The notes under the pieces were generated by a model. It saw nothing but the letters and a program-made list of their open reading frames with translations. It made no database searches and was not told the DNA's origin. The translations under genes were made by a program, and so were the position numbers. Shown piece by piece: positions 1 through 64,000 of a stretch of 64,000 nucleotides of DNA. Every line of letters starts with the position of its first letter. Within the stretch, counting starts at the first letter, position 1. Source of the DNA: Derxia lacustris (GTDB lineage: Bacteria > Pseudomonadota > Gammaproteobacteria > Burkholderiales > Burkholderiaceae_E); contig NZ_MUHU01000011.1 of NCBI RefSeq assembly GCF_002105195.1, positions 186,001 through 250,000 on the forward strand. The letters are read 5' to 3'.

Positions 1-360
1 GCCGCCGCGCTCGACGGCAACCTGCGCGAAATCACGCTCGAACAAGCGCTGGCCTGGGACCCCGACATCGTCGTGCTGGCCGGTGCCGGCGCGCTGCAAC
101 GCCCGGCCGGGCTCGGCCTGCTGCGCGCGGTGCGCGAGGGCCGGCTCTTCATCAATCCCGACGGCGTGTTCCCGTGGGATCGCTACGGCAGCGAGCTGGC
201 ACTGCAACTGCCGTGGGCCGCCAGCCGCTTCCATCCGGCGCTGTTCGGCCAACTCGATCTGGTCGCCCGCACGCGCGACTTCTACCGCCGCTTCTTCAAC
301 CATCGGCTCGATGACGACGCCGCGCGCCGCATCCTCGCCGGACTACCGCCACTGCCATGA
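1..360 (+). CDS. Periplasmic binding protein, C-terminal part (cut by window edge)
   Basis: Only the last 119 codons are in the window; the frame is open from base 1 to the TGA at 358-360. The visible part has the class III binding-protein pattern: LEQALAWDPDIVVL, then AVREGRLFINP and a Trp/Arg-rich stretch before a long C-terminal helix. It is a paralogue of the next gene, which has LEQLLAWDPDIILA and AVRDGRIYWVP at the same places. The stop overlaps the start of the next gene (ATGA), so the two are translationally coupled. By family this is the solute receptor of an ABC importer for iron chelates, cobalamin or metal oxyanions (FecB/BtuF/MolA type). The Mo context suggests molybdate or tungstate, which is inference. 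The permease and ATPase would lie left of the window. Confidence 0.75.
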   Translation, partial: AAALDGNLREITLEQALAWDPDIVVLAGAGALQRPAGLGLLRAVREGRLFINPDGVFPWDRYGSELALQLPWAASRFHPALFGQLDLVARTRDFYRRFFNHRLDDDAARRILAGLPPLP

Positions 361-1433
361 CAACGCCAGCAAAGCTGCTCCCCTTCGCGCGCCGGTGCGC
401 CGCCGTCTGCGCCGCCGCGCTGCTCGCCCTGCCGGTTCAGGCGCGCGAAATCGTCGACATGCTCGGCCGCAAGGTCGAGGTGCCCGAGCGCGTGACCGGC
501 GTCTACGGCTCGGCGCCGCCGCTCACCGTGCTGATTCATGCGCTCGATCCGGCGCTGCTGGCCGGCGTCAACTTTCCGTTCACCGAGGCCGACCGGCGCT
601 GGCTGCCGGCACGCAGCGCCGGCCTGCCGGTAATGGGCGGTCTGGTCGGCATGGGCCGCACGCTCGACGTGGAAACCCTGCTCAAGGAAAAGCCCGCGCT
701 CGGCCTGGCCTGGAACACCAGGTTCAACGACCGCGCCCGCACCGAGGAAGTGTTCGCCCGGGCCGGCGTGCCGGTGCTGTTCATCACGCTCGACAACCTC
801 GCCGACTGGGCGCCGGCGCTCGAATTCCTCGGCCGCGCCACCGGCCGCGACGCGCGCGGCAAGGCGCTGGCAGCCGAGATTCGCGGCGCGCTCGACCGCG
901 TGAACAAGGCGGTCGCCGGCGTGCCGCAATCGGCCTGGCCGCGCGTCTACTACGCCGAGAGCGCCGACGGCCTCGCGACCGAATGCGACCAGTCCTTCCA
1001 TGTGGAGCCGATCGCGCTGGCCGGCGGCTACAACGTGCTGCGCTGCTCGCCGTCCAGCCACATGGGCATGGAGCGCGTCAGCCTCGAACAGCTGCTGGCC
1101 TGGGATCCGGACATCATCCTGGCGCAGGAAGCCGCCTTCATGAGCGCGGTGAAGACCGACAGCCGCTGGCAGCGCTTGCGCGCGGTGCGCGACGGCAGGA
1201 TCTACTGGGTGCCGCATTCGCCGTTCAACTGGATGGACCGGCCGCCGTCGCTGATGCGCGCGCTCGGCATCCAGTGGCTCGCCGGGCTGTTCCATCCGCA
1301 GCGCTTCGCCTTCGACCTGAAGCAGGAAACCAGGCGCTTCTACAAGGACGTGCTCGGCATCGAGCTGGCCGACGCCGACGTGGGGGCCATCCTCAATCCG
1401 CCCGACGGTCACGAGGCCATGCACATGCACTGA
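357..1433 (+). CDS. ABC transporter periplasmic binding protein, MolA/FecB-like
   Basis: A 358-residue class III solute-binding protein. It has a Sec signal peptide (about residues 1-29, ending LPVQA before RE), an N-terminal lobe opening with the DMLGRKVEVPERV motif common to metal-oxyanion and corrinoid receptors, a long linker helix and a second lobe. The segment SPFNWMDRPPSLMRALGIQWL near residue 300 is typical of the subgroup used for molybdate, tungstate and related metals in anaerobes. The C-terminus GHEAMHMH is His/Met-rich. The start ATG overlaps the previous stop, giving two tandem receptors in one operon. Which ligand each binds cannot be read from the sequence; molybdate or a Mo chelate is inferred from the neighbouring mod genes and nifK. 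Confidence 0.8.
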   Translation: MTTPAKLLPFARRCAAVCAAALLALPVQAREIVDMLGRKVEVPERVTGVYGSAPPLTVLIHALDPALLAGVNFPFTEADRRWLPARSAGLPVMGGLVGMGRTLDVETLLKEKPALGLAWNTRFNDRARTEEVFARAGVPVLFITLDNLADWAPALEFLGRATGRDARGKALAAEIRGALDRVNKAVAGVPQSAWPRVYYAESADGLATECDQSFHVEPIALAGGYNVLRCSPSSHMGMERVSLEQLLAWDPDIILAQEAAFMSAVKTDSRWQRLRAVRDGRIYWVPHSPFNWMDRPPSLMRALGIQWLAGLFHPQRFAFDLKQETRRFYKDVLGIELADADVGAILNPPDGHEAMHMH

Positions 1434-1514
1434 CCGCGTGGGACTGCGCCGACGGCGCGCCGGCCCCGCGCTGCCTAGACTGGCCGGACGCCCCCTCTCC
1501 GTCCGCCAATCGCG

Positions 1515-2870
1515 ATGCCCGATCCCGCCTCACTGCTGCCCAGCGCCGAATGGCCTTACGTGCAGATCCTCATGCGCTTGGCGCTCAGCCTCGCGCTCGG
1601 GCTGCTGATCGGGCTGGAACGCGAGCGGCGCGGCAAGGAAGCGGGCCTGCGCACCTTCGGCTTCGTGAGCCTGCTGGGCGCGCTCGGCGGCTCGCTCGGG
1701 CACGACTTCGCGCTGCTCATCCTGGCGCTCGTGGGCCTGCTCGCCGTGCTGCTCAACGTGCAGACGCTGCGCGCCGGCCAGGGCACCGAGCTGACCACCT
1801 CGGCCGCGATGCTCGTGACCTGCGTGGCCGGCATCCTCTGCGGCCAAGGCCACACGGTTTCACCAGCGGCGGTGATGGTGATCGCCACCGCGCTGCTGGC
1901 GTGGAAGGAGCGGCTCGCGGGCTTTTCCAGCGGCCTTACCGAGGGCGAGCTGCGCTCGGCGCTGCTGCTCGCCATCCTCGCCATCGTCATCTATCCCGCG
2001 CTGCCGACCGGGCCGGTCGGGCCCTGGGGCCTCGTCGAGCCGCGCGCCGCATGGATCACGGTGATGCTCATCGCGGCCATCGGCTCGGCCAACTACATCC
2101 TCTGGAAGCTCTACGGTTCGCGCGGCACCGAGCTGTCGGGCTTTCTGGGCGGGCTGGTGAACAGCAATTTCACCGTGATCGAGCTGTCGTCGCGCTTGCG
2201 CCAGGCGTCGGGCGCGGGACTGGAGACGGCCTATCGCGGCATCCTGCTCGCCACCACGGCCATGGTCGTGCGCAATGCCGGACTGCTGCTCATCCTCGCG
2301 CCGTTCGCGCTGGTGGGCGCCCTGCCCGCCTTCGCGCTGATGCTGGTGATGGCCCTGCTGCTGGCGCTGTGGAGCTACCGGCGCCGGCATGACGACAGCG
2401 CCGCGCCCACCGCCATCAGCCTCGACCTGCCGTTCTCGCTGCCGGTGGCGCTGAAGTACGGCGCCATCTTCCTGCTGCTGCACATCGCCGGCGGCGTGAC
2501 CCAGCGCCAGCTCGGCGATGCCGGCTTCTACGCGGTGAGCGCGGTGGGCGGGCTGATGTCGAGCGCCAGCGCGGTGGCGGCCGCCGCCACGCTCGCGGCC
2601 CAGGGCAGCCTCGCGCCGACGGTGGCCGGCAACGGCGCCATCCTCGCGTCGTTCACCAGCATCGCGTTCAGCCTGTCGTTCGTGCTGCGCACGCGGCATC
2701 GGCCGCTGATCCGCCGGCTCGCGATTGCAATGGCTTGCATCGCGGCGGCGGGGCTGGTGGGCGTGCTGGCCGCGAGCAGCGCGGCGCCGGTCATCGAGCG
2801 CTGGCTGCCGCAGCTCGGCACGGCGATGACGGCACCGCCGCCCGCGCCGGTCCGCCGCCTCAGCGAATGA
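1515..2870 (+). CDS. MgtC/SapB-DUF4010 family membrane protein
   Basis: A 451-residue integral membrane protein. The N-terminal third carries the MgtC/SapB core with the conserved [21 protein letters not shown] motif (residues about 29-49). The rest is the DUF4010 domain with [17 protein letters not shown] near residue 215. About a dozen hydrophobic segments are visible. The family is poorly characterised; MgtC itself modulates ATP synthase and Mg2+/phosphate homeostasis, but that role should not be transferred to the DUF4010 branch. It starts 81 bases after the binding protein. Its last 11 bases overlap the 3' end of nifK on the opposite strand, an end-to-end convergent arrangement. Any role in metal transport is a guess from position. 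Confidence 0.8.
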
Positions 2871-4416
2871 TGTCGTAGCTGTAGTCGGTCTTGCCGGCGA
2901 CGATGGTGTTGGTGTCGAGCGCCTCGAAGAACTCGTCGAGCAGGTTCACCAGCACGCGCAGGCCGCCCTCGTAGCCCCAGATCGGATAGCGGTGGTAGTG
3001 GTGGCGGTCGAAGATCGGGAAGACGAGCCGGATCAGCGGCGTGCCGGTATCGCGCTCCAGATACTTGCCGTAGGTGTTGCCGATCAGGAAGTCGACCGGC
3101 TCGGTGAACAGCAGCGAGCGCATGTGCCACAGATCGCGCTTGGGCCAGGCCTTGCAATGGCTGCCGTAGGGGCTGGCGTCGAAGATCTTCTGCATGTCGT
3201 CGGCCCAGTCGGCATCGCCGTTGGTGGCCAGCACATGGATCGGCTCGGCGCCCAGCTCCAGCAGGAAGGCGGACATGCCGGCCAGGAAGTCGGGATCGCC
3301 GTAGAGCGCATAGCGCTTGCCGTGCAGATGCGCATGCGAATCGGCGATGGCGTCGAGCAGCTGGCCGCGTTCCTTCTCCAGCGACTCGGGCACCGGCTTG
3401 CCCGTGAGCCGCGCGATTTCCATGATGAAGGCGTCGGTCGCGGCCACGCCGATCGGGCTGTGCAGCACCACGACTTCCTGGCCCTTCTCGCGCACGTACT
3501 TGGCGGTCTTCTCGCTGCTGTAGCCCTGGAAGAAGATTGTCGCCTTGGCATGGATGGCGCGCTCGATCTCGGCCTTGGTGGTGCCGCCGTTGTACATGCG
3601 GAACTCGCCGTCCATGGGCGTGTTCCAGGCGCGCGACGGGTCGCAGAGGATGGTGTAGTCGCAGCCGAAGGCGTCGAGGATGCGGCGGATCTCGGGCATG
3701 TTGCCGACGACGAAACCGTCAAAGCCGCCGACGAAGTTGATGCTGTCGTCGGGCACGCGAACCAGCGGCTCGGTCGATTGCGCCTTGCCGTCCCAGAAGT
3801 ACTGGAGCACGCCCTTGAGCGCATTGTCGTAGCCGGTGATGTGGCTGCCGACGAAGGCCGGCGTGTGCGCGAACGGCACGTCGAAATCCTGCGGGATGCT
3901 GCCCTTCTGCTTCGAGTTCTTGATGAAGGCGTCGAGGTCGTCGCCGATCACCTCGGCCATGCAGGTGGTCGACACCGAGATCATCTCGGGCTGGTACAGG
4001 TTGTAGGAGTTGGCCAGGCCATCGATCATGTTGTTGAGGCCGCCGAACACCGCCGCGTCCTCGGTCATGGACGACGACACGCAGGACGTCGGCTCCTTGA
4101 AATGGCGCGAGAAGTGCGAGCGGTAATAGGCCACGCAGCCCTGCGAGCCATGCACGAAGGACAGCGTCTTGTGAAAGCCATGCGCAACGAACACCGCGCC
4201 GAGCGGCTGGCAGGCCTTGGCCGGGTTCACGACCAACCCTTCGCGCGCGAAGTTCTTCTCGCGGTATTCGGGCGTCTTGGTCCATTGCACGATCTCGGCG
4301 ATGGCTTCGTCGCTGTGGTTGAACTCGAACTGCTTCTTGTCGGCGAAGAGCTTCTGGTACTCGGGTTCGCGGAACAGCAGTTCGTGGTCGATGACCTTGG
4401 CGGCACTCTGGGGCAC
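2860..4416 (-). CDS. nifK: Nitrogenase molybdenum-iron protein beta chain (NifK)
   Basis: 518 residues, the normal length for Mo-type NifK, with the N-terminal extension that VnfK and AnfK lack. P-cluster cysteines are present as C69 ([11 protein letters not shown]), C94 (GSQGCVAYY) and C152 ([12 protein letters not shown]), matching Azotobacter C70, C95 and C153. The residue equivalent to Ser188 is Ala187 (FAHTPAFVG), and the residue equivalent to Phe99 is Tyr98. That is the pairing known from Gluconacetobacter diazotrophicus, where Tyr is the oxygen ligand of the oxidised P-cluster. The start is GTG with GGAG six bases upstream. Unlike the usual nifHDK operon, no nifD precedes it; the upstream neighbour is divergent. 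With NifD it would form the MoFe protein that reduces N2. Confidence 0.96.
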
Positions 4417-4497
4417 GGGGGACTCCGGTGAGGAAAGGGAAGTGAGGCGCTGTCTTGCGCGGCGGCCGGCATCCCCCCGAACCCCGGAGACCTCCGG

Positions 4498-4521
4498 CGC
4501 AATGTTTTTTAATGTATTTCG
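4498..4521. promoter_or_regulatory. ModE-like 24-bp inverted repeat upstream of nifK
   Basis: CGCAATGT-N7-TGTATTTCG matches the CGNWATGT-N7-NNNATWNCG layout shared with the boxes at 4676, 9728 and 13978, with the right half less perfect. It lies 82 bases upstream of the nifK GTG. A 6-bp inverted repeat (CCGGAG/CTCCGG, 4484-4497) abuts it. The resemblance to ModE Mo-boxes is my inference. Confidence 0.45.
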
Positions 4522-4561
4522 TCATGACGCCGATTCCGCTTGCGCTGGATCAAGCGGGCGC

Positions 4562-4577
4562 GGCACCTGCGTCGCCA
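4562..4577 (-). promoter_or_regulatory. Weak candidate sigma54 promoter for nifK
   Basis: Reading the minus strand, TGGCGACGCAGGTGCC keeps TGGC and TGC in the -24/-12 register but has GTGC instead of TTGC. The start would be near 4551, leaving a 135-base leader that contains the ModE-like box. A CCGCTTG/CAAGCGG inverted repeat (4536-4557) overlaps the predicted start. I found no TGT-N10-ACA NifA site nearby, so this is tentative. Confidence 0.25.
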
Positions 4578-4646
4578 TTTCCAGGCGAACGATGAGCATT
4601 TCTCTTCGTACCGAGCTGCGAAAAGGCGACGGCCAGCACTCGCATC

Positions 4647-4662
4647 CGGCATGCTCATTGCC
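4647..4662 (+). promoter_or_regulatory. Sigma54 -24/-12 promoter for the di-heme gene
   Basis: CGGCATGCTCATTGCC fits TGGCACG-N4-TTGCW with the GGC and TTGC cores exact and in register. Transcription would begin near 4673, just before the ModE-like box at 4676-4699. Consensus from established knowledge; its use here is inferred. Confidence 0.5.
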
Positions 4663-4675
4663 TTCGGACAGTTTT

Positions 4676-4699
4676 CGTAATGTTTACGACAATATTCCG
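4676..4699. promoter_or_regulatory. ModE-like 24-bp inverted repeat at the di-heme gene start
   Basis: CGTAATGT-N7-AATATTCCG has the same length and half-site pattern as the boxes at 9728 and 13978. It occupies about +4 to +27 relative to the predicted sigma54 start, so a bound regulator would block initiation or elongation. It covers the ATG at 4680, which is one reason to prefer the start at 4704. Confidence 0.55.
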
Positions 4700-4703
4700 A
4701 AAA

Positions 4704-6113
4704 ATGGGCAACAGAAGCAGCAGATCCGGCAACGCGGGCCGTCCACCGCGTCTCCTGCGCAGGCTCGCTGCAAGCGCTTTCACGCTGCTGGTCGCGGCCT
4801 GCGGCGGCGGCGGTGGCGGCGCACCGGGCCAGCCGGCCGGCGCTGGCGCCGACACCGCCGGCGCCGATCTCGACACCGCGCTGCGCGCCGCGCTCGCGGC
4901 CAATGCCGTCGTGCTGCCCGCGCGACCCGAGGTGGCCGACGCCCGGTACAACCTCGGCGCCAACCTGTTCCAGAGCACGCTGCTGTCGGGCAACCGCAAG
5001 GTCTCGTGCGCGAGCTGCCATCCGATCGGCAACGCGGGCGTCGACAACCTCGTGCTGTCGATCGGCATCAACGGCAGCGGCAGTCCGCCGACGCGTACCG
5101 GCTCGCCGGTCATCCATCGCAACGCGCCCGGTCTCGTCAACCTCGGACTCGGCATCGCCACGCGGCTCTTTCACGACGGCCGCGTCGCCCTCGTCGATGG
5201 CCGCTACGTCACGCCAGCCGGCAGCCAGCTGCCCGACGGCCTTGCCAGCGTGGTCGCGGCCCAGGCGCTGTTTCCGCTGCTGTCGCGTGACGAGATGCTC
5301 GGCTGGCCCGCCGCCGACGACGACAACGAGCTGGCCGACCTCGTCGCGGCCGACACCGCGCCCGAGTCCGACCCGAAGCCGGTGTGGGCCGGCATCGTCG
5401 CGCGACTCGTGGCCGATGCCGGCTTCGCGAGCCAGTTGCGCGTCGCCTATCCCGACCTGCCGCCCGGCGCCATCGGCATCGAGCACATCGCAAACGCGCT
5501 GGCCGCCTTCGAGCAGCGGCGCTGGTATTCGCTGGGCGGTAACCGCTACCTGCCCGGCTATCTCGCCGGCAGCGCCGAGCTGCCCGACGACGCCAAGCGC
5601 GGCGGCATCCTGTTCCACGGCCGTGCCGGCTGCGCGCGCTGCCACTCGGGGCCGCTGTTCACCGACCAGAAGTTCCACAACCTCGCGGTGCCGCAGATCG
5701 GCCCGGGCTTCGGCGCCGGCGCACGCGCCACGCCGGCCCATGACGCCGGCCGCGAAGGCGTCACGGGCGACGCCGCCGACCGCTACGCCTTCCTCACGCC
5801 CTCGCTCTGGGAGGTGCGCCACACCTTCCCCTATCTGCACAACGGCGTGTACGCCACGCTCGACGAAGTCATCCGCCACCACCTCGCGCCGGCCGAACGC
5901 GCCCTCGCCTTCCGCTGCACCGGCGAGCTGCGCAGCGGGGGCAACGTCGTCGCCTGCCGCGACAGCACGACCGCCGCCGCGCTCTACGCCGACATGGTCG
6001 CCCGCCTCGACCCGCTGCTCGCCGCCCCGCCGTCGCTGAGCGACGCCGACATCGCCGATCTCATCGCCTTCCTCAACCAGCTCACCGACGGCAACAACGT
6101 CTCGGTGCGCTGA
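4704..6113 (+). CDS. Di-heme cytochrome c peroxidase/MauG-family lipoprotein
   Basis: 469 residues from ATG 4704 (an in-frame ATG at 4680 lies inside the operator). An Arg-rich n-region and hydrophobic stretch end in the lipobox LVAAC, followed by a Gly-rich linker, so it is probably a lipoprotein. Two c-type heme sites are clear: CASCH (about residue 102) and CARCH (about residue 310), the spacing of the bacterial di-heme peroxidase/MauG/MbnH superfamily. The C-terminal part has TPSLWEVRHTFPYLHNG, typical of that family's second domain. Members reduce H2O2 or oxidise residues of a partner protein. The partner may be the lipoprotein encoded 25 bases downstream. Its place between nifK and the mod genes, with the same promoter architecture as the TonB receptor, suggests a role in Mo handling; that is inference. 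Confidence 0.85.
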   Translation: MGNRSSRSGNAGRPPRLLRRLAASAFTLLVAACGGGGGGAPGQPAGAGADTAGADLDTALRAALAANAVVLPARPEVADARYNLGANLFQSTLLSGNRKVSCASCHPIGNAGVDNLVLSIGINGSGSPPTRTGSPVIHRNAPGLVNLGLGIATRLFHDGRVALVDGRYVTPAGSQLPDGLASVVAAQALFPLLSRDEMLGWPAADDDNELADLVAADTAPESDPKPVWAGIVARLVADAGFASQLRVAYPDLPPGAIGIEHIANALAAFEQRRWYSLGGNRYLPGYLAGSAELPDDAKRGGILFHGRAGCARCHSGPLFTDQKFHNLAVPQIGPGFGAGARATPAHDAGREGVTGDAADRYAFLTPSLWEVRHTFPYLHNGVYATLDEVIRHHLAPAERALAFRCTGELRSGGNVVACRDSTTAAALYADMVARLDPLLAAPPSLSDADIADLIAFLNQLTDGNNVSVR

Positions 6114-6138
6114 CCCACGCCAACTACAGGAGAACTTC

Positions 6139-7563
6139 ATGTCAACCCGCAAGACGGGGCGCCTGCGCGCGCTCCTCGCGGGCGCGTTCGCGCTCGCCCT
6201 CGCCGCGTGCGGCAGCGGCAGCGACGGGCCGGCCAGCGCGCCGGTCACGCCCTCGGCCTCGTTCATGGTTAAGGCCGGCGGCACGGTCGCGCTGATGCCC
6301 GCCGACGCCACCACCGCCGTCGACCCGACCGACGCGGCCAGCAGCCCGAGCGGCTCGACGCCCTACTTCGTCCCGTCGGGCGCGATCGGCGTGACCGCGC
6401 TCAAGACGCTCATGAACGACGCCACCACCTTCCCGGCGGCCGAGCAGCCGCTGACCGTCACGGTCGGCACCGACAGCTACAAGGGCTACCGCCTCGCCGA
6501 CGTGGTCGTGCGCGCCACGAAGTTCCGCCCGGCCGACTACAACACCGGCGCCTTCGGCGCGACCACCGCGATCGTCGCGGTCGGCATCGACGGGCGCATG
6601 TCGGTGTTCTCGTTCACCGAGCTGATCCGCACCGCCAACGGCGAGAAGACCATCGTCGCCTACGAGAAGAACGGCGCCGCCCTGCCCGACGCCGAAGGCG
6701 CGATGGAACTGATCGCCGGCGCCGACACCGATCCCGCGCTGCGTCGCACGCCGCGCCTGGCCGAGCTGCATGTGCGCAATGACTACGTGGCCACGAGCGG
6801 CACGCTCGCCTCGGCCGCGACGGCCGCCGCCGTGGCGCCGGGCGATGTCGCGTTCACGATCTCGGGCGCGGTCAACAGCAGCATCACCGTGACGGCGGCG
6901 ACGCTGTCGGCCACGTCGTCGCAGGGGCTGTACGCGGTGGACCGCATCGGCAGCCGCGCTGCAAGCGCTTTCACCACCTACCACTTCCAGGAATACGGCC
7001 CGCGCCACATGAACTACTGGTACGGCCAGGGCGTGCGCCTGACCGACGTGCTCGACACCGCCGGCCTGCAATTCCCGGCCGAGAAGAACCGCTGCTTCGT
7101 CGTGATCACGAGCCTCAACAACCAGCCGGCGCTGTTCTCCTGCGGCGAGCTGTACAACAGCGCGGTGGGCATCGGCGACGGCCTCGCGGGCGCCGGCAAC
7201 CGCAGCCGCTCGAAGGGCGTGCTGCTCGTGACCGACGACTTCCGCATGGGCACGGGCAACAACATGATGATGACCTGCTGGAACGACTACTCCACCTGCA
7301 CCAAGACCGACGCCGGCAATCCCGAGGCCTACACCTCGGCCATGGACGCCAACGGCGACCACGTGAACTACCAGTCGATCGCCCTCGTCTCGACCGAGGA
7401 CAAGCTGCCCTTCATCCCCTTCGGCCGCTGGTATCCGATGCCGGCCAACTGCGCCAGCTTCGTCTGGAAGTGCAACGCCTGGATCGACGTGGGCGAGCGG
7501 CTGCAGCAGGGCATCCGCGGCATGACCGTGTACTACGCGGGCGCCAGCGGCGGCATGCACTGA
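6139..7563 (+). CDS. Lipoprotein with repeated sulfite-oxidase-like (molybdopterin-binding fold) domains
   Basis: 474 residues with a lipobox LALAAC (Cys about 24) and a good AGGAG site. It starts 25 bases after the di-heme gene and is surely co-transcribed. Two segments resemble the sulfite oxidase/YedY fold core: residues about 110-200 (YKGYRLADVVVRATKF, then VGIDGRMSVFSFTEL and MELIAGADTDPALRRTPRLAEL) and about 290-460 (YWYGQGVRLTDVLDTAGL to RGMTVYYAG). The Cys that ligates Mo in that family is not obvious at the expected place in the first segment. The second half has several Cys residues and a Met-rich NNMMMTCW stretch that could bind metal. I do not recognise a characterised homologue. 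The pairing with a di-heme enzyme recalls MbnH/MbnP, where the heme enzyme modifies its partner, but the partner fold here differs. Confidence 0.65.
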   Translation: MSTRKTGRLRALLAGAFALALAACGSGSDGPASAPVTPSASFMVKAGGTVALMPADATTAVDPTDAASSPSGSTPYFVPSGAIGVTALKTLMNDATTFPAAEQPLTVTVGTDSYKGYRLADVVVRATKFRPADYNTGAFGATTAIVAVGIDGRMSVFSFTELIRTANGEKTIVAYEKNGAALPDAEGAMELIAGADTDPALRRTPRLAELHVRNDYVATSGTLASAATAAAVAPGDVAFTISGAVNSSITVTAATLSATSSQGLYAVDRIGSRAASAFTTYHFQEYGPRHMNYWYGQGVRLTDVLDTAGLQFPAEKNRCFVVITSLNNQPALFSCGELYNSAVGIGDGLAGAGNRSRSKGVLLVTDDFRMGTGNNMMMTCWNDYSTCTKTDAGNPEAYTSAMDANGDHVNYQSIALVSTEDKLPFIPFGRWYPMPANCASFVWKCNAWIDVGERLQQGIRGMTVYYAGASGGMH

Positions 7564-7583
7564 CCGCCGGCACCGGCGGCCGG

Positions 7584-7606
7584 CGCTGGCGGCGCCCCCG
7601 CCAGCG
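7584..7606. terminator. GC hairpin between convergent genes
   Basis: CGCTGGCGG and CCGCCAGCG form a perfect 9-bp stem with a 5-base loop between the lipoprotein gene and the TonB receptor gene, which converge here. No T-run follows on either strand, so termination is possible but not shown. Confidence 0.3.
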
Positions 7607-7686
7607 GCCGCGTCCGGCACCCATGCCGGCGCGCCGGTCATGCGGCGCGCCGGGCGCGGACGACACCCGCGCCCGGCGCCGTCTGC

Positions 7687-9714
7687 TCAGAACTTCACCC
7701 GCCCCTGCACAAAGCCATACCGCCCCAACTCCGGGAACCCCTCGGCATACGCATACACCCGGTCAAACAGATTGCGCACACCCGCCTCCAGCAGCACATC
7801 CGGCGCCACTGTCCAGCCCGCCTTCAACCCCGCCACCGCAAACCCGTTGGCCACCTGCGTGCCGGTGCTCGCGCTGTAGGCATAGCTCTGGGCATCGACC
7901 GTGGCGGTCACATCCACCGTTGGCGTCGCATGCAGCCGCGCAAACACGAAGAAGCGGTTGCGCGGCACGTCGGTGAGCTTGACGGTCGGATTGCTGCGGT
8001 TCTTGCGCGCGAGGCCGGTGTAGTTGCCGCCCAGGTCGAGCAGCGCGCTGCGCCAGTCGGCGCTCAGTTCCACGCCGTCCACGCGCACGCGGCCCAGGTT
8101 CTGCGCCTGCTGGCAGAAGCCGACCGGCCGGTAGTTGGGGCAGGCGCCGCTGGCGAACACCACGTTCTGGATCTGGTCGCTGATGTCGCTGTGGAAGACC
8201 GCGACGCCGAGGTCGGTGCCCGCCACGCGACCGTCCCAGCCCAGCTCGTAATGGTTGGCGCGCTCGGGATCGAGGCCGGCATTCGGCACCGCCTGCCCGA
8301 GCCGATAGCTGTAGCGGTCCTTGATGGTCGGGAAGCGGCTCTTGCGTGCCACGGTCGCATGCAGCCGGCCGTCCTCGCCCAGCGTGTAGAAGGCGCCGAC
8401 CTGCCCGTTGATCGCCGAGTCGTCGACCAGCGGGAAGTCGGTCACGGCCTTGGTGGTCGAGTTGTAGTCCTGCGCCTCGACCGCGCGACGCGCATCGCGG
8501 CCGATGCCGGCCACCAGCGTGAGGTTGGGCGTGACGGCCTGGCTGTCCTCGATGCTGAAGCTGGTGGTGCGGTCCTTGAACAGGCGCCAGGGCTCGCCGG
8601 CGTTGTGCTCGCGATGCACGTCGATCTTGAGCTGGGCCGCGAGGCTGAGCTTGTTGCCCGGCGCGATGGCGATGTCGTCCTGCAGCGCGAGGCCGTTGCT
8701 GTAGTCGTCGTACCAGCTCTGGAACGACGAGCCCTTCTTCTGCGTGGTGTAGGTCGCGTCGTCATAGGTGAACAGCGAGTTCTGGAACTTGTCGTTGAAC
8801 GCGCGGACCTTGACCGTGTGGTCGCCGAAGCGGGTGCTGGTGTTGAGGTAGACGCTGGTCTTGTTCCAGTACGGCCAGCGCCAGTAGGCCGGGCTGGCCA
8901 CGCTGCCGGTGTAGGGCGGATCGCCCTTGCTGCCGTTCTGCTGGATGAAGCTGAGCGCGTATTCGTCGCTGGCGTTGGGCGTGAGGCCGAGCTTGAGGTT
9001 GACCTTGCTGTCGTTGGCATCGCTGTTGTCGCGCTTGCCGCCGTCGTCGCCCCTGGACGGCTTGAAGCCCGAGGGCAGCGGCGTCCAGTCCTGGTCGACG
9101 CTGGAGGCGCCGAGTTGCAGGTACCAGAGGCCCTGGTTGCTGCCCAGATTGGCCCAGGCGCGGTTGCGGAACGGCACGCCCTTGCCGACGAAATCGAGCC
9201 CGGCGCCGACCTCGCCTTCGAGCGCCTTCTGCGGCCGGCGGCTCACGAGGTTGATCGCGCCGCCGAGCGTGTTCGAGCCATAGGCCATCGCGCTGAAGCC
9301 CTTGCTGATGTCGATGCGCGCCAGGTCGAAGGTGGTGAAGCGGCCCAGGTCGACATTGCCGTCATAGGGCACGTAGACCGGAATGCCGTCGATGAAGAGC
9401 TGCACCTGGCGCGTGTCGAAGCCGCGCACGTAGACCACCTGCTCATTGCGCTGGCCGTGCTTGCCCAGGTTGATGCCGGGCGACAGCGTGAGCGCATCGC
9501 CGACGGTGAGGCGGTCGTTGGCCTGGATGGTCGCGGCGTCGATCACGTCGGCGGTTCCGACCGGCGGGCCACTGGCCGGACCGGCCACCTCGACCTTGCC
9601 GAGGTTGAAGGCGGGCGTCGTGTCCTCGGCGCCGGCCGCGCCGGCAAGGCCGCCGCCGATGGCGGCGATGAGGAGAGCGAGCCGATGACGGCGCGGGACG
9701 GATGGCAGGCGCAT
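7687..9714 (-). CDS. TonB-dependent outer membrane receptor
   Basis: 675 residues with a signal peptide (about 1-29, ending AGAAGA before EDTTP), a plug domain (VGTADVIDAATIQANDRLTVGDAL, then VYVRGFDTRQVQLFIDGIPVYVPYDG and GGAINLVSRRP near residues 50-165) and a beta-barrel ending in aromatic F (GRVKF). It is a single-domain transporter without an N-terminal signalling extension. Such receptors bring metal chelates, corrinoids or other scarce solutes across the outer membrane using TonB energy. It lies directly downstream of modD on the same strand but has its own sigma54 promoter, a NifA-type upstream site and a ModE-like operator. I infer that it imports a molybdenum species such as a catecholate-bound molybdate; the substrate is not shown by the sequence. 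Confidence 0.85.
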   Translation of the reverse strand: MRLPSVPRRHRLALLIAAIGGGLAGAAGAEDTTPAFNLGKVEVAGPASGPPVGTADVIDAATIQANDRLTVGDALTLSPGINLGKHGQRNEQVVYVRGFDTRQVQLFIDGIPVYVPYDGNVDLGRFTTFDLARIDISKGFSAMAYGSNTLGGAINLVSRRPQKALEGEVGAGLDFVGKGVPFRNRAWANLGSNQGLWYLQLGASSVDQDWTPLPSGFKPSRGDDGGKRDNSDANDSKVNLKLGLTPNASDEYALSFIQQNGSKGDPPYTGSVASPAYWRWPYWNKTSVYLNTSTRFGDHTVKVRAFNDKFQNSLFTYDDATYTTQKKGSSFQSWYDDYSNGLALQDDIAIAPGNKLSLAAQLKIDVHREHNAGEPWRLFKDRTTSFSIEDSQAVTPNLTLVAGIGRDARRAVEAQDYNSTTKAVTDFPLVDDSAINGQVGAFYTLGEDGRLHATVARKSRFPTIKDRYSYRLGQAVPNAGLDPERANHYELGWDGRVAGTDLGVAVFHSDISDQIQNVVFASGACPNYRPVGFCQQAQNLGRVRVDGVELSADWRSALLDLGGNYTGLARKNRSNPTVKLTDVPRNRFFVFARLHATPTVDVTATVDAQSYAYSASTGTQVANGFAVAGLKAGWTVAPDVLLEAGVRNLFDRVYAYAEGFPELGRYGFVQGRVKF

Positions 9715-9727
9715 TGCTGGACTCCTT

Positions 9728-9751
9728 CGTTATGTTGCATTGGAAATTACG
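9728..9751. promoter_or_regulatory. ModE-like 24-bp inverted repeat at the TonB receptor promoter
   Basis: CGTTATGT-N7-GAAATTACG. It lies at about +2 to +25 from the predicted sigma54 start and immediately upstream of the AAGGAG ribosome binding site of the receptor gene. It shares length and half-site pattern with the boxes at 4676 and 13978. Confidence 0.6.
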
Positions 9752-9762
9752 AAGGGTAGGAC

Positions 9763-9778
9763 AGCAAAAGCCGAGCCA
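9763..9778 (-). promoter_or_regulatory. Sigma54 -24/-12 promoter for the TonB receptor
   Basis: On the minus strand TGGCTCGGCTTTTGCT matches TGGCACG-N4-TTGCW at all positions but one. The predicted start is at 9752, next to the ModE-like box. This is one of the best sigma54 matches in the window. Confidence 0.7.
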
Positions 9779-9901
9779 TTGATTGGCGGCCGTCATGCAG
9801 CGCTGAAGATGCAATCCAGCGTGGCACCTTGCGCAGCAATTTCCACGATGCGCAAATCTGCCGGGGTCACCCGGGCGCCGCCCGCAACGCTTTGTACGAA
9901 A

Positions 9902-9917
9902 TGTAGATATCGCTACA
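9902..9917. promoter_or_regulatory. NifA-type upstream activator site (TGT-N10-ACA)
   Basis: TGTAGATATCGCTACA is an exact TGT-N10-ACA with extended TGTAG/CTACA arms. It sits about 150-165 bases upstream of the sigma54 start of the TonB receptor, a normal distance for a NifA enhancer site. It overlaps the last codons of modD. Confidence 0.6.
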
Positions 9918-10770
9918 GCGCGCCTGCGGACGGGCCGAGCCGCACGGCCACGTCGGCCGGCGGCGCGGTGTAGGGCGCCGAGGTGACGAGGAAGTCGGCA
10001 CCGGCAGCCACATAGGCGCCGGCGTTGTCGGCCTTGACGCCGCCAGCCGCCGCGATGCTGGCGCGCAACCCGGCCGCATCGATCAGCCGGCGCGTCTCGG
10101 CGACGGCGGCGGGCGGGAATTTTTCGAGCTGGAGCACGTCGGCGCCGGCCTCGGCCCAGCGCAGCGCCTCGGCCGGATCGGCGACCTCGACGACGAGCTT
10201 TTTCTCGGGCTCCTGGGCGCGCAGGCGGGCGACGGTGTCGGCCGGCGCTTCGGTGAGGAAGGCGCGGTGCTCGGCGAACACCAGGATGCTTTCCGACAGC
10301 CCGAGCCGATGCAGCCGCGCGCCGGCGCAGCGCACCGCCTTCACCGACATGGCCTTGGCGCCGGGCGCGGTCTTGCGGGTGCAGGCCACGGGCAGGCGGC
10401 GCCCCTCATGCTCGGCCGCCGCGACGATGGCTGCCGCCGAGGTGGCGATGCCGCTGGCCCATTCGACCAGGATTTGCGCGGCCTTCCAGGCGCGGTGCAG
10501 CTGGCCGGCCGTGCCATGCGCCACCAGGATCGGCGCGCCGGCGTCGAGCGCGTCGCCGCTGGCGGCCAGCAGTTCGGCGCGCGCGCCGGTCAGCTCGAAC
10601 ATGCGCGCGGCTTCTTCGGCGCCGCACACGGTCATCGCGCGGCGGGCGTTGAAATGGGCATGCGCGGGGCTGGCGCCGATGGCCAGACTGAGCGTGGTGA
10701 GGTCGCCGGCCGGCACATCGTCGGCCAGCAGCTGCCATAGCGCGGCGTCGGAAAGCGCGCGTTCTTGCAT
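9913..10770 (-). CDS. modD: ModD, NadC-like protein of molybdate operons
   Basis: 285 residues, homologous to quinolinate phosphoribosyltransferase: ADDVPAGDLTT near the N-terminus, CTRKTAPGAK near residue 132, VEVADPAEALRWAEAGADVLQLEKF near 195, and the barrel end AAGGVKADNAGAYVAAGADFLVTSAPY. The ModD branch occurs in mod operons; its reaction is not settled, so I do not assign NAD synthesis. It starts 28 bases after modC and is the last gene of the mod operon. Its stop lies inside the NifA-type site that serves the downstream TonB receptor gene, so the receptor may be reached both by mod operon read-through and from its own promoter. Confidence 0.88.
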   Translation of the reverse strand: MQERALSDAALWQLLADDVPAGDLTTLSLAIGASPAHAHFNARRAMTVCGAEEAARMFELTGARAELLAASGDALDAGAPILVAHGTAGQLHRAWKAAQILVEWASGIATSAAAIVAAAEHEGRRLPVACTRKTAPGAKAMSVKAVRCAGARLHRLGLSESILVFAEHRAFLTEAPADTVARLRAQEPEKKLVVEVADPAEALRWAEAGADVLQLEKFPPAAVAETRRLIDAAGLRASIAAAGGVKADNAGAYVAAGADFLVTSAPYTAPPADVAVRLGPSAGAL

Positions 10771-10798
10771 GGAAATCTCCGGTGAAAACGGTGGCAGA

Positions 10799-11932
10799 TC
10801 AGCCGAGGACCGCCACGCCTTTCACCTGCGCATGCACGGCCAGCCCCGGCCCGATCCCGAGCTGTTCGGCCGACCTGCGCGTGATGCGCGACAGCAGCGG
10901 CACGCCGCCCACGTCGAGCCGGATCAGGCTGCGTCCGCGTTCGTCGTCGCTGCGCGCGACCACGGTGGCCGGCAGCACATTCTGGATGCTGGAGCGCGAC
11001 GGCGGATCGAGCGCCACGCTCACGTCGCGCGCGGCGATCTGAATGCGCACCGCCGCGCCGGGCGCGCGGTCGAGGCTGGCGACCCACACGGCGCCGCCGG
11101 CAAAGTCGAGCCGGCTCAGGCCATAGCCGTCGTCGCGCAGGCCGAGCCGGGTGGTGACGACCACGCCGCCCTCCTCGGCCTGGGCCAGCGGCAGGTCGGC
11201 GCGCGCGGTCACCTCGGCGATCGGGCCGCTGGCCAGCACCCGGCCGCGCTCCAGCAGCACCAGGTGATCGGCCAGCTGGGCCACCTCGTGCATCGAGTGG
11301 CTGACGTAGATCATCGGCAGCGCCAGCTCGTCGCGCAGCCGCACCAGATAGGGCAGCACCTCGGCCTTGCGCGCGTCGTCGAGCGCCGACAGCGGCTCGT
11401 CGAGCAGCAGCACGCGCGGGCTGGTCATGAGCGCGCGCGCAATGCCCACGCGCTGCTTCTCGCCGCCCGACAGCCGCGCCGGCTTGCGGTCGAGCAGCGC
11501 CTCGATGCCGAGCAGCGCCACCACTTCGTCGAAGTCGATGCGGCGCTCGGCGGCCGGCACGCGCTTGCAGCCGTAGTCGATGTTCCTGCGCACGCTCATG
11601 TGCGGAAACAGCCGCGCATCCTGGAACACGAAGCCGAGCGCCCGCTCATGCACCGGCACGAACACGCCGGCGGCGCTGTCCTGCCAGACCGCGTCGCCGA
11701 TGGCCACGCGGCCGCTGCACTTGGCCTCAAGTCCGGCGATGGCGCGCAGGCAGGTGGTCTTGCCCGAGCCCGACGGGCCGAACAGCGCGGTCACGCCGGC
11801 GCCCGGCAGCGCCAGATCGGCGGCCAGACTGAAGCCCGGCCAGTCGAGCCTGAGGCTGGCGACGATGGGCGAGGCGACGCCGGCACGGCCGAGGCTGCCG
11901 GCGGCGGGCAGCGACTGATCGTTCATGTCCAT
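10799..11932 (-). CDS. modC: Molybdate ABC transporter ATP-binding protein ModC
   Basis: 377 residues from ATG 11932 (a second in-frame ATG lies at 11926). It has Walker A GPSGSGKTT, Q-loop VFQDARLF, signature LSGGEKQRVGIARAL, Walker B RVLLLDEPLSALD and switch His in YVSHSMHE. A C-terminal Mop/TOBE domain occupies about residues 310-375 (NVLPATVVA, then VHAQVKGVAVLG), as in classical ModC that senses or binds oxyanion. It energises molybdate import through ModB. It begins 11 bases after modB in the operon. The open frame extends far upstream through modB, but similarity to ModC starts only here. Confidence 0.93.
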   Translation of the reverse strand: MDMNDQSLPAAGSLGRAGVASPIVASLRLDWPGFSLAADLALPGAGVTALFGPSGSGKTTCLRAIAGLEAKCSGRVAIGDAVWQDSAAGVFVPVHERALGFVFQDARLFPHMSVRRNIDYGCKRVPAAERRIDFDEVVALLGIEALLDRKPARLSGGEKQRVGIARALMTSPRVLLLDEPLSALDDARKAEVLPYLVRLRDELALPMIYVSHSMHEVAQLADHLVLLERGRVLASGPIAEVTARADLPLAQAEEGGVVVTTRLGLRDDGYGLSRLDFAGGAVWVASLDRAPGAAVRIQIAARDVSVALDPPSRSSIQNVLPATVVARSDDERGRSLIRLDVGGVPLLSRITRRSAEQLGIGPGLAVHAQVKGVAVLG

Positions 11933-11943
11933 GCGCCCTGCCC

Positions 11944-12663
11944 TCAGCCGCGCGCCGGCGCGCCGGGCGCCAGCCAGTTGCCGCGCCGGCCCAGCAGGCT
12001 CATGAGCAGCAGCACGGTGAAGGAGAACGCCACCATGCCGCCGGCCAGCACATGCGCCTTGGCATAGTCGAGCGCCTCGACCTCGCTGTAGACCAGCACC
12101 GACAGCACGCGGGTCTTGTCGGGGATGTTGCCGCCGACCATCAGCACGATGCCGAACTCGCCGACCGTGTGCGCAAAGCCCAGCACCGTGGCCGCCGCAA
12201 AGCCCGGCCCGGCAAGCGGAATCACCACGCTGAAGAAGCGGTCGAGCGGCCCGGCGCGCAGCGTGGCAGCCGCCTCGATCGGACCGTCGCCAATGCCCTG
12301 GAACGCGGCCTGGAGCGGCTGCACCACGAACGGCAGCGAATACACCACCGACGCCAGCACCAGCCCGTGGAAGGTGAACGGCAGCCCGCCCAGGCCCAGC
12401 CAGCGCATGGCCTGCCCGAGCGCGCCCTGCGGCCCCATCAGCAGCAGCAGATAAAAGCCCAGCACCGTCGGCGGCAGCACGATGGGCAGCGACACCGCCG
12501 CGCCGATCGGCGCCTTGAGCCAGGAGCGCGTGCGCGCCAGCCACCACGCGATCGGCGTGCCCACCAGCAGCAGCAGCGCCGTGGTGAGCGAGGCGAGTTC
12601 GAGCGTGAGCCGGATCGCCGACCATTCGGCGGCGCCAATCAGCGGGGCGGCGGTGTCGGGCAT
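11944..12663 (-). CDS. modB: Molybdate ABC transporter permease ModB
   Basis: 239 residues with five to six transmembrane helices and the permease motif around AGPLDRFFSVVIPLAGPGFAAATVLGFAHTVGEFG, where the EAA-type loop (EAAATLRAGPLDRFFSVVIPLA) contacts ModC. The GEFGIVLMVGGNIPDKTRVL segment after it is characteristic of ModB and CysU-type permeases. It lies 6 bases after modA and 11 bases before modC, in one operon. A ModB homodimer forms the inner-membrane channel for molybdate. Confidence 0.93.
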   Translation of the reverse strand: MPDTAAPLIGAAEWSAIRLTLELASLTTALLLLVGTPIAWWLARTRSWLKAPIGAAVSLPIVLPPTVLGFYLLLLMGPQGALGQAMRWLGLGGLPFTFHGLVLASVVYSLPFVVQPLQAAFQGIGDGPIEAAATLRAGPLDRFFSVVIPLAGPGFAAATVLGFAHTVGEFGIVLMVGGNIPDKTRVLSVLVYSEVEALDYAKAHVLAGGMVAFSFTVLLLMSLLGRRGNWLAPGAPARG

Positions 12664-12669
12664 GGGCGA

Positions 12670-13434
12670 TCAGGGCAGGTCGTAGCCGAAGCTCTTGATG
12701 ACGGCCTGCGCCTGCGGTCCCTTGAGGAAGGCCAGCAGCGCCTCGGCGCCCGGCTTGCCCTTGGCGCTGCTCAGCAGCACCGCGTCCTGGCGGATCTGGG
12801 TGTAGAGCGACGACGGCACGACCCAGGCCGAGCCCTCGGCGATCTTGCCGTCCCTGGTCACCTGCGACAGCGCGACGAAGCCAAGCTCGGCATTGCCGGT
12901 GGCGATGAACTGATAGGCCTGGGTGATGTTCTCGCCGACCACGAATCTGGGCTGGAGCGCGTCATGCACGCCGAGCTTCTTGAGCACCTCGACGCCGGCG
13001 GCGCCATAGGGCGCGAGCTTGGGATCGGCGAAGGCCAGATGCTCGAACTTGCCGCTCTTGAGCACCTCGCCCTTGTCGTCGACAAAGCCGGGCTTGGCGC
13101 TCCACAGCACCAGCTTGCCGATGGCATAGGTGCGCGCCGTGCCGGCCACGCCGAGGCCTTCCTTTTCGAGCTTGGCCGGGGTTTCGTCGTCGGCGGCGAT
13201 CAGCACGTCGAACGGCCCGCCGGCCTTGATCTGCGCATAGAACTTGCCGGTCGAGCCGGTCGACAGCACCACCTTGTGGCCGGTCGCGGCTTCGAAGGCA
13301 GGGATGATCTTCTGGATCGGCGCGGTGAAATTGGCGGCGACGGCGATGCTCACTTCCTCGGCCTGGGCGGCCACGGTGGCGAGGGCAAGGCCGGCCAGCG
13401 CGAGCAGGCGGATCAGCGGACGGAAAGGCTTCAT
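12670..13434 (-). CDS. modA: Molybdate ABC transporter binding protein ModA
   Basis: 254 residues starting MKPFRPL, with a Sec signal peptide ending AAQAEE. The mature protein opens SIAVAANFTAPIQKIIPAFEAATGHKVVLSTGSTGKFYAQI, the ModA N-lobe with the Ser residues that bind the oxyanion, and continues with GPFDVLIAADDETPAKLEKEG. An in-frame ATG further upstream was rejected because GGAG lies 7 bases before this start. It delivers periplasmic molybdate to ModBC. It is the second gene of the mod operon, 28 bases after the sulfite-oxidase-like gene. Confidence 0.94.
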   Translation of the reverse strand: MKPFRPLIRLLALAGLALATVAAQAEEVSIAVAANFTAPIQKIIPAFEAATGHKVVLSTGSTGKFYAQIKAGGPFDVLIAADDETPAKLEKEGLGVAGTARTYAIGKLVLWSAKPGFVDDKGEVLKSGKFEHLAFADPKLAPYGAAGVEVLKKLGVHDALQPRFVVGENITQAYQFIATGNAELGFVALSQVTRDGKIAEGSAWVVPSSLYTQIRQDAVLLSSAKGKPGAEALLAFLKGPQAQAVIKSFGYDLP

Positions 13435-13462
13435 CGGGAGGCTCCGGTTGGGATGTGAACGG

Positions 13463-13945
13463 TCAGAACACCCGCTGCACGACGATGCGGGTGAGGTTGC
13501 GCACATGGCGCGGGCCGGTGACTTCGTCCATCAGGCTCAGCAGCACGAAGTCGCCCTCGCGCGCGGTCAGCGGTGCGGCGTCGTCGTCGAAGGCGATGAA
13601 CACGCCATCGCCGAGCGGGGTGTGGAACAGCTCGGCCCAGCTGAACAGGGCGCGATAGCCGTCGTCGGCCTCGGCCACCACCACCAGCCGGCGGCAGTCG
13701 TCATGCCGGTCGACGCTCGGGCGCGCGGCCTCGACCAGCGTGCGCAGGGCCACGCCGCGATAGCGCCGTGCCGCGCCGATGCCGCCGCCGAGGCAGGTGG
13801 GCGTGAAATCGACCAGCCGCGTGGGCAGCGCCCGCAGCGTGTCGGCGCAAAGCACGAGCGGCCGGTCGACATTGCCGTTGACGATCAGCCCCTGGCGCGG
13901 CGCGACCGGCTGGACAAGGCTGGCGAGGAAATGTTCGGGCTTCAT
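13463..13945 (-). CDS. Short sulfite-oxidase-like molybdopterin-fold protein heading the mod operon
   Basis: 160 residues, no signal peptide, with GGAG before ATG 13945. It looks like an isolated Moco-binding core of the sulfite oxidase/YedY family: VDFTPTCLGGG (Cys in the place of the Mo-ligating CxG), YRGVALRTLVEAA, then VVVAEADDGYRALFSWAELF and LLSLMDEVTGPRHVRNLTRIVVQ. Whole enzymes of this family are longer. It is the first gene after the sigma54/ModE-box promoter and is followed by modA. It may bind Mo cofactor or molybdate, or be a degenerate enzyme; nothing in the sequence proves activity. The lipoprotein at 6139-7563 shows related folds, which ties the two transcription units together. 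Confidence 0.7.
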   Translation of the reverse strand: MKPEHFLASLVQPVAPRQGLIVNGNVDRPLVLCADTLRALPTRLVDFTPTCLGGGIGAARRYRGVALRTLVEAARPSVDRHDDCRRLVVVAEADDGYRALFSWAELFHTPLGDGVFIAFDDDAAPLTAREGDFVLLSLMDEVTGPRHVRNLTRIVVQRVF

Positions 13946-13977
13946 GCGGGCTCCGTGGCGGGACTGTCGGGTTTGTA

Positions 13978-14001
13978 CGCTATGTTGTTGCGTGCATATC
14001 G
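13978..14001. promoter_or_regulatory. ModE-like 24-bp box at the mod operon promoter
   Basis: CGCTATGT-N7-TGCATATCG is the most symmetrical member of the set and is close to known Mo-boxes (CGNTATN with inverted partner). It overlaps the predicted sigma54 start at 13994 and lies 33 bases upstream of the first mod operon gene. The right half (TGCATATCGA) is repeated directly at 14037-14046. Confidence 0.65.
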
Positions 14002-14004
14002 ACC

Positions 14005-14020
14005 AGCAAGACACAGGCCA
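14005..14020 (-). promoter_or_regulatory. Sigma54 -24/-12 promoter for the mod operon
   Basis: On the minus strand TGGCCTGTGTCTTGCT has exact TGGC and TTGCT in register. The predicted start, 13994, falls inside the ModE-like box. It lies between the modE stop and the first gene of the operon. Confidence 0.6.
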
Positions 14021-14054
14021 GCGACTGGCAATTCACTGCATATCGAAGCCGGCA

Positions 14055-14870
14055 TCAGTGGCTCGCCGCCAGCAGCACCACCGAGGGATCGAACACCGCG
14101 ATGAGCGAGGTGCCGACGGCCGGCAGCGCGTTCTCGTCGGCCGCCTCCTGCAGGCAGAACACCGACAGTCCGCCCGGCAGCGCGAGCGCCAGCTCGGCCC
14201 GGCCGGCCTCGAAATCGATCTCGGCGAGCTGGCCTTCGAGCCGGTTGGCGCGCGCCGCGACCAGCGCATCGGGCCCGACCGCGGTTGCCGCGCTCGACTT
14301 GAACACCGCGATCGCCGGCGCGCCGACATCGAGCCCGAGGTTGTCGAGACTGAGCCGCGACACCAGCGCGCGCAGGCTCTGGGCATTGGCCAGCCGCAGC
14401 TGCACCGAGGCCTGCGGCCCGACCAGATCGATGCGCTCGACCACGCCGGCGAGCTGGTTGCGCGCGCTCATGCGCAGGCTCAGCCGACCGAGCATCGCCA
14501 GCCAGTGCTGCATGTCGCTGCCGCCGCTGGCGACCCAGTCGAGGAATTCCTGCTGGCGCGCATGCAGCGCCGCATAGGTGGCGAGCAGGGTGCGGCCGGC
14601 CTCGGTGAGCGCCGCGCCGCCGCCGCCGGCACCGCCCTTGGTGCGCTCGACGATGGCTTCGCCGGCGAGGTTGTTGAGCGCATCGATCGCGCCCCAGGCG
14701 GTGCGGTAGCTGATGCCGACCGCCTGGGCGGCGGCGCTGATCGAGCCGCCTTCGGCGATCTGGCGCAGCAGCTCGAAGCGCTTGGGACCGACCAGTTCCT
14801 GGCCGTCGCGCTCGACGAAGAGTTGGGTGGCGAACAGCATGGGCTTGTGCGCCGAATCTTTGGGTGACAT
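14055..14870 (-). CDS. modE: Molybdate-responsive regulator ModE
   Basis: 271 residues. The N-terminal winged helix (GPKRFELLRQIAEGGSISAAAQAVGISYRTAWGAIDALNN, residues about 28-68) is the ModE/LysR-type DNA-binding domain. The C-terminal half has two Mop domains (SARNQLAGVVERI about 135, and VAARANRLEGQLAEID about 205) that bind molybdate at the dimer interface. Full-length ModE represses Mo uptake genes when molybdate is plentiful and may activate Mo-enzyme genes. It is upstream of and co-directional with the mod operon, 109 bases from the first gene, and is the obvious candidate to bind the 24-bp boxes found at four promoters here. Confidence 0.94.
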   Translation of the reverse strand: MSPKDSAHKPMLFATQLFVERDGQELVGPKRFELLRQIAEGGSISAAAQAVGISYRTAWGAIDALNNLAGEAIVERTKGGAGGGGAALTEAGRTLLATYAALHARQQEFLDWVASGGSDMQHWLAMLGRLSLRMSARNQLAGVVERIDLVGPQASVQLRLANAQSLRALVSRLSLDNLGLDVGAPAIAVFKSSAATAVGPDALVAARANRLEGQLAEIDFEAGRAELALALPGGLSVFCLQEAADENALPAVGTSLIAVFDPSVVLLAASH

Positions 14871-14938
14871 GGCCGGGACGGGGCGGAGACCGTTTCGCGC
14901 GGAGGTGGATGTGCGTTTTTATGGCGCGATTATGTCAC

Positions 14939-14962
14939 CGACATGCAACCGATTGCCTATCG
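14939..14962. promoter_or_regulatory. Weak ModE-like box upstream of modE
   Basis: CGACATGC-N7-TGCCTATCG has the 24-bp CG-to-CG spacing but two mismatches in the left half and one in the right. It lies 69 bases upstream of the modE start, where autoregulation would act. Confidence 0.3.
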
Positions 14963-14996
14963 AAAGCCGAAAGCTGCTGGCAACCCGCCTATCGCT

Positions 14997-16427
14997 TCAG
15001 CGCCGGTCGAGCGCGCGGGCGAGCCAGCGCAGCAGCTCGGGCGCCTCGCTCGATGCCGCGTTGAAGCGCAGAAAGCTGGACGGCGCCTGGGTCGGATTGA
15101 ACAGCGCGCCCGGCGCCAGCAGGATGCCGTCGCGCCGGGCCTCGGCGGCGAGCGGCCGGGTTTCGGTGCCGGCGTCGGCCCACAGGAAGTGGCCGGCCTC
15201 GGGCACGGCGGGCAGGCGCAGGCCGACCTTTTCGAGCGCGCGGGCGGCGCGTTCGCGCGCGCCGTCGACCTTGCCGCGCAGCCGCTCGACATGCTTGCGG
15301 TAGCGGCCTTCGCTCAGCACCTTGTAGAGCACGCGCTCGGGCAGCTCGGGATTGGCGATGGCGCACAGCGTCTTGCGCTCGACCAGCGCGGCGACGGTGT
15401 CGTCGTCGGCGGCCACGTAGCCGACGCGCAGATTGGGCGCCAGCGTCTTGGAAAAGCCGCCGCAGTAGATGACCGAGCGCAGCTGGTCGAGGCTGGCGAG
15501 CCGCACGCCACGGCCGCTGGCCGGCGCGGCAAAGTCACCATAGATGTCGTCCTCGACGATGCGCAGGCCGTGGCGGCCGGCCAGCACCAGCAGCTCGTGG
15601 GCGCGCGCCAGCGACAGCATCGAGCCGGTCGGGTTCTGGCAGACGGCGGTCATCACGAACAGGCGCGGCCGGTGCTCGGTGCAGAGCCGCTCCAGCGCGA
15701 CGAGGTCGGGCCCGTCGGCCAGACGCGGCACCGGCACGATGGTGGCGCCGGCATAGGCGAGGCGCGCGAACAGCACGAACCACGCCGGGTCCTCGACCAG
15801 CACCGCATCGCCGGGCGCGACGAAGGTCTGGATGACCAGATCCAGCGCCTGGGTCACGCCGGCGGTGGTGAGGATGCGTTCCGGCTCGGCGCCGATGCCG
15901 CTGCCGGCCAGATGCAGCGCCAGCTGTTCGCGCAGCGGCGCATAGCCCTCGGGCCGGCCTTGCGTCAGCAGCAGCGCCGGCGCCTGGCGCGCCACGCTGC
16001 GCAGCGCCGAAGCGATCAGTTCGCCATCGAGCAGCGCCGCCGGCAGAAAGCCGCCGCCGGGCGCGAACTTCACGTCGCCCGGGCTGAGCATGTTGCGCAG
16101 CAGCCAGCTCGTGTCCACGCGCGGCGCGGCAGCGGCGGCCGCGCGCAGCGCCGGAGTGGCCGGCTCGCCGGGCGCGGCCACGTAAAAGCCCGAGCCGCGA
16201 CGCGATTCGACCAGCCCGGCCGCGACCAGCCGGTCGTAGGCCTCGACCACGGTGGCGCGCGCCACGCCCAGCTCGTCGGCGCAGGCGCGGATGCTGGGCA
16301 GGCGCATGCCGGCGCGCAGCACCCGGGCCTCGATGCGCTCGGTGAAGCGGGCCACGAGCTGATCGCCGAGGCGCTGGCCGCCGCTGCGGTCGAGCAGGCC
16401 GGGATCGGAAACGACTGTATCGGTCAT
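14997..16427 (-). CDS. MocR-type GntR/aminotransferase transcriptional regulator
   Basis: 476 residues: an N-terminal GntR winged helix (MRLPSIRACADELGVARATVVEAYDRLVAAGLVESRRGSGFYV, about 40-85) joined by an Ala/Pro-rich linker to a fold-type I aminotransferase domain (about 115-475). The PLP-binding Lys is in GGFSKTLAPNLRVGY near residue 312, and VEDDIYGDF holds the Asp that contacts the PLP pyridine nitrogen. MocR proteins sense PLP or amino-acid ligands (PdxR, GabR, TauR types) and usually regulate a divergent gene. Here the divergent neighbour is an unrecognised 138-residue protein. Three TACCG direct repeats lie in the shared promoter region. Confidence 0.9.
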   Translation of the reverse strand: MTDTVVSDPGLLDRSGGQRLGDQLVARFTERIEARVLRAGMRLPSIRACADELGVARATVVEAYDRLVAAGLVESRRGSGFYVAAPGEPATPALRAAAAAAPRVDTSWLLRNMLSPGDVKFAPGGGFLPAALLDGELIASALRSVARQAPALLLTQGRPEGYAPLREQLALHLAGSGIGAEPERILTTAGVTQALDLVIQTFVAPGDAVLVEDPAWFVLFARLAYAGATIVPVPRLADGPDLVALERLCTEHRPRLFVMTAVCQNPTGSMLSLARAHELLVLAGRHGLRIVEDDIYGDFAAPASGRGVRLASLDQLRSVIYCGGFSKTLAPNLRVGYVAADDDTVAALVERKTLCAIANPELPERVLYKVLSEGRYRKHVERLRGKVDGARERAARALEKVGLRLPAVPEAGHFLWADAGTETRPLAAEARRDGILLAPGALFNPTQAPSSFLRFNAASSEAPELLRWLARALDRR

Positions 16428-16464
16428 GTGAGCAGGCCAGATGGCTGAAGTATCCGCAAAAGTG

Positions 16465-16481
16465 TACCGCTACCGTACCGG
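16465..16481. promoter_or_regulatory. TACCG triple direct repeat, probable MocR operator
   Basis: TACCGC-TACCG-TACCGG in the 75 bases between the divergent MocR gene and the small gene. MocR regulators commonly bind direct repeats in such a position; assignment to this regulator is inferred. Confidence 0.4.
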
Positions 16482-16502
16482 CTGGCGATGCTAGCTTGCG
16501 GC

Positions 16503-16919
16503 ATGGCCTCGCTCAGCATCGATCTCCGACATCTCGCACCCGGCGACGCCGCCCGGCTCGACGAACTGCTCGCCGCCGGCGCGCCGGACGGCCGCCGGCT
16601 GTCCTGGCTGTGCATCGCGCCCGATGCCGCCGCCGGCGCGCGCGGCTGGCTGCTGAGCGTGGCCGGCGCCTCGCCGGCGCTGCACACGCTGGCGGCCGGC
16701 TTTGCCGGCGATGCGCGCGGCGGCTGGAGCCTGCGCATTCCGCTCGATGCCGGGCGTGCCGCCGACTGGCGCCCGGCCGAGCTGCACGCGGCCGATCCGG
16801 CCCGGCCGCCGCGCACCGCCACCCTGCGCGCCGCGCTCGGCGCGCTCGGGCTCGACGGCCGCATCGAGCTCAAGCGCCTGGGCGCCGGCGGCTGGGCGGC
16901 GCGCCGTCCCACCTGCTGA
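16503..16919 (+). CDS. Hypothetical protein divergent from MocR gene
   Basis: 138 residues from ATG 16503 (an alternative in-frame ATG lies at 16488). I do not recognise it. It is Ala/Arg/Leu-rich, apparently soluble, without signal peptide, Cys motif or transmembrane segment. Its recognisable features are an N-terminal MASLSIDLRHLAPGDAARLDELL and an inner SWLCIAPDAAAGARGWLLSVAG strand-like stretch. Codon use fits the neighbours, and the divergent position with the MocR regulator supports a real, regulated gene. In such pairs the target is often an enzyme or exporter for the effector, but no function is assigned. Confidence 0.5.
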   Translation: MASLSIDLRHLAPGDAARLDELLAAGAPDGRRLSWLCIAPDAAAGARGWLLSVAGASPALHTLAAGFAGDARGGWSLRIPLDAGRAADWRPAELHAADPARPPRTATLRAALGALGLDGRIELKRLGAGGWAARRPTC

Positions 16920-17066
16920 AGCGGCACGCCCGACGACGCCGGAACAGGCCGGTTCCGCGCAGTTGTTCCGCCCTTTCGACGCTGCCGATGGGCGGCAGAC
17001 TCGATGCCTGGCGGCGCCCATCGCGCGGCCGCCCGCATCCCGTCAACAAGAACTCCCTGGCTCCGA

Positions 17067-20347
<3,281 letters not shown>

Positions 20348-20351
<4 letters not shown>

Positions 20352-21457
20352 GTCCGATCACCGACCGCGCGCTGCCGGCCACCGAAACCATCCTCGCGGT
20401 CGACGACACGCCGGCCAATCTCAGCCTGCTGGCCGGCCTGCTCGGCCAGCGCTACCGGGTCCAGCTCGCGCCCTCGGGCGCCAAGGCGCTGGAACTGGCC
20501 CGGCGCTGCCCGCCCGACCTCGTGGTGCTCGACATCATGATGCCGGGCATGGACGGCTACGAGGTCTGCCGCCAGCTCAAGGCCGACGCGCGCACGGCCG
20601 AGGTGCCGGTGCTGTTCCTCACCGCGCTGTCGCGGCCCGAGGACGAGACGCGCGGCTTCGAAGCGGGCGGCGCCGACTTCGTGCACAAGCCGTTCAACGC
20701 CACCACCGTGCTGGCCCGGGTGCGCACCCAGCTCGACCTGAAGAGCTGGCGCGACGCGATGCGCGACCGCAACGCCTGGTTGCAGGACGAACTCGACGCC
20801 CGCCTGGCCGAAGTGGAAAAGCTGCGCGAGGCGGCGCTGTTCACCATGATTTCCTTCTCCGAATTCCGCGATCAGGAGACCGGCAACCATGTGCGGCGCA
20901 CGCGCGAATACGTGCGCGAACTGGCGCGCTGGCTGGCCGCCAATGCCGCCGATGCCAGCTACCGCCTGGCGCCGGCCGAGATCGATGCCGTCGCCCGCTC
21001 GGCGCCGCTGCACGACCTGGGCAAGGTGGCGATTCCCGACCGCATCCTGCTGCACGACGGCCCGCTCGCGCCGCCCGACTTCGAGGTGATGAAGACGCAT
21101 GCGCTGCGCGGCTGGGAAATGCTCGGCCGCATCCAGGACGAGCTCGGCGCCGACGGCGTGCGCCTGCTCGGCCATGCGCGTGCCATCGCGCGCCATCACC
21201 ACGAGCGCTGGGACGGCAGCGGCTATCCCGACGGGCTGGCCGGGGCCGCCATTCCGCTGTCGGCGCGGCTGATGGCGGTGGCCGATGTCTACGACGCGCT
21301 CATCAGCCGGCGCCCCTACAAGCAGGCGCTGCCGGCCGCCACCGCGCTGACCATGATCGAGGCCGGCAGCGGCAGCCATTTCGATCCCACCGTCGTCACC
21401 GCCCTGGTCGCCATCCGCGACCGGCTGGTCGACATCGCCGCCCAGTGGCAGGACTGA
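20348..21457 (+). CDS. Response regulator with HD-GYP c-di-GMP phosphodiesterase domain
   Basis: 369 residues. Receiver domain ([14 protein letters not shown]; acceptor Asp in [16 protein letters not shown], about residue 61; Lys in FVHKPFN), a helical linker, then an HD-GYP domain (about 170-360) with [10 protein letters not shown] for metal binding and [14 protein letters not shown] as the GYP signature. These proteins degrade cyclic di-GMP when their receiver is phosphorylated (RpfG-like). It is coupled to the preceding kinase by a 4-base overlap. The unit would convert a periplasmic cue to lower c-di-GMP, hence a motility or biofilm decision, which fits the chemoreceptor set further right. 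Confidence 0.94.
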
Positions 21458-21462
21458 ATCCC

Positions 21463-22758
21463 ATGCTTGCCCGTCTGCGTTCCCGGCTCGCCGCCGCGTT
21501 GCTGGCGGCGGCGGCCGCCCTGCCGGCCGGCGCCGCCGATTTTTCCTGGTCGGGCTTCGGCACCGTCGGCTATGCGCGCTCCGACCGCGACTACGCCTAT
21601 CAGCGCTTCATCGACGACGAGGGCAGCTTCAAGCGCGACAGCCTGCTCGGCGCCCAGCTCGACGTGAGCTTCAGCCCGCAATGGTCGGCCACGGTGCAGG
21701 CGCGGCTCGCGCCCGGCCTCGAAGACGACGGTCACTGGGATGTGAAGCCGACCTGGGCCTTCCTCGGCTGGCGCCCGAACGACGACTGGCTGCTGCGCGC
21801 CGGCCGGCTGCGCATTCCGCTCTACCTGTATTCGCAGACGATGGACGTGGGCCAGACCCACGACATGGCGCGGCTGCCGACCGAGATGTACTCGATCACG
21901 CCGACCTCCGACTTCGACGGCCTGGCGCTGGCGCGGATCTGGCCCACCGCCAGCGGCGAGCTGACGCTGGAGGGCTATCACGGCAGCGCCCACACCACGG
22001 CGCGCTTCTGGACCCGCGACGGCCTGCCGCCCGTCGTCGAGCCGGGCGCGCGCTTCCTGCCCATCACGGTGAAGGCCAGCGGCCTGGTGCTGACGCTGCG
22101 CGAGCCCGACACGCTGGCGCGGCTGGGCGCGCATGCGACCCGCACCAACCAGCGCAACGGCGGCCGCATTCCGCGCAGTTTTCCGCGCGTCGAGCTGGCG
22201 CCCGGTCTCGGCTACTACCAGGTCAATCCGGCGCTGCCCGGCCCGGGCTTCGACAGCCTGCCGGCGATCCACAACCTCATCCTCACCGCCGGCGTCGAGC
22301 AGTCGCTCGGCGGCGGCTGGCGGATCGCGGCCGAGTTCGCGCGCAATCTCCAGCGCGATACCGAATTCGGCTCGGGCACGCGCGGCGGCTATCTGGCGCT
22401 GTTCAAGCAGATCGACCGCTTCACGCCCTATGCCAGCTTCAGCTGGCTCAAGGCCGACAGCAGCCGGCTCGACTGGTATCGCCGGCTCACCGGCGCGCCG
22501 CTGCCGGGCGTCATCCCGGGCGCCGGCCAGATCAACCAGGCCCAGCGGCTCGCGGCCGAAGCCATCTGGACCGCCGACCAGCATTCGCTGGCGCTCGGCA
22601 GCTCGTATGCGGTCACGCCGTCGAGCAAGCTCAAGTTCGAATGGCTGCGCACCCATGTCGGCGAGGTCTCGCGGCTGATCGACACGCCGCCGGGCAGCGA
22701 ATCGCCGCGCGAAACCGGGCTGAACGTGTTCACGCTCAACTACAGCTTCGCGTTCTGA
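21463..22758 (+). CDS. Porin-like outer membrane protein
   Basis: 431 residues with a signal peptide ending AGAADFSWSGFG, a short spacer typical of barrel proteins, alternating amphipathic strands with many aromatic girdle residues and a terminal Phe (NYSFAF). It starts 6 bases after the HD-GYP gene. The WSGFGTVGYARSDRDYAYQRFI start and the RAGRLRIPLYLYSQTMDVGQTHDMARLP segment are typical of a family of uncharacterised porin-like proteins encoded next to c-di-GMP signalling and small PstS-like genes. Substrate unknown. Confidence 0.75.
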   Translation: MLARLRSRLAAALLAAAAALPAGAADFSWSGFGTVGYARSDRDYAYQRFIDDEGSFKRDSLLGAQLDVSFSPQWSATVQARLAPGLEDDGHWDVKPTWAFLGWRPNDDWLLRAGRLRIPLYLYSQTMDVGQTHDMARLPTEMYSITPTSDFDGLALARIWPTASGELTLEGYHGSAHTTARFWTRDGLPPVVEPGARFLPITVKASGLVLTLREPDTLARLGAHATRTNQRNGGRIPRSFPRVELAPGLGYYQVNPALPGPGFDSLPAIHNLILTAGVEQSLGGGWRIAAEFARNLQRDTEFGSGTRGGYLALFKQIDRFTPYASFSWLKADSSRLDWYRRLTGAPLPGVIPGAGQINQAQRLAAEAIWTADQHSLALGSSYAVTPSSKLKFEWLRTHVGEVSRLIDTPPGSESPRETGLNVFTLNYSFAF

Positions 22759-22768
22759 GGAGGCGGCC

Positions 22769-23191
22769 ATGAAAGCTCTTGCATGGCTCTGCCTCGCTCT
22801 GCTGCTGCTCGCCGGCGGCAGCAGCCGGGCCGGCGACGCCGATGCGGTGGTCGTCATCGGCTATGCCGGTCTGCCGCCGATCGACGGCGCCACGGTCGAG
22901 CGGCTGTACACCGGCCGCTCGATCGCGGTGGCCGGCACGCCGGTCACGGTGGTCAATGCCGCCGCCGGCAGCCCGCTGCGGCGGCGCTTTCTGGCCGGCT
23001 GGCTGCGGCTCGACGAGGAGAAGTACGCCGCCTACTGGACGGTGCGGCGCCACATCGGCAAGGGCGCGCCGCCGCGCGAGCTGGCCGGCAACGCCGAGAC
23101 GATCGAGTTCGTGCGCAGCACGCCGGGCGCGGTCGGCTACATCGATGCCGCCGAGGTGAAGCCGGGCATGAACGTGATCGCGCGGCCCTGA
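22769..23191 (+). CDS. Small PstS-like periplasmic protein
   Basis: 140 residues with a signal peptide (about 1-21, ending SSRAG). The remainder (VVIGYAGLPPIDGATVERLYTGRS, TVVNAAAGSPLRRRFLAGWL, AETIEFVRSTPGAVGYIDAA) matches the C-terminal half of phosphate-binding proteins and small orphan PstS-like proteins, not a full two-lobe receptor. It lies 10 bases after the porin and closes the operon. It may be a ligand-binding partner for the hybrid kinase sensor domain rather than a transporter component, since no pst permease is present. That role is inference. Confidence 0.75.
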   Translation: MKALAWLCLALLLLAGGSSRAGDADAVVVIGYAGLPPIDGATVERLYTGRSIAVAGTPVTVVNAAAGSPLRRRFLAGWLRLDEEKYAAYWTVRRHIGKGAPPRELAGNAETIEFVRSTPGAVGYIDAAEVKPGMNVIARP

Positions 23192-23336
23192 GCGGGATCG
23201 GGCGGCGGCACGGCCGCGCTGGCGCGCACGGGCAGCCGCGCGACGCCGCCGCACCGGTCGGCGCCGGAGCGCTGGGCTATGCTCGACCGCCCCTGCGGCC
23301 AGCCCGGCCGCGCCCCTCCGCAGCAAGGACATTTCC

Positions 23337-23792
23337 ATGAGCGTGTACGACAAACTCGCCGCCCTCGGCATCCAGCTTCCCTCCGCCGGCGCCCCGGCCG
23401 CCGCCTATGTGATGGCGGCGCGCAGCGGCAATCTGGTGTTCCTGTCGGGCCACATCGCCAAGAAGGACGGCAAGGTCTGGGCCGGCCAGCTCGGCGCCGA
23501 AATCGCCACCGAGGAAGGCCGCGCCGCCGCGCGCGCCGTGGCCATCGACCTGCTCGCCACGCTGCATGCCTTCGTCGGCGACCTCAACAGCGTCACGCGC
23601 ATCGTCAAGGTGATGTCGCTGGTCAATTCCACGCCCGCGTTCACCGAACAGCATCTGGTGACCAACGGCTGCTCCGAGCTGCTGGTCGAAGTGTTCGGCG
23701 ACCTCGGCCGGCATGCGCGCAGCGCCTTCGGCGTGGCGCAGATTCCGCTCGGCGCCTGCGTCGAAATCGAGCTGATCGCCGAAGTGGCCTGA
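23337..23792 (+). CDS. RidA family (YjgF/YER057c/UK114) protein
   Basis: 151 residues covering the whole RidA fold: YVMAARSGNLVFLSGHIAKKDGKVWAG at the start, VAIDLLATLHAFVGDLNSVTRIVKVM in the middle, and FGVAQIPLGACVEIELIAEVA at the end. The branch with SGHIAKKDGK and the NSTPAFTEQHLVTNG stretch is the RidA-like subgroup that may lack the canonical Arg (FGVAQIPLGA where RidA has R-VAVA-LP). Classical RidA hydrolyses reactive enamines and imines from PLP enzymes. An AAGGA site precedes the ATG. It is monocistronic, with 145 bases to the previous operon. Confidence 0.88.
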   Translation: MSVYDKLAALGIQLPSAGAPAAAYVMAARSGNLVFLSGHIAKKDGKVWAGQLGAEIATEEGRAAARAVAIDLLATLHAFVGDLNSVTRIVKVMSLVNSTPAFTEQHLVTNGCSELLVEVFGDLGRHARSAFGVAQIPLGACVEIELIAEVA

Positions 23793-23833
23793 CGGCGCGC
23801 GCGGCCGGCTCTCGGCGCGGCCGGCGCCGGCCC

Positions 23834-24997
23834 TCAGCGCGGCTCGCCGGCGCGCCACTGCCGCTTGGGATAGCGCGGCGACTTGCCGCGCAGGTCGGGC
23901 TTCTGCGCCGGCCCCCAGTGCAGCGTGCTGCCGGGCCGCACCAGCGCGATCGCATCCTCGGGCAGGCCGGCCGCCAGCAGCGCCGCCGGCAGCGCCTGGC
24001 GCGGCGCGTCGGGCGCCTCGTCCGACAGATCGAAAGTGCCCCAGTGCACGCCCAGCCCGCGCTTCGCGCCGAGCGCGGCAAACACCTGCACCGCCTCGGC
24101 CGGATCGATGTGCTGGTTGCGCATGAAGCCGCGCGGCTCATAGGCGCCGACCGGCAGGATCGCCAGATCGACCGGCGCAAAGCGCTCGCCGAGCGCCGCG
24201 AACAGCGCCGCATCCCAGCCGGTATCGCCCGAGTAGTAGGCGCGGAATCCCCCCGCCGTCACCACCCAGCCGGCCCACAGCTCGCGGTCCTTGTCGAACA
24301 CGCCGCGCCGGCTCCAGTGGCGCGCCGGCACGCAGTCGAACTGCACCGGGCCGGCCGCGCCGTCGAGCGCCGTCTGCTCATTCCAGTCCAGCGCCTGCAC
24401 ATGGGTCACGCCCCAGTCGCGCAGCAGCGCATCGATGCCGAGCGGCACGATGAACAGCGGATTGCCGTGCGCCGCCACCGCCTTCACGCTGGCCTCGTCC
24501 AGATGGTCGAAATGCGCATGCGAGATCAGCACCACGTCGAGCGGCGGCAGCTCCTCGACCGACAGCGCCGGCGGCACCAGCCGCCTGGGGCCCAGCCATT
24601 GCACCGGCGAGGCGCGCTGCGAGAACTGCGGATCGGTCAGCACATTGAGCCCGCCGAGCTGGAGCAGCACCGTCGCATGGCCGATCCAGGTCGCCGAGGT
24701 GGCGCTGCGGTTGGGTTGCAGCCAGCCCAGGTCGGGGACGATGGGCGTGATGTCGGTGGTCGGCGCCGGCATGCGCCGCGTGACCCGGCTCCACTGGAAG
24801 GCCAGCACCTGGCCCAGCGACGGCAGCGCAAAGCCGCTGTCGAGGTTGTGGAAGCGGCCGTCGGCATAGTGGTCGCTGGCGGCGCGTTCCAGGTTGACGG
24901 AATGGCCGCCGCAACCGGCAAGCAGTGCGGCGGCGGCAAGGGCGATGAGGGCGGCGCGCGGGCGGGCCCGGGCTGGCGAGGTCGGCGTCGGGGTCAT
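23834..24997 (-). CDS. MBL-fold hydrolase lipoprotein (UlaG/NAPE-PLD-like)
   Basis: 387 residues from ATG 24997 (MTPTPTSPAR). A lipobox LLAGC follows a hydrophobic signal. The metallo-beta-lactamase fold shows TWIGHATVLLQLGGLNVLTDPQFS, then SHAHFDHLD as the metal motif, PARHWSRRG, YYSGDTGWD and GVHWGTFDLSDEA near the C-terminus. This arrangement matches the family of N-acyl-phosphatidylethanolamine phospholipase D-like and UlaG-like bacterial proteins. It probably acts in the periplasm on a phospholipid-type or phosphoester substrate, which is inference. An in-frame ATG 63 bases upstream is less likely because it would bury the signal peptide. Confidence 0.85.
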   Translation of the reverse strand: MTPTPTSPARARPRAALIALAAAALLAGCGGHSVNLERAASDHYADGRFHNLDSGFALPSLGQVLAFQWSRVTRRMPAPTTDITPIVPDLGWLQPNRSATSATWIGHATVLLQLGGLNVLTDPQFSQRASPVQWLGPRRLVPPALSVEELPPLDVVLISHAHFDHLDEASVKAVAAHGNPLFIVPLGIDALLRDWGVTHVQALDWNEQTALDGAAGPVQFDCVPARHWSRRGVFDKDRELWAGWVVTAGGFRAYYSGDTGWDAALFAALGERFAPVDLAILPVGAYEPRGFMRNQHIDPAEAVQVFAALGAKRGLGVHWGTFDLSDEAPDAPRQALPAALLAAGLPEDAIALVRPGSTLHWGPAQKPDLRGKSPRYPKRQWRAGEPR

Positions 24998-25117
24998 GCG
25001 CCGAATGTAATGGAGAGCATGCGCCCCGGGACGCCTACCGATTGACGCTGCCGCCGGCACTGCCTACGGTCAGCAGGCGGATTGCATCCGCCGTCCGCTC
25101 ACCTTGGGAGGGACACC

Positions 25118-25921
25118 ATGCTGACTACCCACGACACCCATGCGCCGATCGGCGCGGGCCACAGCAACGCCGCCAACGACGAGCCGCAGGGCGTCGGTCT
25201 GGGCGCACCGCTGCGATGGTTGCGGCTGGGCGCGGAAGACCTGGTGCAGACGCGCTTTGCCGGCATGGCCTACGGCCTGGTGTTCGCGCTCATGGGGTTG
25301 GCGCTGTCGGGCATCTATGCCCACCACTGGCAGCTGACGATGGGGCTGACCGCCGGCTTCTTTCTGATGGGGCCGTTCATCTGCGCCGGCGTGTACGAGC
25401 TGTCGCGCCAGCATGAGCGCGGCGAGCCGGTATCGCTGCTGGCCTCGGCCACCTGCTGGCGCCGCAATCCGGGCTCGATCGGCTTCTTCGCGGCGATGCT
25501 CACCTTCTCGATGATCGTCTGGGCCCGGGTGTCGATCGTCATCTTCGCGCTGTTCTCGACCACCGACTTCCCCACGCTGCAAGGCGTGCTGGCGCAGATC
25601 TTCAGCCTGGACAACCTCGAATTCGTCGGCGTGTGGATGGGCGTCGGCTTCGTGTTCGCGTCGCTGGTGTTCGCGATCTCGGTGGTGTCGGTGCCGATGA
25701 TGCTGGACCGGGGCAGCGACACGCTCACCGCCGTGTTCGCCAGCGCCAGCGCGCTGTTTTCCAACACGCTGGCGCTGTATCTGTGGGCCGCGATCATCGT
25801 GCTGCTGATCGGCACCAGCCTGGTGTTCGGCTATCTGGGGCTGATCGTGACTGCGCCGCTGATCGGCCATGCGTCCTGGCATGCCTACCGCGAGCTGCTG
25901 CCCTCGGCCGACGCGCGCTGA
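25118..25921 (+). CDS. DUF2189 domain membrane protein
   Basis: 267 residues from ATG 25118, preceded by GGGAGGGACACC. After a polar N-terminal 45 residues there are about six transmembrane segments with the DUF2189 pattern (PLRWLRLGAEDLVQTRFAGMAYGLVFALMG, GPFICAGVYELSRQHERGEPVSL, PMMLDRGSDTLTAVFASASAL, LIVTAPLIGHASWHAYRELL). The family is widespread in proteobacteria and often near cytochrome or respiratory genes, but its function is unknown. It stands alone between the divergent MBL lipoprotein and the convergent parC. Confidence 0.85.
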   Translation: MLTTHDTHAPIGAGHSNAANDEPQGVGLGAPLRWLRLGAEDLVQTRFAGMAYGLVFALMGLALSGIYAHHWQLTMGLTAGFFLMGPFICAGVYELSRQHERGEPVSLLASATCWRRNPGSIGFFAAMLTFSMIVWARVSIVIFALFSTTDFPTLQGVLAQIFSLDNLEFVGVWMGVGFVFASLVFAISVVSVPMMLDRGSDTLTAVFASASALFSNTLALYLWAAIIVLLIGTSLVFGYLGLIVTAPLIGHASWHAYRELLPSADAR

Positions 25922-26005
25922 CGACAGGACGGCCGCGGGCCGGTGCCGGCCGGCCCGTGCGGCCAGCGGAGCTGCCAACGGCCCCTGCCGCCGGTGCCGG
26001 CCGGC

Positions 26006-28501
26006 TCAGGCGCCGGCCTTCAACCCCTGCACCGCCTTCATCCGCGCATCGATCTGCCGGCCCTTGCGCGCGCGCTTGGCCACATAGAGGTCGATGCTCG
26101 ATTTCACGTCGACCGCGCGCTCCTTGCCGCCGAGCGTGCCCACCACCACCACGCCGCGCGCCTTGTCGAAGGCGATCACGTCGAGCAGCTTCTCGCCCGG
26201 CTCCAGCTCGATCAGATTGACGCCGCGCCCGCCGCCCGGCTGATGCTTGAGCTCATCGGCGCCAAACACCAGCAGCCGGCCATTGGCCGACAGCGCCGCC
26301 ACATGATCGACCCGCGTGCCGGCGGCCAGCAGATGCGGGCGCAGCAGCTCGGCGCCTTCATCCAGCGTCACAAAGCTCTTGCCGCCGCGCTGGCGCGTGC
26401 TGAGGTCGCCGAGCTTGGCGGCAAAGCCATGCCCGGCGGTCGTCGCCAGAATCAGCCCCGAATCGGCCGGCCCGGCCAGCAGATGGACGATGCGCGAGCC
26501 CGACTCCAGATCGATGAAGCTGGTCACCGGCTGACCGTCGCCGCGCGCGCCCGGCAAGGCCGCGACCGCCACGTTGTAGACCCGCCCGTTGCTGCCCAGC
26601 GCCACCAGCGTGTCGACGGTGCGGCACTCGAAGGTGGCGTAGAGCGAATCGCCGGCCTTGAAGGTGAACTGCGCCGGATCGTGCCCATGCCCCTGCCGCG
26701 CGCGCAGCCAGCCCTTGTCCGACACCACCACCGTGACCGGCTCGTCGACCACCTTCACTTCCACGGTCGCGCGCTTTTCGGTCTGGATGAGCGTGCGGCG
26801 GTCGTCGCCGTGGGTCTTGGCATCGGCCTCGATCTCGCGCACCAGCTGGCGCTTCATCGCGCCCGGATTGCCGAGCAGTTCGGCGAGGCCCGCGCGCTCC
26901 TTGCGCTTCTCGTCCAGCTCGCCCTCGATCTTGATGCGCTCCAGCCGCGCCAGCTGACGCAGCCGGATTTCGAGAATGTCCTCGGCCTGGATTTCGCTGA
27001 GCCCGAAGCGCGCGATCAGCGCCGGCTTCGGCTCGTCGGCCTCGCGGATGACCTTGATGACCTCGTCGATGTTGAGGAAGGCAATCAGCCGGCCCTCAAG
27101 AATGTGGATGCGCGCGTCAACCTTGCGCAGCCGGAAGTGGGTGCGCCGCGTCACCACCTCGACCCGGAACGCGACCCACTCGGCCAGGATGTCGACGAGG
27201 TTCTTCTGCCGCGGCCGGCCGTCGCGGCCGACCATCACCAGATTGACCGGCGCGCTGCTTTCCAGCGAGGTGTGCGCGAGCAGCGTGTTGGCGAACTCGG
27301 CCTGATCGATGTTGCGGCTCTTGGGCTCGAACACCAGGCGCACGGCGGCGGCCTTGCCCGACTCGTCGCGCACCGCATCCAGCAGGCCGAGCATCTGCGC
27401 CTTGAGCTGCTGCTGCTCGGGCGACAGCGCCTTCTTGCCGGTCTTGATCTTGGGATTGGTCAGCTCCTCGATCTCCTCCAGCACCTTCTGGCCCGAGGTG
27501 CCGGGCGGCAGCTCGGTGACCACCAGCTGCCACTGGCCGCGCGCCAGATCCTCGATCTTCCAGCGCGCGCGCAGCTTGAGGCTGCCGCGCCCCGACGCGT
27601 AGATGTCGCGGATGTCGCTGGCCGGCGAGATGAGCTGGGCGCCGCCCGGAAAGTCGGGGCCGGGGATGTGTTCGAGGATGGCGTCGAGGCCGATCTCGGC
27701 AGCGGCGCGCGACAGTGCCGCGCCGGCCAGTTGCAGCCGCGTGTCGTCGCCCGAGATGCGCGGCAGTCCGTCGGCGCCGAGCGGCAGCGTGGCGCCCTCG
27801 CCCGCCGCGCCGGCCGCCGCTGCCGCGCCGGTGCCGAACAGCTGGCTCACGCCGCCGAGCACCGCCGGCGCCAGCTTCTGGAGCATCGCGACCGCCGCCT
27901 TCGCCACTTCGCGCAGGTTGTGCGACGGGATTTCGGTGGCGAGGCCGACGGCAATGCCCGAGGCGCCGTTGAGCAGCACCATCGGCAGCCGCGCCGGCAG
28001 CAGGCGCGGCTCGTCGAAGGTGCCGTCGTAGTTGGGCGCGAAATCGACCGTGCCCTCGTCCAGTTCGTCGAGCAGCAGGTTGCTGATGGCCGACAGCCGC
28101 GCCTCGGTGTAGCGCATGGCCGCCGCGCCGTCGCCGTCGCGCGAGCCGAAGTTGCCCTGGCCGTCGATCAGCGGATAGCGCAGCGAGAAGTCCTGCGCCA
28201 TGCGCACCAGCGCGTCGTACACGCTGGTATCGCCGTGCGGATGCAGCTTGCCGAGCACGTCGCCGACCACGGCGGCGCTCTTGCGCGGCTTGGCGCCCGT
28301 GGTGCCGGCAAAGCCCAGGCCCATCTCGCGCATCGAATAGAGGATGCGGCGCTGCACCGGCTTCTGGCCGTCGGCCACGTCGGGCAGCGCGCGGCCCTTG
28401 ACCACGCTCACCGCGTAGTCGAGATAGGCGCGCTCGGCATAGCGCGCGAGCGTCAGGGCTTCGGAGTCGGGCGATTCCGGCGGGAGGAGCAGGTCGGCCA
28501 T
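26006..28501 (-). CDS. parC: DNA topoisomerase IV subunit A
   Basis: 831 residues. It has the ParC N-terminal breakage-reunion domain: [18 protein letters not shown], the quinolone-determining region [19 protein letters not shown], and the catalytic Tyr in [11 protein letters not shown] near residue 130. The C-terminal blades of a degenerate beta-pinwheel follow ([18 protein letters not shown], then [27 protein letters not shown]). An insertion of about 45 residues rich in Ala and Gly (about 215-265: [22 protein letters not shown]) interrupts the tower region. With ParE it decatenates daughter chromosomes. It is not next to parE, which lies 9.4 kb away. Confidence 0.95.
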
Positions 28502-28564
28502 GGGCAGGTGTAGGGCTTGGTTCGGCCGCGCGGGGCGACCGGGGTTGAGGCGAAGCGCGCGATT

Positions 28565-29551
28565 CTAGTGAACGGCGATGGCGTGGCGCGGCACGCTGGC
28601 GACGGACGGACGCTGCGGCGCCTGCGCGCCGAACACGATGCGCTCGAGCGCAGCTTCATCGCGCAGCGCGCAGACCTCGCGGTACAGAAGTTCGGCCTCG
28701 GCATGGCGGCGGCGCAAAAAGTTGAGCCATTGCTTGAGCCGGCCGGCGCGCTGGTCGCGGCCGGTGAGCTGGCCGCAATCGATCCAGAACGCGGCGAGCA
28801 GCGGTTGCAGCGCCGCCCAGTCGAGCCCGCCGTGGCCGGGCGCGGCGATGGCCAGCGCGAGGCCGGGGTCGGTGACCATGCCGCGCCCGAGCATCAGGTC
28901 GTCGCAGCCCGAGATGGCGCGGCAGCGACTGGCGTCGGCGGGCGTGAACACGTCGCCGTTGGCGATCAGGCGCAGCTTTACCGCGGCGCGGATGTCGGCG
29001 ATGCGCTCCCAGTGCGCGGGCGGGCGGTAGCCCTCGACCTTGGTGCGCGCGTGGACCACGAGTTCCTCCGCGCCGCCGGCCTCGATGGCTTGCGCGCAGT
29101 CGACCGCGAGCGAGTCGTCGCAGAAGCCGAGCCGCATCTTGGCCGACAGCGGCACGCCGGCCGGCAACGCGGCGCGCACGGTCTCGACGATGCGTTGCAG
29201 GTTGTCGGGCTCGGTGAGCAGCGCCGCGCCGCCGCCATGGCGGTTGACGATCTTGGCCGGGCAGCCGAAGTTGAGATCGACGCCGGCCGCGCCGAGGGCT
29301 GCGACGGCGGCGGCGTTGTCGGCCAGGCAGGCGGCGTCGCTGCCCATGAGCTGGGCGCGCACCGGCACGCCGGCGGGCGTGAGGCCACCGTGGTCGAGTT
29401 CGGGCATGACGCGGCGGAAGGCGCGGTCGGGCAGCAGCGTGCCGGTCACGCGGATGAACTCGGACACGCAGCGGTCGATGCCGCCGGCGCGGGTGAGGAT
29501 GTCGCGGAGGACCCAGTCTAGGAGGCCTTCCATCGGGGCTAGTAGGAGCAT
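28565..29551 (-). CDS. dusC: tRNA-dihydrouridine(16) synthase
   Basis: 328 residues of FMN-dependent Dus fold: LLLAPMEGLLDWVLRDILTRAGGIDRCVSEFIRV at the start is diagnostic for DusC rather than DusA or DusB. The catalytic Cys is in VDLNFGCPAKIVNRHGGGAALL (about residue 98), KMRLGF contacts RNA, and LIANGDVFTPADA and DDLMLGRGMVTDPGLA bind FMN. It reduces U16 in the tRNA D-loop. It sits 63 bases upstream of parC on the same strand and is probably independent. A gene-free repeat region begins on its 5' side. Confidence 0.93.
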   Translation of the reverse strand: MLLLAPMEGLLDWVLRDILTRAGGIDRCVSEFIRVTGTLLPDRAFRRVMPELDHGGLTPAGVPVRAQLMGSDAACLADNAAAVAALGAAGVDLNFGCPAKIVNRHGGGAALLTEPDNLQRIVETVRAALPAGVPLSAKMRLGFCDDSLAVDCAQAIEAGGAEELVVHARTKVEGYRPPAHWERIADIRAAVKLRLIANGDVFTPADASRCRAISGCDDLMLGRGMVTDPGLALAIAAPGHGGLDWAALQPLLAAFWIDCGQLTGRDQRAGRLKQWLNFLRRRHAEAELLYREVCALRDEAALERIVFGAQAPQRPSVASVPRHAIAVH

Positions 29552-30180
29552 TCGGGCGAGGGTAGTTCATTGGCTGTTGGGTTGGCTGCGGCGCGCGGGC
29601 TGGCCTGAAGGGCCCCGCCGGCCGACTGGCTCGCCCGGCCGCGAGCGGCCGGGTTCCCTCGCTGCGGTGACGGGCGCCGGCCCGGTCCGCCAACTCAGGC
29701 CGCTTGCGCGGCCTTCAAACATGCGGACCTGAGCCGCTGCGCGGCTCACCGGCGCCCGTCGCCTTCGCTCGGCGTGCCAGACGGCCGGCGGGGCCCTTCA
29801 GGCCAGCCCGCGTGCCTCTTTCGGCTATTCAAGGCGATGGCCGCTTCGCGGCTGTGGCTCAGGCACCAGGCTCCCCGAGCAACATGGGCCGCTCGCACAA
29901 CCGCCAGCCCCTCGCACAGGCACCCGCAACCCCACCGCGCGAACGAGCTGCCGGACGGGGGCGGGGCGTGGGCACGCCGTCGGGAGCGCCGAGCTCCGGG
30001 GCCGGATGCTGGCGAGCCGCGCAGCGGCTCAGGTCCGCATGTTTGAGCAACGCGCAAGCGTTGCGAGTTGGCGGACCGGCCAGCCTCCGGCCCCGGAGCG
30101 AGGGCAGCCGGCCCCGCCGGCCGCTCGCGTCGGCGCGCCCGCGCCCCGCCCCCGTCCGGCAGCGCTCCCCGAGCAAACCT
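29552..30180. repeat. Gene-free mosaic of interlocking inverted repeats
   Basis: A 629-base gap between dusC and the lipocalin gene. Four pairs of inverted arms are visible and interlock: 29594-29624 with 29782-29812 (31 bp), 29682-29696 with 30065-30079 (15 bp), 29715-29747 with 30014-30046 (33 bp) and 29947-29968 with 30142-30163 (22 bp). All four appear perfect. Short palindromes such as GAGCCGCTGCGCGGCTC lie inside. Open frames here have compositions unlike neighbouring proteins, so I call none. It may be a cluster of intergenic REP/BIME-like elements or remnants of a miniature mobile element; I cannot tell which without genome-wide comparison. Confidence 0.7.
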
Positions 30181-30723
30181 CTACCGCTGCGGCACGCGAA
30201 ACAGCGCATCGGCGGAGTAGCCCATGGCCACCACCCGCGCCACCAGCGCCGCGTACTCCTCATCCGTCACCACCGGCGTGCGCGCCATGATCCAGACCAG
30301 ATCGCGCCGCTCGCGCGCCACGATCACGCGCGAGTAGTCGTCGGCCAGCCAGGCGATGCGGTAGTCGGCCTTGATCGGCCACAGAAACTGCATGCCCCAG
30401 ACCGCATTGCCGCTCGCCGCATCCGGAAAACCGGTCGGCCGCATCGTCTTGGGCTCGCCGTCAAAGCCGCCCTTGCGATAGCTGAAGGTGGTGGCGACGC
30501 TGCCGTCGGGCTTGAGCTCATAGCGCTCGACCTGCTGCCAGGCATCGCGGTCGAGAAAGGTCGGGATGTGGGCGATGACATGCCAGTCGCCCATGAAGCG
30601 CGGCAGGTCGACGCGCGCGGCCAGCGGCAGCGGCGGCCGTGGCGCGCCGGTGGAACAGGCCGCCAGCAGCGGCAGCGCGGCCAGCAGCGCAAGGGCGGCG
30701 CGGCGCGGGGCGATTCGGTTCAT
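30181..30723 (-). CDS. Lipocalin family outer membrane lipoprotein (Blc-like)
   Basis: 180 residues. Signal peptide with lipobox LLAACSTG, then the lipocalin barrel with VDLPRFMGDWHVIAHIPTFLDRDAWQQVERYEL (the GxW motif), FSYRKGGFDGEPKTMRPTGFPDAASGNAVWGMQFLWPIKADYRIAWLADDYSRVIVARERRDLVWIMAR, all as in bacterial Blc. It binds fatty acids or lysophospholipids at the membrane. It is the last gene of an operon with the CFA-like methyltransferase and DUF1295 protein, 23 bases after the latter, which supports a lipid maintenance role. Confidence 0.9.
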   Translation of the reverse strand: MNRIAPRRAALALLAALPLLAACSTGAPRPPLPLAARVDLPRFMGDWHVIAHIPTFLDRDAWQQVERYELKPDGSVATTFSYRKGGFDGEPKTMRPTGFPDAASGNAVWGMQFLWPIKADYRIAWLADDYSRVIVARERRDLVWIMARTPVVTDEEYAALVARVVAMGYSADALFRVPQR

Positions 30724-30746
30724 GACGATCTCCGGCAAACGGCAGT

Positions 30747-31517
30747 TCACGCGCCGGGCCGCCGGGGCCACCACGGCACAAAGGCCGAGGTGCGCGCCAT
30801 GTAGTCGCGGTAGCCCGGCCGGCGTTCGGCAATGTCCTTTTCCAGCAGCGCCACGCCCGACACCTTGAGCAGCAGCCCGGTCAGCATCAGCGGCGCCAGC
30901 ACCGTCCAGGCGCCGCCGGCGGCCAGCGCCACCAGCCACAGCCCCCACCACAGCAGGCATTCGCCGAAGTAGTTGGGATGGCGGCTGAAGCGCCACAGGC
31001 CGCTGTCGAGCACCCGGCCGCGATTGGCGGCATCGGCCTTGAAGCGGTCGAGCTGCGCATCGGCCAGCGCCTCGATGCCGAGCCCGAGCGCAAACACGCC
31101 AAAACCCAGCGCATCGAGCCAGCCGAGCGGCGCGGCCGAGGCCAGCGCCGGCGCGGCGACCCAGCTCAGCACCCAGGCCAGCACGGCTTGCAGGCCGAAC
31201 ACCAGATACAGGCTCTTGTGCGCAAAACCGGGCTCGTTGCGCTGGCGGATTTCCTCATAGCGCCGGTCCTCGGGCTGGCCGCGATTGCGGCGCGCGATAT
31301 GCAGCGACAGCCGCAGCGCCCACAGCCCGATGGCCGCCAGCACCCAGGCCGCGCGCGGTACGGTCGCGGTCTGCGCCACCTGCTGGCCCAGCGCCGACAG
31401 CAGCACGAACGGGCCCCACATCACATCCACGAAGCTCACCCGGCCCACGCTCAGGCTGGCGCGCCAGCCCACCACGGCCAGCATCAGCGCCGCCGCCAGT
31501 CCGGCCAGCAGCGCCAT
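30747..31517 (-). CDS. DUF1295 / steroid 5-alpha-reductase-like membrane protein
   Basis: 256 residues from ATG 31517, which overlaps the stop of the preceding gene (ATGA). About six transmembrane helices, and the C-terminal isoprenylcysteine methyltransferase/steroid reductase-like signature GLWRFSRHPNYFGECLLWWGLWL with the invariant RHPNYFGE. RRNRGQPEDRRYEEIRQRN is also typical of DUF1295. Proteins of this kind often accompany CFA-type methyltransferases and may reduce or modify lipid acyl chains. No reaction is proven for this branch. Confidence 0.88.
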   Translation of the reverse strand: MALLAGLAAALMLAVVGWRASLSVGRVSFVDVMWGPFVLLSALGQQVAQTATVPRAAWVLAAIGLWALRLSLHIARRNRGQPEDRRYEEIRQRNEPGFAHKSLYLVFGLQAVLAWVLSWVAAPALASAAPLGWLDALGFGVFALGLGIEALADAQLDRFKADAANRGRVLDSGLWRFSRHPNYFGECLLWWGLWLVALAAGGAWTVLAPLMLTGLLLKVSGVALLEKDIAERRPGYRDYMARTSAFVPWWPRRPGA

Positions 31518-32563
31518 CACGCGCGCCGCTCGAACAGGTAGTGCGACACCCACCACTGGTTGCCGCCGTCATGGCCGAACAGCTCGGCGCAGGACATGAA
31601 GAAGATGCGCCAGCGCGCCAGCCAGACGCCGGCCGTGTCGTCGCCATAGGTGCGCGCCAGGATCGGCAGCGCCGCATCGCGTCGCGCATCGAGGTTGGCG
31701 AGCCAGGCGTTGCAGGTGCGCTCGTAATGCCGGCCATCCCAGCGCCAGCGCCGCAGCAGCCGCAGGTCGTCCTGAAAGCGCGCCGGCAGCTCGTCGCTCG
31801 GCATCATTCCGCCCGAGAAGAAGTGGCGGCTCATCCAGTCGCCCGGGCCTTCGGCCACAAATGCATAGGGCGTGGCGCGCTGCACGAACACATGCATGAA
31901 GAAGCGCCCGCCCGGATTCAGCCAGCCGGCCAGGCGGCGGAACAGCTCGGGCCAGTTGCGCATGTGCTCGAACATTTCCACCGACACGATGCGGTCGAAG
32001 CGCTCGTGCGGGTCGAAGCGGTTCATGTCGGCGGTGACGACGCGCAGATTGCGCAGGCCGCGCAGCATCGCCTGGGCCTCGATGTAGGCACGCTGCGACG
32101 CCGAGTTGGACACCGCGACGATGCGGCTGGCCGGATAGCGCTCGGCCATCCACAGGCTCAGCGAGCCCCAGCCGCAGCCCAGTTCCAGCACGGTCTGGCC
32201 GTCGGCCAGCTCGGCGCGGGCGCAGGTCTCGGCCAGCGCCGCGTCCTCGGCCGCGTCGAGCGTGGCGACGCCCTCGGGCCACCAGCAGGCGCTGTACTTG
32301 CGCCGCTTGCCCAGCGCCAGCGCGAAGAACTCGGCCGGCACTTCGTAATGCTGCTCGTTGGCCAGCTCGGGCAGCAGTGCCACCGGCGCGTTGCGCATCG
32401 CGGCGACAAAGGCTTCGGTGCGCGCGGCGGCGGCTTCGGGCCGGTCGGCGTCGATCTCGCGCAGGCGCTGGGCCAGCAGGCGGCGGATGCCGGCGCGCAC
32501 CAGGCTGTCGGGCGCGCGGCCCTGTTCAACCCAGCGGATGGCGATGTCGGTAGCGATGGTCAT
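31517..32563 (-). CDS. Cyclopropane-fatty-acyl-phospholipid synthase-like methyltransferase
   Basis: 348 residues. SAM-binding motif VLELGCGWGSLSLWMAERYP near residue 127, the upstream HYEVPAEFFALALGKRRKYSACWWPEG segment that contacts the lipid substrate in CFA synthases, and the SVEMFEHMRNW motif. It is somewhat shorter than E. coli Cfa and lacks part of its N-terminal domain, as do SAM-dependent CFA-like enzymes of this operon type. It probably methylates or cyclopropanates unsaturated acyl chains at the membrane. It is the first gene of the operon with DUF1295 and lipocalin. Confidence 0.88.
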   Translation of the reverse strand: MTIATDIAIRWVEQGRAPDSLVRAGIRRLLAQRLREIDADRPEAAAARTEAFVAAMRNAPVALLPELANEQHYEVPAEFFALALGKRRKYSACWWPEGVATLDAAEDAALAETCARAELADGQTVLELGCGWGSLSLWMAERYPASRIVAVSNSASQRAYIEAQAMLRGLRNLRVVTADMNRFDPHERFDRIVSVEMFEHMRNWPELFRRLAGWLNPGGRFFMHVFVQRATPYAFVAEGPGDWMSRHFFSGGMMPSDELPARFQDDLRLLRRWRWDGRHYERTCNAWLANLDARRDAALPILARTYGDDTAGVWLARWRIFFMSCAELFGHDGGNQWWVSHYLFERRA

Positions 32564-32710
32564 GGGCGGGCTCGTGCGGGCGCCGGAACTCCGGCCTTGC
32601 CGACCCAGACCGCGCCGGTCGCGCTTGGTTCAGCCGGCCCGCTGCGACACAAAAAACAAAACGCGCGCCCGGCCCCGAGGCCGCAACACGCGTTGTGCCG
32701 GCCTGCCGCG

Positions 32711-33590
32711 TCAGACCCGGAACCGCCCGATCGCCGAGGCCAGCTGGCGCGCCTGCGACTTCAGGCTGTCGGCCGCCGCCGTGCTCTGTTCCACCAGCGC
32801 CGAGTTCTGCTGCGTCATGGCGTCGAGCTGCGACACCGCCTGCGTCACCTGGCTGATGCCGAGCGTCTGCTCGCGCGTCGCCGCGCCGATCTCGCGCACC
32901 AGCCCGCCCACGCGCTCGACCCGCGTGACCACGTCGTCGATGGTCCGCCCCGCGACGGCCACGCGTTCGCTGCCGGCGCCGACCTTGTCGGCCGAGGCGC
33001 CGATCAGCGCCTTGATCTCCTTGGCCGCCTGCGCGCTGCGCTGGGCCAGCGTGCGCACTTCGCTCGCCACCACCGCAAAGCCGCGCCCCTGGTCGCCGGC
33101 GCGCGCGGCTTCGACTGCGGCGTTGAGCGCGAGGATGTTGGTCTGGAAGCTGATGCCGTCGATCACGCCGACGATGGCCTCGACCTTGCGCGACGAGGCC
33201 TCGATGTCCTGCATCACCGCCACCACCTCACGCACCGCCGCGCCGCCCTTCACCGCCACGTCGGTCGCGGCGATGGCGAGGTCCGTCACCTGGCTCGCGT
33301 GCTCGGCGTTCTGCTGCACCGTGCCCGACAGCTCTTCGAGCGAGGCCGAGGATTCTTCGAGGCTCGCCGCCTGTTCTTCGGTCCGCGCCGACAGGTCCAC
33401 GCTGCCGGCCGCCACTTCGCTCGCGCCGGTCTCGATCTGCTCCGATGCCTGCTTGAGCGAGCGGATCAGCTCCGACAGCCGTACCACCATGCCTTGCTGC
33501 GCGCGCGACAGGTCGGCCAGTTCGTCGCGACCGGTCACGTCCAGCCGCACCGTCAGATCGCCGTCGGCGACCCGGTTGGCGGCCTGCACC
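32711..33590. repeat. Long direct repeat copy 1 (MCP signalling half)
   Basis: About 880 bases that recur at 34419-35298 (offset 1708) and 36167-37040 (offset 3456). They encode the HAMP-to-C-terminus part of the three chemoreceptors. Copies 2 and 3 look almost identical at the base level; this one has more substitutions. Confidence 0.8.
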
Positions 33591-34276
33591 GCCGCCTGCA
33601 ACGGCACCACGATGGAACGCGTGATGAACACCGTCGCCGCCGCGCCGATCAGCAGCGTCGCGACGCCGATGGCGATCATCGTCACGGCTGCGGCATGCAT
33701 CGCGGTCGCGCCGCGTTCCACGGCCTCGTCCTTGAGCTTGACGTTGTAGTTCCAGTCGGCCTCGGTCGCGTCGAGCACTCGTGCCGCCACCTTGCGCAGC
33801 TCGCCCTCGGCGATCTTGCCGCGCACCGCGTCGAGCCGCGCGCGGTCGCTGCCCGACGCGCCCAGTTCGGCGCGCAGGGCCTGCCAGCTCGCGGCGTAGG
33901 CATCGGCGGCGGCGCCGATTTCCCGCCACAGCCGGCGGTCCTCGTCGTCGCTGACATAGAGGCGGCCGTACTCGGCATGGGCGTCGGTGAACTTCTGCCA
34001 GCGCCGGCTGCGGTCCTCGGTGGCCACCTTGCGGCCGGCTTCGTCGTTGCCGAGCGCCACGCGCAGGTCGCCGCGGCGCACGCCGCTGATGCCTTCGCGC
34101 ATTTGCGCCAGCGCGGTGAGCGACGGCACGGTATCGGCCGACACCTCGCGCGCCGCCGCGTCGATGGCGCGGATCTGTGCCCATGCGGTCAGGCCGATGG
34201 CCACGGAAAGCAGCAGCATCAGCCCGAAGCCAAGCGCGAGTCGGCGCGAAAGCCGGATTTGATTGAGCCAGACCAC
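32711..34276 (-). CDS. Methyl-accepting chemotaxis protein 1
   Basis: 521 residues from GTG 34276 ([13 protein letters not shown]), preceded by AGGAG; the paralogues start at the same place. TM1 (about 11-33), a periplasmic four-helix bundle (34-190), TM2 (191-213), HAMP, then the MCP signalling hairpin with the conserved tip [47 protein letters not shown]. No C-terminal CheR-binding pentapeptide. Of the three tandem copies this has the most divergent C-terminus (ALVEQ preceded by [16 protein letters not shown] for the AGLEQVSQ of the others). The ligand is unknown. Confidence 0.92.
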
Positions 34277-34418
34277 GGGGCGGTCTCCTGAAGTGAAATC
34301 GTCGACCGGCGTCACGCAACCCGGTCAGCCTGCAAGTGTTCAGGAGTACCGCCGGATGAAAACGGCGATCAGGAGAACCGACAGGCACCACTTCGGCGCA
34401 TGCCGCCCAAGCCCGCAA

Positions 34419-35298
34419 TCAGACCCGGAACCGCCCGATCGCCGACGCCAGCTGGCGCGCCTGCGACTTGAGGCTGTCGGCCGCCGCCGTGCTCTGTTCC
34501 ACCAGCGCCGCGTTCTGCTGCGTGACCGCATCCAGCTGCGACACCGCCTGACTCACCTGCTCCAGCCCGGCGGTCTGCTCGCGCGTCGCGGCGCCGATCT
34601 CGCGCACCAGCCCGCCCACGCGCTCGACCCGCGCGACCACGTCGTCGATGGTCCGCCCCGCCACCGCCACCCGCTCGCTGCCGGCGCCGACCTTGTCGGC
34701 CGAGGCGCCGATCAGTTCCTTGATCTCCTTGGCCGCCTGCGCGCTGCGCTGGGCCAGCGTGCGCACTTCGCTCGCCACCACCGCAAAGCCGCGCCCCTGG
34801 TCGCCCGCGCGCGCCGCCTCGACCGCCGCGTTGAGCGCGAGGATGTTGGTCTGGAAGCTGATGCCGTCGATCACGCCGACGATGGCCTCGACCTTGCGCG
34901 ACGAGGCCTCGATGTCCTGCATCACCGCGACCACTTCACGCACCGCCGCGCCGCCCTTCACCGCCACGTCGGTCGCGGCGATGGCGAGGTCCGTCACCTG
35001 ACTCGCGTGCTCGGCGTTCTGCTGCACCGTGCCCGACAGCTCTTCGAGCGAGGCCGAGGATTCTTCGAGGCTCGCCGCCTGTTCTTCGGTCCGCGCCGAC
35101 AGGTCCACGCTGCCGGCCGCCACTTCGCTCGCACCGGTCTCGATCTGCTCCGACGCCTGCTTGAGCGAGCGGATCAGCTCCGACAGCCGCGTGATCATTC
35201 CCTGCTGCGCGCGCGACAGATCGGCCAGCTCGTCGCTGCCCGTCACGTCCAGCCGCACCGTCAGATCGCCATCGGCCACGCGGTTGGCGGCCTGCACC
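34419..35298. repeat. Long direct repeat copy 2 (MCP signalling half)
   Basis: Second copy of the repeat. Long runs are shared exactly with the third copy, including synonymous positions, which suggests recent duplication or gene conversion. Confidence 0.8.
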
Positions 35299-35984
35299 GC
35301 CGAGCGCAGCGGCCCGATGATCGAGCGCGTGATGAGCATCGTCGCCGCTGCGCCGATCAGCAATGCAAAAGCGGCGGCGGTCAGCATCGCCTTGCGCGCC
35401 GTCGCATCGGCCTCGACCGCGCGCACCGATGCCGCGTCGCCGAGCTTGACGTTGTAGTCCCAGTCGGCCTCGATGGCGTCGAGCGCGGCATTGACCGCCT
35501 GGCGCAACTTGCCGTCGTTGATCTGGCGTCGCAGCTCGGCCGTGCGCTCCGGCTCGCCGAGCGCCGCCTTCAGCTCGTTGAGCGCGGCATTGGACTGGCG
35601 CCGGTATTCCTCGGCCGCCACGCCCGCCACCTGCCAGAGCCGGCGATCCTCGTCGTCGCTGATCATTCCCTTGCCGTACTCCGCATAGGCGCGGTCGTAG
35701 TCGGCCCAGCCCTTGGCCTGCACCTCGCCCGACTTGCGACGGCTTTCGTCGTTGTCGGACAGCGCCACGCGCAGCTCGGAACGCCGCGCCAGCGAAAGCC
35801 CGTCGCGCATGTGCGCCAGCACCGTCAGCGACGGCATGGTGTTGGTGGCCAGATAGTTGGCCGAAGCGGCGACGCTGGCGATCTGCACCCAGGCCACGCC
35901 GACGATGCCCATGCAAAGCGCAAGCACCAGCCCGAAGCCGAGCGCAAGTCGCTGCGAAAGTTTCAGTTGATTGAGCCAGTCCAC
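34419..35984 (-). CDS. Methyl-accepting chemotaxis protein 2
   Basis: 521 residues from GTG 35984 ([13 protein letters not shown]), with GGGGGGA upstream. Same layout as copy 1: TM1, four-helix-bundle sensor, TM2, HAMP and signalling hairpin. From about residue 224 to the end it is nearly identical to copy 3, while the sensor region ([41 protein letters not shown]) differs. It retains Gln/Glu-rich methylation helices ([27 protein letters not shown]). Confidence 0.92.
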
Positions 35985-36166
35985 GGGCTGTCCCCCCAGT
36001 TGTCTTGTCGTTGTAAACGGACATGTGCCGGCGCTTCCACGCCCGATGCCAGTCCGGGCGCCGAGTATCTGGCGCGACAATGTGAGCGGATGCTTCGATC
36101 AACGACTGGGAAGACTTGCTGTTTTGCGCATGACGGAGGTGGACGCTTCGTCCTGCGCGCCGGCGC

Positions 36167-37040
36167 TCAGACCCGGAACCGCCCGATCGCCGACGCCAGC
36201 TGGCGCGCCTGCGACTTGAGGCTGTCGGCCGCCGCCGTGCTCTGTTCCACCAGCGCCGCGTTCTGCTGCGTGACCGCGTCGAGCTGTGACACCGCCTGAC
36301 TCACCTGCTCCAGCCCGGCGGTCTGCTCGCGCGTCGCGGCGCCGATCTCGCGCACCAGCCCGCCCACGCGCTCGACCCGCGCGACCACGTCGTCGATGGT
36401 CCGCCCCGCCACCGCCACCCGCTCGCTGCCGGCGCCGACCTTGTCGGCCGAGGCGCCGATCAGTTCCTTGATCTCCTTGGCCGCCTGCGCGCTGCGCTGG
36501 GCCAGCGTGCGCACTTCGCTCGCCACCACCGCAAAGCCGCGCCCCTGGTCGCCGGCGCGCGCCGCTTCGACTGCGGCGTTGAGCGCGAGGATGTTGGTCT
36601 GGAAGCTGATGCCGTCGATCACGCCGACGATGGCTTCTACCTTGCGCGACGACGCCTCGATGTCCTGCATCACCGCGACCACCTCACGCACCGCCGCGCC
36701 GCCCTTCACCGCCACGTCGGTCGCGGCGATGGCGAGGTCCGTCACCTGGCTCGCGTGCTCGGCGTTCTGCTGCACCGTGCCCGACAGCTCTTCGAGCGAG
36801 GCCGAGGATTCTTCGAGGCTCGCCGCCTGTTCTTCGGTCCGCGCCGACAGGTCCACGCTGCCGGCCGCCACTTCGCTCGCGCCGGTCTCGATCTGCTCCG
36901 ACGCCTGCTTGAGCGAGCGGATCAGCTCCGACAGCCGCGTGATCATTCCCTGCTGCGCGCGCGACAGATCGGCCAGCTCGTCGCTGCCCGTCACGTCCAG
37001 CCGCACCGTCAGATCGCCGTCGGCCACGCGGTTGGCGGCG
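36167..37040. repeat. Long direct repeat copy 3 (MCP signalling half)
   Basis: Third copy of the repeat, offset 1748 from the second. Similarity stops abruptly near the HAMP domain, where the sensor halves begin to differ. Confidence 0.8.
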
Positions 37041-37729
37041 CTCACCGCCGCGTTCAGCGGCACCACGATCGAGCGCGTGATCAGCAGCGTCGCCGCCACG
37101 CCAATCAGCAGCGCGAAGCCGGCGGCAACCGCCATGGCCCGGCGCGCCATTGCATTGGCCTCGCCCGCGCTTGCGACCGCGGCCTCCTTCAGCTGGATGT
37201 TGTAGTCCCAGTCGGCGTCGATGGCGGAGGTGGTGTGCGCGAGCAGCGCCCTGAGCGAACCGAATCCGATCTGATGGCGCAACTGGCGCACCTTGGCCGC
37301 GTCGTCCAAGGACTCAAGACTGCGCAGCGCCTCGTCCGAGGCGCTCAGGTAAGCATCGGCCGCCGCGCCGGCCTCCTGCCACAGCCGCCGGTCGTTCTCA
37401 TCGCTGATGGCGACCTTGCCGTACTCGGCATAGGCCGCGCGAAACTGGCCAAGCGCCTTGGTCCGCCCGAGGATCGCTTCCTGATGGTCTTCCGGCGTGT
37501 TCGCCAGCATCACGCGCAGCTCGTTGCGGCGGACCACCGACAGCGATTCGCGCATCTGGCCCAGGATCGCCAGCGACGGAATGGTGTTGCTGGCGAGGTT
37601 GTTTGCCGTGGCATTGATGGCACCGATCTGTACCCACGCCGTCGCCACGATGACCATGCACAAGGTCAGCACCAGGCCAAAACCCAACGCCAGTCGCCGC
37701 GCAAGCTTCAATCGATTGAGCCAATTCAT
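36167..37729 (-). CDS. Methyl-accepting chemotaxis protein 3
   Basis: 520 residues from ATG 37729 ([13 protein letters not shown]); in-frame codons further upstream were rejected by comparison with the paralogues. TM1, periplasmic helical bundle ([43 protein letters not shown]), TM2, HAMP and the conserved hairpin. The copies share about 300 C-terminal residues almost unchanged with different sensors. It is the most 5' of the three and lies 169 bases downstream of parE. Confidence 0.92.
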
Positions 37730-37898
37730 CAGAGTCGTCCCAGTTTTTTGTATTTGAAGTTGTTTGCCGTCGCCAGCGCGACCGACGGCCGACAATCTTC
37801 CTTGGGTTCCGATGGCTTTATCCGGTTATCAGGCAGGGAAAACACCGTCTTTCTTGCCAAGACCTTTCCGCCGGCCTGGGTAGCGGCCGGCGCCACGC

Positions 37899-39893
<1,995 letters not shown>

Positions 39894-39925
39894 GAATTCG
39901 CATTGTGAGAAATCGGGGGCTCAGA

Positions 39926-39950
39926 GTTATTCACAATTTTTGTGAACAAC
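39926..39950. promoter_or_regulatory. DnaA-box-like palindrome before parE
   Basis: TTATTCACA (39928-39936) matches the DnaA box TTATNCACA, and the inverted partner reads TTGTTCACA on the other strand. Together they form a TTCACAA-TTT-TTGTGAA palindrome 33 bases upstream of the parE start. It could be a transcription factor site instead. Confidence 0.35.
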
Positions 39951-40173
39951 GGGGGACTTGACTTGCCCGCAAGCCCCGCCGGCATTGGCTTGCGCTGGCC
40001 TGCCCAAGATTTCGGCAAGCCGGCGGCGGAGGTTGCGGCAGGGATGAAAACCGGGATCGGCGCCAGACCGACCCCTTGACAAGGCCGGCTGGCAAGCCGG
40101 ACCGGCATTCTAGACAGCGGCCGGCGCGCCGCCCCGCCAGGCGGCAGGGCAAGACCGATCGCCGGCCCGGCGC

Positions 40174-42162
40174 TCAGCCGCCGGCGCGCTCTTCCAGCTC
40201 GGCCCAGCGGCTGATGGTGGTTTCGAGCTTGGCGCCGATCGCCGCCAGATCGGCAGTGATGACCGGAACCTCCGCCGGACGGCTGGCATAGGTGGCGGGA
40301 TCGGCGAGCAGCGCCTGCAGGCGCGCCTGCTCGGCCTCCAGCTTCTCGATGGCGGCGGGCAGGCCGTCGAGCTCGCGCTGCTCCTTGAACGACAGCTTGA
40401 CGCGCGCGACCGGCGCAGCGGCCGGCACAGGCGCGGGCGCCGGCGCCGCCTTGACCGGCTCCGCGCCGCTCCTGGCCGCCGCCTTTTCGTCGGCCACGCC
40501 CTGCTCGACCGCGCCGCTCTTGTCGGCGCGCGGATCGGCGCTGATGACCCGACCGCCGCGCGCGCGCTCCACATCGGCCCAGCCGCCCACGTACTCGCTC
40601 CAGCGGCCGTCGCCCTCGGCCAGCACGCATTGCGTGACCACCGCATCGATGAAGGCGCGGTCGTGCGACACCAGCAGCACGGTGCCGTCGTAGTCGAGCA
40701 GCAGTTCTTCGAGCAGCTCCAGCGTCTCGATGTCGAGGTCGTTGGTCGGCTCGTCGAGCACCAGCAGATTGGCCGGCTGGGCAAACAGCCGCGCCAGCAG
40801 CAGCCGGTTGCGCTCGCCGCCCGACAGGCTCTTGACCGGCGAATTGGCGCGCGCCGGCGCAAACAGGAAGTCGCCGAGATAGCTCATCACATGCTTGCGC
40901 TCGGTACCGATCTCCACAAAGTCGCTGCCCGGCGCGATGGTGTCGCGCAGCGATTTCTCCAGATCGAGCGCGGCGCGCATCTGGTCGAAATAGGCCACGC
41001 GCAGCCCGGTGCCGAGCTTGATCGTGCCCTCGTCGGCCTCCAGCTCGCCGAGCATCAGCCGCAGCAGCGTGGTCTTGCCCGCGCCGTTGTCGCCGAGGAT
41101 GCCGAGCTTGTCGCCGCGCACCAGCGTCAGGTCGAGCTTGCGCACGATCGTGCGGTCGCCAAAGCGCTTGGTCACGCCGGTCAGCTCGACCACGCGCTTG
41201 CCCGAGCGCTCGCCGGCCTCGATGGCCAGCTTGACGTTGCCCTGCACATTGCGGCGCTCCTGGCGCTCGCCGCGCATCTGCTCCAGCCGCGCGATGCGGC
41301 CGACGCTGCGGGTGCGGCGCGCTTCCACGCCCTTGCGAATCCACACTTCTTCCTGCGCCAGCAGCTTGTCGAAGCGGGCATTGGCCTGGGCCTCGGCATC
41401 GCGCATCTCGGCCTTGCGGCGCCGGTAAGCCTCGAAATTGCCCGGGAAGGACGCGAGCTTGCCGCGATCCAGCTCCAGGATCCGCGTCGCCACGCGGTCG
41501 AGAAAGCGCCGGTCGTGGGTCACGAACACCAGCGCGAAGCCGGCCGCGAAACCCGGCTGCTCGACCAGCAGCTGCTCCAGCCAGGCGATCGCCGCGAAGT
41601 CGAGGTGATTGGTCGGCTCGTCGAGCATCAGCACATTGGGATCGGCGACCAGCGCCTGCGCCAGCGCCACCCGCTTGCGCTGCCCGCCCGACATCGAGCC
41701 GACCAGGGTAGCGGCCGGCAGGCCGAGCCGGCCGAGCCAGGTTTCGACGCGATGCGCCTCGTCCCAGGCGCCGGCGGCCTCCAGCGCCGACTGGGCGTGG
41801 CTGAGCCGGTCGAGCACCTCGGGATCGTCATGCGCGGCGTCGAGCGCGGTGAGCGCGGCCTCGTAGGCGGCGATCAGCGCCGCGCCCGGCAGGCCGGCGG
41901 CGACCGCCTCGGCGGCGGTGTGATTGGGGTCGAGCTCGGGTTCCTGCGCCACCAGCGCAATCCGGCTGCCCGATTGCAATACCCGCTGGCCGTCGTCGAG
42001 CGCCGAAACGCCTTCCAGAACCCGCAGCAGACTGGATTTGCCAGTGCCATTGCGGCCGATCAGGCCGACGCGCTCGCCGGCCTCCAGCGCGAAGTCGGTG
42101 TGGTCGAGCAGCGGCCAATGGCCGAAGGCGAGTGAAGCGTCGTTGAGTGTGAGAATTGCCAT
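40174..42162 (-). CDS. uup: ABC-F family ATPase Uup
   Basis: 662 residues from ATG 42162 (MAILTLNDASLAFG). Two ABC domains in tandem without membrane parts: first Walker A GRNGTGKSS, signature MSGGQRKRVAL, Walker B VLMLDEPTNHLD; linker (the P-site motif region RRKAEMRDAEAQANARFDKLLAQEEVWIRKGVEARRTRS); second Walker A GDNGAGKTT, signature LSGGERNRLLL, LLVLDEPTNDLD. A charged C-terminal coiled coil (about 580-660) with a Pro/Ala-rich hinge identifies Uup among ABC-F proteins. It acts on ribosomes or branched DNA. It is divergent from tRNA-Arg, 47 bases apart. Confidence 0.93.
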   Translation of the reverse strand: MAILTLNDASLAFGHWPLLDHTDFALEAGERVGLIGRNGTGKSSLLRVLEGVSALDDGQRVLQSGSRIALVAQEPELDPNHTAAEAVAAGLPGAALIAAYEAALTALDAAHDDPEVLDRLSHAQSALEAAGAWDEAHRVETWLGRLGLPAATLVGSMSGGQRKRVALAQALVADPNVLMLDEPTNHLDFAAIAWLEQLLVEQPGFAAGFALVFVTHDRRFLDRVATRILELDRGKLASFPGNFEAYRRRKAEMRDAEAQANARFDKLLAQEEVWIRKGVEARRTRSVGRIARLEQMRGERQERRNVQGNVKLAIEAGERSGKRVVELTGVTKRFGDRTIVRKLDLTLVRGDKLGILGDNGAGKTTLLRLMLGELEADEGTIKLGTGLRVAYFDQMRAALDLEKSLRDTIAPGSDFVEIGTERKHVMSYLGDFLFAPARANSPVKSLSGGERNRLLLARLFAQPANLLVLDEPTNDLDIETLELLEELLLDYDGTVLLVSHDRAFIDAVVTQCVLAEGDGRWSEYVGGWADVERARGGRVISADPRADKSGAVEQGVADEKAAARSGAEPVKAAPAPAPVPAAAPVARVKLSFKEQRELDGLPAAIEKLEAEQARLQALLADPATYASRPAEVPVITADLAAIGAKLETTISRWAELEERAGG

Positions 42163-42189
42163 CGATTCGGATGTCCTGAACAAGGACCG

Positions 42190-42195
42190 TATAAT
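42190..42195 (+). promoter_or_regulatory. -10 element of tRNA-Arg gene
   Basis: A perfect TATAAT lies 14 bases before the mature tRNA end, with TTCGGA (42166-42171) as a weak -35 at 18-base spacing. The short gap to uup means both divergent promoters share 47 bases. Confidence 0.6.
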
Positions 42196-42209
42196 CGCGC
42201 GCTTTCGTC

Positions 42210-42284
42210 CTCTCCGTAGTTCAATGGATAGAACGGGCGCCTCCTAAGCGCCAGATACAGGTTCGATTCCTGTCGGAGGGACCA
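42210..42284 (+). tRNA. tRNA-Arg (anticodon CCT)
   Basis: A 75-base cloverleaf with encoded CCA. Acceptor CTCTCCG pairs with CGGAGGG (one G-T), the D-arm is GTTC-AATGGATA-GAAC, the anticodon stem GGCGC/GCGCC encloses CTCCTAA with CCT at 42243-42245, and the T-arm is ACAGG-TTCGATT-CCTGT. It decodes AGG, a rare codon in a genome of this composition. Confidence 0.96.
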
Positions 42285-42293
42285 CAAATGCAA

Positions 42294-42335
42294 AGGGACG
42301 GTCACGCTAGCCGCGTGGCCGTCCCTCTTTTTTTT
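42294..42335 (+). terminator. Rho-independent terminator of tRNA-Arg
   Basis: AGGGACGG and CCGTCCCT with inner CACGC/GCGTG make a long stem around a TAGCC loop, with single unpaired bases, followed by CTTTTTTTT. It begins 10 bases after the tRNA CCA. Confidence 0.9.
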
Positions 42336-42488
42336 GGCTTTGCAAACCGTGCCGCGGTTGCCGATTACCGGATCAAGTCAGGTAATGAACAAAAACGCCC
42401 GGATTGAAGCCTTGCCGAAAACCACACGAATTGCCTCGGCAATACGCGCGGTTTTGTCGGCAACCGCCGATTGACCGGCGGAGAAAAA

Positions 42489-42800
42489 TCAGATCGAGAA
42501 TTCTTCGATCGACTTGCCGGCGGCAAGCGCGTCCTTGAGCCAGTTGGGCTTGCGGCCGTGGCCACTCCAGGTTTGACCTTCGGGGCCCTTGTACTTGGCA
42601 ACCGAGCCCGAACCCGTTTCGCGCTTGGGGGCGGGAACCGGAGCACCGCCGACCAGGCCGAGATCCTTGGCGCTCAGGCCGTATTCCTTGATCTTGGTCT
42701 TGACTTCGCTAATGACGTTTTGCAGCTCGGCCTTGCGAACCGCATCGGCTTCTTCTTGAAGGCGGGCGATTTGCGCTTGAAGTTCGGCGTAGGTGGGCAT
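42489..42800 (-). CDS. H-NS family nucleoid-associated protein
   Basis: 103 residues from ATG 42800 with GAGGAG upstream. N-terminal coiled coil for oligomerisation (YAELQAQIARLQEEADAVRKAELQNVISEVKTKIKEYGL), a flexible Pro/Lys linker, and the C-terminal AT-hook-like domain with TWSGHGRKPNWLKDALAAGKSIEEF, the DNA-contact motif of betaproteobacterial H-NS (Bv3F/BpH3 type). It silences AT-rich foreign DNA. In this GC-rich window it is flanked by locally AT-richer intergenic DNA, and the hns promoter contains inverted TTGGCGG repeats that may be autoregulatory. Confidence 0.93.
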   Translation of the reverse strand: MPTYAELQAQIARLQEEADAVRKAELQNVISEVKTKIKEYGLSAKDLGLVGGAPVPAPKRETGSGSVAKYKGPEGQTWSGHGRKPNWLKDALAAGKSIEEFSI

Positions 42801-42878
42801 CTGTTGCTCCTCTTTCCCGTGGCTAAAAAGTTCGACGGGCGGAAAATAACACAGGCCACTGGCTATTGCGCAAGCCGA

Positions 42879-42922
42879 CCGCCAATTCATTTGTTGCAAA
42901 TCCCATTGGCGGGAATTGGCGG
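42879..42922. repeat. Inverted repeat in the hns upstream region
   Basis: CCGCCAATTC (42879-42888) and GAATTGGCGG (42913-42922) are perfect 10-bp arms around 24 bases that include a further ATTGGCGGG copy. It lies 79-122 bases upstream of the hns start, in unusually AT-rich sequence, so it could be an operator or a curved autoregulatory site. Confidence 0.5.
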
Positions 42923-42973
42923 TGTTTTGGATTGCGCCGCGACTTTGCCGCCCAAGGACGGCAATCGGTGTCA

Positions 42974-44314
42974 CTACCGATCGGTTCGGGGAAAAAGCAG
43001 GTTTTCTCCCAAGACATGACAGGCTGAGATGGCGCGGTCATCGCCGAGCATCACGAGGGCAAACAGCTTTTCCTCGATGGTTTGCGCAACTGCGCTGCGG
43101 CGCAGCAGTACCGGCGTGCAACTCCAATCGACGATGTTGAAATCGGCTTCCGCGCCCGGGATGAATCGGCCGATGCGATCGGCGACTTGCAGTGCCTCTG
43201 CGCCGGCCAGCGTGCCCAAATACAGCAAATCGAAGGCGCCGAGCGATCGGCCATTCAATTGCGCGATCTTGTAGGCCTCGGCGAGCGTGCGCAGCATGCT
43301 GTACGAAGTGCCGCCGCCCACGTCGCTACCCACGCATACGGGCATGTCGCTGGCATCGGCGGCATCGAAATCGAACAATCCGCTGCCCAGAAACAAATTG
43401 GACGTGGGGCAATGCACGGCGGCGGCGCCGGTATCGGCCATGCGGCGCCGATCGACGGCATCGAGATGCACGCAATGGCCGTAGAGCGCACGCTCGCGCA
43501 GCAGGCCGACACGGTCATACACATCGAGATAACTGCGTGAATCGGGGAATAGCTCGCGCACGGCGGCAATCTCGGCGTGGTTTTCAGCAACATGCGTCTG
43601 TATGTAAACCTCGGGGAATTCACGCGCGAGCCGCCCGGCACTTTCGAGTTGTGCCGGCGTGGAGGTGATTGCAAAGCGCGGCGTGATAGCGACCGAAAGC
43701 CGATCGCAACCCTGCCAGCGCTCGATCAGGGCGCGGGTTTCGGATTCGCCCGATTCGGCAGTGTCGGTGAGCGCGGCCGGCGCATTGCGATCCATCAGCG
43801 CCTTGCCGGCAATCAGCCGCATTCGCCGCGCCTGTGCCAGTTCGAGCAGCGCATCGACCGACTGGCGATGAACGGTGCCGAATACGGCAGCGGTGGTCGT
43901 GCCATTGCGCAACAGTTCGTCGAGAAAAAACCGGCTGGTTTCGCGCGCATGCTCGAGATCGGCAAACGATTGTTCGGCCGGAAAGGTGTAACGCTCAAGC
44001 CAGTCGAGCAACTGTGTGCCGTGCGAAGCAATCACATCCACCTGCGGCGAATGGATATGCGCATCGACAAATCCCGGAACAATCAGCCGACCGCGATGGT
44101 CGAGCACTTCCAGGTCGCCGAGTCGGGCCAGCAAGGCATCGGCCGGACCGACTTCGAGCACATGGCCGTTCTGCACCACAAGCACGCCATCGGCGAAATA
44201 TTCGACGCCGGCCGGAATTCCATCGGCGCCGCGCGCACCGGGTGCATGCAGGCAATGGACGATGGACGAACGAAAAGCGCGGGGCTTGCCCGCGCTTTCT
44301 GACGATGAAGTCAT
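42974..44314 (-). CDS. guaD: Guanine deaminase
   Basis: 446 residues from ATG 44314 (MTSSSESAGKPRAFRSS). Amidohydrolase fold with the zinc motif VPGFVDAHIHSPQVDVIASHG and the substrate loop FPAEQSFADLEHA. YGHCVHLD supplies further metal/catalytic His, and CVGSDVGGGTSYSMLRTLAEAYKI the metal Asp, all typical of GuaD. It converts guanine to xanthine and ammonia, feeding xanthine dehydrogenase encoded in the same operon. It is the last gene of that operon, 13 bases after the second permease. Confidence 0.95.
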   Translation of the reverse strand: MTSSSESAGKPRAFRSSIVHCLHAPGARGADGIPAGVEYFADGVLVVQNGHVLEVGPADALLARLGDLEVLDHRGRLIVPGFVDAHIHSPQVDVIASHGTQLLDWLERYTFPAEQSFADLEHARETSRFFLDELLRNGTTTAAVFGTVHRQSVDALLELAQARRMRLIAGKALMDRNAPAALTDTAESGESETRALIERWQGCDRLSVAITPRFAITSTPAQLESAGRLAREFPEVYIQTHVAENHAEIAAVRELFPDSRSYLDVYDRVGLLRERALYGHCVHLDAVDRRRMADTGAAAVHCPTSNLFLGSGLFDFDAADASDMPVCVGSDVGGGTSYSMLRTLAEAYKIAQLNGRSLGAFDLLYLGTLAGAEALQVADRIGRFIPGAEADFNIVDWSCTPVLLRRSAVAQTIEEKLFALVMLGDDRAISACHVLGENLLFPRTDR

Positions 44315-44327
44315 GAGCTGAGCCCCT

Positions 44328-45254
44328 TCAGGCATCGGGATGAAAACGCTTGCCGAGCGACACCGGCTGATTGAGAAGAATGATCTTCGGGTCGCGGCAA
44401 ATGAGGACCAGCACGACGATGGTCGCAAGGTAGGGCAGCATCGAAAGGAATTCGGATGGCACCGACAATCCGAATCCCTGCGCATGAAATTGCAGCACGG
44501 TCACGCCGCCAAACAGATAGGCGCCGAGCAGCACCCGCCAGGGTTTCCAGGTGGCAAATACCACCAGCGCGAGCGCAATCCAGCCGCGGCCGGCGGTCAT
44601 GCCCTCGATCCACATCGGCGTGAGCGCGCAGGACAAATACGCGCCGGCCAGTCCGCTCATCGCGCCGCCAAACAGCACGGCCAGATAGCGAATCCGAATC
44701 ACCTTGAAGCCGATGGCATGCGCGGTGGACGGCGATTCGCCGGCGGCACGCACGATCAATCCGCCGCGCGTGCGATTGAGAAACCAATGCACCGCGCCGG
44801 CGAGAAATACCGAGCCGTACACCAGCAGGTCGTAGCGAAACAGCAAGGGGCCGAGCCCCGGCAGATCGCTCAGTACCGGCAGCGAAATGCCGCTCATGCC
44901 CTGCACCACCTTGCCGACGTATTCGCGCCCGGCAAAGGCCGACAGCCCGACGCCGAACAGCGTCAGCGCCAGGCCGGTGGCGACCTGATTGGTTTGCAGC
45001 GTGAGCGTGAGCAGGCCGAACAGCGCCGCCAGCGCCATGCCGCAGGCCATGCCGGCCAGCAACCCGAGCGCAAGGCTGCCGGTGGTGACGGTGACCGCAA
45101 ACGCGCCGATGGCACCGGCCAGCATCATTCCTTCCACGCCGAGGTTGAGCACGCCGCTGCGCTCGACGACCAGCTCGCCGAGCGAGGCATAGATCAGCGG
45201 CGTGGCCGCGCCGACGCTGCTGACGACGATGGGAATCAGGGTGTCGGCGCTCAT
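44328..45254 (-). CDS. BMP-type nucleoside/purine ABC transporter permease 2
   Basis: 308 residues with eight to ten transmembrane helices. The family signatures TPLIYASLGELVVERSGVLNLGVEGMMLAGAIGAF and RTRGGLIVRAAGESPSTAHAIGFKVIRIRYLAVLFGGAMSGLAGAYLS are those of the NupQ/YufQ-like permeases working with BMP lipoproteins. It overlaps the preceding permease by 4 bases. With its partner it forms the inner-membrane channel for nucleosides or free purines; guaD and xdh in the operon favour guanine, guanosine or xanthine. Confidence 0.9.
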   Translation of the reverse strand: MSADTLIPIVVSSVGAATPLIYASLGELVVERSGVLNLGVEGMMLAGAIGAFAVTVTTGSLALGLLAGMACGMALAALFGLLTLTLQTNQVATGLALTLFGVGLSAFAGREYVGKVVQGMSGISLPVLSDLPGLGPLLFRYDLLVYGSVFLAGAVHWFLNRTRGGLIVRAAGESPSTAHAIGFKVIRIRYLAVLFGGAMSGLAGAYLSCALTPMWIEGMTAGRGWIALALVVFATWKPWRVLLGAYLFGGVTVLQFHAQGFGLSVPSEFLSMLPYLATIVVLVLICRDPKIILLNQPVSLGKRFHPDA

Positions 45255-46363
45255 GCGGCGTCCTTCTCGATGACTGCAACGGGAGCCGTGACAGCGGCGG
45301 CGCGCTGGGGCGCCGGCTTGCGCACGAGGCGGAAATTGATGAACAGATCGGCCGCCAGCAGATAGAAAAGCAGCACGCCCTGGAATAGGCCGGTAATCGC
45401 AGCCGGCAATTGCAATTCCATTTGCGCCGATTCGCCGCCGAGATAAAGCAGCGACATCAGCACGCTGGCCAGCACCACGCCAATCGGATGCAGCCGCCCG
45501 ACAAAGGCCACGATGATTGCGGCGAAGCCATATCCGGGCGAGATCTGCGGCTGGAGCTGGCCGATCGGGCCGGCCACCTCGGCAATGCCGGCCAGGCCCG
45601 CCGTGGCGCCACCGAGCAGCAGCGCGAGCCAGACGTTCTTCTTCTCGCTGAAGCCGGCATAGCGCGCGGCGGCTGGCGCCAGACCCGCGACGCTCATGCG
45701 ATAGCCCGCGAGCGTCTTGGCGACGAAGAACCACACCGCCAGCACGATGACCAGCGCCATCAGCAGCGCGCCGTTGACCCGCGTGCCCTCGACCAGCGGC
45801 GTGAGCGTGGCGGCATCGGACAGCATGGCCGACTGCGGAAAGTTGAAGCCGTCCGGATCGCGCCAGGGCCCGTGCACGAGGAAGAGCAGCAGCAGCCGCG
45901 CCACGTAGACCAGCATCAGGCTCACGAGGATTTCGCTGGTGTTGAAGCGCGTGCGCAGGAAGGCCGGGATCGCGGCCCAGGCCATGCCGCCCGCGATGCC
46001 GGCCAGCAGCATCAGCGGCATGAGCCAGGGCGCCTCGGCCGGCACGAACAGGCCGACGCCTGCGCCCGCGAGCGCGCCCATCGTCAGCTGGCCCTCGGCG
46101 CCGATGTTCCAGACATTGGCGCGGAAGCCGACCGCGAGGCCGATCGCGCAGAGGATCAGCGGCGTGGACTTGAGCGCCAGCTCGCCCAGCCCGTACTCGC
46201 TGGTGAAGGCCTTGACGAAGAACACGTAGAAGGCTTCGCCCGGCGAGGTACCGAGCGCCGAGAACAGCAGATAGCCCGACGCCAGCGTCAGCGCGGCCGC
46301 GATCAGCGGCGAGCAAAGACCCATGAGCCGTGACGGCTCGGGTCGCAATTCAAGCTTGAACAA
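45251..46363 (-). CDS. BMP-type nucleoside/purine ABC transporter permease 1
   Basis: 370 residues, strongly hydrophobic, with FRANVWNIGAEGQLTMGALAGAGVGLF and NTSEILVSLMLVYVARLLLLFLVHGPWRDPDGFNFPQSAML, signatures of NupP/YufP-like permeases. SPGYGFAAIIVAFVGRLHPIGVVLASVLMSLLYLGG near residue 270 is the conserved loop region. It overlaps the ATPase gene by 14 bases and the next permease by 4, so translation is tightly coupled. Confidence 0.9.
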   Translation of the reverse strand: MFKLELRPEPSRLMGLCSPLIAAALTLASGYLLFSALGTSPGEAFYVFFVKAFTSEYGLGELALKSTPLILCAIGLAVGFRANVWNIGAEGQLTMGALAGAGVGLFVPAEAPWLMPLMLLAGIAGGMAWAAIPAFLRTRFNTSEILVSLMLVYVARLLLLFLVHGPWRDPDGFNFPQSAMLSDAATLTPLVEGTRVNGALLMALVIVLAVWFFVAKTLAGYRMSVAGLAPAAARYAGFSEKKNVWLALLLGGATAGLAGIAEVAGPIGQLQPQISPGYGFAAIIVAFVGRLHPIGVVLASVLMSLLYLGGESAQMELQLPAAITGLFQGVLLFYLLAADLFINFRLVRKPAPQRAAAVTAPVAVIEKDAA

Positions 46364-47903
46364 GGTCGGCCTCCGTGGCGGTGCGCGGATCGAAATCGAA
46401 GTTGCCGCCCATCCAGGCGCCGAGCTGCTCGGTGCTGGTCTCGGCGGTGGGCAGGCTGCGCGACAGGCGGCCGGTGCAGATGACGGCGATGCGGTCGCAG
46501 ATGGCGCGCAGCTCGTCGAGCTCCTCGCTCACGACCAGGATGGCGCAGCCGTCGGCGCGCAGGTCCATCAGCGCCTGATGGATGAGCTGGGCCGCGCCGA
46601 CGTCGACGCCCCAGGTGGGCTGGGCCACGACCAGCACCGGCGGCCGGTGCGAGGTCTCGCGGCCGACGATGAACTTCTGCAGGTTGCCGCCCGACAGCGA
46701 CGACGCCACCGAGGACTCGCCGCCGCACTTGACCTTGAACTTCTGGATCACGCGATTGGAGAAGTCGCGCGCGGCCCAGACATCGAGCAGGCCGCGCCGC
46801 GCCATGCCGCGCGAGAAGCCGGTGAGGATGGCGTTCATCGTGAGGCTGAGCGACGGCACCGCGCCGCGCCCGAGGCGTTCTTCGGGCACGAAGCCGAGGC
46901 CCAGGTTGCGGCGCTGCGCCGGGCCGAGCAAGCCGGCCGGCTGGTCGAGGATGAGGATTTCGTCGGCACGCGCACCGCGCCGCTCGCCGCTGATGGCAGC
47001 CATCAGCTCCTTCTGGCCGTTGCCCGACACGCCGGCGATGCCGACGATCTCGCCGCTGCGCAAGTCGAGCGAGATGTCGTGCAGCGCGGTCGAGAACGGA
47101 TCGGGCGCGGGAATGCTCAGGCCGCGCACCGACAGGCGCACCTCGGCCGGCTCGCGCGGCGTGAGGCCGGGCGGCGACAGGTCGCCGCCGATCATCAGGC
47201 GCGCGAGCGAGGCGGCGGTTTCGTTGCGCGGCACGGCGTGGCCGCTGACCTTGCCGTTGCGCAGCACGGTGGCGCTGTCGCAGAGCGAGCGGATTTCTTC
47301 GAGCTTGTGGCTGATGTAGAGGATGGAGCAGCCCTCGGACGCCAGTTGCCGCAGCGTGACGAACAGCCGCTGCACCGCCTGCGGCGTGAGGACGGACGTG
47401 GGCTCGTCGAGGATGAGCAGGCGCGGATGCTGGAGCAGGCAGCGCACGATCTCGACCCGCTGGCGCTCGCCGACCGACATCGAATGCACCAGGCGCTGCG
47501 GATCGAGCGGCAGGCCGTAATGCTCGGACACCTCGCGCACGCGCTGGTCGAGCGTCGGCGACTGGGCCGATTCACCGAGGAAGAGCGCGATGTTCTCGGC
47601 CACGGTCAGGGTCTCGAACAGGCTGAAATGCTGGAACACCATGCCGATGCCGCAGGCGCGCGCGGCGCCCGGCGAGTCGAGCTGCACCGGCTTGCCTTCC
47701 CACAGCACCTCGCCGGCATCGGGCCGGGTGACGCCGTAGATGATCTTCATCAGCGTGCTCTTGCCGGCGCCGTTCTCGCCGAGCACCGCATGGATTTCGC
47801 CCGGCGCCACGCTGAGCGAGACGCCGTCGTTGGCGACCACCGACGGGTAGCGCTTGGTGATGCCGCGCAGCGCGAGGCGCGGCGGGGCGGTGGGATCGGT
47901 CAT
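46350..47903 (-). CDS. BMP-type nucleoside/purine ABC transporter ATPase
   Basis: 517 residues with two fused ABC domains as in sugar/nucleoside importers (MglA/NupO type). Domain 1: Walker A GENGAGKSTLMKI, Q-loop VFQHFSLF, signature SVGERQRVEIVR, LLILDEPTSVLT. Domain 2 has a degenerate P-loop (GVSGNGQKELMAAI), the normal state for this family, and signature SLSGGNLQKFIVGRE. It energises uptake with the two downstream permeases and the binding protein encoded at 55189. It overlaps xdhC by 4 bases. Confidence 0.93.
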   Translation of the reverse strand: MTDPTAPPRLALRGITKRYPSVVANDGVSLSVAPGEIHAVLGENGAGKSTLMKIIYGVTRPDAGEVLWEGKPVQLDSPGAARACGIGMVFQHFSLFETLTVAENIALFLGESAQSPTLDQRVREVSEHYGLPLDPQRLVHSMSVGERQRVEIVRCLLQHPRLLILDEPTSVLTPQAVQRLFVTLRQLASEGCSILYISHKLEEIRSLCDSATVLRNGKVSGHAVPRNETAASLARLMIGGDLSPPGLTPREPAEVRLSVRGLSIPAPDPFSTALHDISLDLRSGEIVGIAGVSGNGQKELMAAISGERRGARADEILILDQPAGLLGPAQRRNLGLGFVPEERLGRGAVPSLSLTMNAILTGFSRGMARRGLLDVWAARDFSNRVIQKFKVKCGGESSVASSLSGGNLQKFIVGRETSHRPPVLVVAQPTWGVDVGAAQLIHQALMDLRADGCAILVVSEELDELRAICDRIAVICTGRLSRSLPTAETSTEQLGAWMGGNFDFDPRTATEADLVQA

Positions 47904-48943
47904 GGGGCGGCTCCTGCGGTGGAATGGTTGTCGGGTTGGCGGGCGCTGCGCGCCTCGATCACTTGCAGCAGTTGCGCGGCGACGGCGATGGCGATGGCGG
48001 CCGGCAGCTTGGAGGCGATGCCGGGCACGCCGATCGGCGCGACCAGCCGCGCGAGCGCCTCGGGCCCGATGCCGCGTGCCGCGAGCCGGCTGCGAAAGCG
48101 CGCGACCTTGGTCCTGGACGCGATCATTCCGAGCCAGCCGAAGCGGCCGTCGGCGAGCAGGCGGCGCACCACTTCAAAGTCGAGCTCGTGGTTGTGGGTG
48201 AGCACGATGTGCAGCGCGTCGGGCGGCGCGCGCAGGGCTTCGTCGGCCGGCGAGTCGGTCTCGATGCAGGCGACGCCGGGCGGCACGGCGGCGAACACGG
48301 CTTCGCGCGTGTCGATCCAGCGCAGCCGCAGCGGCAGTGGTGCGAGCACCGCGACGAGCGCGCTGCCGACATGGCCGGCGCCGTAGATGCAGACGCAGGG
48401 GCGCGGCGGCGTGAGGCGCTCGACGAGCTGGCGCGCGCCGTCGAGGCGGGTGACGGTGGCGGCTTCGGCGCTGGCGTCGAGCACGGCGGCGAGCGGATGG
48501 CGGGCGTCGATGGCGAGCAGCGTGGCGCCGGCGGATGCCGCGCCGCCGCCCTCGCCCGGCGCCAGCGGCGTGACGACGCAGAGCGCCGCATCGGCCGCGC
48601 GCCGCGCCTGCCAGTCGGCGAGCCGCGCCGCGTCGCCCGGCACGATGCGCTCGAACATCAGCTCGACCGCGCCGCCGCAGCACTGGCCCAGCGTCGCGCC
48701 GAGGATGAAGTTGCGCGTGAAGCGCGGGGCGGCGTCATCCGCGCCGAGCAGCTCGCGCGCGATGGCCGTCGCCTGCCATTCGAGATGCCCGCCGCCGACG
48801 CTGCCCGCAAGCCCGTCGCGCGTCACGACGATCCAGGCGCCCTCGCCGCGCGGCGCCGAGCCGCGCACCGCCACCACCACCACGCGCACCGCCGGCACGC
48901 CGGCCGCCGCGAGCGCGGCGCATTCGTCGAGCCAGTCCTTCAT
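47900..48943 (-). CDS. xdhC: Xanthine dehydrogenase accessory protein XdhC
   Basis: 347 residues. N-terminal XdhC/CoxI domain with VVVVAVRGSAPRGEGAWIVVTRDGLAGSVGGGHLEWQA and LGQCCGGAVELMFE (the Cys pair), then a C-terminal Rossmann part with VCIYGAGHVGSALVAVLAPLPLRLRWIDTRE and HNHELDFEVVRRLL. XdhC carries sulfurated Moco to XdhB. It overlaps xdhB and the ATPase by 4 bases each. Its presence shows that XDH in this cell depends on Mo supply, linking this operon to the Mo genes at the left. Confidence 0.93.
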   Translation of the reverse strand: MKDWLDECAALAAAGVPAVRVVVVAVRGSAPRGEGAWIVVTRDGLAGSVGGGHLEWQATAIARELLGADDAAPRFTRNFILGATLGQCCGGAVELMFERIVPGDAARLADWQARRAADAALCVVTPLAPGEGGGAASAGATLLAIDARHPLAAVLDASAEAATVTRLDGARQLVERLTPPRPCVCIYGAGHVGSALVAVLAPLPLRLRWIDTREAVFAAVPPGVACIETDSPADEALRAPPDALHIVLTHNHELDFEVVRRLLADGRFGWLGMIASRTKVARFRSRLAARGIGPEALARLVAPIGVPGIASKLPAAIAIAVAAQLLQVIEARSARQPDNHSTAGAAP

Positions 48944-51255
48944 CGCGCGCTTGCCAGCGCCCGCGCCGCGCCCACCGCCTTGAGCACTGCCTCGGGCGTG
49001 GCCGGCGCATGCAGCGGCACGCGCTCGCCGGGCGGCAGCAGGCTGGCGACCGCATCGCGCACCGCATGGAACACCGCCATGCCGAGCATGAACGGCGGCT
49101 CGCCGACCGCCTTGCTGCGGTAGATGGTCTCCTCGTGATTCGGCCGGTCGAACAGCCTGACGCTGGCCTGCGCCGGCCAGTCGCCGACCGCCGGAATCTT
49201 GTAGGTCGACGGCGCATGCGTGCGCAGCCGCCCCTTCGCGTCCCACCACAGCTCCTCGCAGGTGAGCCAGCCCGCGCCCTGCAGGAAGGCACCCTCGATC
49301 TGGCCGATGTCGAGCGCCGGATTGAGCGAGCTGCCCACGTCGTGAAGGATGTCGGTGCGCAAAATCTTCGTCTCGCCGGTCAGCGTGTCGACCGCCACCT
49401 CGCTGACGGCCGCGCCCCAGGCGAAGTAGTAGAACGGCCTGCCGGTCCAGGTCTTGCGGTCGAAATGGATCTTGGGCGTCTTGTAGAAGCCCGTGGCCGA
49501 GAGCTGAACCCGCGCCAGATAGGCCTCTTTCGCAAACTGGGCAAAGCCGATCACGCGCTCGCCCAGATGCACCTGCCCGCCGGCGAAATGGATCGCCTGC
49601 GGATCGACGCCGTACTTGTCGGCGCCAAACGCCACCAGCCGCTCGCGCAGCGTGATCGCTGCCGCCTGCGCCGCCTTGCCGTTGAGGTCGCTGCCGCTCG
49701 ACGCCGCCGTGGCCGAGGTGTTGGGCACCTTGCTGGTATCGGTGGCGCTGGCCTTCACGGCTTCCATCGACAGGCCCAGCTCCTGGGCCACGATCTGCCG
49801 CACCTTGGTGAACAGGCCCTGGCCCATCTCGGTGCCGCCGTGGTTGAGCAGCACCGTGCCGTCGTTGTAGATGTGGACCAGCGCGCCGGCCTGGTTGTAG
49901 TGCAAAGCCGTAAACGAAATGCCGAATTTGACCGGCGTGAACGCAATGCCGCGCTTGACGATGGCGCTCGCCGCATTGAACGCATCGATCTGCGCCCGCC
50001 GCTCGGCATAGCCGGCGCTTTCGGTCAGCTCGGCCAGCATCGCGGGCATGAGGTTGTCCTCGACCGTCATGCCGTAGTGCGTGAGGTTGCGGTCCTCGGT
50101 TCCGTACAGATTGGCGCGCCGCACATCGAGCGGATCGAGCCCGAGCGTGCGCGCGATGTCGTCCAGCACCGCCTCGATGGCGACCATGCCCTGCGGCCCG
50201 CCGAAGCCGCGATACGCCGTGTTGGACACCGTGTGCGTCTTCGCGCGGTGCGACACGATGTCGACCGCCGGCAGGAAGTAGGCGTTGTCGGCGTGATAGA
50301 TCGCGCGGTCGTTGACCGGCCCCGACAGGTCGGCCGAATAGCCGCAGCGCGACGCAAACACGAACTTGATGCCGAGGATGCGACCGGCATCGTCGAAGCC
50401 CACCTCGTAGTCGTGCACGAAGTCGTGGCGCTTGCCGGTCAGCGTCATGTCCACATCGCGGTCGAGCCTCAGCTTGCAGGCGCGGCCGGTCTTGCGCGCG
50501 GCCAGCGCCGCCACCGCCGCCAGCAACGCAGGCTGGCTTTCCTTGCCGCCGAAGCCGCCGCCCATGCGCCGGCATTGCACCGTCACCTCGTTGACGGGCA
50601 GCGCCATCGCCTCGGCCACCATGTGCTGCACCTCGCTCGGATGCTGGGTCGAGCAGTTGATGATGAGCCCGCCGTCTTCCTGCGGCCAGGCGGCCGCGAT
50701 CTGGCCTTCGAGATAGAAATGCTCCTGCCCGCCGCAGGCATGCGTGCCGGTCAGACGATGCGGCGCGGCGGCAATCGCGGCATCCGGATCGCCGCGCCGC
50801 AGATGCTCGGTCGGCAGCACGAAGCTTTGCGCCGCGACCGCCGCGCGGATGTCGAGCAGCGCCGGCAGCTCGTCGATCTGGATGCGCGCGAGCGTCGCGG
50901 CGCGGCGCGCGGCCTCGTAGCTGGTGGCCACCACCGCAAACAGCTGATGGCCGACGAACATCACCTCGTCGGTGACGAAGATCGGGTCGTCATGCAGCAC
51001 CGCGCCGTAGTTGTTGTGGCCCGGAATGTCGGCCGCCGTGAGCACGGTGACCACGCCCGGCGCCGCGAGCACCGCCGAAAGATCGAGGCCGACGAGCTTG
51101 CCGTGCGCCACCGGGCTGGTGCCGAAGGCGATGTGCAGCGCGCCGGCCGGCAGCGGGATGTCGTCGGTGTAGCGCGCCGCGCCCGATACATGCAGATGCG
51201 CGCTCTCATGCTTGTGCGCGGTGCCGACGGGCGGCTCGGCGAGACGGTCGTTCAT
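48940..51255 (-). CDS. xdhB: Xanthine dehydrogenase molybdopterin-binding subunit XdhB
   Basis: 771 residues, the normal length. N-terminal HLHVSGAARYTDDIPLPAGALHIAFGTSPVAHG and the Moco domains with GGQEHFYLEGQ, MGGGFGGKESQPA, AYRGFGGPQGMVAIEAVLDDIAR (Arg that orients purine) and GGTEMGQGLFTKVRQIVAQELG; the catalytic Glu region is QGAGWLTCEELWWD near the C-terminus. It hydroxylates hypoxanthine and xanthine to urate. It lies 67 bases downstream of xdhA. Confidence 0.95.
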   Translation of the reverse strand: MNDRLAEPPVGTAHKHESAHLHVSGAARYTDDIPLPAGALHIAFGTSPVAHGKLVGLDLSAVLAAPGVVTVLTAADIPGHNNYGAVLHDDPIFVTDEVMFVGHQLFAVVATSYEAARRAATLARIQIDELPALLDIRAAVAAQSFVLPTEHLRRGDPDAAIAAAPHRLTGTHACGGQEHFYLEGQIAAAWPQEDGGLIINCSTQHPSEVQHMVAEAMALPVNEVTVQCRRMGGGFGGKESQPALLAAVAALAARKTGRACKLRLDRDVDMTLTGKRHDFVHDYEVGFDDAGRILGIKFVFASRCGYSADLSGPVNDRAIYHADNAYFLPAVDIVSHRAKTHTVSNTAYRGFGGPQGMVAIEAVLDDIARTLGLDPLDVRRANLYGTEDRNLTHYGMTVEDNLMPAMLAELTESAGYAERRAQIDAFNAASAIVKRGIAFTPVKFGISFTALHYNQAGALVHIYNDGTVLLNHGGTEMGQGLFTKVRQIVAQELGLSMEAVKASATDTSKVPNTSATAASSGSDLNGKAAQAAAITLRERLVAFGADKYGVDPQAIHFAGGQVHLGERVIGFAQFAKEAYLARVQLSATGFYKTPKIHFDRKTWTGRPFYYFAWGAAVSEVAVDTLTGETKILRTDILHDVGSSLNPALDIGQIEGAFLQGAGWLTCEELWWDAKGRLRTHAPSTYKIPAVGDWPAQASVRLFDRPNHEETIYRSKAVGEPPFMLGMAVFHAVRDAVASLLPPGERVPLHAPATPEAVLKAVGAARALASAR

Positions 51256-51322
51256 GGCTGGCTCCGCTGAAGAGGGCTGTTCGGAAGAAGTCGCGCGGCC
51301 GGCGCGCAGGCGGCGGCGCCGC

Positions 51323-52834
51323 TCACAGCGCCGCGCCCAGGTCGATGTGCTCGACCCGCGTGAGCGCGCCGGTCTGCTCGGCCAGCAGCCGCAGCAGCAG
51401 ATTGCCGGCCACCTCGGCGCGGTAGCCGGCCGAGGCGCGCATGTCGCTCAGCGGCTTGAAGTCGGTGGCCAGGGCATCGATGGCGTCGCCGACGCTGCTG
51501 CGGTCGAACGGCCGGCCGCAGAGCGCGGCCTCGGCATGCGGCGCGCGCCTGGGCGTCGCCGCCATGCCGCCGTAGGCCAGCCGCGCCACCGTCACCACGC
51601 CGTCGTCATCCAGCCGCAGCGCAAACGCGCCGCACACGGCCGAGATGTCCTGCTCGCTGCGCTTGCTGACCTTGTAGGCGGCAAACACCAGCCGGCCCGC
51701 GCCGCCGAGCGCCTGCGTGGCGCGCGGCACCCGCACCGCCTCGACGAACTCGCCCGGCTCCAGCGCCTTCTGCTGATAGCCCAGATACAGCAGCTCCAGC
51801 GGCAGCCAGCGCACCCGCTCGCCGCGCCTCAGCTTGACCTCGGCGCCGAGCGCAATCAGCGGCGGCATCGAATCGCCGATCGGCGAGCCGTTGGCCACGT
51901 TGCCGCACAACGTCCCCGAATGGCGAATCGGCGGCGAGGCGAAGCGCGCGGCCAGCTCGGCCAGCGCCGGGTAGTCGGCCACGATGGCGCTCCACGCCGC
52001 TTCCAGCGACACCGCCGCGCCGACCGTGATGCCGGCGTCGTCGATGGCGATGCGCGCCAGTTCGGTCACCTCGCCCACGTAGATGAGCCGGGGCAGCTCG
52101 CGCAGCTGCTTGGTGATCCACAGGCCCACGTCGGTGCCGCCGGCCAGCAGCAGCGCGCCCGGGTCGGCCAGATAGGCGCCGGCCAGCTCGGCCACCGTGC
52201 GCGGCGCGATGAAGCCCTTGCCGCTCGACAGCTCCAGCGCCGATTCGCGCGCCAGCCCCGCGATGCGCGCCAGCCGCTCGGGCGAGCGGCCGTGGCTGCG
52301 GTTGAAATGCGCCGGCTCGGGGTAGCCGAACATCGCGATGCCGGCATCGACGATGGGCCGGTAGCCGGTGCAGCGGCACAGATTGCCGGCCAGGCACTCG
52401 ACCACCTCGGCCCGGCCCGCGCCCGGCAGGCGCAAGTACAGGTCGGCCAGCGACATCACGAAACCCGGCGTGCAGAAGCCGCATTGCGAGCCGTGGCAAT
52501 CGACCATGGCCTGCTGGACTGGATGCAATCCGCCGTCGGCTTGTACCAGGCTCTCGGCGGTCACCACCTCGCAGCCATCGACCGTGGGCAGCAGCCGGAT
52601 GCAGGCATTGATGGCGCTGTAGTCGATGCGCTCGCCGGCGGCATCGGCCACGCGGCGCCCCAGCAGCACCGTGCAGGCGCCGCAATCGCCCTCGGCACAG
52701 CCTTCCTTGGTGCCGGTGCGGCCAAGATCGTCGCGCAGGTACTGGAGCAGCGTGGTGGTGGGCGCCGCATCGGCTGCCTCGACCACCTCGTCGTCGAGCA
52801 CGAATCGAACGCATGCCTGCTTTTCCCGCATCAT
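51323..52834 (-). CDS. xdhA: Xanthine dehydrogenase FeS/FAD subunit XdhA
   Basis: 503 residues from ATG 52834 (MMREKQACVRF), with AGGAAGGGGCGAG upstream; the longer open frame was rejected. Plant-type [2Fe-2S] domain GCAEGDCGACTVLLG, second [2Fe-2S] domain CGFCTPGFVMS and LCRCTGYRPI, then an FAD domain with LLAGGTDVGLWITKQL and SGTLCGNVANGSPIGDSMPPLIALGA. It passes electrons from Mo to NAD. It heads the seven-gene operon xdhABC/ATPase/permeases/guaD and has a sigma54 promoter with an operator-like TTGT-GT-ACAA in the leader. Confidence 0.95.
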   Translation of the reverse strand: MMREKQACVRFVLDDEVVEAADAAPTTTLLQYLRDDLGRTGTKEGCAEGDCGACTVLLGRRVADAAGERIDYSAINACIRLLPTVDGCEVVTAESLVQADGGLHPVQQAMVDCHGSQCGFCTPGFVMSLADLYLRLPGAGRAEVVECLAGNLCRCTGYRPIVDAGIAMFGYPEPAHFNRSHGRSPERLARIAGLARESALELSSGKGFIAPRTVAELAGAYLADPGALLLAGGTDVGLWITKQLRELPRLIYVGEVTELARIAIDDAGITVGAAVSLEAAWSAIVADYPALAELAARFASPPIRHSGTLCGNVANGSPIGDSMPPLIALGAEVKLRRGERVRWLPLELLYLGYQQKALEPGEFVEAVRVPRATQALGGAGRLVFAAYKVSKRSEQDISAVCGAFALRLDDDGVVTVARLAYGGMAATPRRAPHAEAALCGRPFDRSSVGDAIDALATDFKPLSDMRASAGYRAEVAGNLLLRLLAEQTGALTRVEHIDLGAAL

Positions 52835-52922
52835 CTCGCCCCTTCCTGCCGCGCAAGCGGCATGTTCAATGCTTCGGAGCCTGGCATCGGCCGGGCAATT
52901 GCCGACCGACGGGCAAACCGAA

Positions 52923-52932
52923 TTGTGTACAA
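52923..52932. promoter_or_regulatory. TTGT-N2-ACAA operator-like palindrome between xdhA and the GntR gene
   Basis: TTGTGTACAA lies at about +41 to +50 of the predicted xdhA transcript and 102 bases upstream of the GntR gene. FCD-type GntR regulators bind such short palindromes. A near copy occurs at 53965. Confidence 0.45.
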
Positions 52933-52982
52933 CCTGCAAGCCCCTTTCCCATGAACGGGCGCCTGCCGCAGAGGGCTGATTT

Positions 52983-52998
52983 AGCAAGCGATATGCCA
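52983..52998 (-). promoter_or_regulatory. Sigma54 -24/-12 promoter for the xdhABC-guaD operon
   Basis: On the minus strand TGGCATATCGCTTGCT has exact TGGC-A and TTGCT in register. The start would be 52972, giving a 138-base leader before xdhA. This fits nitrogen control of purine breakdown. Confidence 0.6.
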
Positions 52999-53033
52999 TT
53001 TCCGCCCGCCTCGCCTACCGCCCCCGATTCCCG

Positions 53034-53933
53034 ATGAGCACCCGACCCTCGCCGCGCCGCAAGACCGAAGCCAGCCTCGACCTCGCCCGGCCGGCGCCAC
53101 GCAAGCGCGCCAGCCGCGCCGCCGGCGCCGCCTCGCCCGCGATCGCCGCCTCGGCCGCCAATGCCGCCGCGCTGGCCGACGCGCCCGACAGCGCCGTCGC
53201 GCCCAACGCCGCCCAGCCCGCCAACGACGGCAGCGCCGCGCCCGCCGCCACGCCGCGCCGGCGCGTCTCGGGCATCGACCAGCGCATCTATGAAGCGGTG
53301 CTGAACGCGGTGATGACGCACCGCCTGCCGCCCGGCACCAAGCTCACCGAGGCCAGCTTCTGCGACCTCTACAAGGTGAGCCGGACCATCGTGCGCAAGG
53401 CGCTGCTGCGGCTCGCGCATGACCACATCGTCGAGCTGCGGCCCAATCGGGGCGCGGTCATCGCCAGCCCCACGCCGCAGGAGAAGCGCGACGTGTTCCA
53501 CGCCCGCCGCATCGTCGAGGCGGCGGTGGTGCCACTGGCCATCCGCAATGCCTCGCGCAGCCAGATCGCCAAGCTGCGGCAGATGGTGCGCGACGAGCGC
53601 GCGGCGCTCGACCGGGGCGACCGCGGGCGCTGGATCCGCCTCGGCGCCGAGTTCCATCTGGCGCTCGCCGAGGTGGCCGGCAACCAGGTGCTGACCAACT
53701 TCCTGAGCGAGCTGTCGTCGCGCTGCTCGCTCATCATCGCGCTCTACGACAGCCCCACTTCCGTGCCCTGCGCGCACGACGAACACGAGCATCTGATCGA
53801 CGCCATCGCGGCCGGCGACATCGAGCGCGCCACCGCCATGATGGAAGAGCATCTCCAGGCCATCGAGGACCGGCTGCTGCCCGAACGGCGCGGCGAGGCG
53901 ATCGATCTGGCGCAGATCCTGGGCGACGGCTGA
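53034..53933 (+). CDS. GntR family regulator with FCD domain
   Basis: 299 residues. An unusual N-terminal tail of about 75 residues, low-complexity Ala/Pro/Arg, precedes the winged helix (IDQRIYEAVLNAVMTHRLPPGTKLTEASFCDLYKVSRTIVRKALLRLAHDHIVELRPNRGAVIASPT). The FCD all-helical ligand domain follows, with metal-binding residues around DVFHARRIVEAAVVPLA, EFHLALAEVAGN and HDEHEHLIDAIAAGD. Position between the xdh and tsx/bmp operons, and matching operator-like sites before both, make it the probable purine-responsive regulator of the cluster. The ligand may be guanine, xanthine or urate; inference. Confidence 0.9.
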   Translation: MSTRPSPRRKTEASLDLARPAPRKRASRAAGAASPAIAASAANAAALADAPDSAVAPNAAQPANDGSAAPAATPRRRVSGIDQRIYEAVLNAVMTHRLPPGTKLTEASFCDLYKVSRTIVRKALLRLAHDHIVELRPNRGAVIASPTPQEKRDVFHARRIVEAAVVPLAIRNASRSQIAKLRQMVRDERAALDRGDRGRWIRLGAEFHLALAEVAGNQVLTNFLSELSSRCSLIIALYDSPTSVPCAHDEHEHLIDAIAAGDIERATAMMEEHLQAIEDRLLPERRGEAIDLAQILGDG

Positions 53934-53964
53934 GGCCGAACTTCGTATTCATTGACACTTCAGA

Positions 53965-53974
53965 TTGGATACAA
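53965..53974. promoter_or_regulatory. Second TTGT-N2-ACAA-like operator
   Basis: TTGGATACAA differs by one base in one arm from the palindrome type at 52923. It lies about 185 bases upstream of the predicted start of the tsx/bmp operon and 32 bases after the regulator gene. Confidence 0.35.
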
Positions 53975-54128
53975 AGCATCGATCCAATCCCGCCGGAAAC
54001 GGTCGGCAAAGCCGGCCGGCCAGCACCGACCTCCCGTTTGAAGTGCCTTGCGCACCAAGACATATTCGAGCGCCCTGCCCTGTTGCACCAGCGCAAGGCA
54101 TGGCCCGCATGAAACCCCTTGTCACAGT

Positions 54129-54144
54129 TGGCACGCGGCTTGCG
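54129..54144 (+). promoter_or_regulatory. Sigma54 -24/-12 promoter for the tsx/bmp/Rieske operon
   Basis: TGGCACGCGGCTTGCG is a perfect TGGCACG-N4-TTGC, the best sigma54 match in the window. Transcription would begin near 54155, 109 bases before the first gene. Confidence 0.75.
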
Positions 54145-54263
54145 CGTATGCAATCCGCCGAAGAAATCGGATGCAATCCAGCTGCACCGACCCTTGTTCG
54201 GCACTGCCAACCGGATGCGACCACGCCGCCGCCACTCATCGAACAGACAGGGGAATTCAACAA

Positions 54264-55160
54264 ATGAACGGGATCACGACTCGCGAGGCTGTCCGCACCG
54301 AAGTCAAGGGTCAGGCGCGTGCCGGCTCGGTCGCACGGATCGCCATGGCGGTCGCGCTGGCCTGCTCGGCCGGTGGCGCCTTCGCCGCCGACTGGAGCGA
54401 CACCTTCATCGGCTACACCTACGGCCCGCAGATGCGTCAGCCGGGCAGCGACGAATTCGTCACCAAGAACATCTTCACGCTCCAGCATGTGAGCGGCTAC
54501 AAGTACGGCGTCAACTTCTTCAACGTCGACATGCTCAAGTCGGACACGAACAATCCGGCCAAGGGCCCGACCATCGGCCAGCCCAGCAAGCGTGGCGCGC
54601 AAGAGGTCTATGTCGTCTACCAGAACACGCTCAGCTTCAACTCGCTGACCAACAGCAAGAGCTTCACCGCCGGCCCGATCGCCGACCTGGGCCTGCAACT
54701 CGGCTTCGACTTCAACTCGATGAACGACACCTTCGGCGCCGGCCTCATCAAGCTGATCGGCGGCCCCAAGGTCACGCTGGCCGTGCCCGGCCTGCTCCAG
54801 TTCGGCCTGCTGTACTACAAGGAGTACAACAACAACGGTTTCTCGGGCCAGAACGTCGACTTCGACGCCGCGCTGCGCCTGAGCTCGGTGTGGAGCTTCA
54901 ACTTCGATGCCGGCCTGCCGTCGGTCATCAAGGGCTGGGCCACCTACACCGGCCAGAAGGGTTTCAACACCCTGCCGGAAACCTGGTTCGAGACCAGCTA
55001 TCTGGTCGACGTCGGCACGCTGGCCGGCCAGCCCAAGACCTTCTACGCGGGCGTGGGCTACCAGTACATCAACCACAAGTTCGGCACCAACACGCACAGC
55101 ACGGGCATTCCGGGTGGCAAGGTGTCTTCGCCGATGTTCAAGTTCGAAGCCCACTTCTGA
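54264..55160 (+). CDS. Nucleoside-specific outer membrane channel (Tsx/OmpK-like)
   Basis: 298 residues. A long n-region precedes the signal peptide ending GGAFAADWSDTFIGYTYGPQMRQPG; the Tsx family opens its barrel with this WSD..I.Y.YG pattern. Alternating aromatic strands run to FKFEAHF with terminal Phe. The YKYGVNFFNVDMLKSDTNNPAKG segment corresponds to the nucleoside-binding region of Tsx. It lets nucleosides and purines cross the outer membrane and is followed after 28 bases by the BMP receptor, so the operon encodes the outer half of the uptake route. Confidence 0.88.
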   Translation: MNGITTREAVRTEVKGQARAGSVARIAMAVALACSAGGAFAADWSDTFIGYTYGPQMRQPGSDEFVTKNIFTLQHVSGYKYGVNFFNVDMLKSDTNNPAKGPTIGQPSKRGAQEVYVVYQNTLSFNSLTNSKSFTAGPIADLGLQLGFDFNSMNDTFGAGLIKLIGGPKVTLAVPGLLQFGLLYYKEYNNNGFSGQNVDFDAALRLSSVWSFNFDAGLPSVIKGWATYTGQKGFNTLPETWFETSYLVDVGTLAGQPKTFYAGVGYQYINHKFGTNTHSTGIPGGKVSSPMFKFEAHF

Positions 55161-55188
55161 TCCTGCCCATCCCCACAGGAGTTCATCC

Positions 55189-56277
55189 ATGAACAAGCGA
55201 TCGACGATCAAGCGTCTGGCGGCTTCGGCCGCGGTGCTGGCAGCCGGCGCGCTGGCCCTGCCCGCCGCCCAGGCGGCCGAGCCGCTCAAGATCGGCTTCG
55301 TCTACGTCGGACCGGTCGGCGATGCCGGCTGGACCTATGCCCACGATCTGGGCCGCCAGCAGCTTGAAAAGGAACTCGGCGACAAGGTGAAGACCACCTA
55401 TGTCGAGAACGTGCCCGAGGGCGCGGACGCCGAGCGCGTGATCCGCGAACTGGCGCAGAAGAACCAGCTCATCTTCACCACGTCGTTCGGCTACATGAAT
55501 CCGACGCTGAAGGTAGCCAAGGCCTTCCCCAACGTGAAGTTCGAGCATGCGACCGGCTACAAGACCGACAAGAACCTGGGCGTCTACGAGGCCAAGTTCT
55601 ACGAGGGCGCCTACCTGCTCGGCATCCTCGCCGGCAAGCAGAGCAAGACCGGCAAGCTCGGCTTCGTGGGCTCGGTGGCGATCCCCGAGGTGATCCGCAA
55701 CATCAATGCGTTCACGCTCGGCGCGCAGAGCGTGAACCCCAAGATCACGACCAGCGTGCTGTGGGTGAACAACTGGTACGACCCGGCCAAGGAGCGCCAG
55801 GCGGCCGAGACGCTGATCGCCCAGGGCGCCGACGTGCTGTGCCAGAACACCGACTCGCCGGCCACGGTGCAGGTTGCGCAGGAAAAGGGCGTGTATGCCT
55901 TCGGCTGGGACTCGGACATGACCAAGTTCGCGCCCAAGGCCCACCTCACGGCCAACATCAACAACTGGGGCCCGTACTACATCGACACCGCCAAGAAGGT
56001 GATTGCCGGTACCTGGAAGCCCGAGGATTCGAAGATGGGCATCAAGGACGGCATCGTGAAGTTCGCGCCGCTCAATCCGGTGATTCCGGCTGACGTGGCC
56101 AAGCTGTTCGAGGAGAAGAAGCAGGCCATCGTCGACGGCAAGCTCCTCCCGTTCGCCGGCCCGATCAAGGACCAGTCGGGCGCCGAAAAGGTGAAGGCCG
56201 GCACCGCCATGGCGCTGCCGGAAATCATGAGCTTCAACTGGTTCGTGGCCGGCGTGGAAGGCTCGATCCCGAAGTGA
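55189..56277 (+). CDS. BMP family nucleoside/purine-binding protein
   Basis: 362 residues with a signal peptide ending AAQAAEPLKIGFVYVGPVGDAGWTYAHDLGRQQLE, the diagnostic BMP (PnrA/Med) start. IFTTSFGYMNPTLKVAKAFPNVKFEHATGY, NLGVYEAKFYEGAYLLGILAGKQSKTGKLGFVGSVAIPEVIRNINAFTLGAQSVNP and TDSPATVQVAQEKGVYAFGWDSDM build the ligand site. No lipobox is seen, so it is a free periplasmic receptor. It serves the ATPase and permeases at 44.3-47.9 kb. Its gene lies in the divergent operon, so the importer is split over two transcription units. Confidence 0.95.
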   Translation: MNKRSTIKRLAASAAVLAAGALALPAAQAAEPLKIGFVYVGPVGDAGWTYAHDLGRQQLEKELGDKVKTTYVENVPEGADAERVIRELAQKNQLIFTTSFGYMNPTLKVAKAFPNVKFEHATGYKTDKNLGVYEAKFYEGAYLLGILAGKQSKTGKLGFVGSVAIPEVIRNINAFTLGAQSVNPKITTSVLWVNNWYDPAKERQAAETLIAQGADVLCQNTDSPATVQVAQEKGVYAFGWDSDMTKFAPKAHLTANINNWGPYYIDTAKKVIAGTWKPEDSKMGIKDGIVKFAPLNPVIPADVAKLFEEKKQAIVDGKLLPFAGPIKDQSGAEKVKAGTAMALPEIMSFNWFVAGVEGSIPK

Positions 56278-56284
56278 TGGGGCG

Positions 56285-57289
56285 ATGAGCGATCCCTGCC
56301 TCGATGGCGACTGGCATCCGGTCGCCATTTCCGCTTCTGTGCCAGCCGGTGCGCGCCTTGCGACCCGGCTGCTCGGGCGCGACGTGGTGGTGTGGCGCGG
56401 CGCCGATGGCGCGGTGCATGCCACCGAGGACCGCTGCCCGCATCGCGGCACGCGGCTTTCCATCGGCAAGGTGCAGGGCGATGAGATCGTCTGCGCCTAT
56501 CACGGCTGGCGCTTTGCCGGCGACGGGCGCTGCCTGCACGTGCCGGCGCATCCGGCGCTTGAAGTGGCATCGCAAACGCGGCTTTGCGCGCGCACGCATC
56601 ACGCCTGCGAGCGCTACGGGCTGGTGTGGGTCTGCGTCGGCGAGCCGGCCAAACCGGTGCTGCCCTTCCCGGAGTTCGACGATCCGCATCTGCGCATCGT
56701 GCATTGCGGGCCCTACGAGGTTGGCGCCGCCGGGCCGCGCATCGTCGAGAACTTTCTCGACATGGCGCATTTCGGCTGGATTCACGGCGGCATCCTCGGC
56801 GACCTCGATCACACCGAGGTTGGCGACTATCAGGTGGCGCCGTTCGACGATGGCGCGGGCGGCACGGGCGTCATCGCCACCGGCTGCCGGTTCTGGCAGC
56901 CGCGCACCAACAGCCTTGCGCACGACGGCAGCGAGGTCGAATACACCTACCGCGTGCTGCGGCCGCTGACCGCCATCCTCACCAAGCTGCCCGAGGCGCA
57001 GGAGGGCTTCCGCGAGGCCATCAGCCTGCATGTGCAGCCGCTGGAGCAGGAGCGCAGTCGCGTGTTCATCATTCTTGCGATGACCAACTTCGCCGACCCA
57101 GACGAGGCGCTGCGCGGCTTTCAGGACACGATCTTTGCGCAGGACCTGCCGGTGCTGGAGAACCAGCGGCCGGCGCGCCTGCCGCTGGCAAGTGGCGCCG
57201 AGCAGTCGATGGCCTGCGATCGGCTGTCGCTGGCCTACCGCCGGCTGCTGCGCGAATGGGGCGTGCGCTGGGGCGTGATTGCCGAGTGA
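56285..57289 (+). CDS. Rieske [2Fe-2S] non-heme iron oxygenase
   Basis: 334 residues, 7 bases after the BMP gene. The Rieske domain has CPHRG (about 51) and CAYHGWRF (about 70) ligating the cluster. The catalytic domain has the mononuclear iron motif NFLDMAHFGWIHGGILG (about 156-172, with D and two His). It resembles single-component-oxygenase types such as vanillate or methylxanthine N-demethylases (NdmA-like) and pheophorbide-type proteins, not ring-hydroxylating alpha/beta dioxygenases. Placed in an operon with nucleoside/purine uptake genes and across from xanthine dehydrogenase, it could act on a methylated or oxidised purine. That substrate is inference. No dedicated reductase is next to it; the Fpr gene at 59674 is separate. 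Confidence 0.88.
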   Translation: MSDPCLDGDWHPVAISASVPAGARLATRLLGRDVVVWRGADGAVHATEDRCPHRGTRLSIGKVQGDEIVCAYHGWRFAGDGRCLHVPAHPALEVASQTRLCARTHHACERYGLVWVCVGEPAKPVLPFPEFDDPHLRIVHCGPYEVGAAGPRIVENFLDMAHFGWIHGGILGDLDHTEVGDYQVAPFDDGAGGTGVIATGCRFWQPRTNSLAHDGSEVEYTYRVLRPLTAILTKLPEAQEGFREAISLHVQPLEQERSRVFIILAMTNFADPDEALRGFQDTIFAQDLPVLENQRPARLPLASGAEQSMACDRLSLAYRRLLREWGVRWGVIAE

Positions 57290-57302
57290 CGGGCGCGGTG
57301 GT

Positions 57303-58370
57303 TCAGATCACCTCGGCCGGCGCATAGCGGCAGGCGCGTTCATGGTTGCCGCGCTCGATCTGCACCGTCACATGGCCGATGCCGAAGCGCGCCTTGAGGC
57401 CGTCGGCAATCGCATGCAGCTCGGCATCGTCGGCATGGCCGTCGGGCCGCACCAGATGCACGGTCAGCGCGATCTCGCTGGCGCTGATCGGCCAGATGTG
57501 CAGATCGTGGACTTCGCTCACGCCGGGCCGCGCCGCCAGCCAGCGCTCGACGGCCGCGCGGTCGATGCTGGCCGGCACCGCATCCAGCGCCATGTCGAGC
57601 GATTCGCGCAGCAGGCCCCAGCTGCCCCAGACCAGCACGGCGCAGATCGCCAGACTCAGCGCCGGATCGATCCAGAGCCAGCCGGTCGCGCGCATGGCCA
57701 GCGCCGCCAGCACCACGCCGAACGACACCGCCGCGTCGGCCACCATGTGCAGATAGGCGCCGCGCTGGTTGATGTCGCTGTCCTTGCCGGCCATGAAGAA
57801 CCAGGCCGTCGCCGAATTGATGAGGATGCCGACGAAGGCCACGACCGCCACCGTGGTCTCGGCCACCGGCTGCGGATGGGCGAAACGGCCGACCGATTCC
57901 CAGGCGATGGCGCCGACCGCGATCAGCAGCGCCACCGCATTGACCAGCGACGCCAGGATCGAGCTGCGCCCATAGCCCCAGGTGCGGCCCGGCGTCGGCG
58001 CCTTGCCCGACAGCCATGACGCGACCCAGGCCAGCGCCAGCGCGGCGACGTCGCTCAGGTTGTGGCCGGCATCGGCCAGCAGCGCGAGCGAATCGGTCGC
58101 AAAGCCGAAGCCCGCCTCGACCAGCACGAAGCCCAGATTGAGCGCGATGCCGACCGCGAATGCGCGCCCGACCGGCAGCGGACCGTGGTGGTGATGACCG
58201 TGGCCGTGATGGTGATGCGCATGACCGGCATGGGCATGAGCGTCGTCATGCTCATCGTGGTCATGCGCGTGGCCGTGATCGTGCGCGCAGCCGCCGGCAG
58301 CGTGGCCGGCGTGCTCGTCATGCGGATGGTCGTGGCCGTGGCGGCCGGCCGGCGTGGTGTGCCCGGTCAT
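57303..58370 (-). CDS. Cation diffusion facilitator (CDF) metal exporter with His-rich N-terminus
   Basis: 355 residues from ATG 58370. The first 62 residues are packed with His and Asp (HDHPHDEH, HAHHHHGHGHHHH), a metal-binding tail. Six transmembrane helices follow with the CDF site LALLADAGHNLSDVAALALAW (HxxxD) in TM2 and HMVADAAVSF in TM5. The C-terminal cytoplasmic ferredoxin-like domain has EVHDLHIWPISASEIALTVHL. It is probably a CzcD/ZitB-type zinc, cobalt or cadmium exporter. It converges with the Rieske gene, 13 bases apart, and is followed on its 5' side by the SDR gene. Confidence 0.9.
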   Translation of the reverse strand: MTGHTTPAGRHGHDHPHDEHAGHAAGGCAHDHGHAHDHDEHDDAHAHAGHAHHHHGHGHHHHGPLPVGRAFAVGIALNLGFVLVEAGFGFATDSLALLADAGHNLSDVAALALAWVASWLSGKAPTPGRTWGYGRSSILASLVNAVALLIAVGAIAWESVGRFAHPQPVAETTVAVVAFVGILINSATAWFFMAGKDSDINQRGAYLHMVADAAVSFGVVLAALAMRATGWLWIDPALSLAICAVLVWGSWGLLRESLDMALDAVPASIDRAAVERWLAARPGVSEVHDLHIWPISASEIALTVHLVRPDGHADDAELHAIADGLKARFGIGHVTVQIERGNHERACRYAPAEVI

Positions 58371-58420
58371 GAAGCGGTCCTCGTGGAAGCGGGCGTCGGC
58401 GCCCGGAGGACCGACGCGGT

Positions 58421-59356
58421 TTACAGCAGCGGATCGATGTTGAAGACCTCGTACTCGGTCCGCAAGTCGGCGTACTGGCCGCGCAGGCTCTGCATGTACT
58501 GCGCATAGGCCTCGGGATCGAAGCCGCCCGGCTCGGTGTAGACGGTCATGCGCGGCTCGGGCAGCTGGTACAGGAAGACCTCGCGCGCGCGCACGCCGAA
58601 GTTCTGCCCGGTCACGCGCGACGCATAGCTGGTGCACAGATAGGCCACCAGATTGGCCACATAGCTGGCCGGCACCTTGAGCGCATGCGCGTGGTACTGG
58701 CGCTGGGCCTCGGTGCGCGGCTCGAACTTCTGCGTGACGCGGGTGGTGGCAAACGGCGCGATCGAGTTGCAGTTGATGCCGGTCGCGCTCAGGTCCATGG
58801 CCACCGCGCGCGTCAGGCCGAGCAGCCCGGCCTTGGCCGCGACGAAGGCGCTCTGATGCACATTGCCGATGAAGGCCGACGCCGACACGATGTTGACGAT
58901 GGAGCCCGGAATGCGCCCGCGCTTCACCTGCTCGCGCATATGCGGCGTGGCGGCGGCCAGCAGCGCATAGGGCGCGATCAGGTTGTTGGCGAACACGTTC
59001 TCGTACTGCTCGCGCCGGGTGTCGGTGATGGGCGCGTCGATCTGGATCGCCGCGTTGTTGATCACGATGTCGATGGCGCCCCAGTTGGCGCGCGCCAGCG
59101 CCACGCAAGCCTCGGCCGCGTCGGGCTTGGCGAGGTTTTCCTTGAAGGCGATGGCGCAGCCCGGCGCCTTGGCATTGAGCCGCTCCACCGCCGCGTCGAC
59201 CACCACGCTGTCCTGCGGCCCGCCGTCGATGTCGCAGCCGTTGTCGGCCACGACCACGCGGGCGCCCTCCATCACAAGGGTCTGGGCGATGGCGAGGCCG
59301 ATGCCGCGGGCGCCTCCGGTGACGATGGCAACGCGCTTGTCGAGAATGTCGGTCAT
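58421..59356 (-). CDS. Short-chain dehydrogenase/reductase with Tyr-to-Phe active-site change
   Basis: 311 residues. The NAD(P) site VAIVTGGARGIGLAIAQTL and the structural NNAAIQ motif are intact, and Ser is in NIVSASAF. The catalytic YxxxK reads FVAAK (SAFVAAKAGLLGLTRAVA), so the Tyr is Phe. A C-terminal extension of about 60 residues (ARAREVFLYQLPEPRMTVYTEPGGFDPEAYAQYMQSLRG) is unusual. Acidic ADNGCDIDG after the second strand favours NAD. Without Tyr the normal dehydrogenase chemistry is doubtful. It may be a pseudo-enzyme or use another residue. Substrate unknown. Confidence 0.85.
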   Translation of the reverse strand: MTDILDKRVAIVTGGARGIGLAIAQTLVMEGARVVVADNGCDIDGGPQDSVVVDAAVERLNAKAPGCAIAFKENLAKPDAAEACVALARANWGAIDIVINNAAIQIDAPITDTRREQYENVFANNLIAPYALLAAATPHMREQVKRGRIPGSIVNIVSASAFIGNVHQSAFVAAKAGLLGLTRAVAMDLSATGINCNSIAPFATTRVTQKFEPRTEAQRQYHAHALKVPASYVANLVAYLCTSYASRVTGQNFGVRAREVFLYQLPEPRMTVYTEPGGFDPEAYAQYMQSLRGQYADLRTEYEVFNIDPLL

Positions 59357-59673
59357 GCTGGGATCGGAAGCCTGCGTAAGAGAAAGGGCGCTCTGCCCGA
59401 AGCACGATCCGGGCCGTCTGATGCTGTTCAGACCCGTTGCGGATGCCGGCCGAGGCCGGGCGCGAAGCGTAGCGCGCCCCTCGTTGCGGCGCCAACCGCG
59501 CCGCCACCGGTCGGCCCGTCAGTCACCACATAACCAACCGCTATATGGAAGACTGATCTGAAGCATTCACGAAATCGCCCCGGCGCGGCGACAATGCAGG
59601 GTTTAGCCGCATGCCCCAGCCGCGTCACGCGGCGCTGCGGGCAGCTCCGCCCTCTCCTTACCTTCGGATCGAC
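59357..59673. other. 317-base divergent intergenic region
   Basis: Between the SDR gene and fpr. It holds a perfect GTCTGA-N6-TCAGAC inverted repeat (59416-59433) 60 bases upstream of the SDR start, and an AT-richer stretch near 59520-59560 (CACATAACCAACCGCTATATGG) that probably contains the fpr promoter. I see no gene. Confidence 0.5.
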
Positions 59674-60447
59674 ATGAGCGCCTTCAACGAAGAACGCGTC
59701 CTGAGCGTGCACCACTGGACCGACCGCCTGTTCAGCTTCACGACCACGCGCGACCAGTCCCTGCGGTTCAGCAACGGGCATTTCACGATGATTGGCCTCA
59801 AGGTCAACGGCAAGCCGCTGCTGCGTGCGTACAGCATCGCCAGCGCCAATTACGAGGAACATCTGGAGTTCCTCAGCATCAAGGTGCCGGACGGCCCCCT
59901 GACCTCGCGGCTCCAGCACATCCAGGTCGGCGACACGCTGATCGTCGGCCGCAAGCCGACCGGCACGCTGCTCATCGACTATCTGCGGCCGGGCAAGCGG
60001 CTGTACCTGATGTCGACCGGCACCGGTCTGGCGCCGTTCATGAGCGTGATCCGCGATCCGGAAACCTATGAGCGCTACGAACAGGTGGTGCTGGTGCACG
60101 GCGTGCGTCAGGTGGCCGAGCTGGCCTACCACGACTACATCACGCAAGAGCTGCCCAAGCACGAGTTCCTCGGCGAAATCATCGGCGAGAAGCTGCGCTA
60201 CTACCCGACGGTCACGCGCGAGCCGTTCCGCAATCAGGGCCGCCTGACCGACCTGATCGAGAACGGCAAGCTCGCCGCCGACCTCGGCCTGCCCCAGCTC
60301 ACGCCGGGCGAGGACCGCGTGATGATCTGCGGCAGCCCCGAGATGCTGAAGCAGCTCAAGCACATCCTGGAATCGCGTGGCTACGAGGAAGGCAACACCA
60401 GCATCCCGGGCGATTTCGTGATCGAACGGGCGTTTGCCGAGCAGTAA
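59674..60447 (+). CDS. fpr: Ferredoxin-NADP reductase
   Basis: 257 residues from ATG 59674 (MSAFNEERVLSVHHWTDRLFSF). FAD site LLRAYSIASANYEEHLEFLSIKVPDGPLTSRL; NADP site MSTGTGLAPFMSVIRDPETYERYEQVVLVHGVR; C-terminal CGSPEMLKQLKHILESRGYEEGN and VIERAFAEQ. This is the FprA-type of bacterial reductases, an electron donor or acceptor for ferredoxin and flavodoxin. In a diazotroph it could exchange electrons with nitrogenase or Rieske oxygenase ferredoxins, although housekeeping oxidative-stress use is as likely. Confidence 0.94.
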   Translation: MSAFNEERVLSVHHWTDRLFSFTTTRDQSLRFSNGHFTMIGLKVNGKPLLRAYSIASANYEEHLEFLSIKVPDGPLTSRLQHIQVGDTLIVGRKPTGTLLIDYLRPGKRLYLMSTGTGLAPFMSVIRDPETYERYEQVVLVHGVRQVAELAYHDYITQELPKHEFLGEIIGEKLRYYPTVTREPFRNQGRLTDLIENGKLAADLGLPQLTPGEDRVMICGSPEMLKQLKHILESRGYEEGNTSIPGDFVIERAFAEQ

Positions 60448-60559
60448 GCGCCGCCACTGGCCGGCTGCACGACGGGTCGACTTCGGTCGGCCCGTTGGCT
60501 TTTTGCGGCGGCAAATCCGCAGCCAAGCCGCAGCCAAGCCGCGCCCGCCAGCGTGCCGC

Positions 60560-61867
60560 TCAGCCGCCCGCCCTGGCCTGCACCCGCCCGAGCCACGCGC
60601 CCAGCACCACCCCGCGCAGCAGCAGAAAGCCATCGAGCGCCAGCCAGAGCCCGTGATTGCCGAAAGCCGCCAGCGCCGGCCCGACCGCCACGAAGAACAG
60701 CGCCGACGCCGCCAGCACCGCCCACATCAGCTCGCGCAGCAGCACCGCGCCGATGTAGACGCCATCGAACATGAAGGCGCCGACCGCCGCCAGCGGCCAC
60801 AGCGCCAGCCAGGCCAGATGCGCGCGCGCCGCCGCCCGCACCTCGGGCAGATCGGTGAGCGCGTCGATCAGCGCCGGCCCGGCCAGCCACAGCGCCAGCG
60901 CGCACAGCGCGGCCAGCAGCGCGGCCCAGCCGAGCGGCCGCAGCACCGCGCGCCGCGTCTGGGCCGGATCGCGCGCACCGATCGCCGCGCCGACCAGCGT
61001 CTGGCCGGCATTGGCAAAGCCGTCGATGCCATAGGTGATGAAAGTCGCCAGCGTCATGAGCACGCCGTTGGCCGCCAGCACCAGCTCGCCCTGCCCCGCG
61101 CCGTAGCGCGTGAAGGCCGAGAACACCGACAGCAGCGCCGCCGTGCGCAGCAGCAGCGTGCCGTTCATGGCGACCAGCCCGCGCCACGCGGCCGCATCGC
61201 GCAAGGCGCCGCCATGCCAGCTCAGCAGCCCGGCGCGATGCAGCAGCGCCAGCCCGGCGACAAAGCCGGCGGCATCGGCGATGGCGGTGGCCGCGCCGAG
61301 CCCGGCCACGCCGGCATCCAGCCCGATCGTCAGCAGCAGCGCCGCCGCGAGATTGACCAGATTGACGAAGACTTGCAGCGCCAGCCCGGCCAGCGCGCGC
61401 TGGGCGCCAAGCAGCCAGCCGAGGATCACGAAATTGCCGAGCCCGAAGGCGATCGACCAGGCGCGCGCGCCGCAATAGGCCAGCGCCTGGGCGCGCAGGT
61501 CGCCGTGCGCATCGAACAGGTCGGCGAGCGCAGCGAGCAGCGGCGCGCGCAGCAGCACCAGCAGCGCGCCGGCGCCGAGCGCAAGGCCCAGCGCCCGCAA
61601 CAGCAGCGCCGATTCGCCGGCCCGGTCGCGCGCGCCACGCGCCTGGGCGGTCAGCGCCGCCGTGCCCATGCGCAAGAAGATGAACGCCCAGTAGATGAGG
61701 TTGAAGGCCTGGGCGCCGAGCGTGACCGCGCCGAGGCTGGTGGCGTCGTGCATGTGGCCGGCCAGCGCGGTGTCGACCGCCGACAGCACCGGCTGGGTCA
61801 GGCTCGACAGGATCAGCGGAATGGCCAGCGCAAAGATGGCGCGATGCGAAGGAGCGTCGGTTTTCAT
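60560..61867 (-). CDS. MATE family efflux protein (DinF-like)
   Basis: 435 residues from ATG 61867 with about twelve hydrophobic helices and the MATE repeats. AIPLILSSLTQPVLSAVDTALAGHM in the first half and RTAALLSVFSAFTRYGAGQGELVLAANGVLMTLATFITYGIDGFANAGQTLVGAAIGARD in the second are typical of the DinF/NorM-like branch. It exports cationic or oxidised compounds with Na+ or H+. It lies 30 bases after the GH9 gene on the same strand but is probably unrelated in function. Confidence 0.9.
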   Translation of the reverse strand: MKTDAPSHRAIFALAIPLILSSLTQPVLSAVDTALAGHMHDATSLGAVTLGAQAFNLIYWAFIFLRMGTAALTAQARGARDRAGESALLLRALGLALGAGALLVLLRAPLLAALADLFDAHGDLRAQALAYCGARAWSIAFGLGNFVILGWLLGAQRALAGLALQVFVNLVNLAAALLLTIGLDAGVAGLGAATAIADAAGFVAGLALLHRAGLLSWHGGALRDAAAWRGLVAMNGTLLLRTAALLSVFSAFTRYGAGQGELVLAANGVLMTLATFITYGIDGFANAGQTLVGAAIGARDPAQTRRAVLRPLGWAALLAALCALALWLAGPALIDALTDLPEVRAAARAHLAWLALWPLAAVGAFMFDGVYIGAVLLRELMWAVLAASALFFVAVGPALAAFGNHGLWLALDGFLLLRGVVLGAWLGRVQARAGG

Positions 61868-61897
61868 GGCGCGCAAGCCTAGTGCACCGCGCCGGCC

Positions 61898-64000
61898 TCA
61901 GTACGTGACCGCGATGTCGTCGAAGGCCACCGCCGCCACCGGCGTGAGCGCGGTGCTGTCCAGCTCGAAGATCACGCGCTGGATCCGGGCCAGCGGATTG
62001 CCGCGCGTGCTGAGCGGCAGCGCGAAGTCGCGCCAGCCATTGCGCGTGGTGGTGAAGGCATAGCCGCCCAGCCGCGCACTGCCGTCGGCGGTCTGCACCC
62101 ACAGCCGCAACGGCACCGCGCCCGAGCTGTAGACCGAGAACCGCAGCGTCGCGCCGACTGCCAGCGGCAGCACCGGGCCGCGCAGCGCCAGCGTGCCGCC
62201 GGGCGCGGCAAAGCTCACCCGCACCGCGCGGCTGCCGCTGCGCACCGGCAGCTTCAGCGCGAAATCGCGCGTGGAGTTGCGCGACACATCGGTCCAGCCG
62301 CTGGCGAGCGCATCGGCATAGATGACCGTGGCATCGCTCAGACAGACGGCGGTCGTCACCGTCAGGCTGGCGCTCGCGGCCGAGACATTGCCGGCGGCAT
62401 CGCGCGCCTTGACCGTGAGCGCATGGCTGCTGCCGCAGGTCAGCCCGGTGAAGCTGGCGCTGGTGCCGGCGATGCCGGCGCGCAGCAGCGTGGCGCCGTC
62501 GTACACGTCATAGACCACCGCGCCGCTGTCGTCGGTGGCGGCGGCCCAGCTCAGCTTGAAGCCGCTGCCGCTGACGGCGCTGGCCGCCGGCTTGCCGGGC
62601 GCGCTCGGCGCCTGAAGGTCGCGGTTGGCGCTGATGATCCGGCCGAGCAGCGCCACATAGGCCGCCTGGTAGTAGATCGCCGGCTCGCTCAGCTCCCAGG
62701 AGTTGTCGGGCCAGCCGGTGTTCCAGTCCTTGTAGGCCTTCTGCGGCGGCTGGTTGGCGATGTTGGCCACGCTGCCGCCATAGCCCGGATTGGGCCCGCC
62801 CACCAGGTAGCCGGGCGGCGGCCCCTTGGGCGAGCTGGTGGCGTTGTCCCACACCGAGCCGTCGCTGAACCACGCGTGATACAGCTCGTCGATCGACTTC
62901 TCGGCGCCGTAGTCGGCCATGTGCGACAGATAGACCAGCCCGAGCGGATTGGCGCCGTGCAGCCAGTGCAGATGCTGCTGCGCCACCTCGCTGTACTGGG
63001 CGGCCGAGCCGGCATTGAGGTTGAAGGCCACGAAATCGAGATTGAGGTTGCCGGCATTGGCGCGGGTACGGTTGTGGCCCCAGCTGAAGTCGCTGGTCGG
63101 CACATGGGCGCGGTACAGGTCGCTGCCGGCCGCCAGCGCATCGATCGACAGCACGCCGTTCTGCGCCGCCTTCTGGTTGCGGATGTTGCCGGCCACGCCG
63201 GCCGAGGCGCCGGCCAGCCCGGCATAGCGCAGCAGCGCGGTCTGCATCGGCGCCCAGTACGGGCCCCACCAGCCCAGGCTGTAGGGCCGCACCGTGGTGT
63301 AGCGGGCTTCGACAAAGCTCTTGTATTCGGCCTTGCCGGTCGCCTCGTAGAGCGCGATGGCGGCGAGCACCGCGCTTTCGAGCTGGCCCTGGGCATCCAC
63401 GTCGGCGTCGCCCGACTTGATGTCGCCGTTGTCGCAGGCGGTCTGGTAGCGGGTCCAGCTGGCGGTGGCCGACTTGGCGCGCGTCCAGGCCTTCTCGGCG
63501 CGGCTGACCAGATCGGCGGCATAGGCGGCCTGCGACGCGATGCCGCCGAGCGCCACGCCAGCCGAGGCGAACATCGCGCTGCCGGCCAGCGTGGCCGACG
63601 TGCATTCGGCCACGTAGTAGCGCCGGCGCTTGTCGGCGCTGGGCGGCGTGACCTCGCCGTCATAGGTATCGACGCCGACCTTGAGCAGCAGGCCGTTGCT
63701 GCCGGTCGCGTCCTGCATGCGCTTGAGGAAGTCGAGCTCCCACTTGATCTCGTCGAGCAGGTCGGGCAGGCCGTTGCCCGATTCGGGCAGGTTGTAGTCG
63801 TCGCCGAAGACCGCCGGATTGGCGCGCCAGGCATCGATCAGCTGGATGACGGTGTCCTGCGCGAAGGTCACGTACTTGTTGGCGTCGCCGGCATCCATCC
63901 AGCCGCCGCGCAGATCGCGCGCGGTGGCCAGATTGCCCTTGGCGGTGCGGCTGGTGGCCTGGGCGTCCTGATAGGCATCGACAAAGGCGGCACCGTCGGT
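61898..64000 (-). CDS. Glycoside hydrolase family 9 (endoglucanase-like), 5' end outside window
   Basis: 701 codons are visible; the frame runs past the right edge. The GH9 catalytic signature DLRGGWMDAGDANKYVTF lies next to the edge, with catalytic-base Asp in DAGD. Then LPDLLDEIKWELDFLKRMQ, and the catalytic Glu region ELSEPAIYYQAAYVALLG. A fibronectin type III-like domain (APGKPAASAVSGSGFKLSWAAATDDSGAVVYDVYDG) follows, then a C-terminal beta-sandwich (CBM-like, YADALASGWTDVSRNS to FDDIAVTY). It would hydrolyse beta-1,4 glucans outside the cell. Plant-cell-wall degrading ability fits a soil or plant-associated diazotroph. Confidence 0.88.
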   Translation of the reverse strand, partial: TDGAAFVDAYQDAQATSRTAKGNLATARDLRGGWMDAGDANKYVTFAQDTVIQLIDAWRANPAVFGDDYNLPESGNGLPDLLDEIKWELDFLKRMQDATGSNGLLLKVGVDTYDGEVTPPSADKRRRYYVAECTSATLAGSAMFASAGVALGGIASQAAYAADLVSRAEKAWTRAKSATASWTRYQTACDNGDIKSGDADVDAQGQLESAVLAAIALYEATGKAEYKSFVEARYTTVRPYSLGWWGPYWAPMQTALLRYAGLAGASAGVAGNIRNQKAAQNGVLSIDALAAGSDLYRAHVPTSDFSWGHNRTRANAGNLNLDFVAFNLNAGSAAQYSEVAQQHLHWLHGANPLGLVYLSHMADYGAEKSIDELYHAWFSDGSVWDNATSSPKGPPPGYLVGGPNPGYGGSVANIANQPPQKAYKDWNTGWPDNSWELSEPAIYYQAAYVALLGRIISANRDLQAPSAPGKPAASAVSGSGFKLSWAAATDDSGAVVYDVYDGATLLRAGIAGTSASFTGLTCGSSHALTVKARDAAGNVSAASASLTVTTAVCLSDATVIYADALASGWTDVSRNSTRDFALKLPVRSGSRAVRVSFAAPGGTLALRGPVLPLAVGATLRFSVYSSGAVPLRLWVQTADGSARLGGYAFTTTRNGWRDFALPLSTRGNPLARIQRVIFELDSTALTPVAAVAFDDIAVTY

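Follow-up and report, generated by a model that had tools for sequence, protein, structure and literature searches.

A conserved pair of a di-heme enzyme and a sulfite-oxidase-fold lipoprotein with a ModE-type operator in Derxia lacustris, possibly serving molybdenum scavenging in diazotrophs

The stretch of DNA analysed here (the window; 64,000 nucleotides of Derxia lacustris contig NZ_MUHU01000011.1, positions 186,001 to 250,000 of the forward strand) carries two adjacent genes amid determinants of molybdenum (Mo) uptake, the first encoding a di-heme enzyme and the second a partner protein with two sulfite-oxidase-type domains (Table 1). Both open reading frames were located as originally predicted, on the plus strand with a gap of 25 nt, and the gene of a TonB-dependent receptor is indeed convergent with them. 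Anchoring of both products as lipoproteins, which had been proposed as well, agrees with the lipobox Cys that we found by inspection in all sequences of both proteins (VAAC/LAGC/LVAC and LAAC/LNAC/LSAC). No characterised homologue of the pair was found, in line with the first description of the locus.

Table 1. Features of the locus discussed in the text, in window coordinates.
Feature	Position	Strand	Remarks
Periplasmic binding protein (Peripla_BP_2)	357..1433	+	MolA-related (HI1472 among matches)
nifK, full-length second copy	2860..4416	-	divergent from the pair
Tract identical to Derxia gummosa DSM 723	4191..7710		3,520 bp; contains the pair
Candidate sigma54 -24/-12 element CGGCATGCTCATTGCC	4647..4662	+	weak: two mismatches, local-background P about 0.05
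ModE-type operator CGTAATGTT-N6-AATATTCCG	4676..4699	+	ends 4 nt before the start codon
Di-heme bCcP/MauG-superfamily enzyme	4704..6113	+	469 aa; lipoprotein signal VAAC; PF03150
Partner lipoprotein	6139..7563	+	474 aa; two PF00174 (sulfite-oxidase Mo-fold) domains
TonB-dependent receptor	7687..9714	-	homologues (40-44%) with modE and/or single-domain PF00174 protein elsewhere
ModE-type operator, palindromic	9728..9751	-	upstream of the TonB receptor; consensus scan
modD	9913..10770	-	TIGR01334 above cut-off
modC, modB, modA	10799..13506	-	molybdate ABC transporter
Single-domain PF00174 protein ("Ox183")	13463..14014	-	relative of the lipoprotein domains; Mo-ligand Cys kept
modE	14055..14870	-	HTH and TOBE/Mop domains

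With an E-value of 9e-24 against CCP_MauG (PF03150) and two CXXCH heme motifs (CASCH at residue 102, CARCH at residue 310), the first gene product belongs to the bCcP/MauG superfamily. The original prediction of a MauG/MbnH-like enzyme thus holds for the superfamily and the hemes, but is less certain for the chemistry. Scores for MauG (TIGR03791; 94.4 against a cut-off of 443.85) and MbnH (TIGR04039; 106.7 against 362.85) stay below the family thresholds, and so does the best NCBIfam match, TIGR03981 (233 bits over 333 residues, cut-off 340 bits). The latter describes MauG-like proteins associated with the His-Xaa-Ser system, of which no genes were recognised among the examined neighbours of the enzyme. 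Moreover, His393 of the enzyme is aligned with the Tyr ligand of MbnH (6e1c), and, to judge by the end points of the alignment, it probably corresponds to MauG Tyr294. In MauG, the exchange of Tyr294 for His abolishes its cofactor synthesis. As His393 occupies the MbnH Tyr position, the heme chemistry of the enzyme may differ from that of MauG. The same RHHL motif is present in the Phaeobacter and G422 homologues of the enzyme. On Phaeobacter plasmids, the nearest MauG homologues (39%) adjoin a CRTAC1-family gene and hence a different partner; at L041:8881-11802 such a distant homologue is convergent with the CRTAC1-family gene, possibly forming another enzyme/partner pair.

The second gene product matches Oxidored_molyb (PF00174) in two stretches (29.6 bits, gathering score 24). 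This family was recovered in all four members of the lipoprotein family and was the only one in the Pfam search, and no NCBIfam match to MbnP (TIGR04052) was obtained for any of the four at E-values up to 1. The predicted repeated molybdopterin-fold segments in place of an MbnP fold are consequently well reflected by the profiles. No meaningful match emerged from PDB searches with either the sequence or the profile of the lipoprotein, and no MopE/CorA chain was among the solved structures matched by the sequence. AlphaFold2 models from four-sequence alignments were of low confidence (pLDDT 30 and 35, one model per protein), so that the fold is assigned from profiles only. Compared directly, domains 1 and 2 show no significant match; their kinship follows from the single-domain PF00174 family, to which each is related (hhalign P of 2e-17 for domain 1 and 6e-9 for domain 2).

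In five of six sequences of this single-domain family, a Cys is aligned with the Mo-ligand Cys of sulfite oxidase. Both lipoprotein domains lack it, the column being occupied by Val in domain 1 and by Phe283 in domain 2, and for this reason an interpretation of the lipoprotein as a molybdopterin enzyme is not warranted. At the Mo-Cys position, domain 2 instead features the loop FQEYGPRHMN(Y/F)W, invariant in all lineages and including the sole invariant His of the protein (His290). Five Trp residues (294, 381, 431, 443 and 448) are invariant as well; they represent every Trp of the window lipoprotein, all lie in domain 2, and Trp294 is the one inside the loop segment. Six Cys residues are likewise invariant.

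The pair is very rare. Beyond the window genome, a search through 84,980 species genomes, which detects close relatives only, recovered the lipoprotein in Derxia gummosa DSM 723 and in three MAGs (L018, L019 and L020). The di-heme gene lies directly upstream of the lipoprotein gene in all four of these genomes, so the pair does co-occur outside D. lacustris, a point on which the original prediction had staked itself. Since L018 and L020 are close relatives (95–96% protein identity), we count three independent lineages, namely Derxia, L018/L020 and L019, two of which are known from MAGs only. A chance neighbourhood of the two genes was discounted in view of the conservation of the pair in these three lineages. 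In sampled genomes of the class (369), order (399) and phylum (398), no two-domain lipoprotein was found outside Derxia, and a plasmid search with the lipoprotein returned single-domain matches only. The comparison of L018 with L020 yields dN/dS values of about 0.07 (lipoprotein) and about 0.09 (enzyme), which indicates purifying selection and maintenance of both genes; overall, the lipoprotein is the better conserved of the two.

All genomes holding the pair possess nifH and nifK, with nifH of L020 present as fragments at contig ends. Across the order, nifK occurs in 30 of 200 sampled genomes (15%), and the chance of encountering nif in all three independent lineages is about 0.003. In L019, the pair is part of a nif cluster and is oriented divergently from nifHDK, and in Derxia its neighbour is the second nifK.

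The association with Mo is also visible in the upstream region. An ad hoc consensus detected two ModE-type boxes in the window (0.01 expected from shuffles), one in front of the pair and one in front of the TonB receptor. Because this consensus was partly derived from these very sites, the published ModE consensus (PMC545781, PMC2700814) was applied as an independent test, scoring about 150 nt upstream of the pair in each lineage with P-values from the local background. The box in the window fits moderately well (11/16, P 0.003), and matches were likewise obtained for L018 (13/16, P 0.001), L020 (14/16, P <0.0005) and L019 (11/16, P 0.009), while the box of the TonB receptor is less striking by this measure. 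With an upstream operator conserved across lineages, the pair is a candidate member of a ModE regulon. A gene for ModE itself is present in L018, L019 (here with a match below the family cut-off) and L020, and the Derxia island has two. From the location of the operator at the start codon, we infer that Mo-loaded ModE would repress the pair. Of the shared sigma54/ModE-box promoter that had been proposed, the ModE-type box is thus retained, whereas the sigma54 element is weak and borderline: a relaxed search gave a better match in L019 (P 0.02) and none upstream of the pair in L018/L020, and the strict pattern was absent in front of the pair and matched less often in the window than expected by chance. 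Sigma70-type promoters were not found either.

Apart from modABCD and modE, the surroundings offer further hints of Mo transport. To the left of the window, the same contig encodes a second ModE, Mop (TOBE) proteins, a FecCD-type permease with its ATPase and a siderophore-type TonB receptor. The best solved relative of the permease is MolB HI1471 (E 8e-56; next 3e-43), and molybdate transport by MolBC-A is well established (PMC4031551). Taken together, the Derxia island comprises two TonB receptors, two modE genes, modABCD, Mop proteins, a MolB-like permease and a MolA-like binding protein. The MolBC-like transporter (L026:14924-19200), the MolA-like protein at the left edge of the window and the siderophore-type TonB receptor adjoin two Mop genes, and this cluster could possibly mediate TonB-dependent uptake of molybdate or of a molybdophore. 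An MgtC/DUF4010 membrane protein is encoded at window positions 1515-2870, between the MolA-like gene and nifK.

A survey for modE and a TonB receptor in genomes with the pair, as suggested at the outset, showed ModE in each genome tested, but the receptor adjacent to the pair in Derxia only. In L018/L020, the receptor homologue (44%) is found on another contig than the pair, beside a DHOR protein, a solute-binding protein, modE, modA and ModE boxes, and no homologue was found in the 2.2-Mb MAG of L019. DHOR (PF06537) di-heme enzymes together with a solute-binding protein occur in ModE/TonB clusters at L026:10873-13921, left of the window, and at L112:8240-10968, so that Mo uptake is linked to a second type of di-heme enzyme.

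A simpler arrangement exists in other Burkholderiales. In L046, L047 and L048, the gene of a homologous TonB receptor adjoins modE and the gene of an exported PF00174 protein with one domain; the L048 version of this protein carries a fused c-type cytochrome domain. This module resembles the window locus in its TonB receptor, its SUOX-fold domain, its ModE gene and its ModE boxes, but it differs by the absence of a MauG-like enzyme, by having one domain, in which the Mo-ligand Cys is usually kept, and by the lack of nifH above cut-off (none of four genomes having the simpler module only). The single-domain profile was matched in 9 of 200 genomes of the order at an E-value of 1e-10. Linkage of the exported single-domain protein to ModE and a TonB receptor was seen in several Burkholderiales (window 13463-14014 and L044-L049), and no description of such a module was found in the open-licence papers searched.

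The passage of Mo across the outer membrane of Gram-negative nitrogen fixers is poorly understood. By joining a MauG-type enzyme/partner pair to a ModE operator, to TonB receptors and to a MolB-like permease, the locus represents a testable system. Our main reading, to which we assign a probability of about 0.5, is that both genes constitute a single ModE-repressed operon that serves Mo scavenging in diazotrophs, in which the enzyme acts on a partner that captures or docks Mo. When Mo is scarce, ModE would leave the operator and both proteins would be made and lipid-anchored in the envelope, probably at the outer membrane. The di-heme enzyme would then oxidise its partner, most likely at a Trp or Tyr within QEYGPRHMN(Y/F)W in domain 2. 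The Cys-less sulfite-oxidase-fold partner could serve as a capture or docking protein for Mo or a Mo complex and might feed Mo to the ModE-controlled TonB receptor, and from there to the MolBCA-like and ModABC transporters. The more specific version, in which a MauG-type enzyme converts Trp294 or a neighbouring residue to yield a protein "molybdophore" that delivers Mo to the TonB receptor, only in diazotrophs and under Mo starvation, is tentative and less likely than not. The Mo capture or redox-release module of the original prediction is supported in part: the sequences bear out a conserved, ModE- and diazotroph-linked unit among Mo-uptake genes, whereas modification of the partner by the enzyme, Mo binding by the partner and a location of either protein on the outer surface are predictions.

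On the best reading, the pair would work like CorA/CorB and MbnP/MbnH do for copper, with another partner fold. In the copper-repressed CorA/CorB system, the gene of a di-heme protein shares a transcript with that of a surface copper protein, whose copper site contains kynurenine (PMC3912023), and MbnP/MbnH often adjoin TonB transporters (PMC3621798). With CorA/CorB of Methylomicrobium album and MopE/SACCP of Methylococcus capsulatus (PMC3912023), the pair would share the architecture of a metal-repressed operon for an envelope metal protein and a di-heme bCcP/MauG-family partner. In the known case an oxidised Trp is situated near the metal, which is copper there, whereas our pair has a ModE/Mo context and a PF00174 partner, with modification and metal binding being predicted. 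MbnP/MbnH (TIGR04052/TIGR04039; PMC3621798) similarly combine an adjacent di-heme enzyme and partner, often near a TonB-dependent transporter, but here the partner is not MbnP, the Tyr ligand is replaced by His393 and the context is Mo instead of Cu. Copper enzyme/partner pairs of this type and the enzyme superfamily are already known. For the fold of the partner, the predicted control by Mo and the restriction to diazotrophs, no precedent was found in the open-licence literature searched. If the mechanism holds true, metal capture by heme-enzyme/partner pairs would extend from copper to Mo and to a new partner fold, and a molybdoenzyme fold would have been re-used without its cofactor ligand.

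An alternative option could be a redox release, in which the enzyme acts as electron-transfer or peroxidase module freeing molybdate from a lipoprotein-docked Mo chelate, e.g., a catechol-type molybdophore, and no protein is modified. Such a release agrees with the context almost equally well: the pair resides in a TonB/ABC metallophore-type Mo island, DHOR, which is unrelated to the enzyme, accompanies a solute-binding protein in like clusters of Derxia and L018/L020, the cytochrome fusion in L048 brings a single-domain relative together with a heme domain, and His393 hints at a heme with bis-His ligation for electron transfer. The Trp/His segment that is invariant in the partner, however, points rather to a protein substrate or a metal site, no molybdophore biosynthesis genes were noticed beside the pair, and we consider this alternative rather unlikely as a whole. 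Distinctly less probable is an ordinary peroxidase protecting nitrogenase or the uptake proteins from peroxide, with the lipoprotein merely co-expressed; the bCcP superfamily and the solved peroxidases among the matches of the enzyme would suit this role, but not the strict pairing in all lineages, the stronger conservation of the lipoprotein, the ModE box and the MauG-like nature of the best curated family matches. Sulfite oxidase and SorAB share with our locus the PF00174 fold family and a heme protein as neighbour, and the adjoining Mo genes could likewise speak for a lipoprotein acting as Mo-cofactor oxidoreductase with the di-heme protein as its electron acceptor. We regard this as very improbable, since both of the divergent domains lack the Mo-ligating Cys and since Mo repression via a ModE-type operator at the start codon is not expected for a Mo enzyme.

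Returning to the favoured scavenging operon, its history in Derxia deserves mention. On the one contig checked, alignments to D. gummosa average ~83% identity over 330 kb, amid which a single 3,520-bp tract is identical, the next longest perfect run being 145 bp. With one end inside nifK and the other in the last codons of the TonB gene, the tract contains exactly the pair, and recent recombination is its likeliest cause. An assembly chimera or contamination from D. gummosa, which the isolated perfect tract and a genome contamination estimate of 6.82% might indicate, is highly improbable, given that the tract is embedded in a 333-kb contig with no other such tract, that the genome has no second native copy, that recent homologous recombination fits equally, and that the pair is present anyway in D. 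gummosa and three MAGs. The second nifK, which lies far from the main nifHDK cluster (G000:C12) and is 82% identical to the main copy, is kept in both Derxia genomes with 89% identity between them.
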